Positions 1-51,240 of a DNA stretch of 51,240 nucleotides are shown in pieces. The translations under genes and the position numbers were made by a program. The DNA comes from Elusimicrobiales bacterium. GTDB lineage: Bacteria; Elusimicrobiota; Elusimicrobia; Elusimicrobiales; UBA9959. Numbering within the stretch: position 1 is the stretch's first letter; every line of letters begins with the position of its first letter. A model generated the notes under the pieces. That model ran no database searches. It worked only from the letters and a program-made list of their open reading frames with translations, and was not told where the DNA came from. Location of the stretch: assembly GCA_031082205.1 (NCBI GenBank), contig JAVHLJ010000007.1, positions 1-51,240 of the forward strand, in the 5' to 3' direction.

Positions 1-2
1 AG

Positions 3-1946
3 ATGGACGGTTTTACAATGCAATCGAAATTCGGCATCGCCGTAAGCTCCGAACTGATGGCCATCCTTTCCATTGTCAGGGATTTGAAAGATCTTCGAGA
101 AAGATTGGGCAATATTGTCGTCGCCTATGATAAGAAGGGCAATCTTACCAGCGTCACCGACGCCAAAGGCCAGACCATAACCTTCGAATACGACGTGAAC
201 GACCGGCTGACGGTCAAGCACCTGCCCGAGGGCGATGTGAGCTATACTTATGACCCTGTCGGCAACCTGCTTTCAGTAACCAGCCCCGACGGCCAGGTCA
301 GTATGACCTACGGCATATTAAACCGCGTGGACCGGGTACAACAGACCGTAGCCGGCCAGACCTACACCATCAACTACGGCTACGACGTCAACGGCAACCG
401 TACCAGTATGACCAGCCCCTGGGGTACTACGAACTACACGTATGACGCGCTCAACAGGCTGACCGGCCTGACCAACCCCGACGGCAAGCTGATAACCTTC
501 ACCTATGACGCTTTAGGCCGGCGCACCAGGCTGACCTACCCCAACGGCACTGAAACGGCCTACGCCTATGATGCCGCCAGCCAGCTGACGCAGATACTGC
601 ACCGCAGGACACAAGATAACACAGCCCTGGCGTTCAACAATTACGCCTACGATACTGCGGGGAACCGCACTTCAATGCAGGACCTGACCGGCAGCCATGG
701 GTACGGCTATGACGATCTTCACAGGCTGACCAGCGCCAGCCACCCGAATCTGCCCAACGAAACCTTCGCCTATGACGCCGTGGGCAATCGCACCAGCGAC
801 GCCGTGATGACCAATTACCAGCATAACGCCGCCAACCGGTTACTGGAGAACTCTGCTTACACCTACACCTACGACAACAACGGCAACCAGACCGGCCAGA
901 CCCATAAAACCACCAGCGAGCACACCGCCTACGCCTACACCAGCGAAAACCAGCTAAAGCAGGTTACGTTGCCCGAAAGCGAAGGTATAGTAACCTTCAA
1001 ATATGACCCGCTCGGCCGCCGCATAGAGAAAGCGACCCCAGAAGGCACCTTCCGCTACGTCTACGACAACGAAGACATAATAGCCGTCCTGGACGGCAAC
1101 AACACGCTGACCAGCAACATCACCCATGGCCCCGGCATAGACGAACCGCTGATAATAAAGAAAGCGGACACGCAGGCCAACTACTTCTATCACGCCGATG
1201 GATTAGGCTCAATAATCGCCCTATCCGACGACACCGGCGTTATAGCCGAAACTTACGAATATCAGGCCTACGGCAAGCCCGTCATCAAAGACCACGCCGG
1301 CGCGGTCTTCGACGCTTCCCCCGTCGGCAATCCTTATCTGTACACAGCCCGGGAATACGACCACGAAACCGGGCTCTTCTATTACCGCGCCCGCTACTAC
1401 AGCCCGGAAACCGGAAGATTCTTGCAGGAAGACCCGATTGGATTTGCTGGTGGTGATGTTAACTTATATGCGTATGTTGGAAATAGCCCATATAATCGAA
1501 TCGACCCGACGGGGTTATCCCCAGTTATTGGGCCGACTTTGCGGCTATTTTTATATTGGAGGGATTTGTATAACTATGCGTTTTTGACTCGTATCTGGGG
1601 GCAAGATCAATTCCGGAATGATGACGCTATGCGGCATTGTGTTGTTAGCTGCATGACCGCAAAAAAGTTCGGCGTTGTGGGAGGATTTGTTGCCGGGACA
1701 GGAAATGAGATACAAGGGCTGGTGCGCTGGGACATTCCGACCATTCTTGCTGCGATTACAGGGCTGGGGGCAGAAGGCTACCAAAGCGCTGGTTGGGGAC
1801 GTTTGGCCGGGACGCAAGATTTTGCATTTCAATTGAAGGATTTTCAGAATAATCAGCGTGGCTTTAAATGTGCAACGAAGGATAGGTGTGTAAGTGGAGG
1901 GAGTTCTAATGAATCTGCGTGTATCAGTTGCTGTAAGGGCAATTAG
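3..1946 (+). CDS. Rhs/YD-repeat protein with variable C-terminal tip (5' end possibly cut by window)
   Basis: This is a polymorphic-toxin-type Rhs protein. Tandem YD repeats (G-N-x-x-x-x-x-Y-D pattern) fill residues about 40-390 and would form the Rhs shell. The Rhs-associated core follows at about 460-505, with [18 protein letters not shown] and ending in DPTGL. Residues after about 506 form a roughly 140-residue tip with the motif DDAMRHC and a Cys-rich end (C-x4-C...C-x2-CC). Similar DAxRHC motifs occur in other Rhs tips, but the activity is unknown to me. Codons become AT-richer from about nt 1437, inside the conserved core, which is the usual point of tip exchange. The first ~35 residues are not Rhs-like. 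The first ATG lies two bases from the window edge, so the true start may lie outside, or this may be an orphan tip cassette. Confidence 0.85.
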
Positions 1947-2298
1947 TAAATATTGGGTGACTGTAGTGTTTCTTTGTCTTTTTGGTTGCTCAAGCCCTTC
2001 GGTTGAGGACAAAGAGAGACTGGAGAAGGTGGAGCAACAATTTGGGGATCGGTATGTCTTTATGTTTAAAGACCACTCTTATCTCCATGCGGTGCTAAAA
2101 GAAAATGCGGTTTTTTTGCAGCAAGATGCGGTGGCCATATATATGTTATTTAGATTTAATGATTTTGAGGAAAGAAAACTACGCCAGACTGCTTACGTTA
2201 ATCTAAATATGTATGATTCAAAAGGAAATTTTTTGTTCCAACTCGGGTATGATGCTCAAACGGGTAAATTAGCAAGAGGGACAACTGAGCACTATTAA
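1909..2298 (+). CDS. Small lipoprotein overlapping the Rhs tip, candidate immunity protein
   Basis: A 129-residue protein with a lipoprotein signal: a hydrophobic stretch ends in the lipobox LFGC with Cys27, followed by SSPS. I chose the ATG at 1909 over the in-frame GTG at 1894 because GGAGGG sits six to seven bases before it. The gene overlaps the Rhs reading frame by 38 bp and shares the AT-rich composition of the Rhs tip, so the two probably moved together. Position directly after a toxin tip, small size and envelope location fit an immunity protein. That role is inferred from position only; no family was recognised. Confidence 0.65.
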
Positions 2299-2591
2299 AG
2301 ATGAGGGGATAAGAGTCGAGAGGCAAAGAGGACGCTGATTCCTAATTTTGAAGTAGATAGAAAAATCGAGGTCGAGAACAACCAGTGAGCAGATCAAGCA
2401 GTCTGAAGCATCAGTACCAGCCCGTAATTGCCGGGCTTGTCTTTGACAAACTGGAAGGCGCGCCATCCACGCGGCGGCAATGGCCGTGTGACACGATGGC
2501 GAACCTAATCCTCCCTAAAACATGGGGGAGGTGCCCGGATGGGCGGCGTCAGGCCGGTAGTGCTGGCGCCGCCCATCACGGGTGTTTTCCG
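2299..2591. other. Intergenic gap between the Rhs cassette and the lipoprotein
   Basis: No convincing gene is seen in these 293 bases. Composition shifts from AT-rich at the left, a tail of the imported cassette, to GC-rich at the right. Small inverted repeats occur around 2421-2435 and 2511-2531, and a strong hairpin at 2538-2577 is listed separately. An open frame runs into the downstream lipoprotein from 2385, but its first 69 codons precede a clean lipoprotein signal peptide and are probably untranslated. Confidence 0.5.
2538..2577 (+). repeat. Strong hairpin, 15-bp stem
   Basis: GATGGGCGGCGTCAG at 2538-2552 pairs with CTGGCGCCGCCCATC at 2563-2577. There is a single G-T wobble and a 10-base loop. 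It lies 14 bases before the GTG start of the lipoprotein at 2592. No T-tract follows, so it is not a typical intrinsic terminator. It could be a leader structure or a cassette boundary. Confidence 0.6.
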
Positions 2592-3197
2592 GTGAAGCGA
2601 ATATTCGTGGTGTTATGTGCCGTTCTGCTGGCCGGGTGCGCGGGCATTCCTGCGCGGAAAGCCGCGGCACCGGCCCTGGAATATCGCGCCGCCAAGGTCC
2701 TGTTCCTTCCGAATATGTGCGGCGCGGGCGGCGATCCCGCGACGGGGAATTTCAACCTGCCCTATCCCGGGCTCAGGCTGCCGCCGGGCTCGCCGGCGCC
2801 AAGCTACACGCCGGGTTATAATTCGCTGGGCGGGTTCGCGGCGGGCGGTGCCGCGCTTGAGCCCCAGTCCGACGGTTCCGTCATACTGACGCTGTCCGAC
2901 GGGACGCGGATATTGTTCGTGCCGGCGGGCGCGCTGGACCCCGAGCTTACGGGCGACCTGGACCAGTTCAACTACCCGCCCGGCTACAATAGCGTTCTGA
3001 CCTACATTGGCGGCGGTTACACGCTCAAAGACAAGGACGGCACGGTCACCCATTTTGAAAGCGTGCCTTACGCCGGTTTCAGCTGCGAGGGGCCCGTCTG
3101 CCCGTCGTTCCACCGCGTGTCGCGGCAGGTGGATCGCAACGGGGAGGGCGGGTGGGGAAATTTTCGGATGAGTGACGGAAGGAGGCCATATGCATAG
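2592..3197 (+). CDS. Lipoprotein resembling a truncated Rhs N-terminal region
   Basis: A 201-residue protein starting at GTG 2592. The signal peptide ends in the lipobox LAGC with Cys16. The body contains a DGTR...VPAGALDP segment, then GGGYTLKDKDGTVTHFE and V-DRNGE. That order is typical of the region just before the first YD repeats of large Rhs proteins, but no YD repeat follows. Translation ends in an unrelated tail (GRRPYA), with its last codons overlapping the start of the rhodanese gene. The likeliest reading is the surviving 5' end of an Rhs gene cut off by rearrangement, still possibly expressed as a small lipoprotein. A genuine stand-alone lipoprotein is the alternative. Confidence 0.55.
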   Translation: MKRIFVVLCAVLLAGCAGIPARKAAAPALEYRAAKVLFLPNMCGAGGDPATGNFNLPYPGLRLPPGSPAPSYTPGYNSLGGFAAGGAALEPQSDGSVILTLSDGTRILFVPAGALDPELTGDLDQFNYPPGYNSVLTYIGGGYTLKDKDGTVTHFESVPYAGFSCEGPVCPSFHRVSRQVDRNGEGGWGNFRMSDGRRPYA

Positions 3198-3927
3198 CAG
3201 AATGATGGCGGTGGCGGTGCTGTTCGCGGGGGCTTATGCTACTGCTATGCCCTGCCGCGCCGAAATAACGCAGATCACTGCCGCCGACCTTGATGCGGCC
3301 GTCTCCGCCGGCGCGGACTCCGTCGCCGTCGTGGACGTGCGCGGCGCGAAGGATTTCGCCGGGAAGCATATCGTCGGGGCTGTCAACGCGCCGTATCACG
3401 CTATTGCCGGCGCCGGTCTGCCCAAGGACCGGACTATCGTATTGTATTGCGGGGAGAAATGCCCTCTCAGCCACCTGGCGGCCAAAGATCTGGAGAAGGC
3501 CGGTTATACGAACGTAAAAGTGCTGGCCGGCGGGCTGGACGAATGGGAGCGCGGGGGCTTCGCGGTGGAAGCCGGGGGTCTGGTGAGGCCGGCCAAACGT
3601 GCGGCGAAGTCCGGCTCTGTCACCGCGTCCGCGCTGAAGAAGAAGCTGTCCGTCGGCGGTATCGTCGTGATAGATACCCGGCCGGAGCAGGAATTCCTGG
3701 CGGGCCGCGTCCCCGGCGCGCGGAACATGCCGCTGGAAAAGTTGAAGGATTCGATGGGGAAACTGCCTGCGGGGAGCGAACTGGTTGTCTATGACCGGAA
3801 CAATGCCCGGGCCGTGCGGGCCGTCCGGCTGCTGGCGGAGGAAGGGTTCGCCGTTTCGGAGCTGTCGGGCGGGCTGCAGGTCTGGACGGCCGGCAAATAT
3901 CCGCTGGAGACGGGGGCGGTCAAATGA
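3190..3927 (+). CDS. Secreted tandem rhodanese-domain protein
   Basis: A 245-residue exported protein with two rhodanese domains. ATG 3190 is preferred over GTG 3172 because AAGGAGG lies five bases upstream. A signal peptide covers about residues 1-24. Domain 1 (about 28-120) has the active-site loop Y-C87-G-E-K-C-P, so it can carry a persulfide. Domain 2 (about 145-240) has D-R-N-N in place of the Cys loop and should be inactive. Rhodaneses transfer sulfane sulfur; periplasmic forms are often linked to sulfur metabolism or redox of exported proteins. The stop codon overlaps the start of the giant surface protein gene (ATGA at 3924), so they are translationally coupled. Confidence 0.85.
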   Translation: MHSRMMAVAVLFAGAYATAMPCRAEITQITAADLDAAVSAGADSVAVVDVRGAKDFAGKHIVGAVNAPYHAIAGAGLPKDRTIVLYCGEKCPLSHLAAKDLEKAGYTNVKVLAGGLDEWERGGFAVEAGGLVRPAKRAAKSGSVTASALKKKLSVGGIVVIDTRPEQEFLAGRVPGARNMPLEKLKDSMGKLPAGSELVVYDRNNARAVRAVRLLAEEGFAVSELSGGLQVWTAGKYPLETGAVK

Positions 3928-6900
3928 CCCTCCGGCGCGGCGGATACTTGGGCCTGCTGCTGGCCGCCGTTTGCGCCTGGCACGGCGCGTCGCCGGCCGG
4001 GGCGTCGGCGGCCGTCTGCGCCGAGGTCCGCCTTGAGATAAAGCAGGAGGCCGCGCTGGAGCGCGAGGCGTTCGACGCGCGGCTGGAGATAAACAACAAT
4101 TTCCCCGCTTACGGCCTGGAGAACTTCCGGGTGAACGTGCTAGTGAAGGACGCGTCCGGCCGGACGGCCGACGGGCTCTTCTTCGTGAAGGTCAGTTCCC
4201 GGCAGGGGATAAATGCCGTGGACGGGACGGGGCTGGTGCAGCCCGCCAGCACGGCCACCGTGAACTGGCTCATCATCCCGTCCGCCGGCGCGGGCGGGAC
4301 CAATCCGCTCGGCCTTAAGTATTCCGTGCGGGCGGATATCTCCTACCTGCTTAACGGTGCGGCGCAGTCGCTCTCCACTTTCGAGGATTTCATCACGGTA
4401 AAGCCGCAGCCGGAACTGCGGCTGCAATATCTCCTTCCCTTCGAGGTCTTCGCCGACGAACCCCTGACGGAGGACGTGATAGAGCCGGTGGAGCCGTTCG
4501 CGCTGGGCATCAGGGTGGTGAACGCCGGCTACGGCCCGGCCGCTGATTTCCGGATAAATTCGGGCCAGCCCGAGATAGTGGAGAACAAGCAGGGGCTGGT
4601 CGTGGATTTTAAGCTGCTGGGGACCTATGTCGGGCGAGTGAGGACGGCCGATACGCTGCTCGTCCCGTTCGGCACTATCCCCGCCGGCGGCGTCGGGCAG
4701 GCCTCCTGGATAATGGCCACTTCGCTTTCCGGACGTTTCACGCAGTTCAAGGCGACTTTCACCCATTCGGCGGAACTGGGAGGGGCGCTCACTTCGCTCG
4801 TCCGCGACGTCACCACCTACACGCTGGTGAAGGACGTGCTGGTGGACCTGCCGGGCCGGGACGGGCACTTCGACTTCCTGGTCAACACCACCACGCCGCG
4901 CGGCGCCATCGAGGCGCTGCTCGACGCCGGCGGCGACGTTGTCCCCGATTTGATATTCGAATCAGACCAGCCGGAGCCGATAGCGGTCCTGCGCGCGTCG
5001 GCGGAACTTTCCGGCGCGCCCTCCGCGTCGGATCCCGCGCGGACGCTGCGGTTGACTGGGGGCGCGGCCCCGGGACTGTGGGTATACGCGTCGGCGCCGG
5101 TCCCCGACGGGACGCCGCTGGCGTCGGTCAGGCGGTCGGACGGGCGTACGCTGGCCCCGGCCAACGCGTGGATCTCCCGCCATTTCAACAGGTCGTCGAA
5201 GACCTACTCCTACAGGCTCAATATCCTGGATTACGACGTGCCGGAGTCCGCGGAGTACCGGGCCGGGCTGGCGCTGGCCGCCGTGGACCTGCCTCCCTCG
5301 GCGGTCGGGAACCTTTCGGCCGCGCCGGGCGGAGGCGGCGCGGTAGCTCTTTCCTGGAGCGCGCCGGGCGAGGACGGCTATGTCGGCGACATGATCGGCG
5401 CCGGATACCTGATACAGGCGGAGCACGACGCCGGGGCCGTTTTCGGGCCGGCGAACGCGCAGGTAAAGATAACCACTAATACCAGCCCGGGCGCCGCCCA
5501 GACCTATATCGTGCGGGGGTTGGCCGGCAACGGCGAATACCACCTGCGGCTCTGGACCCAGGATACCGCCGGTAACATCTCCGCGGTTTCCAATCCCGCG
5601 CAGGCCTGGGCCGCGCTTAATTCCCCCGCTGGCGGGTCGGCGGCGGCGCTCTCCAGCGACAGCGTCCGGACTGACTGGACGATAGGGAACAACTGGCTGC
5701 CCGTCGGCTACCAGGTAGTCGCCGCCACCGCCCCCGGCGCGCCGCACGCTTTCGCCTCGCCCGTTTACGATCTCGTCGTGACTTCCCACATCTTTTCCGG
5801 ACTCGCCCCCGACACCACTTATTTTTTCGCCGGGCGGGCCGTCAATACGGACACCCTGGCGGTCTCTACGGACGCGGCCTTAGGAAGCGCCGTCACGCTG
5901 GCCGCCGCGCCGGCGGCGCCGGTATTTATCGTCCATTACACCAGTTTCACCGTCGCCTGGTCCGGAGAAGGGAACCCTCCCTGGACTCAGTACCTGGTAG
6001 AGATTTCCACCGCCGCGGAAGGCCTGCCGGTCCTGGCCTCCGGCGGCTGGGCCGCCGGGGTTGAGCGCTACTTCGACGGGTTGAGCGGGGATACAACCTA
6101 TCATGTCCGGGCCAAAGCCCGCAACGGCGCGGGCGTGGAGACCGCGTCCGTTAATTTAGGTTCGCTGAAGACCAGGCTCGCCGACATCCTGCCGCCGGTC
6201 ACCACGATAGCGTTCTCCGGGCCGGTCTTCGGGACCGACCCGGTGTTCATTTCCGGCCTCACCGGGATAACCTTATCAGCCCTGGATGACGCCGCGGCGC
6301 CCGGCGACGACCTGGGCTCCGTGGCTGAGGTCTATTACGCCGTCGATGCGGACACTTTCACGGTATACGCCGGTACCTTCACCTTATCTGGCGACGGCGT
6401 CCGGACGGTGAGCTATTACGCCGTGGACGCCGCGGGCAACGCGGAGGCGGTGAAGACTTCCACCGTCACGGTGGACAACACCGCGCCGTCCGCGGGGCTG
6501 GAGATAGCCGGGACGGTGTTCAGCTCCGCGTCGGTCTCCTATGTCGTTCCGGCGGCCACCGTGACCCTGGCGGCCTACGACGTCGCCTCCGGCGTGCGGG
6601 AACTTTATTACGAAGTCTCCGGCTCCACCTATTCCGCCGCCGCTTCCTCCGTGACGCTGGCCCTGCCCGAAGGGATGCACACTCTCTCCTACAGCGCGGC
6701 GGACAATCTCGGCAACCTTTCGCAGGTCCTGGTCAGCTCGCTCGCCGTGGACGGCACCCCGCCGGTGAGCACCGCGACACTGGCCGGGCTTTATTCCGGA
6801 GGGATCTATACTTCTTCGGTCGTAGTTACGCTCTCCGCCGACGACGCCCTCTCCGGGGTTCTGGAGACGCGCTACTCCCTGAACGGCGGGGCGGAGCTCG

Positions 6901-9900
6901 TCTATTCCGGGCCTTTCGCGGTGGAGGAGGACGGCGAGTACGTCCTGGCATTCCGCTCCACGGACAGGACGGGCAACACCGAGACGACGCGCACGCTCCG
7001 GTTCTCCATCTTAAAGGCGCCGTCCGACGCGGATCCGCCGGAGACGGTGCTGGCGTTCGGCGGCGTGCACTATAACGACGGCTCCGCCGATTTCGTTTCC
7101 CCGTCGGCGGGTTACCTGAGCCTGAGCTCAACGGACAGCGCCTCGGGGGTCGCCGGGATATACTACCTGATCGACCCCTCCGAAGAGATCCTGCTGGCCG
7201 GCCTTGGTCCGGCGACGACCCCGCTTTTCAATATCTATGTTTCGACCTTCTCCCTGCCCGAGGGGGTGCGCGTGGTCGCCTACGGCGCCGCGGACCTGGC
7301 GGGAAACTTCGAGGCCCTGAAGACCACGACGGTCTACTCGGACGGCACGCCGCCGGAAAGCTGGTTCGAGGTCGACGGTTCCAGCGGCAGCGACGACCTG
7401 GGGAATATTGTCATCGCGGCTGGAAGCGCCATCCGCCTGGAGGCGGAAGATCCCGTTGCTGGCGGAGTTTCTTCCGGAATAAGCCTTATAATGTACGAGA
7501 TAGTGGAACACAGGGCCGGCGCCGCCATTTTACTTTCCTCTGGGGCGTACAGTGCTGGGTTCATTCTCTCAACTGGGACATATTCTCTTTCGTTCCATGC
7601 CAGGGACCACCTGGGGAATGTTGAGAGCGGTCCCTCGCTCGGCATTCTGGTGCCTCTCGCCGTTCAAGGCCCGGGATTTTCCGGCGTTCCCCTTTCCACA
7701 TCCGCGATATTATGGGCATGGGTCGAGCTCGTGGACGCAGAAGGGTATCAGGTGGTTACATCGACCGGAGGGATATTGAGCCCTGTCCTTCCTGCGGGAA
7801 CGACATCATATGTGCAGGAGGCTTTGTCCGCGAACACCAGGGTTGATTGTTTCCTGCGGGCATATACTTCCTCCGGAGACGTTGATTCCCCGCTAGTGGC
7901 TGCGGCGACATTGGCGGTACTCCCCGGCACGGTTGAAGTTTTCGATAATGGCCAAAACGCCGACTTCGTTCTGGGTCAACCCGACTTATTTTCTTCCTCC
8001 CCCGGTCTTGCCGCGAATCGTTTACGAATGCCGCGAGGCGTGACCGTGGACCCGGAAGGAAACGTGTGGGTGTCCGATTACGCGAATAATCGCGTTCTGC
8101 GCTTTTCGAATCTGTCTGCCAATGGGGCCGCCGCGGACTTGGTAATCGGACAACCGGACTTTGTAAGCGATTATGGAACTTCATCGGCCGATCGGCTGTC
8201 ACATCCGGCGGGGATCGCGTTTGATCAAAGCGGAAATTTGTGGGTGGCGGATGAATATTGTCGTATTGTGCGCTTCTCGAGGCCCTTTTCGAACGGGATG
8301 TCGGCAGACCTCATTCTGGGAGCCGCTGATTTTACAAGTTACAGACAGTGTACCGCTGCCGCGAATAGGATACAGCAGTTGATACTCGGAATGAGATTCG
8401 ACGCCGGGGGGAGGCTATGGGTGGCGGACGCCTGGAATCACCGTGTTATAGCTTTCTCTCCGCCCTTTACCAACGGAATGAACGCTTCTATTGTCTTGGG
8501 GCAATCCGATTTTGTTTCTTCGGGTTACTCCTATTACCTCCCCCAGCCAAATAAGCTGTATTCGCCGATGGATATCGATTTCGACTCCTCAGGTAATGCC
8601 GTAATCGCCGATACTCTAAACGGAAGGGTCTTGGTTTTCAAGGAGCCGTTTGGCAATGGTATGCCGGCCGATATCGTTATCGGACAAGCCGACATGTTTT
8701 CCAGCCCCGCTACTACCGGCGACCGCACTCCCTCCCAGAGCAGGCTTGTCACCCCAGCTGCTCTGGAACTGGATGACTTTGATGGCCTTTACGTGGCAGA
8801 TACTTTGAACAACAGGATAGTCAAGTTTTCACCACCGTTCTCCGATGGTATGGCCGCTGCCCTGGTGTTGGGCCAGTATGATTTTAATAGCGGATTCAAT
8901 GTCAACCTAAGTGGAAGCCTATCGTATCCTTATGACACGGCTTTATCGGGACTGGTGTTTTCCGACGAGCAGAACCGTTTGTGGGTCTCCGACGCTGGTA
9001 ATAACAGGGTGCTGATGTTTAAGCCGGTCCGGAGCGGGGTATTCCGCGATATAGGGAGGTCTTCGTTCACCGTGCGGTGGTTGACGGAGGGGAACAGCCC
9101 CGGCACGGATTACGAGGTGCAAATCGCGTCGGACAAGGAGTTCGCTTCGGGCCCGGTGTTGAGTTCAATTGTCAGGGTGAGCGATCATGGGTTCACCGGG
9201 CTGCGTGGAGGGAGCAGATATTATGCGCGCGTGAGGGCGATAAATTCCCTCGGAAACCCTACCGAGTGGGTATCTCTGCATTATACGATGACGACCCCAG
9301 ACCCGTCCACGGATTTCCGTGGAGTGCCCCTCTCAGCGGATTCGATACGGTGGGAATGGGGTGCTTTGCCTCCTGGTGAGAAGCTGCAAATATTCAGTTC
9401 CACCGGGGGGGTCGTTTCCGGAGTGCTGCCCCCTGGAACGACATATTTTGTCCAGCACGGTCTGGCGGCGAACACATCCTATTCAAATTACCTGCGCAAT
9501 ATTAATATAGTCGGGTCCGCGAATTCTCTTTCCGCGAATGCCGTTACTTTCGCAAATCCTCCCCGCTCCGTGGAACCATTCCAGAATGGCCAGGGGTCGG
9601 AGGTGGTCATCGGAGAGGCCGATTTTAATTCCGTGACATGGGAGACTTCGCAGTCACAACTGGGTGGCGGAAGTACAGCGTTGGATCGCGACGGCAATTT
9701 ATGGGTGGTCGACAAATCGGCCTGCCGTATTCTGCGTTTTAGTCCCCCCTTTTTTGTAGGTATGGCCGCAAATGTGGTCATTGGCCAGGAGGATTACTCT
9801 TCCTCGTCTTGCGGAATCTCAGACAGAAAACTGTATCTTCCGGAAGGGATAGTTTTCGACAAGGAAAACGCATTGTGGGTTTCCGACTTCGCTAACCGGA

Positions 9901-12900
9901 TTCTAAGGTTCCCAGCCCCGGTGACGAGCGGAAAAGCGGCCGATCTGGTGATAGGACAGACGGATTTCGCCTCGTCTTCGTATGGGACAACCGCATTTAA
10001 GTTGAAGGGGCCCAAAGGTATTGCTTTCGGTCCTGATGATGATCTCTGGGTCGCGGATAACAATAATAACCGGGTTCTCAGGTATTCCAGGCCGTTTGCC
10101 AGCGGTATGTCCGCGGACCTTGTGTTGGGACAAACGAACTTTACTTCCGCGGCCAGACCCTTCCCCGGAACGGAAAAAACGCTGGCTTATCCTGCGGACG
10201 TGGATTTTGACGTGGACGGCAACCTGTGGGTTACGGACAATTATAACAACCGCATCCTGATGTTTAGTTTGCCTTTCAGCACCGGGATGTCCGCTTCACT
10301 CGCTGTTGGCGGGAGTCTCACTTCCGGGACACACTACTGTTTGCCTACGGAGCAGGGAGTTTGTTCTCCGGCTGCCGCGGCTTTCGACCGGGATGGTGAT
10401 ATGTATGTGGCGGACCCCGGGAATCAGCGCGTCTTGAAATACAATAGACCATTTCATGCTGATATGCTTCCCAGCGCGGTTCTGGGGCAGCCTGAGTTTA
10501 ACACAAAAGGCGCCGGGTTGGGGCGAGATCGGGTGGGATACGTCAATGGCGTCACCGCAGGCGGGTCGGAGCACGAGTTGATGTTGTGGGTTTCCGATGG
10601 CAACAATAGCCGCGTGCTTGGATTTAAGCAAAGCGGCTTTTCTGCCGTTCCGCTGACGGGATCAGATGTTATGCTCGCATGGCGGCAAAACGGCAATCCG
10701 GAGGGGACCGAATATATCGCAGAGGCATCAACTTCTTCTGACTTTGCTGATGTCGTCTGGATTGGGGGGTGGTCGCCGGCTACGACCGCCGTCGCCGAAA
10801 GCCTGACGGCAGATACGACGGTTTATTTCTCTGTGAAGGCGCGGAACAGCGTTCTAACGGAAACATCTCGGAAATATCTTGGGCGCGTCGCGCCTCCGGT
10901 TGCTGCGGACATTGTGACGGCCAGTACGGTCGCGATCGACGGAATCCCTGAAATCGTTATATCAGCGAAAACCGAAATGTCAGTTCTTTTATCCGACCCC
11001 GGCGAAAGCAGTTATAACATTGCGCTGGCCTCTGCCGCCGCGGACAGGCTAATTCTCGCAAGCAATCTGTATGAAATAGGCCCGGAGGGGGACTATAATC
11101 CGCCGGCGACGCTCACTTTTGTTTACTCCACTTCCACGTTGGCCGCATTGGGCCTGGCTGAGGAAGATATCGCTGTATACGAGTATTTCGCCGGGACCGG
11201 TTGGGTTCGGCTCGAGGGGCAGGTGCTGGATGCCGCGACTCGGAGAATAACAGTCCCGATAACCCGCATCGCTTCACTGTTCGGGATATTCGGGGTGGTA
11301 AGCGACCGCACGCCGCCAGTAACCAGTTTCACTGTAACCGGGAGTTCATGGGCTGTAGGATGGGGGCTGTATGTATCTGCCGGGTCCAGCGTGGCTTTGT
11401 CCGCGTCAGACCCGGTCGTTTACGCCACGTCCAGCGGTGTGGCTTTCACGGAATTCCGGGTGGATGCGGCGACCCCGACCGCGCCTTTCCAGCCTTATTC
11501 CCAGCCCTTCGCGTTGGACGGAGACGGGTTGCGGACGATAGAGTTCCGCAGTCGGGACAATGCCGGCAACCTGGAAGAGATCAGGACGGCCTTTGTCTAC
11601 GTGGACGGCACGCTGCCGCTGACGGAGGCGCTGCTCGCGGGAACGACGGGGCAGAACGGCTGGCACGTCTCGCCCGTGACCGTGATGCTGGTCTCGACGG
11701 ACGCCCTGAGCGGAGTGGTGACAATCTATTATTCGCTCGATGGCGGCGAGACCGCAGTCTACACTTCCTCCTTCGCCGTGGCGGCGGAAGGGCCCCGTTC
11801 GCTGGCCTTCCACGCCGTGGACAATGTCGGCAATATCGAGCCTGAAAGGACGGCGCTGTTCAGGATAGACATGAGCACGCCGGAAATAGCCGCCGTCATT
11901 TCCCCGGTCCCGAACGCGGCCGGCTGGAACAATACGCCGGTCGCGGTGGTGTTCAGCGGCACTGACGCGGTGTCGGGCATAGCCTATTGCAGTTCTTCGT
12001 TCACCATGACCGCGGAAGGACGGGATATCCCGGTCTCCGGTTATTGTGCCGACTACGCCGGCTGGACCTCTACGGCCTCCTTCGCGCTCAACATCGATAC
12101 CGTTGCCCCCGTGTCGTCGGCAGGACTTTCGGGGACGAACGGAAAGAACGATTGGTATATTTCGCCGGTCCTCCTGACGCTGACGTCTACCGACTCTCTA
12201 GCGGGCGTGGCGGCTCTTTATTACAGTACCAGTCCCGAGAGCGCCGCCCTTTATTCCTCTCCGCTGTCCGTCGCGAGCGAGGGCCTGCATACTTACCGGT
12301 ATCGCACCGAAGACCTGGCGGGCAATCTAGAAGAGTGGCGGTTCATCGCTTTCGCCATAGACGTCAGTTCTCCGCTGGTGACGGCCGCGATCACGCCGCA
12401 GGCGAATCCGGCTGGCTGGCATAATCTTCCGCCCACGGTCGTGTTTAGCGGCACCGACAGCGTCTCCGGCGTGGCTTATTGCAGTCCGGACATGACAATC
12501 GGGGCCGAGGGCGCCGGGATAACACTTTCCGGCTATTGCGAGGACTATGCGGGGCTGGTGTCTTCCGCTTCCTACACGGTGAGCGTTGATACTACTCCGC
12601 CGCAGGTCGGATATGTTCTGGCTCCGCAGCCTAATGCCGCAGGCTGGCACAATACTATAGTGACGGCTGTTTTCAGCGGCACCGACGTGCTTTCGGGTAT
12701 AGGGGACTGCTTTTCCGGAGAGATAGACGTGGAGGGGAAAGGTTTAACTCTCCCCGGCTGGTGCCGGGATATGGCCGGCAATGTGGGCTATTCTACCGCG
12801 ACGGCCGATATAGACATGACGCCGCCCGGGATAGTTATCTCTTCGCCGTCGGCGGGGCAGGTGTTCATCGCCACGCGCGGGAAGATAGAGATCGGCTTCG

Positions 12901-15900
12901 CCGTTTCGGACAATCTCGACCCGGCGCCGGTCTTCGGGGCTTTCCTGGTGCAGACGGAGGACCGCGGGAGCCCGCGCGGCGACAGGCCGGCGATCATAGC
13001 CGTGAGCACCGGCCAGGCGATAGAGCCGCTCGATATAGACGACGGGCTCTGGCGGCTGATGGTGAGCGCCACGGATTTCGCCGACAATACCGCTTACCTG
13101 GAAGGCGGCGTGTTCGAGGTTATACACGACGTGCTGCCGCCGGTGAGCGCGCTGGCGGTGACGGGCGCGCCGCGCTATGAGGCCGGCGGGCTGACCTATC
13201 TCACGGACATCACGTCCATGACGCTGACCAGCCTTGACGACCTGGTAGAGCCGCTCGACGGCGCAGGTCTGGGTGTGCGCGGGCAGACGGTCATGGTAAA
13301 GTCCGGTGATACGGCGGTGAAGGAGCTGGCTTTCGTGAATTCCTCGCCCGCGCAGGGGGAGGTGTTAGTCTCCACCTTCGCTTTTGCGGGCTGGTCATTG
13401 CCCGACGGGTTCTACCACCTGGACTACTTCGCCGCGGACGTGCTGGACAATATCGAAGCCGTCAGGCGCTCCACCGTCGCGCTGGACAATACCCCGCCGG
13501 AGGCTTCCGCCGTCCTGGCCGGAACCCCCGGCGAGAACGGCTGGCATATCTCCACCGTGACGGTGAGCCTGTCGGCGGAGGACGGCCTCTCCGGCGTGGC
13601 CGGGACCTTCTACCGGCTCGACGGGAAGCCGGAGAGCGGTTTCGCGGCATATACCGCCGCCTTCGACGTGGCCGGCGAGGGCGAGCACTCGCTGCTCTTC
13701 TACGCCGCGGACAACCTGGGCAATGCCGGCTCCCCGTCGGAGCGGGCTTTCAGGCTGGACCTCACCCCGCCGCTGGTGTCGGAGAGCGTGAGCCCCGCGG
13801 CCAACGAGGCCGGCTGGCATAACAGTACGGTGAGCGTGGTATTCAGCGGCACCGACGCGGTGTCAGGTGTTTCCTACTGCGAGCCGGAGAAAACGGCCTT
13901 CTCCGAGGGCCGCGATATAAAGGTGTCCGGGTACTGCCGCGACTTCGCCGGGCTTTCCAGCACCGCGACCGCCAGGCTGAACATAGACCCGACCAGCCCG
14001 ACTATAACGGCGGACCGGCTGCCGGCTGCCAATAAATACGGGTGGAACAACTCCGACGTGACGGCGCGATTCTACTGTTCCGACGCGCTGTCGGGGATAA
14101 AGTCCTGCCCGGATGAGGTGTTGTTATTCAATGAGGGCGCGGACCAGGGAACGGGCGGCGTGGCCTATGACCATGCCGGCAATTCGTCGAGCGCGGCAGT
14201 GAGCGGGATAAATATCGATAGGGCCGCACCGAAGAGTTCCCTGTCCGTTTCCGGGGACGTGCTGCAGGACGCGGATAAGAGGTACATCAGCCTTAGGACA
14301 GGGATAACGCTGGCGGCATCCGATCCGGTCTCGGGCGGGACCGCCAGCGGCGTGGAAACCATCGAATATCGCATCGATGCCGAGCCGTTCCTCGTCTATA
14401 CCTCGTCGTTCAGCCTGGCCGAAGGCGTCCGGGTCGTGGCGCATCGCGCCCATGATAAGGCGTGGAACACGGAGGCTCCAAAATCGGCCGTATTCCACGT
14501 GGACGCCACGCCGCCTGTGACCTCCTTCTCGGTTGACGGGGCGCGGTACGACGCGAACAGGTTTGTCTATATAACGAAAGATTCCGCCCTATTGCTCTCG
14601 CCCGACGACCCGGTGTCGAACGAGGTTGCCGGCGGGGTGCTGCTGACGAAATACCGGCTCGACGGCGGGGCGTGGGCGGTCTATACGGGCAGTTTCACGA
14701 TAGTGGCCGAGGGCCGGCATACGCTGGAATATCTCAGCTTGGACCGGGTCAATAACACCGAAGCGGTGAAGACGACTGAACTGGTCGTGGACAATACCCC
14801 GCCGGAGGCTTCCGCCGTCCTGGCCGGAACCCCCGGCGAGAACGGCTGGCATATCTCCACCGTGACGGTGAGCCTGTCGGCGGAGGACGGCCTCTCCGGC
14901 GTGGCCGGGACCTTCTACCGGCTCGACGGGAAGCCGGAGAGCGGTTTCGCGGCATATACCGCCGCCTTCGACACGGCCGGCGAGGGCGAGCATTCGCTGC
15001 TGTTCTACGCCGCGGACAACCTGGGCAATGCCGGCTCCCCGTCGGAGCGGGCTTTCAGGCTGGACCTCACCCCGCCGCTGGTGTCGGAGCGCGTGAGCCC
15101 CGCGGCCAACGAGGCCGGCTGGCATAACAGTACGGTGAGCGTGGTGTTCAGCGGCACCGACGCGGTGTCGGGTGTTTCCTACTGCGAGCCGGAGAAGACG
15201 GCCTCTGCCGAAGGGCGCGATATGGAGGTGTCAGGGTACTGCCGCGACTTCGCCGGTCTTTCCAGCACCGCGACCGCCAGGCTGAACATAGACCTGACAA
15301 GCCCGACGGTGCGGATAGAGCGGGCCCCATCGGCGAATGCGCACGGTTGGAATAATAGCGATGTTGCGGCTTCCTTTATCTGCGGCGACGCCCTTTCAGG
15401 CGTTAAGGCATGTCCGCCTGATGTCATCTTCGCCTCCGAAGGCGCCGATCAGGGTGCAAGCGGTGCGGCGTTCGACTATGCTGATAACCGCTCCAGTGCC
15501 GCGATAAGCGGGATAAATCTGGATAAGACGCCGCCTGTAAGCACATTGTCGGCCTCCGGGGATGTATGGTCGACTGCCGGCAATACTTATTTGAGCCTGA
15601 GGTCCGTGATTACGCTATCAGCCGTCGACCCGGTTTCCGGCGGCACGGCAAGCGGTGTTGAAGGCGTGGATTATTACGTTGATCCCGGCGCGTTCGATAT
15701 TTACAGCTCCACGTTCGGGCTTTCCGAGGGGGTGCGTACGGTGCATTACCGCGCGCGTGACAATGCCGGCAATATTGAAACCGCCAGAGCCACGGAGTTC
15801 CTGGTGGACAATACCGCGCCGGTGACGACGCATAATATCGGCAGCCCGTATTATGCCGATGGCGGCGTGAACTATATCACGCCCGCCACGCCGGTCGGTT

Positions 15901-18326
15901 TTACGGCGGCGGACCTGGTCGTCGGCGAAGTGGCCTCGGGTGTAAGCCGGATCGAGGTGTCCATCGACGGAGGTTCATTCGCCGTCTATAGCGCCGCGCT
16001 TAAGTTCGCTGAAGGCAGGCACACGATAAAGTACCGCGCCATGGACAACGTTGGGAATGTGGAGGCCGAGAAAACGCTTGCCGTGCAGAGCGACAACACG
16101 CCGCCGGTCAGCCGCTGGGTGGTAAGTTCCGGCGCGAATATCGAACTGGACGGGAGGTTTTACCTCAACGCGGCGGGCAAGATCGCCCTGGAAAGCGCGG
16201 ATCCCGCCGTTAACGGTGTGGCCTCCGGCGTGGAGGGTATATATTACGGCGTGGACGCCGCTCCAGGCGTCCAGTACTCGGCGCCGTTCGGCCTCGCCGA
16301 AGGCGTGCGCACTCTGAACTACGGCGGCCGGGACAATGTGGCCAACGCCGAAGTGGTCCGGTCCACCGTGATATACGCGGATGGGTCGGCCCCGGTCAGT
16401 GAATTGTCGGTTTCCGGCGATCAGTACCGCGGCGCCGGGCTTTACGTCAGCAGTCGGTCGCTGGTAGTGATAGCCGCCGCGGACCCGGTGATCGGTGGCG
16501 TGGCCTCGGGCGTGCGGGATACGCTCTACGCCGTGGACGGAGGTGTGTTCGCGGTTTATTCGCCGTTCAGCCTGACGGGCGAGGGGCGGCGGACGGTCGC
16601 GTTCTATTCGTCCGACCGGGTGGACAATGTCGAGAAGGCCAGGACCTCCGGATTGTTGGTGGACGGCACCCCGCCTGCGACCGCCTTCTCGGTCGCGGGA
16701 GCGCGCTACGATGCGGACGGGCTGATATATATCACGAAGGATTCCGGTCTGCTGTTGTCCGTTGACGACCCTGTGTCGAACGAAGTGGCCAGCGGGGTCT
16801 TGATGACACGCTACCGTATCGACGGCGGGGTGTGGACGGTCTATACGGGCAGTTTCACGATAACGGCCGAGGGGCGGCATACGCTGGAATACCTGAGTCT
16901 CGACCGGGTCAATAATACCGAAGCGGTGAAACTGGTCGAACTGGCCGTCGATAATACGCCGCCCGTTTCTTCGATAAGCCTGGGCGAGCCTAAATTCACG
17001 GCCTTCGGGCTGAGCGTGCTGACGCCGGCCACGCCGGTTGCGCTGTCGGCTTATGACCCGGTCGCCGGCGAGGTCGCCTCAGGGCTCGGGGGTATCTCGT
17101 ATGAACTGGTCCCCTATGGCGCTTCTTCCGGCGAACGGCGGAGCTACCTGGAGCCGTTCACCCTGCCGCAGGGCGCCTGGGAAGTGCGGTTCTGGTCGGA
17201 CGACAAGGTCGGCAATACGGAGCCCATGAAGTCCGTAGTCCTGGCCGTGAGCACATTGCAGCGCGACGCGCTGGCCTCCGTGACCGGGCTGGCCGCTACC
17301 GGCAATTCCGACATAGCGGGCGCGGTGCGCTCCAACGGCGAAGTGTCCGTGGCGGGCAGCGCGCGGATACTGGGCGATGTGACGGCGGCCGCGATAACCC
17401 TTACCGGCAAAAAGGCGGAGATAACCGGCGTGCGGACCGAATCCTCCGGGACATTGTCGCCCGAACCTATACCGCTGACGCTCATAGAGAACTTCGTGAC
17501 CGCCGCCGGCGATGAAGTTAACGCCGGCGTGCCGGAGCGCTATCTTGTGGATGGCAGGCTGGTGGTCGGCGAGCAGGCCGAGCTGGTGCTGGCCACTGGG
17601 ACTTACCGCTTCGCGGGCATAGAACTGGCCGGCGGCTGCGCGGTAAGGGCCGGCGGGCCGGTGGATATACTGGTGGAGGGAGATATAGTCATAAGCGGCG
17701 GCAGCGGGCTCAACGCCGAAGGGCCGGCTTCGCGTATGAAAATCTTCCTTAATAAAGCCTCCACCGTGACTTTCGCCGGCGGCGGCAAGGTGGCGGCTTA
17801 TTTCTACGCGCCTTACGCGCATCTGGAATTGTCCGGTAACGCGCTGCTCGGCGGCCACTACTTCGCGGGGTCCTCGTCGGTCAGCGGCAACGGGAATATC
17901 GTGCAGGCCGGCGAATCTTTGCCCGAGCCCGCGCCGCTCACCGCGGGTGATAAGTCCAGGACCTCCGGCTTCACCACGGCCGACGCCTCTTACGGAGTGC
18001 TGGCCGGGCCGGACGCCGCGTTCCGGCTGGGCGAGGTGTACGTCTTCCCCAATCCGGCGCTGCGCGGGGCAGCGCCGACGTTCCACTTCGAATGCGGCGT
18101 GGCCGACAGCGTGAACATAAAGATATACACCACGTCGGGCAGGTTCGCGCATGAAACGACGCTGACGGGGATGCCGGTGGCGCTCGACGACGGCAACGGG
18201 CTGGCCTACGCCTATGAATACGCCTGGCGGGAGCATATACCGAGCGGCGTGTATTATTACCTCATAGAGGCGTCAAAGGCCGGGCAGAAGATGAAAAAGA
18301 CCGGCAAATTCGCGGTGGTCCGATAG
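3924..18326 (+). CDS. Giant multi-domain surface protein (FN3, NHL propellers, Ig-like repeats, Por/FlgD-like C-terminus)
   Basis: A 4800-residue exported protein with an N-terminal signal peptide (about 1-30). Visible domains in order: an unassigned beta-rich region (30-450); three FN3-like domains (455-755); five Ig-like units (755-1245); an FN3-like unit; an NHL beta-propeller (1340-1700); two FN3-like units; a second NHL propeller (1885-2235); an FN3-like unit; a ZU5-like region (2320-2460); 22 Ig-like units (2465-4445); a beta-helix/bactofilin-like domain resembling DUF7305 (4450-4663); and a C-terminal domain (4704-4800) starting VYVFPNP and containing SGVYYYLIEA, as in FlgD-like/type IX sorting domains. 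Ig units begin with D-x-TPP and carry D-x-x-S/G-N. Seven carry paired Cys. The gene overlaps the rhodanese by ATGA and precedes a PorV homologue by 8 bp. An adhesin or cell-surface role is inferred. Confidence 0.9.
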   Translation: MTLRRGGYLGLLLAAVCAWHGASPAGASAAVCAEVRLEIKQEAALEREAFDARLEINNNFPAYGLENFRVNVLVKDASGRTADGLFFVKVSSRQGINAVDGTGLVQPASTATVNWLIIPSAGAGGTNPLGLKYSVRADISYLLNGAAQSLSTFEDFITVKPQPELRLQYLLPFEVFADEPLTEDVIEPVEPFALGIRVVNAGYGPAADFRINSGQPEIVENKQGLVVDFKLLGTYVGRVRTADTLLVPFGTIPAGGVGQASWIMATSLSGRFTQFKATFTHSAELGGALTSLVRDVTTYTLVKDVLVDLPGRDGHFDFLVNTTTPRGAIEALLDAGGDVVPDLIFESDQPEPIAVLRASAELSGAPSASDPARTLRLTGGAAPGLWVYASAPVPDGTPLASVRRSDGRTLAPANAWISRHFNRSSKTYSYRLNILDYDVPESAEYRAGLALAAVDLPPSAVGNLSAAPGGGGAVALSWSAPGEDGYVGDMIGAGYLIQAEHDAGAVFGPANAQVKITTNTSPGAAQTYIVRGLAGNGEYHLRLWTQDTAGNISAVSNPAQAWAALNSPAGGSAAALSSDSVRTDWTIGNNWLPVGYQVVAATAPGAPHAFASPVYDLVVTSHIFSGLAPDTTYFFAGRAVNTDTLAVSTDAALGSAVTLAAAPAAPVFIVHYTSFTVAWSGEGNPPWTQYLVEISTAAEGLPVLASGGWAAGVERYFDGLSGDTTYHVRAKARNGAGVETASVNLGSLKTRLADILPPVTTIAFSGPVFGTDPVFISGLTGITLSALDDAAAPGDDLGSVAEVYYAVDADTFTVYAGTFTLSGDGVRTVSYYAVDAAGNAEAVKTSTVTVDNTAPSAGLEIAGTVFSSASVSYVVPAATVTLAAYDVASGVRELYYEVSGSTYSAAASSVTLALPEGMHTLSYSAADNLGNLSQVLVSSLAVDGTPPVSTATLAGLYSGGIYTSSVVVTLSADDALSGVLETRYSLNGGAELVYSGPFAVEEDGEYVLAFRSTDRTGNTETTRTLRFSILKAPSDADPPETVLAFGGVHYNDGSADFVSPSAGYLSLSSTDSASGVAGIYYLIDPSEEILLAGLGPATTPLFNIYVSTFSLPEGVRVVAYGAADLAGNFEALKTTTVYSDGTPPESWFEVDGSSGSDDLGNIVIAAGSAIRLEAEDPVAGGVSSGISLIMYEIVEHRAGAAILLSSGAYSAGFILSTGTYSLSFHARDHLGNVESGPSLGILVPLAVQGPGFSGVPLSTSAILWAWVELVDAEGYQVVTSTGGILSPVLPAGTTSYVQEALSANTRVDCFLRAYTSSGDVDSPLVAAATLAVLPGTVEVFDNGQNADFVLGQPDLFSSSPGLAANRLRMPRGVTVDPEGNVWVSDYANNRVLRFSNLSANGAAADLVIGQPDFVSDYGTSSADRLSHPAGIAFDQSGNLWVADEYCRIVRFSRPFSNGMSADLILGAADFTSYRQCTAAANRIQQLILGMRFDAGGRLWVADAWNHRVIAFSPPFTNGMNASIVLGQSDFVSSGYSYYLPQPNKLYSPMDIDFDSSGNAVIADTLNGRVLVFKEPFGNGMPADIVIGQADMFSSPATTGDRTPSQSRLVTPAALELDDFDGLYVADTLNNRIVKFSPPFSDGMAAALVLGQYDFNSGFNVNLSGSLSYPYDTALSGLVFSDEQNRLWVSDAGNNRVLMFKPVRSGVFRDIGRSSFTVRWLTEGNSPGTDYEVQIASDKEFASGPVLSSIVRVSDHGFTGLRGGSRYYARVRAINSLGNPTEWVSLHYTMTTPDPSTDFRGVPLSADSIRWEWGALPPGEKLQIFSSTGGVVSGVLPPGTTYFVQHGLAANTSYSNYLRNINIVGSANSLSANAVTFANPPRSVEPFQNGQGSEVVIGEADFNSVTWETSQSQLGGGSTALDRDGNLWVVDKSACRILRFSPPFFVGMAANVVIGQEDYSSSSCGISDRKLYLPEGIVFDKENALWVSDFANRILRFPAPVTSGKAADLVIGQTDFASSSYGTTAFKLKGPKGIAFGPDDDLWVADNNNNRVLRYSRPFASGMSADLVLGQTNFTSAARPFPGTEKTLAYPADVDFDVDGNLWVTDNYNNRILMFSLPFSTGMSASLAVGGSLTSGTHYCLPTEQGVCSPAAAAFDRDGDMYVADPGNQRVLKYNRPFHADMLPSAVLGQPEFNTKGAGLGRDRVGYVNGVTAGGSEHELMLWVSDGNNSRVLGFKQSGFSAVPLTGSDVMLAWRQNGNPEGTEYIAEASTSSDFADVVWIGGWSPATTAVAESLTADTTVYFSVKARNSVLTETSRKYLGRVAPPVAADIVTASTVAIDGIPEIVISAKTEMSVLLSDPGESSYNIALASAAADRLILASNLYEIGPEGDYNPPATLTFVYSTSTLAALGLAEEDIAVYEYFAGTGWVRLEGQVLDAATRRITVPITRIASLFGIFGVVSDRTPPVTSFTVTGSSWAVGWGLYVSAGSSVALSASDPVVYATSSGVAFTEFRVDAATPTAPFQPYSQPFALDGDGLRTIEFRSRDNAGNLEEIRTAFVYVDGTLPLTEALLAGTTGQNGWHVSPVTVMLVSTDALSGVVTIYYSLDGGETAVYTSSFAVAAEGPRSLAFHAVDNVGNIEPERTALFRIDMSTPEIAAVISPVPNAAGWNNTPVAVVFSGTDAVSGIAYCSSSFTMTAEGRDIPVSGYCADYAGWTSTASFALNIDTVAPVSSAGLSGTNGKNDWYISPVLLTLTSTDSLAGVAALYYSTSPESAALYSSPLSVASEGLHTYRYRTEDLAGNLEEWRFIAFAIDVSSPLVTAAITPQANPAGWHNLPPTVVFSGTDSVSGVAYCSPDMTIGAEGAGITLSGYCEDYAGLVSSASYTVSVDTTPPQVGYVLAPQPNAAGWHNTIVTAVFSGTDVLSGIGDCFSGEIDVEGKGLTLPGWCRDMAGNVGYSTATADIDMTPPGIVISSPSAGQVFIATRGKIEIGFAVSDNLDPAPVFGAFLVQTEDRGSPRGDRPAIIAVSTGQAIEPLDIDDGLWRLMVSATDFADNTAYLEGGVFEVIHDVLPPVSALAVTGAPRYEAGGLTYLTDITSMTLTSLDDLVEPLDGAGLGVRGQTVMVKSGDTAVKELAFVNSSPAQGEVLVSTFAFAGWSLPDGFYHLDYFAADVLDNIEAVRRSTVALDNTPPEASAVLAGTPGENGWHISTVTVSLSAEDGLSGVAGTFYRLDGKPESGFAAYTAAFDVAGEGEHSLLFYAADNLGNAGSPSERAFRLDLTPPLVSESVSPAANEAGWHNSTVSVVFSGTDAVSGVSYCEPEKTAFSEGRDIKVSGYCRDFAGLSSTATARLNIDPTSPTITADRLPAANKYGWNNSDVTARFYCSDALSGIKSCPDEVLLFNEGADQGTGGVAYDHAGNSSSAAVSGINIDRAAPKSSLSVSGDVLQDADKRYISLRTGITLAASDPVSGGTASGVETIEYRIDAEPFLVYTSSFSLAEGVRVVAHRAHDKAWNTEAPKSAVFHVDATPPVTSFSVDGARYDANRFVYITKDSALLLSPDDPVSNEVAGGVLLTKYRLDGGAWAVYTGSFTIVAEGRHTLEYLSLDRVNNTEAVKTTELVVDNTPPEASAVLAGTPGENGWHISTVTVSLSAEDGLSGVAGTFYRLDGKPESGFAAYTAAFDTAGEGEHSLLFYAADNLGNAGSPSERAFRLDLTPPLVSERVSPAANEAGWHNSTVSVVFSGTDAVSGVSYCEPEKTASAEGRDMEVSGYCRDFAGLSSTATARLNIDLTSPTVRIERAPSANAHGWNNSDVAASFICGDALSGVKACPPDVIFASEGADQGASGAAFDYADNRSSAAISGINLDKTPPVSTLSASGDVWSTAGNTYLSLRSVITLSAVDPVSGGTASGVEGVDYYVDPGAFDIYSSTFGLSEGVRTVHYRARDNAGNIETARATEFLVDNTAPVTTHNIGSPYYADGGVNYITPATPVGFTAADLVVGEVASGVSRIEVSIDGGSFAVYSAALKFAEGRHTIKYRAMDNVGNVEAEKTLAVQSDNTPPVSRWVVSSGANIELDGRFYLNAAGKIALESADPAVNGVASGVEGIYYGVDAAPGVQYSAPFGLAEGVRTLNYGGRDNVANAEVVRSTVIYADGSAPVSELSVSGDQYRGAGLYVSSRSLVVIAAADPVIGGVASGVRDTLYAVDGGVFAVYSPFSLTGEGRRTVAFYSSDRVDNVEKARTSGLLVDGTPPATAFSVAGARYDADGLIYITKDSGLLLSVDDPVSNEVASGVLMTRYRIDGGVWTVYTGSFTITAEGRHTLEYLSLDRVNNTEAVKLVELAVDNTPPVSSISLGEPKFTAFGLSVLTPATPVALSAYDPVAGEVASGLGGISYELVPYGASSGERRSYLEPFTLPQGAWEVRFWSDDKVGNTEPMKSVVLAVSTLQRDALASVTGLAATGNSDIAGAVRSNGEVSVAGSARILGDVTAAAITLTGKKAEITGVRTESSGTLSPEPIPLTLIENFVTAAGDEVNAGVPERYLVDGRLVVGEQAELVLATGTYRFAGIELAGGCAVRAGGPVDILVEGDIVISGGSGLNAEGPASRMKIFLNKASTVTFAGGGKVAAYFYAPYAHLELSGNALLGGHYFAGSSSVSGNGNIVQAGESLPEPAPLTAGDKSRTSGFTTADASYGVLAGPDAAFRLGEVYVFPNPALRGAAPTFHFECGVADSVNIKIYTTSGRFAHETTLTGMPVALDDGNGLAYAYEYAWREHIPSGVYYYLIEASKAGQKMKKTGKFAVVR
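13483..13989 (+). repeat. Long direct repeat inside the giant gene, copy 1
   Basis: This 507-bp segment encodes most of two Ig-like units and recurs 1305 bp (435 codons) downstream. The first 185 bases are identical between copies. The remainder differs at scattered positions, mostly synonymous, which points to a recent internal duplication or gene conversion. Confidence 0.9.
14788..15294 (+). repeat. Long direct repeat inside the giant gene, copy 2
   Basis: Second copy of the 13483-13989 repeat, in the same reading frame. Between the two copies lie further Ig-like units, one of which (about 14526-14780) has its own close paralogue near 16684-16940. The array therefore appears to have grown by duplicating blocks of several domains. 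Confidence 0.9.
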
Positions 18327-18334
18327 GAGGCCTT

Positions 18335-19309
18335 ATGAAGAACGACCATAGCCTCCACGCTGCTCTCAATGACCTTCTCCGCGCCCTGTCGCGGCCCTGG
18401 TGCTTCGTTCCGATGGTATTGTTCGTACTGATCCCGTCGGCCAAGGTCAGTTCCGCCCTTGAAAGCGGCGCCGAGTTCCTGCGCATAGGCTCCGACGCCC
18501 GGGCCTCGTCTATGGGCGGGGCTTATACCGCGGCGGCCAATGATGTGAGCGCGATCCACTACAATCCCGCCGGCCTGGCCGCGGTGGGCGGGACGGAGCT
18601 GGGGCTTAGCCACGCCAAGTGGCTGCTCGACGGCAGCTATGACTTCGTGGGGCTGGCGATGCCCGTGCGGATGAAAGGCGGCCCGCAGGGACTGGTGATG
18701 GGGCTGGGCATAACCCGCCTTTCGTCCGGCGATATAGAGGGCCGGAGCGCGGACAGAAGCGCGTCGGGCGGTTTCGGCGCCTATGACCAGTCGGTGAGCC
18801 TGTCGCTGGCAAAGAAAGCCGGGCGCAACGGCTTCGGCCTGACGGCCAAGTACATCGAAAGTTCCATAGCGGGGATAAAGGCGCGTTCCGTGGCCGCGGA
18901 CCTGGGCTACACAAGAGCTTTTGCCGGCTCGCCGGTATCATTGGCGCTGGCGGTGCATAACCTGGGCGCGCCGATGAAGTACATAGACCAGGAGGACCCG
19001 TTGCCGCTGACTTTATCGGCGGGTCTGATGATAAGCGTGCTGCCGGGCGTTAACCTGGCGCTGGACGCCAGCCGGCTGGTGCACGACGGCCAGACCAGCT
19101 TCAGCATCGGCAGCGAATACATCGCCCTGCCGGGCCTGTCGCTGCGCTCTGGCTACTTAGCGGAGACGGGAGCCGGGGGGCTGGGCAACGGGGCGGGGTT
19201 CAACGCGGGCGTCGGCATAATGCTCATGGACGCGCGGCTGGACTACGCGGTCACGCCGTTCGGGGAGCTGGGCGCCGCCCAGCGGATAAGCCTGAAGAAA
19301 AAATTCTAA
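18335..19309 (+). CDS. PorV/PorQ-family outer-membrane beta-barrel protein
   Basis: A 324-residue protein with a long N-terminal signal region (about 1-41, hydrophobic core at 22-37). The diagnostic PorV/PorQ/UPF0164 segment follows: FLRIGSDARASSMGGAYTAA, then D-VSAIHYNPAGLA. The rest alternates short amphipathic strands and ends in ISLKKKF, with the terminal Phe typical of outer-membrane barrels. The start has AGGAGG upstream, and the gene lies 8 bp after the giant surface protein. In type IX secretion, PorV binds cargo C-terminal domains and shuttles them to the attachment machinery. A similar partnership with the giant protein is inferred from adjacency; other type IX components are not in the window. 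Confidence 0.85.
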   Translation: MKNDHSLHAALNDLLRALSRPWCFVPMVLFVLIPSAKVSSALESGAEFLRIGSDARASSMGGAYTAAANDVSAIHYNPAGLAAVGGTELGLSHAKWLLDGSYDFVGLAMPVRMKGGPQGLVMGLGITRLSSGDIEGRSADRSASGGFGAYDQSVSLSLAKKAGRNGFGLTAKYIESSIAGIKARSVAADLGYTRAFAGSPVSLALAVHNLGAPMKYIDQEDPLPLTLSAGLMISVLPGVNLALDASRLVHDGQTSFSIGSEYIALPGLSLRSGYLAETGAGGLGNGAGFNAGVGIMLMDARLDYAVTPFGELGAAQRISLKKKF

Positions 19310-19324
19310 TGGTTCATACCGATC

Positions 19325-19351
19325 GGCCTGTGCGGACAGCGCTGTTTTTTT
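19325..19351 (+). terminator. Possible terminator after the porV-like gene
   Basis: Short self-complementary sequence (CTGTGCGGACAG, overlapping CAGCGCTG) is followed by a run of seven T. The stem is short, so this is a weak call, but the position at the end of the three-gene operon fits. Confidence 0.35.
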
Positions 19352-19367
19352 CTTCCGTCTAAAAAAC

Positions 19368-19396
19368 TAAACAACCTCCCCGTATTATTGTAAACT
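19368..19396 (+). promoter_or_regulatory. Possible guaB promoter
   Basis: TAAACA (19368-19373), 17 bases, then TAAACT (19391-19396). Each matches the sigma-70 consensus at four of six positions, in an AT-rich patch between operons. It would give a leader of about 20 bases carrying the AAGGAGG ribosome-binding site. Weak evidence. Confidence 0.3.
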
Positions 19397-19422
19397 TTAC
19401 CAAAGCCGCCAAGGAGGTTCCG

Positions 19423-20877
19423 GTGCTGCAGGACAATATCCGTTTGGGCCTTACCTTCGACGACGTCCTTCTGATCCCCTCAAAGTCTTCCGTCATGCCG
19501 AAAGGCACGGACATCTCCACCCGGCTGACCGCCGCCATAAAGCTCAATATCCCGCTGGTCTCGGCCGCGATGGACACCGTGACCGAGGCGCCGCTGGCCA
19601 TAGCGATGGCGCGCGAGGGCGGCCTGGGCATCATACACCGGGCGATGAGCCCGCGGGAGCAGGCGCAGGAAGTCGCCAGGGTAAAGAAGCACGAGAGCGG
19701 CGTCATCACCGACCCCCTCACCATTTCCCCCGACGAGCGGCTCTCCGACGCCGTCGCGCTGCTGGCCAAACACGGGGTCTCCAGCGCGGTGGTGGTATCG
19801 CGCGGCCGGCTGGTGGGCCTGCTGACCAACCGGGACCTTCGCTTCCTGCGCGACCTGGGAAAGAAAGTCTCCTCGGCGATGACGACCAGGCTGGTCACCG
19901 CGCGGCCCGGGACCACGCTGGAGCAGGCGGAAAGGCTTCTCCAGCAGCACCGCATAGAGAAGCTGCCGCTGGTCGGCCGCGACGGCGGGCTCAAAGGCCT
20001 TATCACCGTACGCGACATACTCAACCGCAAGCAGTACCCGAACGCCTGCAAGGACAAGGCCGGGCGGCTGCGCGTGGGCGCGGCCATAGGCGCCGGCGAA
20101 GAGGCCGTCGAACGCGCCGCCGAGCTGGTAAAGGCCGGCGCCGACGTTATTTCGCTCGATTCCGCCCACGGCCACTCGGCCAATGTCCTCCGGACCCTCA
20201 AAGAGGTCAAGCGCCGCTTCGGCGTGGAAGTGATAGCGGGCAATGTCGCTACTTTCGAGGGCGCGCGCGACCTGATACGCGCCGGCGCGGACGCCATAAA
20301 GGTCGGTATAGGGCCCGGTTCCATCTGCACTACCCGTATCGTCTCGGGCGTCGGCGTGCCGCAGCTCACCGCCGTGCGCGATTGCGTGCGCGCGGCGAAG
20401 GGGCGGGTCCCCGTCATAGCCGACGGCGGAGTGAAGTTCTCCGGCGACATCACCAAGGCGCTGGCCGCCGGCGCGGACTGCGTCATGCTGGGCACGCTGC
20501 TGGCCGGCACCGAAGAGGCTCCCGGCGACATCATCCTTTATCACGGCCGCAGCTACAAGGCCTACCGGGGCATGGGCTCCGTCGGCGCCATGGAGGCCGG
20601 CTCCAAGGACCGCTACGGCCAGGCCGGAGTGGAGAAGGACAAGCTGGTGCCCGAGGGCATAGAGGGGCAGGTCCCGTACAAGGGGCCGGTCTCGGCTATA
20701 GTTCATCAGCTGACCGGCGGTCTGCGCGCGGGGCTGGGCTATTGCGGCTGCCGGAACCTGTCCGAGCTGCGCCGCAAGGCGCGCTTCGTCCGCATCTCGG
20801 GCGCGGGCCTCAAGGAAAGCCACGTGCACGACGTGCGCGTCACCAAGGAAACGCCGAATTACGCGCTCAACGGCTGA
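19423..20877 (+). CDS. guaB: IMP dehydrogenase
   Basis: A 484-residue inosine-5'-monophosphate dehydrogenase, which oxidises IMP to XMP with NAD in the cytoplasm, the first committed step to GMP. The GTG start at 19423 is set by AAGGAGG eight bases upstream. The TIM barrel opens with LTFDDVLL. Two CBS domains are inserted at about residues 90-205. The catalytic loop GPGSICTTR has Cys302, and the flap contains the usual GMGS motif and R-Y-GQ. Length is normal. guaA, the next enzyme, lies about 16 kb downstream, so the GMP branch is split here. A receiver-domain gene follows 17 bp later. Confidence 0.97.
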
Positions 20878-20894
20878 GCGCCCGGGGGAGGGGT

Positions 20895-21248
20895 ATGAAA
20901 GTTCTGATAGTCGACGACAGCGAGCTTACGCGGGCGATGATACGAGACCTGCTGACCGAAATGGGCCACCAGGTGGTGGGCGAGGGCTGCGACGGGGAGG
21001 AGGCGGCGAAGCTCTACTCGGAAACTTCGCCCGAGCTGGTGCTGATGGACATGATAATGCCCGGCAAGAACGGCCTGGAGGCCCTGGCCGAGATAAAGGC
21101 GATAGATCCGGCCGCCAGGGTGGTGATGGTCACCGCCGTGCAGCAGGAGCCGCTCAGGGAGCAGCTGATCGGCAAAGGCGCCGCCGGGGTGCTCAGCAAG
21201 CCGTTCATGTACGACGAGCTGGAGGCCGTGCTGAAGTCTTTCTCCTGA
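20895..21248 (+). CDS. Stand-alone CheY-like response regulator receiver
   Basis: A 117-residue protein consisting only of a receiver domain. The acidic pair is Asp7/Asp8, the phospho-acceptor Asp52 (in LMDMIMPG), the switch Thr80 and the conserved Lys102 (SKPF), so it should be phosphorylatable. It has no output domain and would act through protein contacts, like CheY or Spo0F. GGGGAGGGG precedes the ATG. It follows guaB by 17 bp and ends at a strong terminator, so it is probably co-transcribed with guaB. No histidine kinase or chemotaxis gene is nearby, so its partner is unknown. Confidence 0.9.
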   Translation: MKVLIVDDSELTRAMIRDLLTEMGHQVVGEGCDGEEAAKLYSETSPELVLMDMIMPGKNGLEALAEIKAIDPAARVVMVTAVQQEPLREQLIGKGAAGVLSKPFMYDELEAVLKSFS

Positions 21249-21270
21249 TCCGGGTTGTTTGCGGGCGTGA

Positions 21271-21299
21271 AAAAGGCCGGGCGCGCAGCCCGGCCTTTT
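21271..21299. terminator. Bidirectional intrinsic terminator
   Basis: AAAAGGCCGGGC (21271-21282) and GCCCGGCCTTTT (21288-21299) form a perfect 12-bp stem with a 5-base loop. A T-run on each strand lets it serve both the receiver gene (plus) and mutS (minus), which converge here. Confidence 0.9.
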
Positions 21300-21318
21300 C
21301 ATTCGGAAGCCGCGCGCC

Positions 21319-23895
21319 TTACTGCGCCCGCTTCTTCCATTCGGCCACGGTCCTGAGCGCCTCCAGCGGCGTCATCCGGTCCGGGTCGCAGAGCTTTATC
21401 TCGTCCACGAGCGGGTGGGTGGAGAACATCGGCAGCAGCGGCGGCAGGCTGTCGCCGGCGGGAGCGGCCTCTATCCGGTTGCGCGACTCCAGCTCGCGCA
21501 GTATCTCCCTGGCGCGCGCCACGCAGGATTCGGGCAGGCCGGCCAGCTGCGCCACGTGTATGCCGTAGGACTTGTCGGCCGGGCCGGCGGTTATCTTGTG
21601 GAGGAATACCACCTCGGTCTTGCCGGCGGTATTGGTCCATTCCTTGACCGCCACGTTGAAGTTCTTTATGCCGGCGTATTTCTCGGCCAGCTCGGTCAGC
21701 TCGAAATAATGCGTCGCGAAAAGCACGCGCGGCCCGCCTTCGGCCTTGTGGAGGTATTCCACGACGGCCCAGGCTATGGAGATGCCGTCGAAGGTGGAGG
21801 TGCCGCGGCCTACCTCGTCGAGCAGCAGCAGGCTGCGCGGGCCGGCCAGGTTGAGTATGGAGGCCGTCTCGCGCATCTCCACCATGAAAGTGGACTCGCC
21901 GCGCGAGAGCCGGTCCTGCGCGCCGATGCGCGTCATGATGCGGTCGGTGACGCCGATAACGGCCGACTTCGCCGGAACGAAAGAGCCCGCCTGCGCCATC
22001 AGCACTATCAGCGCGTTCTGCCTCAGGTAGACGCTCTTGCCGCTCATGTTGGGTCCGGTCAGGACCACCAGCTGCGGGCCCTCGCCTCCCAGCTCTATGT
22101 CGTTGGGAACGAAGGCGCCGGCCGGCAGCAGCCTTTCGACGACGAGGTGGCGGCCTTCTTCGATGCGCAGCTCGCCGCCGCCGGTCATCTCGGGGCGGAC
22201 CAGGTCGTATTTCACCGCGCTCTCGGCCAGCGCCAGGAAAGCGTCCAGCTCGGCCGCGGCCATGGCGAAGGAGCGCAGCGCGGAGAGGCGCGAGAGCAGT
22301 TCCGCGCGCAGCTCGCCGAACAGGTGCGTCTCCAGCCGGTTCATGCGCTCCTCGGCGCCGAGTATCTTCCCCTCGAGGACCTTGAGCTCCTCGGTTATGA
22401 ATCGCTCGGCGTTGACCAGCGTCTGCTTGCGCACGAAATAGTGGGGGACCTTGGAGAGGTGGGTGCGGGTGACTTCCAGGTAATAGCCGAACACCGAGTT
22501 GAAGCCGACTTTCAGCGACGGGATCTGGGTCTTCTCTTTCTCCTTAAGTTCTATGTCCACGAGCAGCTTCTGGCTGTTCTTGCGGACGGAGCGCAGCTCG
22601 TCGAGTTCGGCGTTGAACCCGTCCTTTATGACGCCTCCGTCGGAGAGTTTGGCGGGGGGCGTCTCCGCGAGGGACTTCTCCAGCAGCTCGCGCAGGGCGT
22701 TGAGCGGTTTGGACACCTCCTCCAGCGCTCCGGCCAGGCCGGGGGCTTTCTCGAAGAAGGCGGGGGAGGAGAGCAGCATCTTAAGCCGCGGCAGCTGGGA
22801 CAGCGAGCGCCGCACGGCGGCGGCGTCGCGCGGCGAGGCGCTGGCGTTGGCCACGCGGCCCAGTACGCGCTCTATATCGGGAACCTGCGAGAGCAGCGCC
22901 GCCAGCGATTCGCGGGCCTCGCGGTCCCCGGCGAGGAAGCCGGTGAAATCGTGGCGGGCCTTGATGGCCGGCAGGTCGCAGAGCGGCTCGAGCAGCCATT
23001 TCTTGAGCAGGCGCGAGCCCATCGAGGTGCGGCCCAGGTCCAGCGCGCCCCAGAGCGTGTTGGCGTCGTCGCCGCCCTCGGAGCTGACTATGTCCAGCGT
23101 CTTTATGGCCGACTCGTCGAGCTGCAGGCGGCCGCCCGGCTCGAAGAAGGAGGGGGAGAACGTTTCCTTCAGTCCCGGCTGGGTCTCGCGCAGGTAGTTC
23201 ACCGCGCTGACGGCGGTCCGCGCCGCCAGGTTGTTGTTGCGCCAGACCGCGCCGCGCTGCCAGGGCAGTTCCGCGCCGTCCGGGCTGAAATAGGGGGTGA
23301 GCATCGCGCCCGGCGGGACCAGCCCCGCCGATTCGAGCTTCGCGGCCGTCTCGGCGGAAGAGACTATCTCCGCGGGGGAGATCTTGGAGAGCAGCGACTG
23401 CAGCGCGTAGAGGCGGGGGTCGTTGACGTTCTGCGCGGCGTAAAACTCGCCGGTGGAGGCGTCTATCCAGGCCAGGCCCCAGCCGACTATGTCGATGTGC
23501 AGCGAGGCCAGGTAGGAGGCCGTCTTCGAGTGCAGCAGCTCGTCCTCGACTATGGTGCCGGGCGTCATGACCCGGACGATCTCGCGCCGGAAAAGCTTGG
23601 ACTTCTTCGCCTCCTCGCCGGAGGGGGCGACCTGCTCGCAGATGGCCACGCGCTTTCCCGCCTTGAGCAGCCTGGAGATATAGGACGCGGAGGAGTGATA
23701 GGGCACGCCGCACATGGGAACGCCGTGGCGCGAGGTCAGCACGACCCCCAGCAGCTGGCTGGCCGCCTTGGCGTCGGCGTCGAACATCTCGTAGAAATCT
23801 CCCAGCCGGAAAAAAAGTATCGAGCCGGGGTGCTCGCGCTTGAGCGCCTGGTACTGCTGCATCAGGGGGGTGTCGGCTGTTTCGGTCTGTGCCAT
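21319..23895 (-). CDS. mutS: DNA mismatch repair protein MutS
   Basis: An 858-residue MutS, which recognises mismatches and small loops and, with MutL, licenses repair. The mismatch-binding GDFYEMF motif (Phe-x-Glu) is near residue 33. Connector, lever and clamp regions follow. The ATPase has Walker A GPNMSGKS, Walker B LLLLDEVGRGTSTFDG and the FATHYFELT switch. Length and all key motifs are normal for MutS1. TAAGGA lies seven bases before the ATG. It starts 10 bp after the dus stop, so it is the last gene of a zinc-ribbon/protease-like/dus/mutS operon. A long open frame on the opposite strand is a GC artefact. Confidence 0.97.
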   Translation of the reverse strand: MAQTETADTPLMQQYQALKREHPGSILFFRLGDFYEMFDADAKAASQLLGVVLTSRHGVPMCGVPYHSSASYISRLLKAGKRVAICEQVAPSGEEAKKSKLFRREIVRVMTPGTIVEDELLHSKTASYLASLHIDIVGWGLAWIDASTGEFYAAQNVNDPRLYALQSLLSKISPAEIVSSAETAAKLESAGLVPPGAMLTPYFSPDGAELPWQRGAVWRNNNLAARTAVSAVNYLRETQPGLKETFSPSFFEPGGRLQLDESAIKTLDIVSSEGGDDANTLWGALDLGRTSMGSRLLKKWLLEPLCDLPAIKARHDFTGFLAGDREARESLAALLSQVPDIERVLGRVANASASPRDAAAVRRSLSQLPRLKMLLSSPAFFEKAPGLAGALEEVSKPLNALRELLEKSLAETPPAKLSDGGVIKDGFNAELDELRSVRKNSQKLLVDIELKEKEKTQIPSLKVGFNSVFGYYLEVTRTHLSKVPHYFVRKQTLVNAERFITEELKVLEGKILGAEERMNRLETHLFGELRAELLSRLSALRSFAMAAAELDAFLALAESAVKYDLVRPEMTGGGELRIEEGRHLVVERLLPAGAFVPNDIELGGEGPQLVVLTGPNMSGKSVYLRQNALIVLMAQAGSFVPAKSAVIGVTDRIMTRIGAQDRLSRGESTFMVEMRETASILNLAGPRSLLLLDEVGRGTSTFDGISIAWAVVEYLHKAEGGPRVLFATHYFELTELAEKYAGIKNFNVAVKEWTNTAGKTEVVFLHKITAGPADKSYGIHVAQLAGLPESCVARAREILRELESRNRIEAAPAGDSLPPLLPMFSTHPLVDEIKLCDPDRMTPLEALRTVAEWKKRAQ

Positions 23896-23905
23896 AAAAA
23901 TGTCC

Positions 23906-24892
23906 TTACCGGCGGGAGGAATGGAGATATTCTACCAAAAGGGCTTTGGCGTCATTAAGGTTTTTCTTCTCCATGAAGGCCCCGCGCAGCGCGGCGGCGC
24001 CCTGCAGGCCTTTAAGGCAGTAGCCTATGAGCTTGCGCGCCCGTACCACTCCGTTCTCCGGACCGTAGACGCCGCAGTTGAGTTCCAGGAACTCGAGGAA
24101 AAGGTTTATCGCGTCCTCCGGGCCCCGCTCCCGCGCGGGCCGTCCGGCCAGGCCGGACTCTATCTCCGAGAAAACGAAAGGGTTGCCCACCGCCGCGCGG
24201 CCTACGGCCGCCCCGGCGCAGCCCGCTTCGAGCATGGCCCCGGCGGTGGCCGCGTCCTTCACGCCGCCGTTCCCTATCACCGGGATCTTGACCGCCGCGG
24301 CGGTGGCGGCCACGGCGTCCAGGTCCACGGGGCCGGTATGGAAGGCCTCGGCGTAACGGCCGTGTATGACTACCGCGGCCGCGCCTTCGCCCTCGGCCAG
24401 CCGGGCCAGTTCCGGCCCGAGCACGGTCCCCGTTTTGAGGCCGACGCGGGTCTTTACGGTGACGGGAACCTTCACGGCGCCGACCACCGCGGCTACGATG
24501 TCGGCCAGGAGCCCCGGCCGTTTCATGAGGGCCGAACCCGCTCCGGACCGGAGCACCTTTTTCACCGGGCAGCCGGCGTTTATGTCGATGACATCCGCGC
24601 CGGCCTCCTCGGCCAGCTTGGCCGCCAGGGCCATGGCCTGCGGGTCGGCGCCGAAGATCTGTACGGCGACCGGACGCTCGCCGGGCGTGATGTCGAGCAT
24701 CCGCATGGATTTGCGGTTTCCGTAGCGCAGGCTGTCCGCCGAGACCATCTCGGTCACGACCAGGCCCGCGCCGCCGCGGGAGCAGAGCAGGCGGAACGGG
24801 CCGTTGGTGATGCCGGCCATCGGCGCCAGCCAGAGACCGTTCTTCAGCTTGAGCCGGCCGAGGCTTATATGCGGCAGGGCTTCGTGTTTCAC
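23906..24892 (-). CDS. dus: tRNA-dihydrouridine synthase
   Basis: A 328-residue FMN-dependent enzyme that reduces uridine to dihydrouridine in tRNA. It shows LAPMAGITN near the N-terminus, the catalytic INAGCPVKKV with the proton-donor Cys, the VKTRVG FMN/RNA-binding strand, and IGNGGV for the FMN phosphate. I placed the start at GTG 24892, which overlaps the stop of the upstream gene as GTGA and gives the usual family length. The much longer upstream open frame is arginine/proline-rich low-complexity sequence and is not coding. Which Dus subfamily it belongs to was not settled. Confidence 0.93.
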   Translation of the reverse strand: MKHEALPHISLGRLKLKNGLWLAPMAGITNGPFRLLCSRGGAGLVVTEMVSADSLRYGNRKSMRMLDITPGERPVAVQIFGADPQAMALAAKLAEEAGADVIDINAGCPVKKVLRSGAGSALMKRPGLLADIVAAVVGAVKVPVTVKTRVGLKTGTVLGPELARLAEGEGAAAVVIHGRYAEAFHTGPVDLDAVAATAAAVKIPVIGNGGVKDAATAGAMLEAGCAGAAVGRAAVGNPFVFSEIESGLAGRPARERGPEDAINLFLEFLELNCGVYGPENGVVRARKLIGYCLKGLQGAAALRGAFMEKKNLNDAKALLVEYLHSSRR

Positions 24893-25617
24893 GGTTTGGA
24901 GGAATAACTGCCGTCGTGGCTGACCGAGAGGTCGCGGGGGTCGCGCCGCCTGACGCGGTTTATCTCGGCGCGGGAGGCTCCCACGGCTTCGAGCACCCTG
25001 AGCTGGAACTCGTCGGCTTTTGCCTCCTGCGCGGTTATGTCGCGCAGCGTGGTGATATCGAATTCCAGCGGGTTGGGGACCTTGCTCTCTATCCACTCCG
25101 CCCTTTCGCCCGGAGGCGGCGGCGCGGCGCGGCGCCTGCCGGCGGCCCGCGAGGCCGCGCGGTAGTACGAATGCCAGGCGTGATGGGCTATGATGCCCGC
25201 GCACCAGGCGTCCGACTTGTAGGTGTTGGCCTCGGAAATGAAGACGGTCGGCACGCCGGCGTGCATGCCGAAAGCCGTCTTGTCCGCGCTGCGCACCGCG
25301 TAGACGTACTTGCGTATGAAGTTGAAGGCTTCCTTGTCGTAGTTCCAGATCAGCCGCAGCGAACGGGTGACCTGGCGCCTGAAATATACCGACCCCTCTA
25401 TGGCGAGCCCGCTGCCCGGGGCGGGTCCGTCGGAGGGGACGGCGGATGGATCGACCGGGAGCGCAGGGGGAAGGGCGACCTCGTCGGAAGCTATGCCGGC
25501 GGGCTCGGACGGGCGGCCCAGGGAAAGGAGGTACCAGGCCGCCCCGCCCAGCGCGGCGAAGAACGCCAGCGCAAAGAGGGCGAAGCGCAGCCTGGAGCGG
25601 GCGTGTGCTGATTCCAA
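24889..25617 (-). CDS. Membrane-anchored protein with degenerate metalloprotease-like motif
   Basis: A 242-residue protein with an N-terminal membrane segment (about 10-33), a Pro/Ala-rich linker (45-70) and an extracytoplasmic domain. Residues 145-149 read HHAWH within CAGIIAHHAWHSYY, and 197-202 read QEAKAD. This spacing resembles zinc metalloproteases, HExxH followed by a helix with E-x-x-x-D, but the catalytic Glu is replaced by His. It may bind zinc without cleaving, or the resemblance may be superficial. The start is TTG 25617, the only suitable start with GAGG upstream, 10 bp after the zinc-ribbon gene. It overlaps dus by four bases. No family name is assigned. Confidence 0.7.
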   Translation of the reverse strand: MESAHARSRLRFALFALAFFAALGGAAWYLLSLGRPSEPAGIASDEVALPPALPVDPSAVPSDGPAPGSGLAIEGSVYFRRQVTRSLRLIWNYDKEAFNFIRKYVYAVRSADKTAFGMHAGVPTVFISEANTYKSDAWCAGIIAHHAWHSYYRAASRAAGRRRAAPPPPGERAEWIESKVPNPLEFDITTLRDITAQEAKADEFQLRVLEAVGASRAEINRVRRRDPRDLSVSHDGSYSSKP

Positions 25618-25627
25618 CCGCGCTACC

Positions 25628-26029
25628 TCACTTGAAGGATTTCACGTAGGACTTGTAGAAGGCCTGCAGCTCGTTGTTGGGGTCCTGGAATTCCAGGATA
25701 TGCTTCTTGCAGCCCCTGCGGGAGCAGATCTGGACCTGGCCGCCCTGCTTGAGGTCGAAGGCCACCATCTGCGCCGAGCAGATGTCGCACTTGCGGGTGC
25801 TCTTGAGGTCGGCCTTGCAGTGGGGGCAGCGGAAGCCGGCGATCTTGGACAGGGGGATGGGGAGGCCTACTTCCACGTCGTAGCTGCCGTAGAGGGAGCT
25901 GAGGTAGAGCGGGGCGTTCTTGCCCGCGTAGGTGAGGCGCACGGCTATGGCCGGCTTGCCGTTAAGCTTCTTGGACGGGTCCATCAGGGATTTGCCGCAA
26001 TGCGGGCACTTTACCGATACGCTCATCAT
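25628..26029 (-). CDS. Zinc-ribbon protein of unknown function
   Basis: A 133-residue cytoplasmic protein with four Cys pairs: CPHC near the N-terminus, CPHC at about residue 70, CDIC at about 82, and C-x4-C at about 103-108. These could build two zinc ribbons around a central beta region. GGAGG lies four bases before the ATG at 26029; a second ATG follows immediately at 26026. It is the first gene of the operon leading through dus to mutS and has an extended -10 promoter just upstream. Function is not known; zinc-ribbon proteins often bind nucleic acid or protein partners. Confidence 0.8.
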   Translation of the reverse strand: MMSVSVKCPHCGKSLMDPSKKLNGKPAIAVRLTYAGKNAPLYLSSLYGSYDVEVGLPIPLSKIAGFRCPHCKADLKSTRKCDICSAQMVAFDLKQGGQVQICSRRGCKKHILEFQDPNNELQAFYKSYVKSFK

Positions 26030-26060
26030 GTCGCCTCCGTACCGCTGTTAATAGGGAGAA

Positions 26061-26069
26061 ATGATACCA
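26061..26069 (-). promoter_or_regulatory. Extended -10 promoter of the zinc-ribbon/dus/mutS operon
   Basis: Read on the minus strand, TGGTATCAT forms a TGn extended -10 element with TATCAT. Transcription would begin near 26054, giving a leader of about 25 bases that includes GGAGG. No good -35 box is visible, as is usual for extended -10 promoters. Confidence 0.5.
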
Positions 26070-26081
26070 AATTCGGCCCGC

Positions 26082-27527
26082 TCAGGCCGATTTAACGGCG
26101 CCCTGCTCTATCTTGGCCCGGTAGGAGGAGTGGAACCTGCGCATTTTCTCGACCAGGGCGGTGATCTCCTCTTTCGGCGGCAGGAAGGTGGTCCGGAAAT
26201 GCAGCGTGCCGGGCCGCTGGCCGAAGCCGGAGCCGGGAACGACGCAGATGCCAGTCTCCTCCAGCAGGCGCAGGCAGTACTTCGAATCGCGGGCGGATTC
26301 GTACTTGTGCCGCTCGGACGGGGTCATCTTCTCCGGGTCCGTGCCGTCGGGATGCGGCAGGTCGAACCTCACGAAAGCGTACATGGCGCCGTGCGGCACG
26401 GCCACGCTCATCCCCTCTATGGAATTGAGCCCTTCTCCCAGTATGCGGGCCTTTTCCTTGAGGTCGCCGAGGATGGCGTTCTTTTCTTTCTCGTAGAGGG
26501 CGAAGCTCTCGTCGCCGGTCCCGGGCGGGTCTATCATCAGGTAGGTCACGACCTGGCCGGTGGTGTTGGAGCACAGGCCGATGGATTGGAGTTTTATGAG
26601 CTCGGCCCAGACGTCGTCGGGCATGTTGCGCACTTCCATGTAGCCGCCGCGGTGGCCGCATTCGCCCAGGAAGCCCTTGGAGACCGAGTGGAAGCTGAAA
26701 AGGGTGACGTCCTTCTCGTTGAGTTCGTGCATCACTTTGGCGAAGGAGTGGAACTTGAGCCCTTCGCCGTAGATGTTCTCCTGGTAGACCTCGTCGGCGA
26801 GTATGGCCAGGCCGTTCTCCCTGGCGAAGCGTATGACCATGATGATGTTCTCGCGCGAGAGCACGGCCCCCGTCGGGTTGCCGGGGTTGATGACGGCTAT
26901 CGCGACCGGGTTGACTCCCTGCTCCCTGGCTTCGGCCACGGAGCGCTTGAGCTCCTCCTCGCTGAGCTGCCAGCCATTGGCTTCGTCGAGGAAGTAGTTC
27001 GCCTGCCGGGCGCCGTAGAGATCTATCGTGGCGCTGTAGAGCGGGTACTGCGGTATCGGTATCATGAACCCGTCGTCCGGGCCGCTGGTCAGCATGGTCA
27101 TGGCCGACTGCACTCCCTTGCTGGCCCCGTCGGTCAGCAGTATCCGGTCCGGGTCGGCGGGGATGCCGTCGCGCTTCGATATGAAGTCCGCCACCGCCTG
27201 CCTTATGAAAGGCATGCCGGCGCTCTGCGTGTAGGCGCCCATGCCGGTGGGGTTCTTTTCCAGTATCAGGCGGGCGCGGCGCACCGCGTCGGCGGGGAAG
27301 AGGGAGGCCGTCTCCGGCCTGTCGAGCAGTTCCGGGTACTCGACGAGCGCCAGTACCTGCCGGACGAAGGTGAGAGGCTTTTGTTTGAGGGCCTGGGGAT
27401 TGCCGATATTGCAATAGGTTATATGGCGGCCCTGCTTTTCCAGTTCCTGGGCGCGGATGACGATCTTGCCGCGCACGGCGTAATGGGCTTTTAGAAGGTT
27501 GGCGTTGAGGCGGGATAGTTTGACCAT
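26082..27527 (-). CDS. Alanine aminotransferase (eukaryote-type ALT family)
   Basis: A 481-residue PLP-dependent fold-type I aminotransferase. The N-terminal YCNIGNPQALKQKPLTF segment, the PTGMGAYT motif, PQYPLYSA, NPGNPTGAVLS, and SFHSVSKGFLGECGHRGG with the PLP-binding Lys together match the alanine transaminase branch that includes mitochondrial ALT. It would interconvert alanine plus 2-oxoglutarate with pyruvate plus glutamate. The ATG at 27527 is chosen because it begins the conserved protein and sits exactly downstream of a consensus -10. The longer open frame upstream of it is antisense to another gene. It has its own promoter and follows no gene closely. Confidence 0.9.
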   Translation of the reverse strand: MVKLSRLNANLLKAHYAVRGKIVIRAQELEKQGRHITYCNIGNPQALKQKPLTFVRQVLALVEYPELLDRPETASLFPADAVRRARLILEKNPTGMGAYTQSAGMPFIRQAVADFISKRDGIPADPDRILLTDGASKGVQSAMTMLTSGPDDGFMIPIPQYPLYSATIDLYGARQANYFLDEANGWQLSEEELKRSVAEAREQGVNPVAIAVINPGNPTGAVLSRENIIMVIRFARENGLAILADEVYQENIYGEGLKFHSFAKVMHELNEKDVTLFSFHSVSKGFLGECGHRGGYMEVRNMPDDVWAELIKLQSIGLCSNTTGQVVTYLMIDPPGTGDESFALYEKEKNAILGDLKEKARILGEGLNSIEGMSVAVPHGAMYAFVRFDLPHPDGTDPEKMTPSERHKYESARDSKYCLRLLEETGICVVPGSGFGQRPGTLHFRTTFLPPKEEITALVEKMRRFHSSYRAKIEQGAVKSA

Positions 27528-27533
27528 GCTGAA

Positions 27534-27542
27534 ATTATAACA
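27534..27542 (-). promoter_or_regulatory. Consensus extended -10 promoter, predicted leaderless mRNA
   Basis: On the minus strand, TGTTATAAT is a perfect extended -10. Six bases (TTCAGC) separate it from the ATG of the aminotransferase, so the expected start site falls on or next to the A of the ATG and there is no room for a ribosome-binding site. Confidence 0.6.
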
Positions 27543-27601
27543 AAAGGCCCGAGGCCGCGACGGGCGGTCTCCGGTCCCGCGGGCGCCGGGCCGCGGGGGG
27601 G

Positions 27602-28444
27602 TCAGCGGCCCAGCCAGGAGCCGTCGTCGTCGAGGATTATATCGAAAGGGTCGGACAAGGGGGCCGCGGGGGCTGATTTGGCGCCCGCCGGCGCGGCCGG
27701 GGGGGCCAGTTCGGCCGTTATCTCGGCCGGTATGGCCAGGGAAATGAAATACTGCGTCGGGTCGAGATCGTCCACCGCCGGCAGCAGCGGCCTTATGTCG
27801 GAGACGCGGCCGTCCGCTCCCCGTATTATCCGTATCCACGGGGTTTTCATCCACTGCCGCCTGAACCCCCGCTCCAGGTAATAGCGGGAGACCATGTGCT
27901 CCTTCCAGGTCCCGCCTTCGTTCTCGGGCCGGTACCAGTTGTTGTGATAGAGGTAGACGGTGCCGTCGGGGCCCGTGTCGGCCACCACGGCGGAATGGCG
28001 CTGGCCGGTCTCTCCGCGGAAGCAGTCGGAATAGAGGCAGCCCCCCACCACGGCTCCCGCCGGCAGCCGGCCGCCGTAGACCGAGTTCAGTTTCTCCGCG
28101 AAGCCCCGCCTGTCCTTGGGAAACCTGACGAACCGCCCGCCGCCGTCGTTTATCTTTTTGAGCAGCATGGCCACGCTCTGGGCGGAATAACCGGTCAGGC
28201 CGCTCATGCGGTAGACGCGCGAAACGTTGGCGGCGCATTTGGCCGGCTGCGGGTATTCGGGATGGTCTATCTGTTCGCTGTACCAGAGCACGGAATTCCG
28301 GAAGATCTTTTCGCCCGTCGGGCTAAGCAGCTCGAACCTGTATTCCCGGGACAGGTCCGCCGGGAGTTCGACGCGCGGGAGGCCGGCCCGGGCGCCGGAG
28401 GCGATCAGCAGCGCCGCGAGAGAGGGAAGAAGCGTTTTAAGCAC
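27602..28444 (-). CDS. Secreted NlpC/P60- or CHAP-like putative cysteine hydrolase
   Basis: A 280-residue protein with a signal peptide (about 1-20). Cys70 lies in KCAANVSRVYRMSG, which resembles the catalytic-Cys helix of NlpC/P60 and CHAP enzymes. His150 in GQRHSAVVAD and His167/Asn168 in LYHNNW sit where the catalytic His and third polar residue are expected. Such enzymes cut peptidoglycan peptides or amides in the periplasm. The C-terminal 60 residues are Ala/Pro-rich and end in an acidic DDDGS tail. The start is GTG 28444 with little ribosome-binding sequence. It is separated from macB by a terminator. The assignment rests on motif spacing, not on a recognised family. Confidence 0.65.
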   Translation of the reverse strand: MLKTLLPSLAALLIASGARAGLPRVELPADLSREYRFELLSPTGEKIFRNSVLWYSEQIDHPEYPQPAKCAANVSRVYRMSGLTGYSAQSVAMLLKKINDGGGRFVRFPKDRRGFAEKLNSVYGGRLPAGAVVGGCLYSDCFRGETGQRHSAVVADTGPDGTVYLYHNNWYRPENEGGTWKEHMVSRYYLERGFRRQWMKTPWIRIIRGADGRVSDIRPLLPAVDDLDPTQYFISLAIPAEITAELAPPAAPAGAKSAPAAPLSDPFDIILDDDGSWLGR

Positions 28445-28461
28445 GATTACAGGATAGAAAT

Positions 28462-28511
28462 AAAAAGCCCGGCCGGAGATGAGCCGAAAGTCCCGCCCGG
28501 CCGGTGTTTTT
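28462..28511. terminator. Bidirectional intrinsic terminator downstream of macB
   Basis: CCGGCCGG at 28469-28476 pairs with CCGGCCGG at 28497-28504, flanked by AAAAA on the left and TTTTT on the right. On the minus strand this gives a GC stem followed by a T-run just after the macB stop. Confidence 0.75.
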
Positions 28512-28522
28512 GGACCCAGCCG

Positions 28523-30463
28523 CTATTCGTAGCGCAGCGCGTCTATGGGCGAGAGGTCGGAGGCTTTCTTGGCGGGCCAGAAGCCGAAGACCACTCCGAC
28601 GCCGGCCGAGAAGCCGAAGGCGAGCGCGACCGAGGCGGGGGAGATGTAGACGGCCCAGCCCGAGATCCCGGCCAGGATGAGGGCCCCGCCGGCCCCGGCC
28701 GCGATGCCGAGCATGCCGCCGATGACCGAGACGATGACGGCCTCGATGAGGAACTGAAGCAGGACCGCCCTTTTGGTGGCCCCGATGGCCTTGCGCAGGC
28801 CTATCTCCTTGGTGCGCTCGCTGACGCTGACCAGCATGATGTTCATGATGCCTATGCCGCCGACTATCAGCGAGATGCCCGCTATGAAACCCAGCAGCGT
28901 GCTGAAGGTCTTGATGGTGCCCGTGAGCATGGACTGGAACTCGGCCATGTTCATGATCATGAAATTGTCTTCCTTGTGGTCGGCCAGGCCCTTGCGCTGG
29001 CGCATCATGGCCTTTATCCGCTCCTGAGCTTCCTCCATCAGTTTGAAGTCGGACATCTCGACCCAGATGGAGTCCACGTACTGCTTGCCCAGCACGGTCT
29101 TCATGGCCGTCTGGAGGGGGATGATGATCGTGTCGTCCTGGTCGCGCGGGCCCTGCGCGCCTTTAAAGGGCAGAACGCCTATTACGGAGAAGTTTTTCCG
29201 GTTTATCTTTATGGTCCTGCCGACGGGGTCCTCCTCCCCGAAGAGCTCGTTGGCGACGGTCTGGCCTATGACGGCCACCTTGCGCATCTGCCTCGCCTCC
29301 TGGTCTGAAAAGAAGCGGCCGAAAGCCGGCTGCGCCGCGCGCATGGAGGCGTAGACGGCGCCGGCCCCCACTACGGAGGTGCGGTGGTTCTTGGCGCCGT
29401 AGACGACCTGCGCGTTGCCGGAGACCAGCGAGTCGGTCCTGACGACATTGGGCACGCGGGCCAGGGCCGCGGCGTCCTCGATGGTGAGCCGGCTGGTCCC
29501 GCCGAAGCCCTGGGACGGGCCGCGGGCGCTCATCCGGGCCGGCATGACGGAGAGCAGGTTGGTGCCCAGCGAAGACATCTGCTTCTCGATGGCCTTCTGC
29601 GCGCCGGTGCCCACGGCCAGCATGGCTATCAGGGCGCCCACGCCTATGATGATGCCCAGCATGGTCAGCAGCGAGCGGGTCTTGTTGCTGAGTATCGACC
29701 GCACCGACGAGGCCATGTTCTCGGCTACCTCGCGCCAGGTCAGGAAGAAGCTGGCCGGCACCCGGACCGGCCGGCCCTCGCCTTCCGGCGCGGGCTTTTT
29801 GGAAGAATCCTCGACTATCAGGCCGTCCTTCAGGCGGATCACACGGTCGGCCCAGGCGGCTATGTCGGGCTCGTGCGTGACCAGGACCACGGTGATGCCC
29901 TGCTCGTTGAGCCGCTTGAAAATATTCATTATCTCGTCGGCCTGGGCGGAGGCCAGGTTGCCGGTGGGCTCGTCGGCGAAGACTATCCGTGGATTGTTCA
30001 CCATCGACCGGGCGATGGCGACGCGCTGCTGCTGGCCGCCGGAGAGCTGGTTGGGACGGTGGCCGGCCCGGTCGGCCAGGCCCACGGCCGCCAGGTGCTT
30101 GAGCGCCTCCTCGGGCCTGGTCCTTTCGCCCAGGTAGATCTGCGGCAGCGAGGTGTTCTCCGCCGCGGTCATGCGCGGAAGGAGGTTGAACTGCTGGAAG
30201 ACGAAGCCTATTATGCGGGCGCGCAGGTAGGACAGTTCCCCGTCGTCGAGGTCGCTTATCTCGCGGCCGTATAGCCTGAAAGAGCCCGCGCTGGGCCTGT
30301 CGAGCAGGCCCAGTATGTGCATCAGCGTGGATTTGCCGGAGCCCGACGGCCCCATGATGGCGACGAACTCGCCCTCCCGGACCGTCAGGTCGACGCCCTT
30401 GAGGACCTCCAGGTCCTCGCCGCCCATCCGGTATATTTTCCTGATGCCTTTAAGCTCGATCAT
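28523..30463 (-). CDS. macB: MacB-type ABC transporter (ATPase fused to permease)
   Basis: A 646-residue fusion. Residues 1-225 are an ABC ATPase of the LolD/MacB type: Walker A GPSGSGKST, signature LSGGQQQRVAIARS, Walker B IVFADEPTGNL and the switch His in LVTHEPD. A transmembrane helix near 265-290 leads to a periplasmic MacB core domain (290-520), then three C-terminal helices of the FtsX fold (about 525-640). MacB works as a mechanotransmitter: cytoplasmic ATP hydrolysis drives periplasmic conformational change to push substrate through MacA and TolC. It is the third gene of a tolC-macA-macB operon and ends at a terminator. Substrate is unknown. Confidence 0.93.
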   Translation of the reverse strand: MIELKGIRKIYRMGGEDLEVLKGVDLTVREGEFVAIMGPSGSGKSTLMHILGLLDRPSAGSFRLYGREISDLDDGELSYLRARIIGFVFQQFNLLPRMTAAENTSLPQIYLGERTRPEEALKHLAAVGLADRAGHRPNQLSGGQQQRVAIARSMVNNPRIVFADEPTGNLASAQADEIMNIFKRLNEQGITVVLVTHEPDIAAWADRVIRLKDGLIVEDSSKKPAPEGEGRPVRVPASFFLTWREVAENMASSVRSILSNKTRSLLTMLGIIIGVGALIAMLAVGTGAQKAIEKQMSSLGTNLLSVMPARMSARGPSQGFGGTSRLTIEDAAALARVPNVVRTDSLVSGNAQVVYGAKNHRTSVVGAGAVYASMRAAQPAFGRFFSDQEARQMRKVAVIGQTVANELFGEEDPVGRTIKINRKNFSVIGVLPFKGAQGPRDQDDTIIIPLQTAMKTVLGKQYVDSIWVEMSDFKLMEEAQERIKAMMRQRKGLADHKEDNFMIMNMAEFQSMLTGTIKTFSTLLGFIAGISLIVGGIGIMNIMLVSVSERTKEIGLRKAIGATKRAVLLQFLIEAVIVSVIGGMLGIAAGAGGALILAGISGWAVYISPASVALAFGFSAGVGVVFGFWPAKKASDLSPIDALRYE

Positions 30464-30494
30464 GATATGTTCCGCGCGCCGCGGCGGCCGCCGT

Positions 30495-31499
30495 TCAGCG
30501 GCCCTGCATGGCCCTGCGCTGCTGCTGGTTCATCTTCGAGCCGGGCCTCTGCGGCATCAGGGGATTGTTGCCGCCGGAGGCCTTCTGCGGCCGGTAGGTC
30601 CTGCCGCGGTAGAAGACCTCGTCGCCTTCCTCCAGGCCCCGGACTATCTGCACCAGTTCCCCGTCGTCGAGGCCGGTGACGACCCGCTTGCTCACCGGTT
30701 TCCCTTTTTCCAGGGCGGTTATGACCGAGGTGGCGCCGGAGGCGTCCAGCGTTACCGCGCGGGAGGGGACGAAGAGGGCCGGCCGGGGTTCCGTGACGCG
30801 TATCTTTATGTTGGCCGTCATCTGCGACTTGAAGAATTCCGGGACGCGGTCGGGGCGTATCTTCACGGTGTAGGTGATGACATTGCTCTGGTTCTTGCCT
30901 TCGTCGAGTATCTGGAAGACGACGCCTTTTACGGGCCGGTCGGGATAGGCGTCCAGCGTGATCTCGGCCCTCTGGCCGGTCTTCACGCGGCCTATGTCGG
31001 ACTCGTCCACGCCTACGGCCACGATGAGGCGGTCGGAGATGGCGAACAGCACCGTGTTGGCGCCGACGGTCTGGCCCTCCACCACGTTCTTGAGTATGAC
31101 GGTGCCTTCTATCGGGGAGATGATCTTGATGGGTTTGTAGGCCTCCTGCCAGTAATTGAACTGTTCCTCTCCCATCGCGCGGGCGGAGTCCAGTATGGCG
31201 ACGCGGTCGGCCGAGCTCATCAGCGCCAGCGTCTCGCCCAGGGCGACCCTGCGGCCCTCCTCCACCAGTATCTTCTCGATGCGGCCGCCGGAGGAGGGCT
31301 GTATCTCTATGCGGTTTAGCGGTTCCACCCCGCCGGTGGTCTCCACGTATTCGGCCAGCTCCTTGACGAAGGCCGCCGTGGAGGCGTAGCGCACTTCCTC
31401 GCCGCCGTTCTTCTTCTTGGAGAAGTACCACCATCCTCCGCCCGCGGCGGCCGCCGCGACTACGAGGATGAGCGTCTTTTTCATGTTATTTTTCCGCAT
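30495..31499 (-). CDS. macA: MacA/HlyD-family periplasmic adaptor protein
   Basis: A 334-residue membrane-fusion protein. An N-terminal membrane anchor (about 7-26) precedes a biotinyl-lipoyl half (IQPSSGGRIEKILVEEGRRV), a short helical hairpin, the second lipoyl half (ISPIEGTVILKNV-EGQTV) and beta-barrel plus membrane-proximal domains. It would bridge MacB and TolC across the periplasm. The start at ATG 31499 follows AAGGA; an internal ATG at 31484 has no ribosome-binding site. Spacing is 16 bp from tolC and 31 bp to macB. The helical hairpin looks short for a MacA, so docking details may differ. Confidence 0.88.
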   Translation of the reverse strand: MRKNNMKKTLILVVAAAAAGGGWWYFSKKKNGGEEVRYASTAAFVKELAEYVETTGGVEPLNRIEIQPSSGGRIEKILVEEGRRVALGETLALMSSADRVAILDSARAMGEEQFNYWQEAYKPIKIISPIEGTVILKNVVEGQTVGANTVLFAISDRLIVAVGVDESDIGRVKTGQRAEITLDAYPDRPVKGVVFQILDEGKNQSNVITYTVKIRPDRVPEFFKSQMTANIKIRVTEPRPALFVPSRAVTLDASGATSVITALEKGKPVSKRVVTGLDDGELVQIVRGLEEGDEVFYRGRTYRPQKASGGNNPLMPQRPGSKMNQQQRRAMQGR

Positions 31500-31515
31500 A
31501 GGTCCTTATCCCTTG

Positions 31516-32766
31516 TCAGTTCCCGAGGCCGACGCCGAGCAGGTTCTCCACGGCCAGTTTGCGCGTGTTGGCGTTCTTGAGGTATTCGAGCTGGTTGAGG
31601 CGCGCGCTCACCAGGTTCTGCTCTATGGTCTCCAGGTCGAGGAAGCTCATCTTCCCGGCCATGTATTTTATCTGCGATTCCTTGTAGCGCTCCTCGCTGG
31701 CTTCCAGGATCTTGACGTGCGCCGCCGCCGTCTGGACGGCGTTGAGGAACTCGTCGTAATAGCCGAGGATGTTCTTCTCCAGGTCCAGCACCGCGCCGCG
31801 AAGGCCTTCCTCGGCGGCCTTTAGCGCAGCCCTGGCCGAGGCGGTATTGTGAACGTAGTAAGTGGGCCCGTTGGAGAATATCGGCACGCTGAGGGAGAGG
31901 CCCAGCGACCAGCTTCTCCGGTCGGGGAACTCGTAGGGTCCGCTCCAGCTCATCGACTGGCTGGCGCTCAGGCTCGGGGCGGCGTCGTATTTGGCCGACA
32001 GCAGCCGCTCCTCCTGCGCTCCGAGGCTCTTGCGCTGCGAGACTATCCGCGGCGAGGCCTCTATCAGGGCGCGCAGGTCCCGCGTGTCCAGCTCGTACTC
32101 CGGGGAGGACAGTTCCCCGCGTACCGTCAGGGGGCGGTAAGAGGAGGTCCCCATCGCGGACAGCAGGTCGCGCCGCGCCGTTTCCAGCGAGCGCCGGGCC
32201 TTGGCCGTGTCGGCCATGGCTACCTCGTGCAGCGCGTCGGCGTGCAGCATGTTCCCGCGCGACTCCATGCCGCTCTCGTACTTGAGCTTTATGAGCCGCG
32301 CGTTCTGGCCGCGCAGCTCCGTCACTTTCTCCTGCGCCGCCAGCCGCTCCTGCGCGAAGAGCAGGTTAACGAAGGCCGAGTACAGCTCCAGCCGCAGCGA
32401 GGCGGATTCCGCCCTGTAATCGGCCTCGGCCTTCTCGTAGTTCAGTTTTGACGACCTTATGGAGGAGAAGGTCTTGAGGCTGAAGAGGGTTTCGGAGGCC
32501 GAGACGCCCGCCCGCCAGCTGGTGGAGGCGGCCGAGCCGTCCCCGCCGCTGCGGCTTACCGAATGGGAGAGGCTGATATTGGGCATGAAGGCGTTGTAGC
32601 CGGAGAGGTAGGTATGCCTGTTCTGCTCTATCGCCAGCCTGCGGGCGCTCAGGGAAGGGTTATTGGCCAGGGCTTCCCTGACGCACTGCTCCCAGGTTAT
32701 CTCTTCCGAACGGGCCGGAACGGCGGCCAGGGCCGCCAGTAGCACGAGAAGGGATGTTTTTTTCAT
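31516..32766 (-). CDS. TolC-family outer-membrane efflux protein
   Basis: A 416-residue outer-membrane channel protein with a signal peptide (about 1-20, ending PARS-EE). Two similar halves carry the long heptad-rich helices of TolC, including EITWEQCVREALANNPSL at the start, and short barrel strands with alternating aromatic residues. The ATG at 32766 is used; a TTG six bases earlier is possible. It is the first gene of the tolC-macA-macB set and provides the outer-membrane exit duct. The TolC family is sure from pattern; substrate is not. Confidence 0.88.
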   Translation of the reverse strand: MKKTSLLVLLAALAAVPARSEEITWEQCVREALANNPSLSARRLAIEQNRHTYLSGYNAFMPNISLSHSVSRSGGDGSAASTSWRAGVSASETLFSLKTFSSIRSSKLNYEKAEADYRAESASLRLELYSAFVNLLFAQERLAAQEKVTELRGQNARLIKLKYESGMESRGNMLHADALHEVAMADTAKARRSLETARRDLLSAMGTSSYRPLTVRGELSSPEYELDTRDLRALIEASPRIVSQRKSLGAQEERLLSAKYDAAPSLSASQSMSWSGPYEFPDRRSWSLGLSLSVPIFSNGPTYYVHNTASARAALKAAEEGLRGAVLDLEKNILGYYDEFLNAVQTAAAHVKILEASEERYKESQIKYMAGKMSFLDLETIEQNLVSARLNQLEYLKNANTRKLAVENLLGVGLGN

Positions 32767-32841
32767 AAGCAATGTGCCGCAGCCGCATTACTGTAACGCG
32801 GCCGGGGCCGTTTTTATTGCGCGGCCCGGAAAAGACCGGTA

Positions 32842-33999
32842 TTACTTGAGCTTTTCCATGCCCGCGAACTGCCGGTCCAGCCGGAAGCCGTGGAGTATCT
32901 CCCGGTCCTCTTCCGTGGGGGCGCCGTCCATGGCCCGCGCCAGGGTGGGGGCCAGGCCCGGGCCCAGCATGAAGCCCTGGCCGCACATGCCGACCGCCAG
33001 GACGAAGCCCTCCGGTCCCGCGCCGGCGTCCACTATCGGGAAGCCGTCCGGCGTCATGGGGTAGAGGCCGCGCCAGGTGCGGCGCACTTTCACGCCCGAG
33101 AGCTGCGGCATCAGGTTTATCATGCGGCGCGAGACCTCGGGCAGGAATTCGGAGGTGGAGCGGCAGTCGTCGCCCCAGATCGGCGGGTTGGGGGTCAGGC
33201 AGAACACCAGCTGGCCTTCGGAATTCTGGTAGAAATAATAGTTCTTGGACTTGTCGCCGGGGCGGATGTCCACTATCATCGGCTTCAGGAAAGGCTTGAG
33301 CGGCTCGGTGATGCCTGCCTCGTGGCAGTCGGGCCTGACGGGGACCTTGACGCCGGCCATTTCCGCTATTTCCGCGGCCTTGGCGCCCGCGGCGTTGACC
33401 ACTTTCGTCGCGCCGTAGGACCACTTGTCCGTCATGACCCCCCTCACGGCGCCGCCGGAAATATCCAGTCCGGTAACGCGCTCATGGAACCGGAATTCGG
33501 CGCCGGCCCTGACGGCCGCGCGGTAGAAAGCCTGGCCGCTGAGCAGCGGCGAGGCGCTGCCGTCGTCGGGAGAGAAGGTGCCGCCGCGCAGGTCGCGCGG
33601 GCTGATGCCGGGGGCGAGCTTCTTTATCTCCTCCGGGCCGAGCCAGGAGATGTTGAGGCCGAAGCCCTGCTGCACCTTAAGCATCTCTTTGAGGAGACGC
33701 TCGTCGCTCTCGGTATAGACCGGGAAGCAGTAGCCGCCCTTGAGCCAGCCGATATCGTCGCCGCGTTTGGCGTGCCAGGTGGCGAAGATCTCCAGGCTGC
33801 GCAGGCAGGTCTTTATCTTGGCGCCGTCCGAATGCGTCGCGCGCACGCCGCCGATGGCCTCCTTGTTCTGCCCCTGGCCGGCCGAGGCCAGCTCGTCGAG
33901 GACCAGCGTCTTGCGTCCGCGTTCGGCCAGCTCCAGCGCCAGCGGCGTCCCCACGCTGCCCGCGCCTATTATGATGACGTCGTATTTTTTTTCGGTCAT
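32842..33999 (-). CDS. FAD-dependent amino-acid dehydrogenase, beta subunit (DAO family)
   Basis: A 385-residue flavoprotein of the D-amino-acid-oxidase fold, closest in pattern to sarcosine oxidase beta, HcnC and proline dehydrogenase beta. The N-terminal dinucleotide motif is GAGSVGTPLALELAERG and the C-terminal FAD contact is GFVLAVGMCGQGFMLGPG. It would oxidise an amino acid or imino acid, passing electrons through its FAD to the partner subunit. The gene follows the alpha-subunit gene by four bases, so the two form an operon and probably a complex. Substrate cannot be read from the sequence. Confidence 0.85.
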   Translation of the reverse strand: MTEKKYDVIIIGAGSVGTPLALELAERGRKTLVLDELASAGQGQNKEAIGGVRATHSDGAKIKTCLRSLEIFATWHAKRGDDIGWLKGGYCFPVYTESDERLLKEMLKVQQGFGLNISWLGPEEIKKLAPGISPRDLRGGTFSPDDGSASPLLSGQAFYRAAVRAGAEFRFHERVTGLDISGGAVRGVMTDKWSYGATKVVNAAGAKAAEIAEMAGVKVPVRPDCHEAGITEPLKPFLKPMIVDIRPGDKSKNYYFYQNSEGQLVFCLTPNPPIWGDDCRSTSEFLPEVSRRMINLMPQLSGVKVRRTWRGLYPMTPDGFPIVDAGAGPEGFVLAVGMCGQGFMLGPGLAPTLARAMDGAPTEEDREILHGFRLDRQFAGMEKLK

Positions 34000-34003
34000 G
34001 GTC

Positions 34004-36100
34004 TTAGAAGCCGCTCCAGCCGGCCTTCTCCTCCATCGCGGTGCGGCACTTTATGTTGGCGAAAGTCCCGAGCTCGGTCTCCATCAGCAGCGGGCGCTGC
34101 GTCATGGGCGTCAGCTCCTCGGGCTTTACGCCCTCGGCGCGGCAGACGGAGAGTATCAGCGAATTGCAGGTCTTGGAGCCGCAGGCGCCCATGCCGGCGC
34201 GCGTGACGGCCTTGAGCTGGTTGAGGTCGCGCATCCCCGAGCGCAGCGCGCGGCGTATCTCGCCCAGCGTGACCCGCTCGCAGCGGCAGATCACCGTGTC
34301 GTCCGGAGAGTCCTTCGTCACGGCGTGCTTGCCGGGTTTCTCTTCCGCGTAGAGCCGCACGCCGGCCACCTTGTCGGCTATCGCGCCGTCGACGGCCAGC
34401 TGGAGGATGAGCGTGCTGTCGGCCTTGAAATCGCGGATATCGACGATCCCGGCCTTGCCGAGCGGGCAGCCTTCCCAGTCGGTCAGTTCCAGCTCGTCGC
34501 CCTTCTTCACCGCGCCGCGGCCTATCTCGAAGGGCACGGCCACCGTCGGGACCTTCTCGTCCTTGCGGCGGTCCACTATGGTTATGGCCAGGCCGGGGCA
34601 GATCACCAGGCATTTGAAGCAGCCGATGCACTCGCCCTCGAACTTCGGGGCGGCCATGATGTTCCCGACGGGTATCTTTATCGACTTCTTGGGACAGGAG
34701 GTGGCGCAGGGATTGCAGGGTATCTCCTGGCGGCAGTGCAGGACGGGGTATACCTTGCGGTCGTGGTCCCGCTCCTTCACGGCGCCGGTTGGGCCGGGGC
34801 GGGACTTGAGCGTCTCGAGCTTCTCGTACCAGAAGGCGGGCACCGGGCCGGCCATGACGCCCAGGCTCTTGAGCACCTTGTGCGCGGTTATCTTGCCGCT
34901 GAACATGGCGGCCGAGGCCTCGGCTATCTCCTCGGCGTCGCCGCAGACGAAGGCGTTCATGCCGAAGGCCAGCGCCTGCTGGTGGAACTCGTTTATCGAA
35001 TTGAGCCCGACGGCTATGAGCAGCGTGTCGGCCTCGAAGGTCTTCTCGGTGCCGGGCAGCGGCCGGAACCTGTCGTCCACCTGCGCTATGGTCACGCGCT
35101 CCAGCTCCTCTTTGCCTTCCGCCCGCAGTATGGTGTGGCGGGTGTATACGGGCACGCCGAGGCGCCGGATCTTGTCCTCGTGCACCTTGTAGCCGCCGCA
35201 GCGCTCCTGCGCCTCGATCAGGCCGACCACCTTTATGCCGGCCTGCATGGCGTGGTAGGCCGCTATGAGGCCGACGTTCCCGCCGCCGACGATGAAAAGC
35301 TTTTTGGAGGGGCGGACCAGGTCGCGGTTGACCAGCGTCTGGAAGGCGCCGGCGCCGTAGACGCCGGGCAGCGTATTGCCGGGGAACGGCAGGGATTTTT
35401 CCCTGGCCCCGGCCGCGGTCACGATGGCCTTGGGCTTTACCAGGCAGTAGGTGCCGTCGCGCACCACGCCCGCCTTCTTGTCGGAGAACACGGCCACGCA
35501 GGAGGAATTGAGCCATACCTTGACCGACGGGTATTCCTTGAGCTGGTCCGTCAGCTTGTCGGCTATGTCTATGCCGCGCGTGCCGGCGTAGCAGTCCTCC
35601 ACGGAACCGAAGAACTTATGGGTCTGCAGCACCAGCTTGCCGCCCAGCTTGTGCTTATCGTCGACTATTATGGTGGGGACATTGAGCTTGCCGAGTTCTA
35701 TGGCCGCGGCCAGGCCCGAGGGCCCGCCGCCTATTATCAGCGCGTCGGTCTCCAGTTCCTCTATGCGGCCGGCGTCCTGCACGCAGACGGCGGGCGGAAG
35801 CCCGGGTACGCCCCGGAGCTCCTCCACCTTCATGCCCGCGCGCACGGGCGTCACGCATGATTTCACCGATATCCCGTCGGCCAGCACCGAGCACTGGGCG
35901 CACTGGCCGTTGGCGCAGAAGATGCCCTGCGGGCTGCCGTCGCGGTGGTGGCGGCTGAATATTTTCACGCCGTTGGCGAAGAGCGCCGTGGAGATCATCT
36001 CGCCGTCGAGGGCCTCCAGCTCGCGTCCGCCGAAAGTGAATTTGACCCGCGCTCCCGCCGGCGGGGTCAGTATCATGTGGTCTTCTATGCGCTCGCTCAT
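34004..36100 (-). CDS. Amino-acid dehydrogenase alpha subunit, multi-cofactor fusion
   Basis: A 698-residue electron-transfer subunit joining several modules. Residues about 15-105 form an HcnA-like [2Fe-2S] domain (CANGQCAQC...SCVT). A pyridine-nucleotide/FAD oxidoreductase follows (about 117-440), with GGGPSGLAAAIELG and GGGNVGLIAAYHA. Next come two [4Fe-4S]-type Cys clusters (about 465-525; CNPCATSCP and ECIGCFKCLVICP), a linker, and a BFD-like [2Fe-2S] domain (CRCERVTLGEI...GACGSKTC). This layout resembles the alpha subunits of proline dehydrogenase and sarcosine or opine oxidase complexes, with a ferredoxin module built in. GGAGG lies four bases before the ATG. It heads the operon with the beta subunit. 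Confidence 0.87.
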   Translation of the reverse strand: MSERIEDHMILTPPAGARVKFTFGGRELEALDGEMISTALFANGVKIFSRHHRDGSPQGIFCANGQCAQCSVLADGISVKSCVTPVRAGMKVEELRGVPGLPPAVCVQDAGRIEELETDALIIGGGPSGLAAAIELGKLNVPTIIVDDKHKLGGKLVLQTHKFFGSVEDCYAGTRGIDIADKLTDQLKEYPSVKVWLNSSCVAVFSDKKAGVVRDGTYCLVKPKAIVTAAGAREKSLPFPGNTLPGVYGAGAFQTLVNRDLVRPSKKLFIVGGGNVGLIAAYHAMQAGIKVVGLIEAQERCGGYKVHEDKIRRLGVPVYTRHTILRAEGKEELERVTIAQVDDRFRPLPGTEKTFEADTLLIAVGLNSINEFHQQALAFGMNAFVCGDAEEIAEASAAMFSGKITAHKVLKSLGVMAGPVPAFWYEKLETLKSRPGPTGAVKERDHDRKVYPVLHCRQEIPCNPCATSCPKKSIKIPVGNIMAAPKFEGECIGCFKCLVICPGLAITIVDRRKDEKVPTVAVPFEIGRGAVKKGDELELTDWEGCPLGKAGIVDIRDFKADSTLILQLAVDGAIADKVAGVRLYAEEKPGKHAVTKDSPDDTVICRCERVTLGEIRRALRSGMRDLNQLKAVTRAGMGACGSKTCNSLILSVCRAEGVKPEELTPMTQRPLLMETELGTFANIKCRTAMEEKAGWSGF

Positions 36101-36135
36101 CCGTCCTCCGTGTGGTCAAAGGGCCGGAATCAATG

Positions 36136-36163
36136 TTACAAAAATTTATATATACTCTTCTCA
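36136..36163. promoter_or_regulatory. AT-rich divergent promoter region
   Basis: A 25-base AT-rich island between divergent genes in GC-rich DNA. On the plus strand TATACT (36151-36156) ends seven bases before the glycosyltransferase ATG, leaving no space for a ribosome-binding site, so that transcript may be leaderless. The minus-strand promoter of the dehydrogenase operon should lie in the same island, but no clear box was picked. Confidence 0.4.
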
Positions 36164-37237
36164 ATGCCGATGAAGGTCCTGCTCGCCAACCTCTGCGACT
36201 CGCCGGAGAACCTGCATCTCGAGCGGGCCCTGGTCTCCGCCGCCGGCCGGCGCCGGGGCCTGTCGCTGGACATAGTTCACGATTTCGATTTCGACTATTC
36301 TTTCATCCCCCGTGAGAAGACGGGGCCGGGCTTCCGGCTGAAATACGGGGGCGACGCGGACGCCAGGCGCGCCCTCTCCGGAGCGTACGACGCGCTCCTG
36401 GCGCTGGATTTCCCCAAGAACAGGCGCTGCGCTCCGGTTTTCGCCTGGCTTTTCTCCGGCCTCAAGGCCCGCCGGCGCTATTTCCTGGCCAATCACCTGG
36501 CCCCGCTGAAAGGCCACAACTTCACCGCCGACATATTCAGGCGCGCGAAGCTCCTGCGCGGCGCCAGGCTGGCCTGGGCCCTTGAGTACGACGACCCCGG
36601 CCCCTGGACCGGGTTCGGGCTGGAGCCCGCGCGGTTCTTCAGGCGGCCCTACTGCATAGACACGGGCTATTATTCGCCGGGCCGCGGCGACGGCGCTGGG
36701 GGATATATCCTTTCCGCGGGCAGCGCCGGCCGGGATTTTCCGGCCCTGGCCAGGGCCGCGTCGAAGATGGGCGCCAGGCTGCGCGTCAGGTCCGATTCCC
36801 CCTGCCCGGAAGGCTTCGGCTTAAACGGCGAAGCCTGGATCCCCTTCTCGCCCAACCTGCACACGCTGCTGGAGGAGATAAGGAGGGCCCGCCTGGTGGC
36901 TTTGCCGGTGGGCGGCGACTTCCTGAACGAGGCCGCCGGCAATTCGATAGCCTTCATGGCCATGGCCTGCGGCCGGCCGGTGCTTGCCAGGGACACGGCC
37001 TATATGAGGGGCTACATAAAGGACGGGGAGAACGGCTTCCTCTACGACGGCCGCTCGCGCGCGGCACTGGCCGCCGGCCTGAAGCGCGCCTTTTCTTTGC
37101 GGCCCGCGGCCACGGCGGCCCTTTGCCGCCGGGCGAGGGCGACGATGCTGGAGAGGGCTTCCATGTCGTCCCTGGCTGCCTCGGTCCTTGAGGCCATACG
37201 GCTGGACGCCCCCGCTTCCCCGTCGGGCGGGTTTTAA
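36164..37237 (+). CDS. Glycosyltransferase, family 4-like
   Basis: A 357-residue protein with a GT-B type C-terminal half: residues about 230-330 contain PFSPNLHTLLEEI, VALPVGGDFLNEAAGN-IAFMAMACGRPVLA and GENGFLYDG, matching the nucleotide-sugar-binding region of GT4 enzymes. The usual EGFG motif is replaced by LNEAAGN. The N-terminal half is less conserved. It would transfer a sugar from an activated donor to an envelope glycan or small acceptor. No other glycan genes are adjacent. The start at ATG 36164 (or 36170) gives the best N-terminus; no ribosome-binding site is seen. Confidence 0.75.
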   Translation: MPMKVLLANLCDSPENLHLERALVSAAGRRRGLSLDIVHDFDFDYSFIPREKTGPGFRLKYGGDADARRALSGAYDALLALDFPKNRRCAPVFAWLFSGLKARRRYFLANHLAPLKGHNFTADIFRRAKLLRGARLAWALEYDDPGPWTGFGLEPARFFRRPYCIDTGYYSPGRGDGAGGYILSAGSAGRDFPALARAASKMGARLRVRSDSPCPEGFGLNGEAWIPFSPNLHTLLEEIRRARLVALPVGGDFLNEAAGNSIAFMAMACGRPVLARDTAYMRGYIKDGENGFLYDGRSRAALAAGLKRAFSLRPAATAALCRRARATMLERASMSSLAASVLEAIRLDAPASPSGGF

Positions 37238-37251
37238 AAGGTCTCTTACTT

Positions 37252-37260
37252 TGTTAGAAT
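37252..37260 (+). promoter_or_regulatory. Possible extended -10 promoter of guaA
   Basis: TGTTAGAAT forms TGn plus TAGAAT, an extended -10. Transcription would begin near 37267 and leave a leader of about 88 bases. Within the leader GATCAA (37304-37309) and TTGATC (37333-37338) can pair. No known purine riboswitch core was recognised. Confidence 0.4.
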
Positions 37261-37355
37261 TTCCGCGTAAGGTTCCCCGCTCTTTGACCCCGCCTTTCCA
37301 GCAAGATCAAACTGACCCTTGACGCGTTCCCGTTGATCGTTAGCTTGCAGGTATT

Positions 37356-38888
37356 ATGGACCAGATACTCATTTTGGATTTCGGCAGCCAGTACACACAG
37401 CTCATCGCCCGCCGGCTTCGCGGCCTGCGGGTCTATTGCGAAATACTCCCCTTCGGCGCCAGCGCGGAAGAGATACTCTCCCGCTCGCCGAGGGGGATAA
37501 TTCTTTCCGGGGGGCCGTCGAGCGTCTACGACCCCAAGGCGCCGCGCCCCGGGCTGGACATATTCAACCTCGGCGTCCCGGTGCTGGGCATCTGCTACGG
37601 CATGCAGCTGATGGCCAGGGAACTGGGCGGCGGGGTTCACAAGGCGCATAAGCGCGAATACGGCTTCAGCAGGATAAAGATAAAGCCCGGCTCCCGCCTC
37701 TTCAAGGGAATATCCGGCTCGCCGCAGGTCTGGATGAGCCACGGCGACGAGGTCAAGCAGGCCCCGCCCGGCTTCAGGGTCACCGCGACCAGCGCCGACA
37801 TGGGCCTTTCCGCCATGGAGGACCCCGCCCGCGGCCTCTACGCCCTGCAGTTCCACCCCGAGGTCCATCACACCGAGAAAGGAGTGAAGGTCATAGAGAA
37901 CTTCGCCCGCGGCGTCTGCGGCTACAAGGGCCGCTGGTCGCCCGCTTCGCTGGTCAAAGAGACCATAAAAGAGATCAGAGAAAAGGCCGGCTCCGGCTCG
38001 GCCATCTGCGCGCTGTCCGGCGGTGTGGATTCCTCCGTGGCCGCGGTACTGGCGCACAGGGCGCTGGGCAAAAAACTCCACTGCATCTTCGTCGATACCG
38101 GCCTCATACGCGAGGGCGACCGCGAGCGGATGGAGAGGGTCTTCAGGAAGAAGTTCCATTTCAACCTGCGCATAGCCGACGCCTCCAAGGTGTTCCTGAA
38201 AAAGCTCGCCGGCGTCACCGACCCCGAGCGCAAGCGCAAGATCATCGGCCACACCTTCATAGAGGTCTTCGATAGGGAAGCGAAGAAGATAAAGGGGGCC
38301 CGCTGGCTGGTGCAGGGCACTCTTTACCCCGACGTCATCGAGTCCGTCTCGGTCAAAGGCCCCTCCGTCGTCATCAAGAGCCATCACAATGTCGGCGGCC
38401 TGCCGGAGAAGATGAAGATGGGCCTGCTGGAGCCGCTCAAGTTCCTTTTCAAGGACGAGGTGCGCGAGCTCGGCCGCGGCCTGGGCATCCCCGAAAGCAT
38501 ACTCATGCAGCACCCTTTCCCCGGCCCGGGGCTGGCCATACGCATAATAGGAGACGTCACCCCGGAGCGCCTGGCAGTCCTGAAAAAGGCCGACCTCGTC
38601 ATGCGCGAGGAGATAATCAAGGCCGGCTGGTACGGCAAAATATGGCAGGCCTTCTGCGTCCTGCTGCCGGTCAAGTCCGTCGGCGTCATGGGCGACGAGC
38701 GCTCCTACGAGAACACGCTGGCGCTGAGGTGCGTGGAATCCGTCGACGGCATGACCGCCGACTGGTCCAAGCTCCCGCACGACCTGCTCCGCAGGATCTC
38801 GTCCCGGGTGGTCAGCGAGGTGCGCGGCATCAACCGCGTCGTCTACGACGTCACCTCCAAACCCCCGGCCACGATCGAATGGGAATGA
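37356..38888 (+). CDS. guaA: GMP synthase (glutamine-hydrolysing)
   Basis: A 510-residue enzyme that aminates XMP to GMP using glutamine and ATP. The N-terminal class I glutamine amidotransferase has the nucleophile Cys80 in GICYGMQL and the His/Glu pair in FHPEVHHT. The ATP-pyrophosphatase domain has the P-loop SGGVDSS. The C-terminal dimerisation domain contains QHPFPGPGLAIRIIG and ends in TIEWE. Length is normal. Only a short CAGG precedes the ATG. It opens the purine cluster but is separated from purC by a palindromic element of about 200 bp. Confidence 0.97.
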   Translation: MDQILILDFGSQYTQLIARRLRGLRVYCEILPFGASAEEILSRSPRGIILSGGPSSVYDPKAPRPGLDIFNLGVPVLGICYGMQLMARELGGGVHKAHKREYGFSRIKIKPGSRLFKGISGSPQVWMSHGDEVKQAPPGFRVTATSADMGLSAMEDPARGLYALQFHPEVHHTEKGVKVIENFARGVCGYKGRWSPASLVKETIKEIREKAGSGSAICALSGGVDSSVAAVLAHRALGKKLHCIFVDTGLIREGDRERMERVFRKKFHFNLRIADASKVFLKKLAGVTDPERKRKIIGHTFIEVFDREAKKIKGARWLVQGTLYPDVIESVSVKGPSVVIKSHHNVGGLPEKMKMGLLEPLKFLFKDEVRELGRGLGIPESILMQHPFPGPGLAIRIIGDVTPERLAVLKKADLVMREEIIKAGWYGKIWQAFCVLLPVKSVGVMGDERSYENTLALRCVESVDGMTADWSKLPHDLLRRISSRVVSEVRGINRVVYDVTSKPPATIEWE

Positions 38889-38903
38889 GGGCGCCAAAAG
38901 GCG

Positions 38904-39104
38904 GGCTTTCCGGTCCCCCTTCCGGCGAGGAACATGCGGAGGTTTTTCCCTCGAGCGAGCGAGGGGACCGGCACTGCCGGACGGGCATGATTGTCTGAGG
39001 CCCGAGGCGCTATGCGGCCGGGCCGAGTTCGTGCCCGGCCGAGCGAGAGAAGAGTGGGCCCGGAAAAACCGTACCGTGACGAGCGGAAGGGGGGCCGGGA
39101 AGCC
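38904..39104. repeat. Palindromic element A (201 bp) between guaA and purC
   Basis: The ends (38904-38924 and 39084-39104) are inverted repeats of 21 bases with two mismatches, both of the G-T kind that can still pair in RNA. Inside, GGTTTTTCC (38941-38949) matches GGAAAAACC (39062-39070). The centre holds further hairpins such as CGGCCGGGC with GCCCGGCCG. No open frame is evident. It could be a MITE/REP-like element or a structured RNA. A second element of similar design follows purQ. Confidence 0.7.
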
Positions 39105-39132
39105 TAACAGAGGACCAGGAATAAGGAGGACG

Positions 39133-39996
39133 ATGACTCAACTGAAGCCGTTCCATAAGGGTAAAGTAAGGGATCTCTACGCGATAGGGGACGACAAGCT
39201 CCTCATAATCGCCTCGGACCGCGTCTCCGCCTTCGACTTCGTACTGCCCACGCCCATACCGGGCAAAGGCGAAATGCTCAACAGGATAAGCCTCTTCTGG
39301 TTCGCCAGGACCGGCCACATCATAAAGAACCACCTCATAACCGCCGACCCCGCCGAAATAGAGAAACGCCTCCCCGCCGGCCACGGCATACCGCTCACCG
39401 GCGGCGCCGTCCTCGTAAAAAGAACCAAACGCGTGGACTTCGAATGCATAGTCCGCGGCTACATAACCGGCTCCGGCTGGAAAGAATACCTCAAGAGCGG
39501 CACCATCTGCGGCATAAAACTGCCCGCGGGCCTCAAGGAAGCGCAGAAGCTCCCCGAGCCCATCTTCACCCCCACCAGCAAGGCCGACCAGGGCCACGAC
39601 GAGAACGTCACGCTGGACGACATGATCGCCGCGCTGGGCCGGGAGAAGGCGGAATTCATAAAGAACAAGAGCCTCGAACTCTACAAGTACGGCTCGGCCC
39701 ACGCCGAGTCGCGCGGCATAATACTGGCCGACACCAAGTTCGAGTTCGGCGAGCTGGACGGGGAGATCATCCTCATAGACGAGGCGCTGACCCCGGACTC
39801 GTCGCGCTTCTGGGACGCCGCCCATTACAGGGTAGGCAGCAGCCCGGAGAGCTTCGACAAGCAGTTCGTCCGCGACTGGCTGGAGAAAGAATCCGGCTGG
39901 GACAAGAAGTCGGCCCCTCCCGCTTTGCCGGAAAAAGTCGTCGCGGGCACCGTCGCCCGCTACCGCGAGGCCCTCGATAAACTGGCCAAAGGATGA
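39133..39996 (+). CDS. purC: SAICAR synthase
   Basis: A 287-residue phosphoribosylaminoimidazole-succinocarboxamide synthase, which joins CAIR and aspartate using ATP in de novo purine synthesis. It shows GKVRDLY near residue 10, SDRVSAFDFVLPTPIPGKG, ECIVRGYITGSGWKEY, and a late DTKFEFG...DE-LTPDSSR segment that binds ATP and metal. AAGGAGG lies five bases before the ATG at 39133. The next gene begins one base after its stop, so it heads a tightly packed purC-purS-purL-purQ run. Confidence 0.97.
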   Translation: MTQLKPFHKGKVRDLYAIGDDKLLIIASDRVSAFDFVLPTPIPGKGEMLNRISLFWFARTGHIIKNHLITADPAEIEKRLPAGHGIPLTGGAVLVKRTKRVDFECIVRGYITGSGWKEYLKSGTICGIKLPAGLKEAQKLPEPIFTPTSKADQGHDENVTLDDMIAALGREKAEFIKNKSLELYKYGSAHAESRGIILADTKFEFGELDGEIILIDEALTPDSSRFWDAAHYRVGSSPESFDKQFVRDWLEKESGWDKKSAPPALPEKVVAGTVARYREALDKLAKG

Positions 39997-39997
39997 T

Positions 39998-40444
39998 ATG
40001 GTCATAGAGATAAAGACGAAGCCGAAGTACGCCGCCTCGGAGGACGCCGCGCTCCTGGCGCGCATGCGCGCCGCGGGCCTGCCGCTCAAGGCCGCCTCGA
40101 CGGCCCGGCTTTACCGGATAGAAGCGGAGTGGGCGGCGGGCGATTATAAGAAAGCCGCCGCCGGCCTGCTGGCCGATCCGCTGACGGACGACTGGTCCGT
40201 CGGCGGCCGCCGGCCGCCGGCCGGGTGCTGGCGCGCCGAGGTCTGGCTCAAGAATTCCGTCACCGACGTGATAGGCGAAAGCGTCTCGGAGGCCGCCGCC
40301 GGTTTCCTGGGCGTGGAGGCGCCGAAGGTCCGCTTCGGCCACGCCTTCTATTTCAAGGGCCCCGCCGGGCCCGCGGCCGAAAAAGCCGCGGCCAGGGCCC
40401 TTTCCAACCCCCTCATACATTCTTTCAAGGTCGTGAAACGATGA
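39998..40444 (+). CDS. purS: Duplicated PurS subunit of FGAM synthetase
   Basis: A 148-residue protein, about twice the usual PurS length of roughly 80. The two halves (about 1-70 and 76-148) follow the same plan: a beta strand, a G-x-x-L helix, a strand near R-L-Y or H-A-F-Y, then an A-rich helix ending L-x-(D/N)-PL. PurS normally works as a homodimer bridging PurL and PurQ; a fused pair would act as a pseudodimer, as in the N-terminal domain of large PurL. The gene starts one base after purC and overlaps purL by ATGA. Identification rests strongly on position plus this internal repeat. Confidence 0.75.
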   Translation: MVIEIKTKPKYAASEDAALLARMRAAGLPLKAASTARLYRIEAEWAAGDYKKAAAGLLADPLTDDWSVGGRRPPAGCWRAEVWLKNSVTDVIGESVSEAAAGFLGVEAPKVRFGHAFYFKGPAGPAAEKAAARALSNPLIHSFKVVKR

Positions 40445-42828
40445 ACGACAGGATAGAGAACTTCAACAGCCTCAGGCCGGCCGAGCTGGCGGCGCTGGAC
40501 AAGGCCGCCGGCTGGTCGCTCAACGCGGCGGAACTGGCCGCCGCCCAGAGGCATTTCAGGAAGCTGGGCCGCCCGCCGACGCGGGGAGAGCTGGAGACCA
40601 TAGCCCAGACCTGGTCCGAGCACTGCAAGCACAAGACCTTCTCCGGCCCGGTGCGCTTCGAGCGCAACGGGAAAGTCAAACGGTATAAGAACCTCTTCAA
40701 GGAGACCATAGTCGCCGCGACTAAAACGCTCAACAGGCCCTGGTGTCTTTCGGTGTTCAAGGACAACGCCGGCGTGGTCGAATTCGGCCGCGGTAAAAAA
40801 TGGGGCCTTGCCTTCAAGGCCGAGACGCACAATCATCCCTGCGCGCTGGAGCCCTACGGCGGCGCCGAGACCGGCGTCGGCGGCGTGGTGCGCGACATAC
40901 TCGGCGTGGGCCTGGGCGCCAAGCCGGTGCTAAATACCGATTTCTTCTGCTTCGGCCGGCAGGATTCCGGGATGAAGCTGCCGCCCGGCGCCCTCGGCGC
41001 GCGACGGATCATGGAAGGCGTGGTCGAGGGCGTGCGCGACTACGGCAACCGGATGGGCATACCGACGGCCGCCGGCGGCGTCGTTTTCGACGACGGCTAC
41101 GCGCTCAACCCGCTGGTCTTCGTAGGCTGCGCCGGACTGATACCGCGCGACAAGATAGACAAGAAAGTGCGCCCCGGCGACCTGATAGTGGCCGTGGGCG
41201 GCCGCACCGGGCGCGACGGCATACACGGCGCGACCTTCTCCTCGGCCGATATCGGCGAGGACTCGCCGTCGTCGGCGGTGCAGATAGGCCACGCGATAAA
41301 CGAGAAGAAGATACTCGACGCCCTGCTGCGCGCCCGCGACAAGGGCCTTTACTCCGCCGTGACCGACTGCGGCGCGGGCGGCTTCTCGTCGGCCATAGGC
41401 GAGCTGGCCTCCGACTGCGGCGCGGTGGTGGACCTGGAGAAAGCGCCGCTCAAGGACGTCTCGCTCGAGCCCTGGGAGATCTGGGTGTCCGAGTCGCAGG
41501 AGCGGATGGTCCTCTCCGTGCCGGAGCGGAACCTGCCGGCGCTCAGGAAGATATTCGCCCGCGAGGAATGCGAGCTGGCCGTGCTGGGCCGCTTCAATAA
41601 AAGCGGCAGGCTGCTGGTGCGGTTCATGGGCGAGCCGGTGGTGGACCTGCGCAACGATTTCCTGCACGGCGGCGTGCCGAACTTCGAGAAGCGCGCCGTG
41701 CATAAGCCGGTCCCGGTCAGCTCCCGGCCCCCGGCGAAACCCCGCCGGCCGCTCGGCCGGCTGCTGCGGGAGATCCTCGCCCACCCCAATGTGCGTTCGC
41801 GCGCGCCGATAGTGCGGCAGTACGACCACGAGGTGCAGGGCGGCACGGTGGTGAAACCTTTCACGGGACCGGCCGGCTACGGTCCGTCCGACGGCGCGGT
41901 CATCTGGCCGCAGTCCGCCACGCGCGACCTGGGCGATTTCTCCGGCTTCGCCGCCGCGCACGGCATCTGCCCTTCGGTGGGGCGCATAGACCCCTGCCAG
42001 ATGGCGCTCTACGCCTGCGACGAAGCGATGCGCAACCTGCTCTGCTGCGGCGCGGACATCACGAAGGCCGCCTTCCTGGACAACTTCTGCGCCGCCTCGC
42101 CGGCCGATCCGAAAGTGCTGGGCGACCTGGTCCTGGCGGCCGAAGGCTGCAGGGAGGCCGCGCTGGGCTTCGGCGCGCCTTTCATCTCGGGCAAGGACAG
42201 CTTCTATAACCAGTCGGCCGACGCGAAGGGGAAGCCTTACCCCATACCGCTGACGCTGCTCATCTCCGCCGTCGCGCCGGTTGACGATGTCCGCTCGGCG
42301 GTGACCACGAACTTCAAGCGCGCGGGCAACCCGGTCTACCTGGCCGGCGTCGCCTGGCGGGGGCTGGGCGGCTCGATCTACAACGAACTCGAGAGGTCCG
42401 GCAATAACGCGCTGGGCGTCATCTCCATAGAGGAGAGCGCGCGGCTTTACCGCGGCCTGCTGCCGGCCTTCAGGGCCGGGCTGGTAATGGCGGCTCACGA
42501 CATCTCCGACGGCGGCTTCGCGGCCGCGGCGGCCGAGATGGCCTTCGGCGGCGGCCTCGGAGCCGATCTCTGCCCGGAGACCGGCTACGCGCAGGACGGC
42601 ATCAGCCAGGCCGAGCTGCTTTTCGGGGAGTCCCCGTCGCGCCTGCTGATAGAGGTGGACAGGGAGCGGGAGCTGGCCTTCCGCTCGATGGTGGCCGGCC
42701 TGCCGGTGGAGCGGGTGGGCTTCGTCAGCGCCGGGCACGACCTGACGCTGCTCGACGGCGCCGGCCGCGAGCTGCTGCGGGAGGACATCGCCGTGCTCCT
42801 CGAGTGCTGGTCCGGGGAGGGAATATGA
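40441..42828 (+). CDS. purL: Phosphoribosylformylglycinamidine synthase, PurL subunit
   Basis: A 795-residue ATP-dependent subunit that converts FGAR to FGAM with ammonia from PurQ. It shows TWSEHCKHKTF near residue 60, the AETHNHP and EPYGGAETGVGGVVRD active-site segments, and two tandem AIR-synthase-like halves. The second half carries FISGKDSFYNQ and AHDISDGG. It is the small type lacking an N-terminal PurS domain and a C-terminal glutaminase, both supplied here by separate genes. The ATG at 40441 overlaps the purS stop, and its own stop overlaps the purQ start, so all three should be made in balanced amounts. Confidence 0.96.
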   Translation: MNDRIENFNSLRPAELAALDKAAGWSLNAAELAAAQRHFRKLGRPPTRGELETIAQTWSEHCKHKTFSGPVRFERNGKVKRYKNLFKETIVAATKTLNRPWCLSVFKDNAGVVEFGRGKKWGLAFKAETHNHPCALEPYGGAETGVGGVVRDILGVGLGAKPVLNTDFFCFGRQDSGMKLPPGALGARRIMEGVVEGVRDYGNRMGIPTAAGGVVFDDGYALNPLVFVGCAGLIPRDKIDKKVRPGDLIVAVGGRTGRDGIHGATFSSADIGEDSPSSAVQIGHAINEKKILDALLRARDKGLYSAVTDCGAGGFSSAIGELASDCGAVVDLEKAPLKDVSLEPWEIWVSESQERMVLSVPERNLPALRKIFAREECELAVLGRFNKSGRLLVRFMGEPVVDLRNDFLHGGVPNFEKRAVHKPVPVSSRPPAKPRRPLGRLLREILAHPNVRSRAPIVRQYDHEVQGGTVVKPFTGPAGYGPSDGAVIWPQSATRDLGDFSGFAAAHGICPSVGRIDPCQMALYACDEAMRNLLCCGADITKAAFLDNFCAASPADPKVLGDLVLAAEGCREAALGFGAPFISGKDSFYNQSADAKGKPYPIPLTLLISAVAPVDDVRSAVTTNFKRAGNPVYLAGVAWRGLGGSIYNELERSGNNALGVISIEESARLYRGLLPAFRAGLVMAAHDISDGGFAAAAAEMAFGGGLGADLCPETGYAQDGISQAELLFGESPSRLLIEVDRERELAFRSMVAGLPVERVGFVSAGHDLTLLDGAGRELLREDIAVLLECWSGEGI

Positions 42829-43565
42829 GCCGCAAACCTAAAGTGCTGGTCTTGCGCGGGGCCGGGACCAACTGCGACATAGAGACCTGCAACGCTTTCG
42901 CAGCGGCCGGCGGCGAGCCCGAGCTGGTGCACGCCGGGGAACTCGTCGAAGGCGTGAAAAAGTTCGCCGACTACGCCATACTGGCGCTGCCGGGCGGCTT
43001 TTCCTACGGCGACGACATCTCGGCCGGCAAGATCATGGCCGTGAAGCTGCGCTCGCTCAAGGCAGACCTGGGCAGGTTCATATCTTCCAGGCGGCCGGTC
43101 ATAGGCATCTGCAACGGCTTCCAGGTGCTGGTCAAGACCGGCTTCCTGCCGCATGAAAAGAGCGGCCGCCAGCTGGCGACGCTGGCCGCCAACGACTGCG
43201 GCCACTTCATAGCCAAGTGGGAGCGGCTGAGGGTCAACAAGCTCAGCCCCTGTCTCTTCACCAAGGGCCTGCCCGACGAGATAGAGCTGCCGATAGCGCA
43301 CGGCGAGGGCAAGTTCATCTCCTCCCCGCCGGAGATGGCGAAGATAAAGCGCGGCGAACTCTGCGCGCTGTCTTATGTCGCCAATCCTAACGGCTCGATG
43401 GCCGACCTGGCCGGGCTGACGAACCCGGAGGGGACGGTGCTGGGGCTGATGCCCCACCCCGAGCGGTTCTTCTTCCCCTGGCAGGCGCAGAACCGGCGCC
43501 CCGGCGCCGATTTCCTGCCGCCGGGCTACCTCTTCTTCAAGAACGCCGTGGACTATGCGAGGTAG
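42825..43565 (+). CDS. purQ: Phosphoribosylformylglycinamidine synthase, PurQ glutaminase subunit
   Basis: A 246-residue class I glutamine amidotransferase that supplies ammonia to PurL. The N-terminus has VLRGAGTNCDIET. The nucleophile Cys is in GICNGFQVL, and the His/Glu pair in LMPHPERFF. GGFSYGDDISAGK is the PurQ-specific loop. The ATG at 42825 overlaps the purL stop (ATGA). It is the last gene of the tight purC-S-L-Q block. After it the cluster is broken by a palindromic element and two AT-rich genes before purF. Confidence 0.96.
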   Translation: MSRKPKVLVLRGAGTNCDIETCNAFAAAGGEPELVHAGELVEGVKKFADYAILALPGGFSYGDDISAGKIMAVKLRSLKADLGRFISSRRPVIGICNGFQVLVKTGFLPHEKSGRQLATLAANDCGHFIAKWERLRVNKLSPCLFTKGLPDEIELPIAHGEGKFISSPPEMAKIKRGELCALSYVANPNGSMADLAGLTNPEGTVLGLMPHPERFFFPWQAQNRRPGADFLPPGYLFFKNAVDYAR

Positions 43566-43580
43566 TGTAAGGAGAACCTT

Positions 43581-43770
43581 GCCGGGTGCTGCCGGGGGCT
43601 CACCACGAAAAACACGCTCGCACACCGTGCTCGCGCTCCGACCTCGCCGCTCGCGCTCGTATGCGCCTCCGCATCCTCGGGATGTGATTCCACCGGCTAG
43701 CTCCGGCGCATACTCCGTAAGCTCGCGGCTTCGGACGGTTTTCTTAGGTGAGCCCCCGACATCACCCGGC
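43581..43770. repeat. Palindromic element B (190 bp) after purQ
   Basis: The ends (43581-43604 and 43747-43770) are 24-base inverted repeats with two mismatches. Nested inside are GTATGCGCC (43659-43667) with GGCGCATAC (43705-43713), and a CATCC-TCG-GGATG hairpin. It begins 16 bases after the purQ stop and contains no convincing gene. Like element A it looks like a non-autonomous palindromic repeat or a structured RNA. Flanking target-site duplications were not found by eye. Confidence 0.75.
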
Positions 43771-43833
43771 TGTTTCCCGATGGAACGGGGTAGGTTTTGA
43801 TAGGGGGTTGGTCGCAATTAGTGGGTAAGTTTT

Positions 43834-44682
43834 ATGGAACGTAAACAATATTTAAATAAGTATAAAGTGATATTTTTTACTACGTTTTCCATATTATTTC
43901 TGTGGGATTCAAAGATTTTAACTAAGGAACCTCTTAGCGGGCTTACCTTTGCCGGGGTTTTATCTTTGCTTGGCATATACACCATAATTGTTTTAGTAAA
44001 GAGTGTCGTTCTTGGGACCTTCTTTTGGGTTTTATGGTATTTATCAATGAAAAGCCAGGCAGCTAAAAACCATGAAAAAAAAGATTATATGCACGACGTT
44101 TCCATAAAAAGGAAGCAGAATGACGGTAATGAACAAGAAAAAAATAAATATCCAAGCCCCCGAATAAACCCCGAGGCAATGCTTGAAATTAGTAAGAAGA
44201 TATCGGCTAGCGCATTCTCTCGTTTGGGGAGTGCGCGAAATAGCTTAACCGCTCCAATGGAATGCGAGTTGTTCGCGTTATATGCAGTAACAGCTGCTGC
44301 AGCATTAATTGATAAGGGATATCTTTCGGGTGGTGCGACGAGGAGGCTCATTGATTTGTTTTTAAAACCAAGCGCAGACTCCCCGTCACCTATTGTGATG
44401 CACGCGTTATTGTCACCAAAAAATCTTTTTGTGGAAGGAAGCTTGGTTGAAAATGCAGCGAATGATGTTGTGAGCCTTTATAAAAAAATTCCACTAGCTG
44501 CAGAATACTTTGTAGAAAATTACGAGAAGGATCCGGCAGCTGCGGCAGTTAGATTGGTTGAATCCACTCCGCTTTTGCAGCAACTCGGATTAGATGTGCC
44601 GCCCGCCATGAATTTGCCTGAAATGGTGCATGAAAGTGTCCAAATGGCCCGAAGTTTGATGCAAAATAAAACATCAGCTTAA
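43834..44682 (+). CDS. Unknown membrane protein, AT-rich, between purQ and purF
   Basis: A 282-residue protein that I do not recognise. Two hydrophobic segments (about 12-27 and 40-70) suggest an N-terminal membrane hairpin. A charged, lysine-rich linker (about 73-110) follows, then a soluble, mainly helical domain with an Ala-rich stretch (LYAVTAAAALIDKGYLSGG). Its codons are far richer in A and T than those of the neighbouring pur genes, indicating recent transfer. GGGTAAG lies a few bases before the ATG. A second AT-rich gene follows 52 bp later, and both upstream regions contain AATTAGTG or ATTAGTG near the ribosome-binding site. Paired function is inferred from adjacency. Confidence 0.75.
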   Translation: MERKQYLNKYKVIFFTTFSILFLWDSKILTKEPLSGLTFAGVLSLLGIYTIIVLVKSVVLGTFFWVLWYLSMKSQAAKNHEKKDYMHDVSIKRKQNDGNEQEKNKYPSPRINPEAMLEISKKISASAFSRLGSARNSLTAPMECELFALYAVTAAAALIDKGYLSGGATRRLIDLFLKPSADSPSPIVMHALLSPKNLFVEGSLVENAANDVVSLYKKIPLAAEYFVENYEKDPAAAAVRLVESTPLLQQLGLDVPPAMNLPEMVHESVQMARSLMQNKTSA

Positions 44683-44734
44683 GTGCCCGGTTTTAGGCGG
44701 TCGATGTGGTTTTGACTGAAATTAGTGAGGTGTT

Positions 44735-45529
44735 ATGTTCTGGTTCGCAAAAAAGAAAACAGAGATGGAGCTGTGCCTAGCGGAAATGGCTGAAATAGGG
44801 GAGGAGTTGTATTCAAAGGAGAACGTTTTTAAAAAACAAATATTGCCTCATCTGATTAAAAAAATTGAAAAAAATGTTAAAGAGATTCCTAAAAAATGGA
44901 ATTATAACAAGTTCACTCGCAAGTCGTATTTAAAAAACGAAATCTCTCACATTGCTTTTAAGCTTATTGATAATGGAGATTGTTATAAAGATACGGGGGT
45001 TTTAAATGAAGATGGGGAGGCTATAGTCCAAATATTCATCCAAATGTTGGGAGATTTAGAAAAAGTCAAATTCATGGATTCTAATGCAGTAATAGAATCA
45101 AAAGCAGAGTTGGAAAAAGCCATATCGCATTCAACCTCTCCTGAAAATAAAAAAAAGGTTGTTGCGGCATGCCTTTCTGAGTTGAAAAAAATCGAGAAAG
45201 ATTTTATGGATAGGGGATGGATTTTCTTTGAGTTAATTAAAGAAAGTGCAATTAAGAGTGCTAAAGATCAAAATAAAACTTTTTGGTCAACCTTGGAGGG
45301 GTATCCTATTAAGACTATAGCGCTCCTTCTTGTTTCTAACGCTATAATGGATTCCCTGGTTTCAGGGGAATATCATATTTATAGAGGTAAATTAAGCATG
45401 GCGGGCGAAGGGTTAAAGAATGGCTATGTGTACATAAATTCAGAGCTAATTAAATTGGGGTATCAAACTAAAGAGTCGGCACAGAAAGACTTGCATTCTC
45501 TTGAATCGCAGATACGGCAGATGGGTTAA
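44735..45529 (+). CDS. Unknown soluble protein, AT-rich, between purQ and purF
   Basis: A 264-residue protein of no recognised family. It is Lys/Glu-rich and predicted largely helical, with possible coiled-coil stretches near 70-80 and 105-160 and one hydrophobic helix (about 190-205, TIALLLVSNAIMDSLV) too short to call as membrane. There is no signal peptide. GTGAGG precedes the ATG. Composition matches the gene before it and contrasts sharply with purF after it, so the two probably arrived together as a roughly 2-kb insertion. A role in defence, stress or a membrane complex is possible but unsupported. Confidence 0.75.
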   Translation: MFWFAKKKTEMELCLAEMAEIGEELYSKENVFKKQILPHLIKKIEKNVKEIPKKWNYNKFTRKSYLKNEISHIAFKLIDNGDCYKDTGVLNEDGEAIVQIFIQMLGDLEKVKFMDSNAVIESKAELEKAISHSTSPENKKKVVAACLSELKKIEKDFMDRGWIFFELIKESAIKSAKDQNKTFWSTLEGYPIKTIALLLVSNAIMDSLVSGEYHIYRGKLSMAGEGLKNGYVYINSELIKLGYQTKESAQKDLHSLESQIRQMG

Positions 45530-45582
45530 ATCTTGTAGGAAAAATCATGCGTCTTATCGGGTGAAGCGATTATGGTGTTAAG

Positions 45583-45612
45583 TTGCCACTATGCAAGGGT
45601 ATTGATTTTAAT
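45583..45612 (+). promoter_or_regulatory. Possible promoter for purF-purD
   Basis: TTGCCA (45583-45588) and TTTAAT (45607-45612) are separated by 18 bases in the AT-rich gap after the inserted genes. It could restore expression of purF-purD downstream of the insertion. Weak match; no purine operator was recognised. Confidence 0.3.
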
Positions 45613-45634
45613 AGATTAAGGCTGCGGAGAAAAC

Positions 45635-47044
45635 ATGTGCGGAATATTCGGGATAACGGACAATAAGGAAGCGGCGAGGCTGTCCTATATCGGCCTGTTC
45701 ACGCTGCAGCACCGCGGCCAGGAAAGCGCGGGTCTGGCGGTGGACGACGGGCGCGGCATAAACTGCCGGGCCGGCATGGGCCTGGTCGGCGACGTCTTCG
45801 CCGGCGGCACGCTGGAAGACCTGCCCGGCCGCGCGGCCATCGGCCATGTCCGCTATTCCACGGCCGGGGGTTCGTCGATCGGCAACGCGCAGCCGCTCTG
45901 CTTCAACACCGCGCTGGGTCCCGTCGCCGTCGCGCATAACGGCAACCTCACCAATACCGCGGAACTCAAAAAGAACCTCCAGTCCCGCGGGGCCATCTTC
46001 CGGAGCACCTCGGACAGCGAGACCATAATACACCTGATGGCCTTCTCCGGTAAGCGGGACCCGCTGGCCGCGCTCGAGAAAAGCCTGCCTAAGCTGGCCG
46101 GGGCCTACTCTTTCCTGTTCATGACGCCCGGCCGCGTCATAGCGGCCCGGGACCCGCTCGGCATCCGGCCCCTCGTGATCGGCCGCCTCGGCCGCTCCTG
46201 GCTTTTCGCATCCGAGACCTGCGCCATAGAGGTGGTCGGCGCCAGGGTCGTGCGCGAGGTGGAGCCCGGCGAGCTGGTCTGGGTCGAGAGGGGCCGCCTG
46301 CGGTCGAAGCGCTTCGCGCCGCGCCGGCGCCCGGCCCGCTGCGTCTTCGAGCAGGTCTATTTCGCGCGGCCAGATTCATTCGTCATGGGCAAGAGCGTGC
46401 AGGGCGCGCGCTACGAGATGGGCCGCCTGCTGGCCGCGGAGCTCAGGGCCGCCGGCGTGAAAGCGGACCTGGTCTCCGGCGTGCCGGACTCGGGCAATTC
46501 CGCCGCGCTCGGCTGCGCCAAGGGGCTGCGGCTGCCTTACCGCCCCGTCTTCATGCGCAACCACTATACCGGCCGCTCTTTCATACAGCCGGACCAGAAG
46601 ATACGCGAGTTCACGGCCAGGCTCAAGCTGGCTCCCATCCGCGACGTGATAGCCGGCAGGACCGTGCTGATAATAGACGACTCGCTGGTGCGCGGCACCA
46701 CCTCGCGCAAGATAGTCCGCAGCCTGAAAAAGGCCGGTGCCCGAAAGGTTATAATGGCCCTGGCTTCGCCCCCGGTGCTCTCGCCCTGCTATTACGGCAT
46801 CGATATCGCCAGCCGGAAGGAACTGGCCGCCCGGCGGATGAGCCGCGAGGCCCTGCGGCGGCATATCGGCGCCGACGGGCTGCACTACCTGTCCGTGCCG
46901 GGCCTGATGCTGGCCTGCTCGGGCAAGGAACTTCCGGAGCATCTCCAGGAGGGGATGAGGCCCGGGCTGAACGGCCTCGAAAAGGATTTCTGCACGGCCT
47001 GCTTCGGAGGAAAATACCCGGTTAAGCCGTCTAAAGGGGAATGA
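45635..47044 (+). CDS. purF: Amidophosphoribosyltransferase
   Basis: A 469-residue enzyme for the first step of de novo purine synthesis, making phosphoribosylamine from PRPP and glutamine. It begins MCGIFGI, so the nucleophile Cys2 is exposed by Met removal and there is no propeptide. The phosphoribosyltransferase motif is VLIIDDSLVRGTTSRK. Four Cys in ARCVFEQVYF, LSPCYYG and FCTACFGG match the [4Fe-4S] ligands of the Bacillus-type enzyme, so an oxygen-sensitive cluster is expected. CGGAGA precedes the ATG. It follows the AT-rich insertion and is one base from purD. Confidence 0.97.
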   Translation: MCGIFGITDNKEAARLSYIGLFTLQHRGQESAGLAVDDGRGINCRAGMGLVGDVFAGGTLEDLPGRAAIGHVRYSTAGGSSIGNAQPLCFNTALGPVAVAHNGNLTNTAELKKNLQSRGAIFRSTSDSETIIHLMAFSGKRDPLAALEKSLPKLAGAYSFLFMTPGRVIAARDPLGIRPLVIGRLGRSWLFASETCAIEVVGARVVREVEPGELVWVERGRLRSKRFAPRRRPARCVFEQVYFARPDSFVMGKSVQGARYEMGRLLAAELRAAGVKADLVSGVPDSGNSAALGCAKGLRLPYRPVFMRNHYTGRSFIQPDQKIREFTARLKLAPIRDVIAGRTVLIIDDSLVRGTTSRKIVRSLKKAGARKVIMALASPPVLSPCYYGIDIASRKELAARRMSREALRRHIGADGLHYLSVPGLMLACSGKELPEHLQEGMRPGLNGLEKDFCTACFGGKYPVKPSKGE

Positions 47045-47045
47045 G

Positions 47046-48308
47046 GTGTCGGAAAAGATAAATGTCCTTATAATCGGTTCCGGCGGGCGGGAGCACGCCC
47101 TGGCCTGGAAGCTGAATCAAAGTCCGCTTGCCGGCCGGATATACGCCGCGCCCGGTTCCGAAGGGATGCGGGACTGCGCCCGCCCCGTACCGATGGGCGC
47201 GCTGGAGTTCGACAAGATAACCGATTTCTGCGCCGGCAGCGACATAGGCCTCTGCGTGATAGGGCCCGAGGAGCCGCTGGCCAAAGGGCTTGCCGACCAC
47301 CTGGCGGCCCGGGGCGTTAAGGTTTTCGGACCGCGGCGTCAGGCGGCCATGCTGGAGGCTTCCAAGCAGCTGGCCAAGGAGTTCATGCGGCGCAACTATA
47401 TCCCCACCGCCGCCTTCCAGTCATTCTACGATCCCCAGCCGGCCAAAGAGGCCGTTCGCTCCAATAAAAAATGGCCGCTGGTGGTGAAGGCCGACGGCCT
47501 GGCGGCCGGCAAGGGCGTGCGCGTCTGCGCCGAAGAGGCGTCGGCGCTCTCCGCCGTGGAAGATTTCATGGAGAAGCGCATTTTCGGCTCGTCCGGCGCG
47601 CGGGTGGTGCTCGAGGAATTCCTCGAGGGGCGGGAGGCCTCGGTCATGGCGCTCTGCGACGGCAGGGACTTCGTCATGCTGCCGGTCGCGCGCGACCACA
47701 AGCGCCTGCGCGACGGCGACGAGGGCCCCAATACCGGCGGCATGGGCGCGGTGGCGCCGGTGGAACTGGACGCGGAGACGCTCGAAAAGGTCCGCGTGGA
47801 CGTGCTCGGCCGCTTCGTGGAGGGCCTTAAAAAAGAAAGGATCCCTTATTGCGGCGTGGTATTCGCCGGGCTCATGCTTACAAAAGACGGGCCTAAGGCG
47901 CTGGAATTCAACGTGCGCTTCGGCGACCCGGAGACGCAGACGGTGCTGCCGCTGCTGAGCTCCGACCTGCTGGCCCATATGCTGGCCTGCGCGGAGGGGC
48001 GGCTGGCCGGAGAGCGGCCGGAGTTCCACGGCGGCGCCTGCGCCACCGTAGTGATGGCCGCGGCGGGCTACCCGGAAAACCCCGAGAAAGGGGCCGGGAT
48101 ACGCGGCCTGGACAAGGTACCCGCGGGGGCCGAGGTCTTCCACGCCGGCACCTCGGCGCAGGACGGCAGGTTCAAGGTCGCCGGCGGGCGCGTGCTGGGC
48201 GTCGCCGCGCGGGGCGGGGACCTGGCGGAGGCGCTGCGGCGCGCCTACGCCGCGGCCGGCGCCATATCCTTCGAAGGCATGCAGTACAGGCGGGATATCG
48301 GGGCATGA
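47046..48308 (+). CDS. purD: Phosphoribosylamine-glycine ligase
   Basis: A 420-residue ATP-grasp enzyme joining phosphoribosylamine to glycine, the step after PurF. It starts GTG 47046, one base after the purF stop, so the unstable PurF product passes to a co-produced enzyme. Visible motifs are IGSGGREHALAWKL at the N-terminus, KADGLAAGKGVRV for ATP binding, and EFNVRFGDPETQ for metal and substrate. Length is normal, and no PurM or PurN domain is fused. Confidence 0.97.
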   Translation: MSEKINVLIIGSGGREHALAWKLNQSPLAGRIYAAPGSEGMRDCARPVPMGALEFDKITDFCAGSDIGLCVIGPEEPLAKGLADHLAARGVKVFGPRRQAAMLEASKQLAKEFMRRNYIPTAAFQSFYDPQPAKEAVRSNKKWPLVVKADGLAAGKGVRVCAEEASALSAVEDFMEKRIFGSSGARVVLEEFLEGREASVMALCDGRDFVMLPVARDHKRLRDGDEGPNTGGMGAVAPVELDAETLEKVRVDVLGRFVEGLKKERIPYCGVVFAGLMLTKDGPKALEFNVRFGDPETQTVLPLLSSDLLAHMLACAEGRLAGERPEFHGGACATVVMAAAGYPENPEKGAGIRGLDKVPAGAEVFHAGTSAQDGRFKVAGGRVLGVAARGGDLAEALRRAYAAAGAISFEGMQYRRDIGA

Positions 48309-48357
48309 GCGCCCTTGGCAAACCCGACATGGATAGCACCATTATAGCGGAGGCATC

Positions 48358-49623
48358 TTGACCATACTTCTTATCGTGATGGGCGCGGCCCTCTCCATCT
48401 CTTTCATGTGCTCGATAATGGAAGCCTGCGTGCTGAGCGTGGGCAACGCGGACGTGGCTGTCATCGAGCAGCGGCGGCCGGCCGTCGGACGGATCTGGAG
48501 GGCTTTCAAGGAGAACCTGCAGAAGCCGCTGGCGGTGATACTCATAATGAACACCTTCGCCAACACCTTCGGCGCCGTGCTGGGCGGCGCGTACTTCGAG
48601 ATGCTGTACGGCGATAAATGGCTGATCGTATTCTCGCTCTGCGTCTCTTTCGTGATGATACAGTGGACCGAGATACTTCCCAAGACTCTTGGAGCGAAGT
48701 TCAACCGCAGCATAGCCCCTCTGATCGCCTACCCGCTGCGCTTTCTCATAACCGCCCTGACGCCGCTCGTTAAACTGGTTCTTTTCCTCAACAGGCCTTT
48801 CGAGCGGCTCAAGGCGTCCGGCGGCGCGTCGCCGGAGGAGGAGATAAACGCGATAGCGCGCAGCGCCTTCCTGGCCAGGCAGATGGGATCCGAGCAGGCC
48901 GGGATAATATCGGCCGGCGCGCGGCTGGGCAGCCGCAAGGCCCTGGAGATAATGGTCCCCGCGGAGGAGATCTCCTGGCTCGACGCCGGCATGCCGCTGC
49001 CCGAGGCTTTCATCAAGGCCCATCTCGACGCCCACACCAGGTACCCGCTCTGCGAGGGCAACTCCCCCGACAGGATAATAGGCTACGTCAACTTCAAGGA
49101 ACTGGTGGCCATAATGCGCACGAATCCCGACAACGCCACGCTGCGCGGGATCATGCGGCCGATACTTTTCGTCTCGCCGGAGCAGACCGCCCCGGAACTG
49201 CTCAAGCAGCTGATGGGCGGGCGCTGGCATATCGCCGTCGTCAGGGAGGCCGGGGGCAGGACCGTCGGGCTGGTCACGGTGGAGGACGTCATAGAGGACC
49301 TGGTCGGCGACATAGAGGACGAGTTCGACCACCTGCCGCGCACCTTCCACGACCTGGGCGGCACCCGCTACGCCGTCGGCGGCGGCTTCCCCGCCGCGGA
49401 CCTTGCGGCCAGGCTGGGGATGGCCCTGCCTGACGCCGCTGGTTCCCTGGCCGACTGGATGGCCGCCAGGCTGGGCCGCGTGCCGCGGCCGAACGAATCG
49501 TTTTCAGCCGGCGGCGCCGTGTTCACCGTGCGCCGCGTGCGGCGCAGCCGGGTGTTCGAGGCCATAGTGGCGCCGGAGAAGTCACCGCAGGGCAGGGACG
49601 AGCCGGCCGGTCAGGCGCAGTAA
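48358..49623 (+). CDS. CNNM/CorC-type membrane protein (DUF21 plus CBS pair)
   Basis: A 421-residue membrane protein. Residues about 1-145 form the DUF21/CNNM transmembrane domain with several helices (ILLIVMGAALSISFMCSIMEACVLS first; EILPKTLGAKF is the conserved P-K-x-x-A loop). A CBS pair covers about 195-325 (LVTVEDVIEDLVGDIEDEFD), and a C-terminal CorC/HlyC domain about 335-405. The family is linked to magnesium or cobalt transport and sometimes haemolysis. The TTG start at 48358 follows GGAGG by four bases; ATG 48379 would cut into the first helix. It lies 49 bp after purD and 31 bp before a HAD gene. Transport direction is not inferable. Confidence 0.85.
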   Translation: MTILLIVMGAALSISFMCSIMEACVLSVGNADVAVIEQRRPAVGRIWRAFKENLQKPLAVILIMNTFANTFGAVLGGAYFEMLYGDKWLIVFSLCVSFVMIQWTEILPKTLGAKFNRSIAPLIAYPLRFLITALTPLVKLVLFLNRPFERLKASGGASPEEEINAIARSAFLARQMGSEQAGIISAGARLGSRKALEIMVPAEEISWLDAGMPLPEAFIKAHLDAHTRYPLCEGNSPDRIIGYVNFKELVAIMRTNPDNATLRGIMRPILFVSPEQTAPELLKQLMGGRWHIAVVREAGGRTVGLVTVEDVIEDLVGDIEDEFDHLPRTFHDLGGTRYAVGGGFPAADLAARLGMALPDAAGSLADWMAARLGRVPRPNESFSAGGAVFTVRRVRRSRVFEAIVAPEKSPQGRDEPAGQAQ

Positions 49624-49654
49624 GGGGCGGCCTTAGAGCCGCGAGGAGAAGGTC

Positions 49655-50437
49655 ATGAAAAAAACATCGATATCGCGCGCAGTTCCCGCCGGCGGCCCCG
49701 CGGCGCTGGCCAGGGTCATAGACCTGGTGGAGGAGCGCACCGCGCAGCGGCGCTCGACGCTGGCCATCTTCGACCTCGACGGCACGCTGTTCGACAACCG
49801 CACGCGCACGATGTTCATACTGCGCGAGATCTCCGAGAAGTTCGACTCGCGGCTGCCTCAGCTCTCTCGGGCCTTCTCGTCTTTCCGGGACCTTTCCGAA
49901 GTCGACTACAGTCTCGATGTGACGCTGCGCCGGCTGAAGGTGACGGCTCCCGCGGAGATAAAGTTCATAAAACAGGAATGGGCCCGGCGGTTCTTCTCCG
50001 ACGAGTACCAGAAGTACGACATGCCGCTGGCCGGGGCGAAGGCCTATGTCGAAAAGATACACGCCGCCGGCGCCACCGTCATCTACCTGACCGGCCGGGA
50101 CGTGGGCCGGATGCTGGTCGGCATGACCGAGGTGCTGCGCCTTTACGGCTTCCCCGTAGGGGTGGCCGGCACGATGACGATAGTGAAGAAAGAGTTCGAG
50201 CAGGACGACGAGATCTTCAAGAAAGAGGTCAGCGAGTACATAGACCGCCTGGGCGAGGTCGTGGCCGTCTTCGAGAACGAACCGGCCAATTCCAATATCC
50301 TGCGGGCCAGGTTCCCCGGCGCGGCGTCCTTCTTCGTGGAGACCCAGCACCGCCCCGGCGCGCCGCGGCTCGACCTCGGCATAATCCGCATAAAGGATTT
50401 CCGCCTGCCCGTTCCCCTGTCGAAAAAACGCCCTTAA
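49655..50437 (+). CDS. HAD-superfamily hydrolase
   Basis: A 260-residue cytoplasmic phosphatase-like protein. HAD motif 1 is FDLDGTLFDN at about residue 47, with the nucleophile and acid/base Asp pair. Motif 2 is VIYLTGRD with Thr at about 149. Motif 3 Lys is probably in TIVKKEF, and motif 4 in VVAVFENEPAN has Glu-Asn-Glu rather than the usual Asp pair. A helical cap lies between motifs 1 and 2. GAGGAGAAGG precedes the ATG. Substrate is unknown. It may be co-transcribed with the preceding CNNM gene. Confidence 0.85.
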   Translation: MKKTSISRAVPAGGPAALARVIDLVEERTAQRRSTLAIFDLDGTLFDNRTRTMFILREISEKFDSRLPQLSRAFSSFRDLSEVDYSLDVTLRRLKVTAPAEIKFIKQEWARRFFSDEYQKYDMPLAGAKAYVEKIHAAGATVIYLTGRDVGRMLVGMTEVLRLYGFPVGVAGTMTIVKKEFEQDDEIFKKEVSEYIDRLGEVVAVFENEPANSNILRARFPGAASFFVETQHRPGAPRLDLGIIRIKDFRLPVPLSKKRP

Positions 50438-50472
50438 GGGCCCCGGCTGGCATATAAATTGCTTCGCTGGAA

Positions 50473-50515
50473 TGCGCGGGAGCCGGCGTAGGGCGGCTTC
50501 CGGATAGTCCGCGCA
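50473..50515 (+). repeat. Two-part hairpin in the leader of the last gene
   Basis: TGCGCGG (50473-50479) pairs with CCGCGCA (50509-50515). Inside it GAGCCG or GGAGCCG pairs with CGGCTTC, leaving a short loop and a side bulge. It is followed by A-rich sequence with the ribosome-binding site AAGGA, not by T, so it looks like a 5' leader structure rather than a terminator. Confidence 0.45.
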
Positions 50516-50529
50516 AAAAAGGAAAAAAG

Positions 50530-51240
50530 ATGAAGACGACCGCGATATTTGTTTTGTTGTCCATTTGCTCCCATGCGGCTTTCGCGACCGGGAACGACGG
50601 CGCCGCCAGGAGATTTTCGCTGGTAACGCCGGAAGGAAAGACCGAGGGAAAGCCCGCTCTGGACCTGGCCGACGGTCCCAGGATAGTGGTCTGGTCGAAC
50701 CCCTCGGACCCGGCCGCCAGGACGGCGCTGGAGGCCCTGGGCCGCGACGACGCCGCAAAAGCCGCGCTCATGGTGCGTTCGCTTTTTCTCGCCCCGCCCG
50801 CGGCGGCCGCGTCGCTGCCGTCCCTTAACGCGGCCGGGCCCTATGAATATTCGGTGCCTTATTCCGCGGCTGACTGGCCGGAGATAAAAGGCGCCGGTCC
50901 CCGGGCTTTTTTCTACACAGCCGCCGGGTTGGTATGCGAGGCGGATCCCGCCGGGACCGACCCAGCGGCCGGATTCCGCTCCTGCATGGAGCGCAGCGGC
51001 CTGCTCTCCGCGGAAACGCGGCTGGACACTGCCGTGCGGCTGACCTGGCTGAACCGCGGCGACGATGGCGAGAGAGAGGAGGCCAAAAGACTGGTCGGTT
51101 CCCTGGCGGCTTCCCTGCTGGAGTCGGGCGGATTCTCCGCGGAAGCCGCCGCCGCGATGGCCGCCCCTGTCCTGAAAGACGCTTACCGCGTAGTATCCCA
51201 TTACAATTTTTACGGCCCCGAAAAAGGGATGGTCGAGGCC
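50530..51240 (+). CDS. Secreted protein of unknown function (3' end outside window)
   Basis: An open frame from ATG 50530 continues without stop to the window end (237 codons). AAAAAAGGA sits seven bases before the ATG. A signal peptide is clear: MKTTAIFVLLSICSHAAFAT. The mature part is Ala-rich with VVWSNPSDPAARTALEAL, reminiscent of the start of a thioredoxin/DsbA-like fold where a C-x-x-C would sit, but no such Cys pair is present. Two Cys occur later (C-EADP... and SCMER). Function is unrecognised; periplasmic location is likely. Confidence 0.75.
   Translation, partial: MKTTAIFVLLSICSHAAFATGNDGAARRFSLVTPEGKTEGKPALDLADGPRIVVWSNPSDPAARTALEALGRDDAAKAALMVRSLFLAPPAAAASLPSLNAAGPYEYSVPYSAADWPEIKGAGPRAFFYTAAGLVCEADPAGTDPAAGFRSCMERSGLLSAETRLDTAVRLTWLNRGDDGEREEAKRLVGSLAASLLESGGFSAEAAAAMAAPVLKDAYRVVSHYNFYGPEKGMVEA

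Follow-up and report, generated by a model that had tools for sequence, protein, structure and literature searches.

Introduction

Accessory genes located between the repressor and the integrase of a phage represent lysogeny-region cargo, of which superinfection exclusion and defence genes are examples. The integration hotspots between core genes that host the defence islands of E. coli have been mapped (PMC10121019), and a C-terminal glycine pattern has been reported for conjugated bacterial cGAS (PMC10097602). No papers on purQ/purF islands were found in our literature search.

Here, we compare with these systems a pair of genes, orf1 and orf2, that lie between purQ and purF in an Elusimicrobiales bacterium (assembly GCA_031082205.1, contig JAVHLJ010000007.1, positions 1 to 51,240; this whole stretch of 51,240 nucleotides is referred to as the window). 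What makes the locus interesting is less the pair as a proven system than an unmodelled protein family whose last residue is invariant and the hotspot that hosts one of its members.

An insertion hotspot between purQ and purF

The two genes have intact reading frames and are encoded in tandem on the same strand, with 52 bp between them (Table 1). As the initial annotation had described, they form an AT-rich stretch of about 2 kb between GC-rich purine genes, with a GC content of 40.4% in orf1 (GC3 37.9%) and 35.4% in orf2 (GC3 37.1%) against 65.0% in purQ (GC3 88.2%), 67.0% in purF (GC3 85.9%) and 68.1% in purD (GC3 84.8%). A chimeric assembly is unlikely, since the insertion has the expected purine genes on either side and congeners share 93-94% identity in PurF. 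Scans for promoters and terminators in the insertion gave no excess over shuffled sequence, an Rfam search gave no match, and a leader sequence common to orf1 and orf2 was not significant, with 8.6% of shuffles being equally good.

Table 1. Coordinates of the features at the purQ-purF locus of the window.
Feature	Position	Strand	Basis
purQ, left flank of the insertion	42825..43565	+	ORF list; PurQ homologues in relatives
purQ-purF insertion, 2,069 bp	43566..45634	none	12 bp (empty) in congener G003
Dispersed inverted-repeat element, ~200 bp	43569..43790	none	Genus-wide repeat
orf1, 282 aa, N-terminal membrane segment(s) followed by a helical soluble part	43834..44682	+	
orf2, 264 aa, two tandem copies of the HIYRG/C-terminal-Gly domain	44735..45529	+	
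orf2 domain copy 1 (aa 1-132), degenerate motif	44735..45130	+	
orf2 domain copy 2 (aa 137-264), canonical	45143..45526	+	
SGEYHIYRG motif of orf2 copy 2 (aa 210-218)	45362..45388	+	
Codon for the invariant C-terminal Gly of orf2, TAA directly after	45524..45526	+	
purF, right flank of the insertion	45635..47044	+	ORF list; PurF search

For a comparison of the site, we retrieved PurF loci by search from 30 genomes in the family of this bacterium. In 19 of these, purQ is directly followed by purF, with a gap of 5-107 bp (12 bp in the congener G003), and the stretch in the window is therefore an insertion. Five genomes have a resolved insert, of 2.07 kb in the window, 12.8 kb in G002, 2.5 kb in G018, 0.8 kb in G015 and 3.8 kb in G028. 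These inserts are mutually unrelated and each genome carries different cargo, which makes the purQ-purF junction an insertion hotspot. In the congener G001, unrelated sequence extends for 158 bp upstream of purF to the contig end (L089:1882-2039), and this genome probably carries an insert at the site, too. The sequence upstream of purF is other than purQ as far as the contig end in G008, G025 and G023, and purF adjoins other genes in G014 and G004.

The cargo ranges widely. One close relative, the congener G002, carries restriction and defence-type genes at the site, encoding an Eco57I/type IIG-like methylase, a SNF2 helicase with a PLD domain, an AAA ATPase and three SLFN_AlbA_2 proteins, of which two also have a RecG-C-like HATPase_c_4 domain. 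The insert of G018 (L097:486-2332) encompasses two genes, for a Sel1-repeat protein and a membrane protein. Judged by eye, those of G015 and G028 contain outer-membrane-protein-like sequence or remnants, in G028 together with a histidine kinase-like gene and small membrane genes, and a lycopene-cyclase-like gene is also among the non-defence cargo at the site.

Three side observations concern this cargo. The 12.8-kb island of G002 at L096 (G002:C40:85000-98300) could represent an uncharacterised restriction-type system, and the membrane protein of G018 contains a GNVQVNQEGNNNIV stretch and has no family match. ORF6N-like genes, recognised by eye, are found upstream of purF in both G008 and G025 (L100:41-616 and L103:619-1167), in G008 along with a multi-pass membrane protein, and a similar gene lies beside an orf2 relative in G008 (L034:1781-2296), hinting at one type of mobile element that uses the purF site.

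The window insert itself has no integrase, no clear duplication common to its junctions and no att boundary. The initial annotation proposed that the pair was acquired horizontally, and this is supported by the site being empty in a congener and in most of the family, by the different cargo that it holds in other genomes and by the base composition; vertical conservation of the pair at the locus was not observed. The palindromic element described for the insertion is a real inverted repeat, with 33-nt arms (43581-43613 and 43738-43770) that are 82% complementary. It is a separate, dispersed element of the genus and is not specific to this insert, as it has 19 matches in the window genome and 8, 17 and 54 in three congeners (G001-G003), and its position beside purQ is probably independent of orf1 and orf2. 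With its ~200 bp and inverted ends, it is MITE-like in appearance.

A family with an HIYRG motif and a terminal glycine

Searches of Pfam, PHROGs, NCBIfam, PADLOC and PDB sequences gave no significant match for either orf1 or orf2, and the NCBIfam matches of orf2 to sigma-factor and glutathione-synthase models are far below the cut-off. The claim that the two genes belong to no recognised family thus holds for all libraries tested, but for orf2 it needs a qualification: on sequence grounds, orf2 is no orphan and belongs to a widespread, unnamed family. Its first matches were weak and came from a second Elusimicrobia genome and a Desulfohalobium plasmid; starting from these two, we assembled by iterative search a family of 19 members, which covers eight phyla. 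It includes five members from Elusimicrobiota, members on plasmids of Agrobacterium, Sinorhizobium and Desulfohalobium, members in single genomes of Deltaproteobacteria, Nitrospira, Salinicola, Patescibacteria, Sedimentisphaerales, Allorhizobium, Lentisphaerae, Hymenobacter and Smithella, and two viral-contig types. Viral contigs scanned for a DNA pattern yielded one chance match and one contig already in the set. No model in Pfam, PHROGs, NCBIfam or PADLOC covers the relatives, and the ten searched against PADLOC gave matches only at E > 0.001.

The family domain is helical and has about 130 residues. Pairwise identity between members is often only 20-30%, and the signature consists of [ST]G[QE]xHIYRG, a downstream invariant G and a Gly as the final residue, which in the second copy of orf2 correspond to SGEYHIYRG, G224 and the last residue of the protein. 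On the DNA, a Gly codon is directly followed by a stop codon in all 19 family genes, among which each of the four Gly codons and three stops occurs, and while the penultimate residue varies, the last one is always Gly (19/19). Even in L028, where the HIYRG motif has decayed, the terminal Gly is kept. It is unusual for proteins so divergent to have an invariant last residue, which suggests that the free C-terminus has a function.

Judging from profile and direct comparisons, orf2 is a tandem duplication of this domain. In addition to its C-terminal half, its N-terminal half (residues ~31-132) aligns to the family profile, with an E-value of 1.2e-5 (1.5e-7 in hhalign), and when the halves are aligned directly, only 0.15% of shuffles are equally good. 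Copy 1 has lost the motif, with GDCYKDTG at the position of GEYHIYRG in copy 2, and copy 2 keeps all invariant residues, terminal Gly included. The AlphaFold model has high confidence in the C-terminal copy from residue 141 (block pLDDT mostly 92-97), where it predicts helices, a small β-hairpin at HIYRG and two further helices that lead to the terminal Gly. A Foldseek search of this model against the PDB gave no match at E ≤ 0.001, and the best Z-score in VIA-align, 8.1 to prenyl-synthase and ribosomal S20 helices, is within the background for helical models and was treated as generic helical similarity. A search of BFVD gave one match, an uncharacterised Myoviridae protein (E = 5.9e-4).

Membrane association and mobile neighbourhoods

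In seven relatives (L027, L031, L032, L035, L036, L040 and L041), N-terminal transmembrane segments are fused to the family domain, and most single-domain relatives start with a short hydrophobic stretch (e.g., MGFFSNLF, MVFGLF or MSFLSNIF). The start of orf2, MFWFAKKK, resembles the latter, and orf2 has no transmembrane segment of its own. The genes around the relatives are often those of mobile elements. The order is repressor, family gene, integrase in L027 and L029, the family gene comes after an S24-type repressor in L043 and abuts an integrase in L041 and L042, a divergent HTH gene is nearby in L032, and an integrase lies within 2 kb in L023 and L025; these integrases are of the tyrosine type and the repressors are HTH or S24 proteins. 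Other neighbours are a TIR protein (L033, from Salinicola), an SF1 helicase (L035) and a MazF-like toxin (L031). For four members, L036, L038, L039 (from Hymenobacter) and L040, no phage or defence neighbour is clear. The transmembrane fusions and hydrophobic N-termini and the repressor, integrase and plasmid neighbourhoods thus characterise a mobile, membrane-linked family that is often found in phage or plasmid accessory regions. As a separate observation, the Smithella relative (L040:1812-5204) lies ~1.2 kb downstream of a purF gene, which may be a coincidence or a second purF-linked site.

As for orf1, which had been described as a two-helix membrane protein, one segment is clear (residues 42-60) and the second, a weaker hydrophobic helix near residues 12-28, appears in a low-confidence model, made without an alignment and of poor quality (pLDDT 54). 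No homologue of orf1 was detected in 341 genomes of the phylum, in plasmids, in phages or in viral contigs. The ideas that it could be a remote paralogue of orf2 (probability 0.3%) or a relative of the upstream neighbour of the L035 family member are unsupported, and the membrane parts fused to the domain in orf2 relatives do not resemble it. With no detectable homologue of orf1, no orf1-like neighbour seen beside an orf2 relative and no second instance of the pair found, the undescribed two-component system of the initial annotation is a candidate only. From the adjacency of the two genes and the membrane-domain fusions in relatives, we infer that orf1 and orf2 may work together.

Proposed role and rival explanations

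We propose, with a probability of about 0.4, that the pair is mobile accessory cargo at the recurrent purQ-purF site that acts at the membrane, excluding phages or defending the cell against them. In such a role, the orf2 domain would be a cytoplasmic helical unit with an S-G-x-x-H-I-Y-R-G hairpin and a free C-terminal Gly, tethered in relatives by fused transmembrane segments or a short hydrophobic N-terminus, and the separate membrane protein orf1 would probably supply or share the membrane platform for orf2. The HxYRG hairpin and the C-terminus, together the likely working site, might let the domain sense or bind a ligand linked to infection and then act at the membrane, where superinfection would be blocked or the infected cell stopped; copy 1 could be a regulatory or degenerate half.

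This proposal is in line with the site being empty in 19 of 30 genomes and occupied by other inserts elsewhere, including the restriction, helicase and Schlafen cargo of G002, with the repressors and/or tyrosine integrases beside several of the relatives listed above and the members on plasmids, and with the TIR, SF1 helicase and MazF-like neighbours, the seven membrane fusions and the terminal Gly in every member. It is weakened by the lack of a convincing PADLOC match for orf1, orf2 or ten relatives, by the four relatives with no clear phage or defence neighbour, by an orf1 with no homologue and by other cargo at the site that is partly of a non-defence kind; moreover, integrase and repressor neighbours indicate mobility, not defence. 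A serious rival, if a somewhat unlikely one, is that a permissive site took up the pair as neutral or selfish passenger DNA, left by a prophage or integrative element that lost its integrase, with orf2 a former lysogeny-region gene and orf1 its chance neighbour. The very different cargo accepted by the site, fragments included, would fit such an origin, as would the missing integrase and att boundary, the lost motif of copy 1 and an orf1 with no homologue, but both frames are intact, copy 2 keeps every invariant residue and the genes stand in close tandem.

A toxin-antitoxin or toxin-immunity pair, with orf1 as a membrane-acting toxin and orf2 as its cytoplasmic neutraliser, would explain adjacent genes for a membrane-bound and a soluble protein in a mobile context, and one orf2 relative (L031) is near a type II toxin gene; we nevertheless find it improbable, as neither protein matches a toxin-antitoxin family, both are large for the class, and the relatives of orf2 are found on their own or joined to membrane segments, which is ill-suited to a dedicated antitoxin. 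The terminal Gly could otherwise be a ligation handle, through which a ubiquitin-like or other ligase joins the protein to a target or lipid as in type II CBASS CD-NTases. An invariant Gly after a variable penultimate residue is indeed what has been reported in conjugated bacterial cGAS (PMC10097602), but a ThiF search of 15 genomes and records found no ThiF-type E1 near any family gene, nor any ThiF match in the whole of G080 (96% complete), the small G344 or two viral records, and the predicted orf2 fold is helical and not ubiquitin-like, which leaves this explanation distinctly improbable. That the insertion encodes a host regulator of purine metabolism is barely credible: its position speaks for it, as does the Smithella relative near purF, but the pair is missing from the rest of the genus and from nearly the whole family, its composition is foreign, and no purine gene was seen near other relatives.

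A more specific form of the exclusion or defence proposal, which we consider unlikely, is that orf2 represents a phage- and plasmid-borne, membrane-associated family whose HxYRG hairpin and free terminal Gly form an exclusion or defence working site, with the window holding a two-protein version with a regulatory first copy and an orphan membrane partner. If right, the exclusion or defence proposal as a whole would provide a family of eight phyla, which has no model in the libraries tested, with a motif and with a working site that can be tested, namely HxYRG and the terminal Gly. It would also mark the Elusimicrobiota purQ-purF junction as a site worth searching for new defence or mobile cargo.

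Comparison with known systems

At the level of the domain, one comparison is with the flagellar chaperone FliS (PF02561), whose last helices are weakly matched by the relative L037 (E = 8e-4). The match covers 40 residues only, scores 20.0 bits against a Pfam gathering cut-off of 26.7 and is seen for no other member, and we rejected membership on this basis. With type II CBASS CD-NTases, the family shares an invariant C-terminal Gly and variable penultimate residues, but it differs from them in having no nucleotidyltransferase match, no nearby E1 and a helical predicted fold.

At the level of gene context, one of the closest parallels is lysogeny-region cargo. The window copy differs from it in lying outside a recognisable prophage and in its tandem duplication, and we know of no exclusion activity for the orf2 family; its relatives resemble such cargo in the repressor-gene-integrase order of L027 and L029, the position after an S24 repressor in L043 and next to an integrase in L041, and their common association with the membrane. 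Compared with the hotspots of E. coli, the purQ-purF hotspot sits inside a purine operon in Elusimicrobiota, and the window insert has neither integrase nor att site and carries cargo that matches no defence model. Nevertheless, it shares with them a fixed site between core genes that is empty in most genomes and filled with varied cargo in others, once with restriction, helicase and Schlafen genes.
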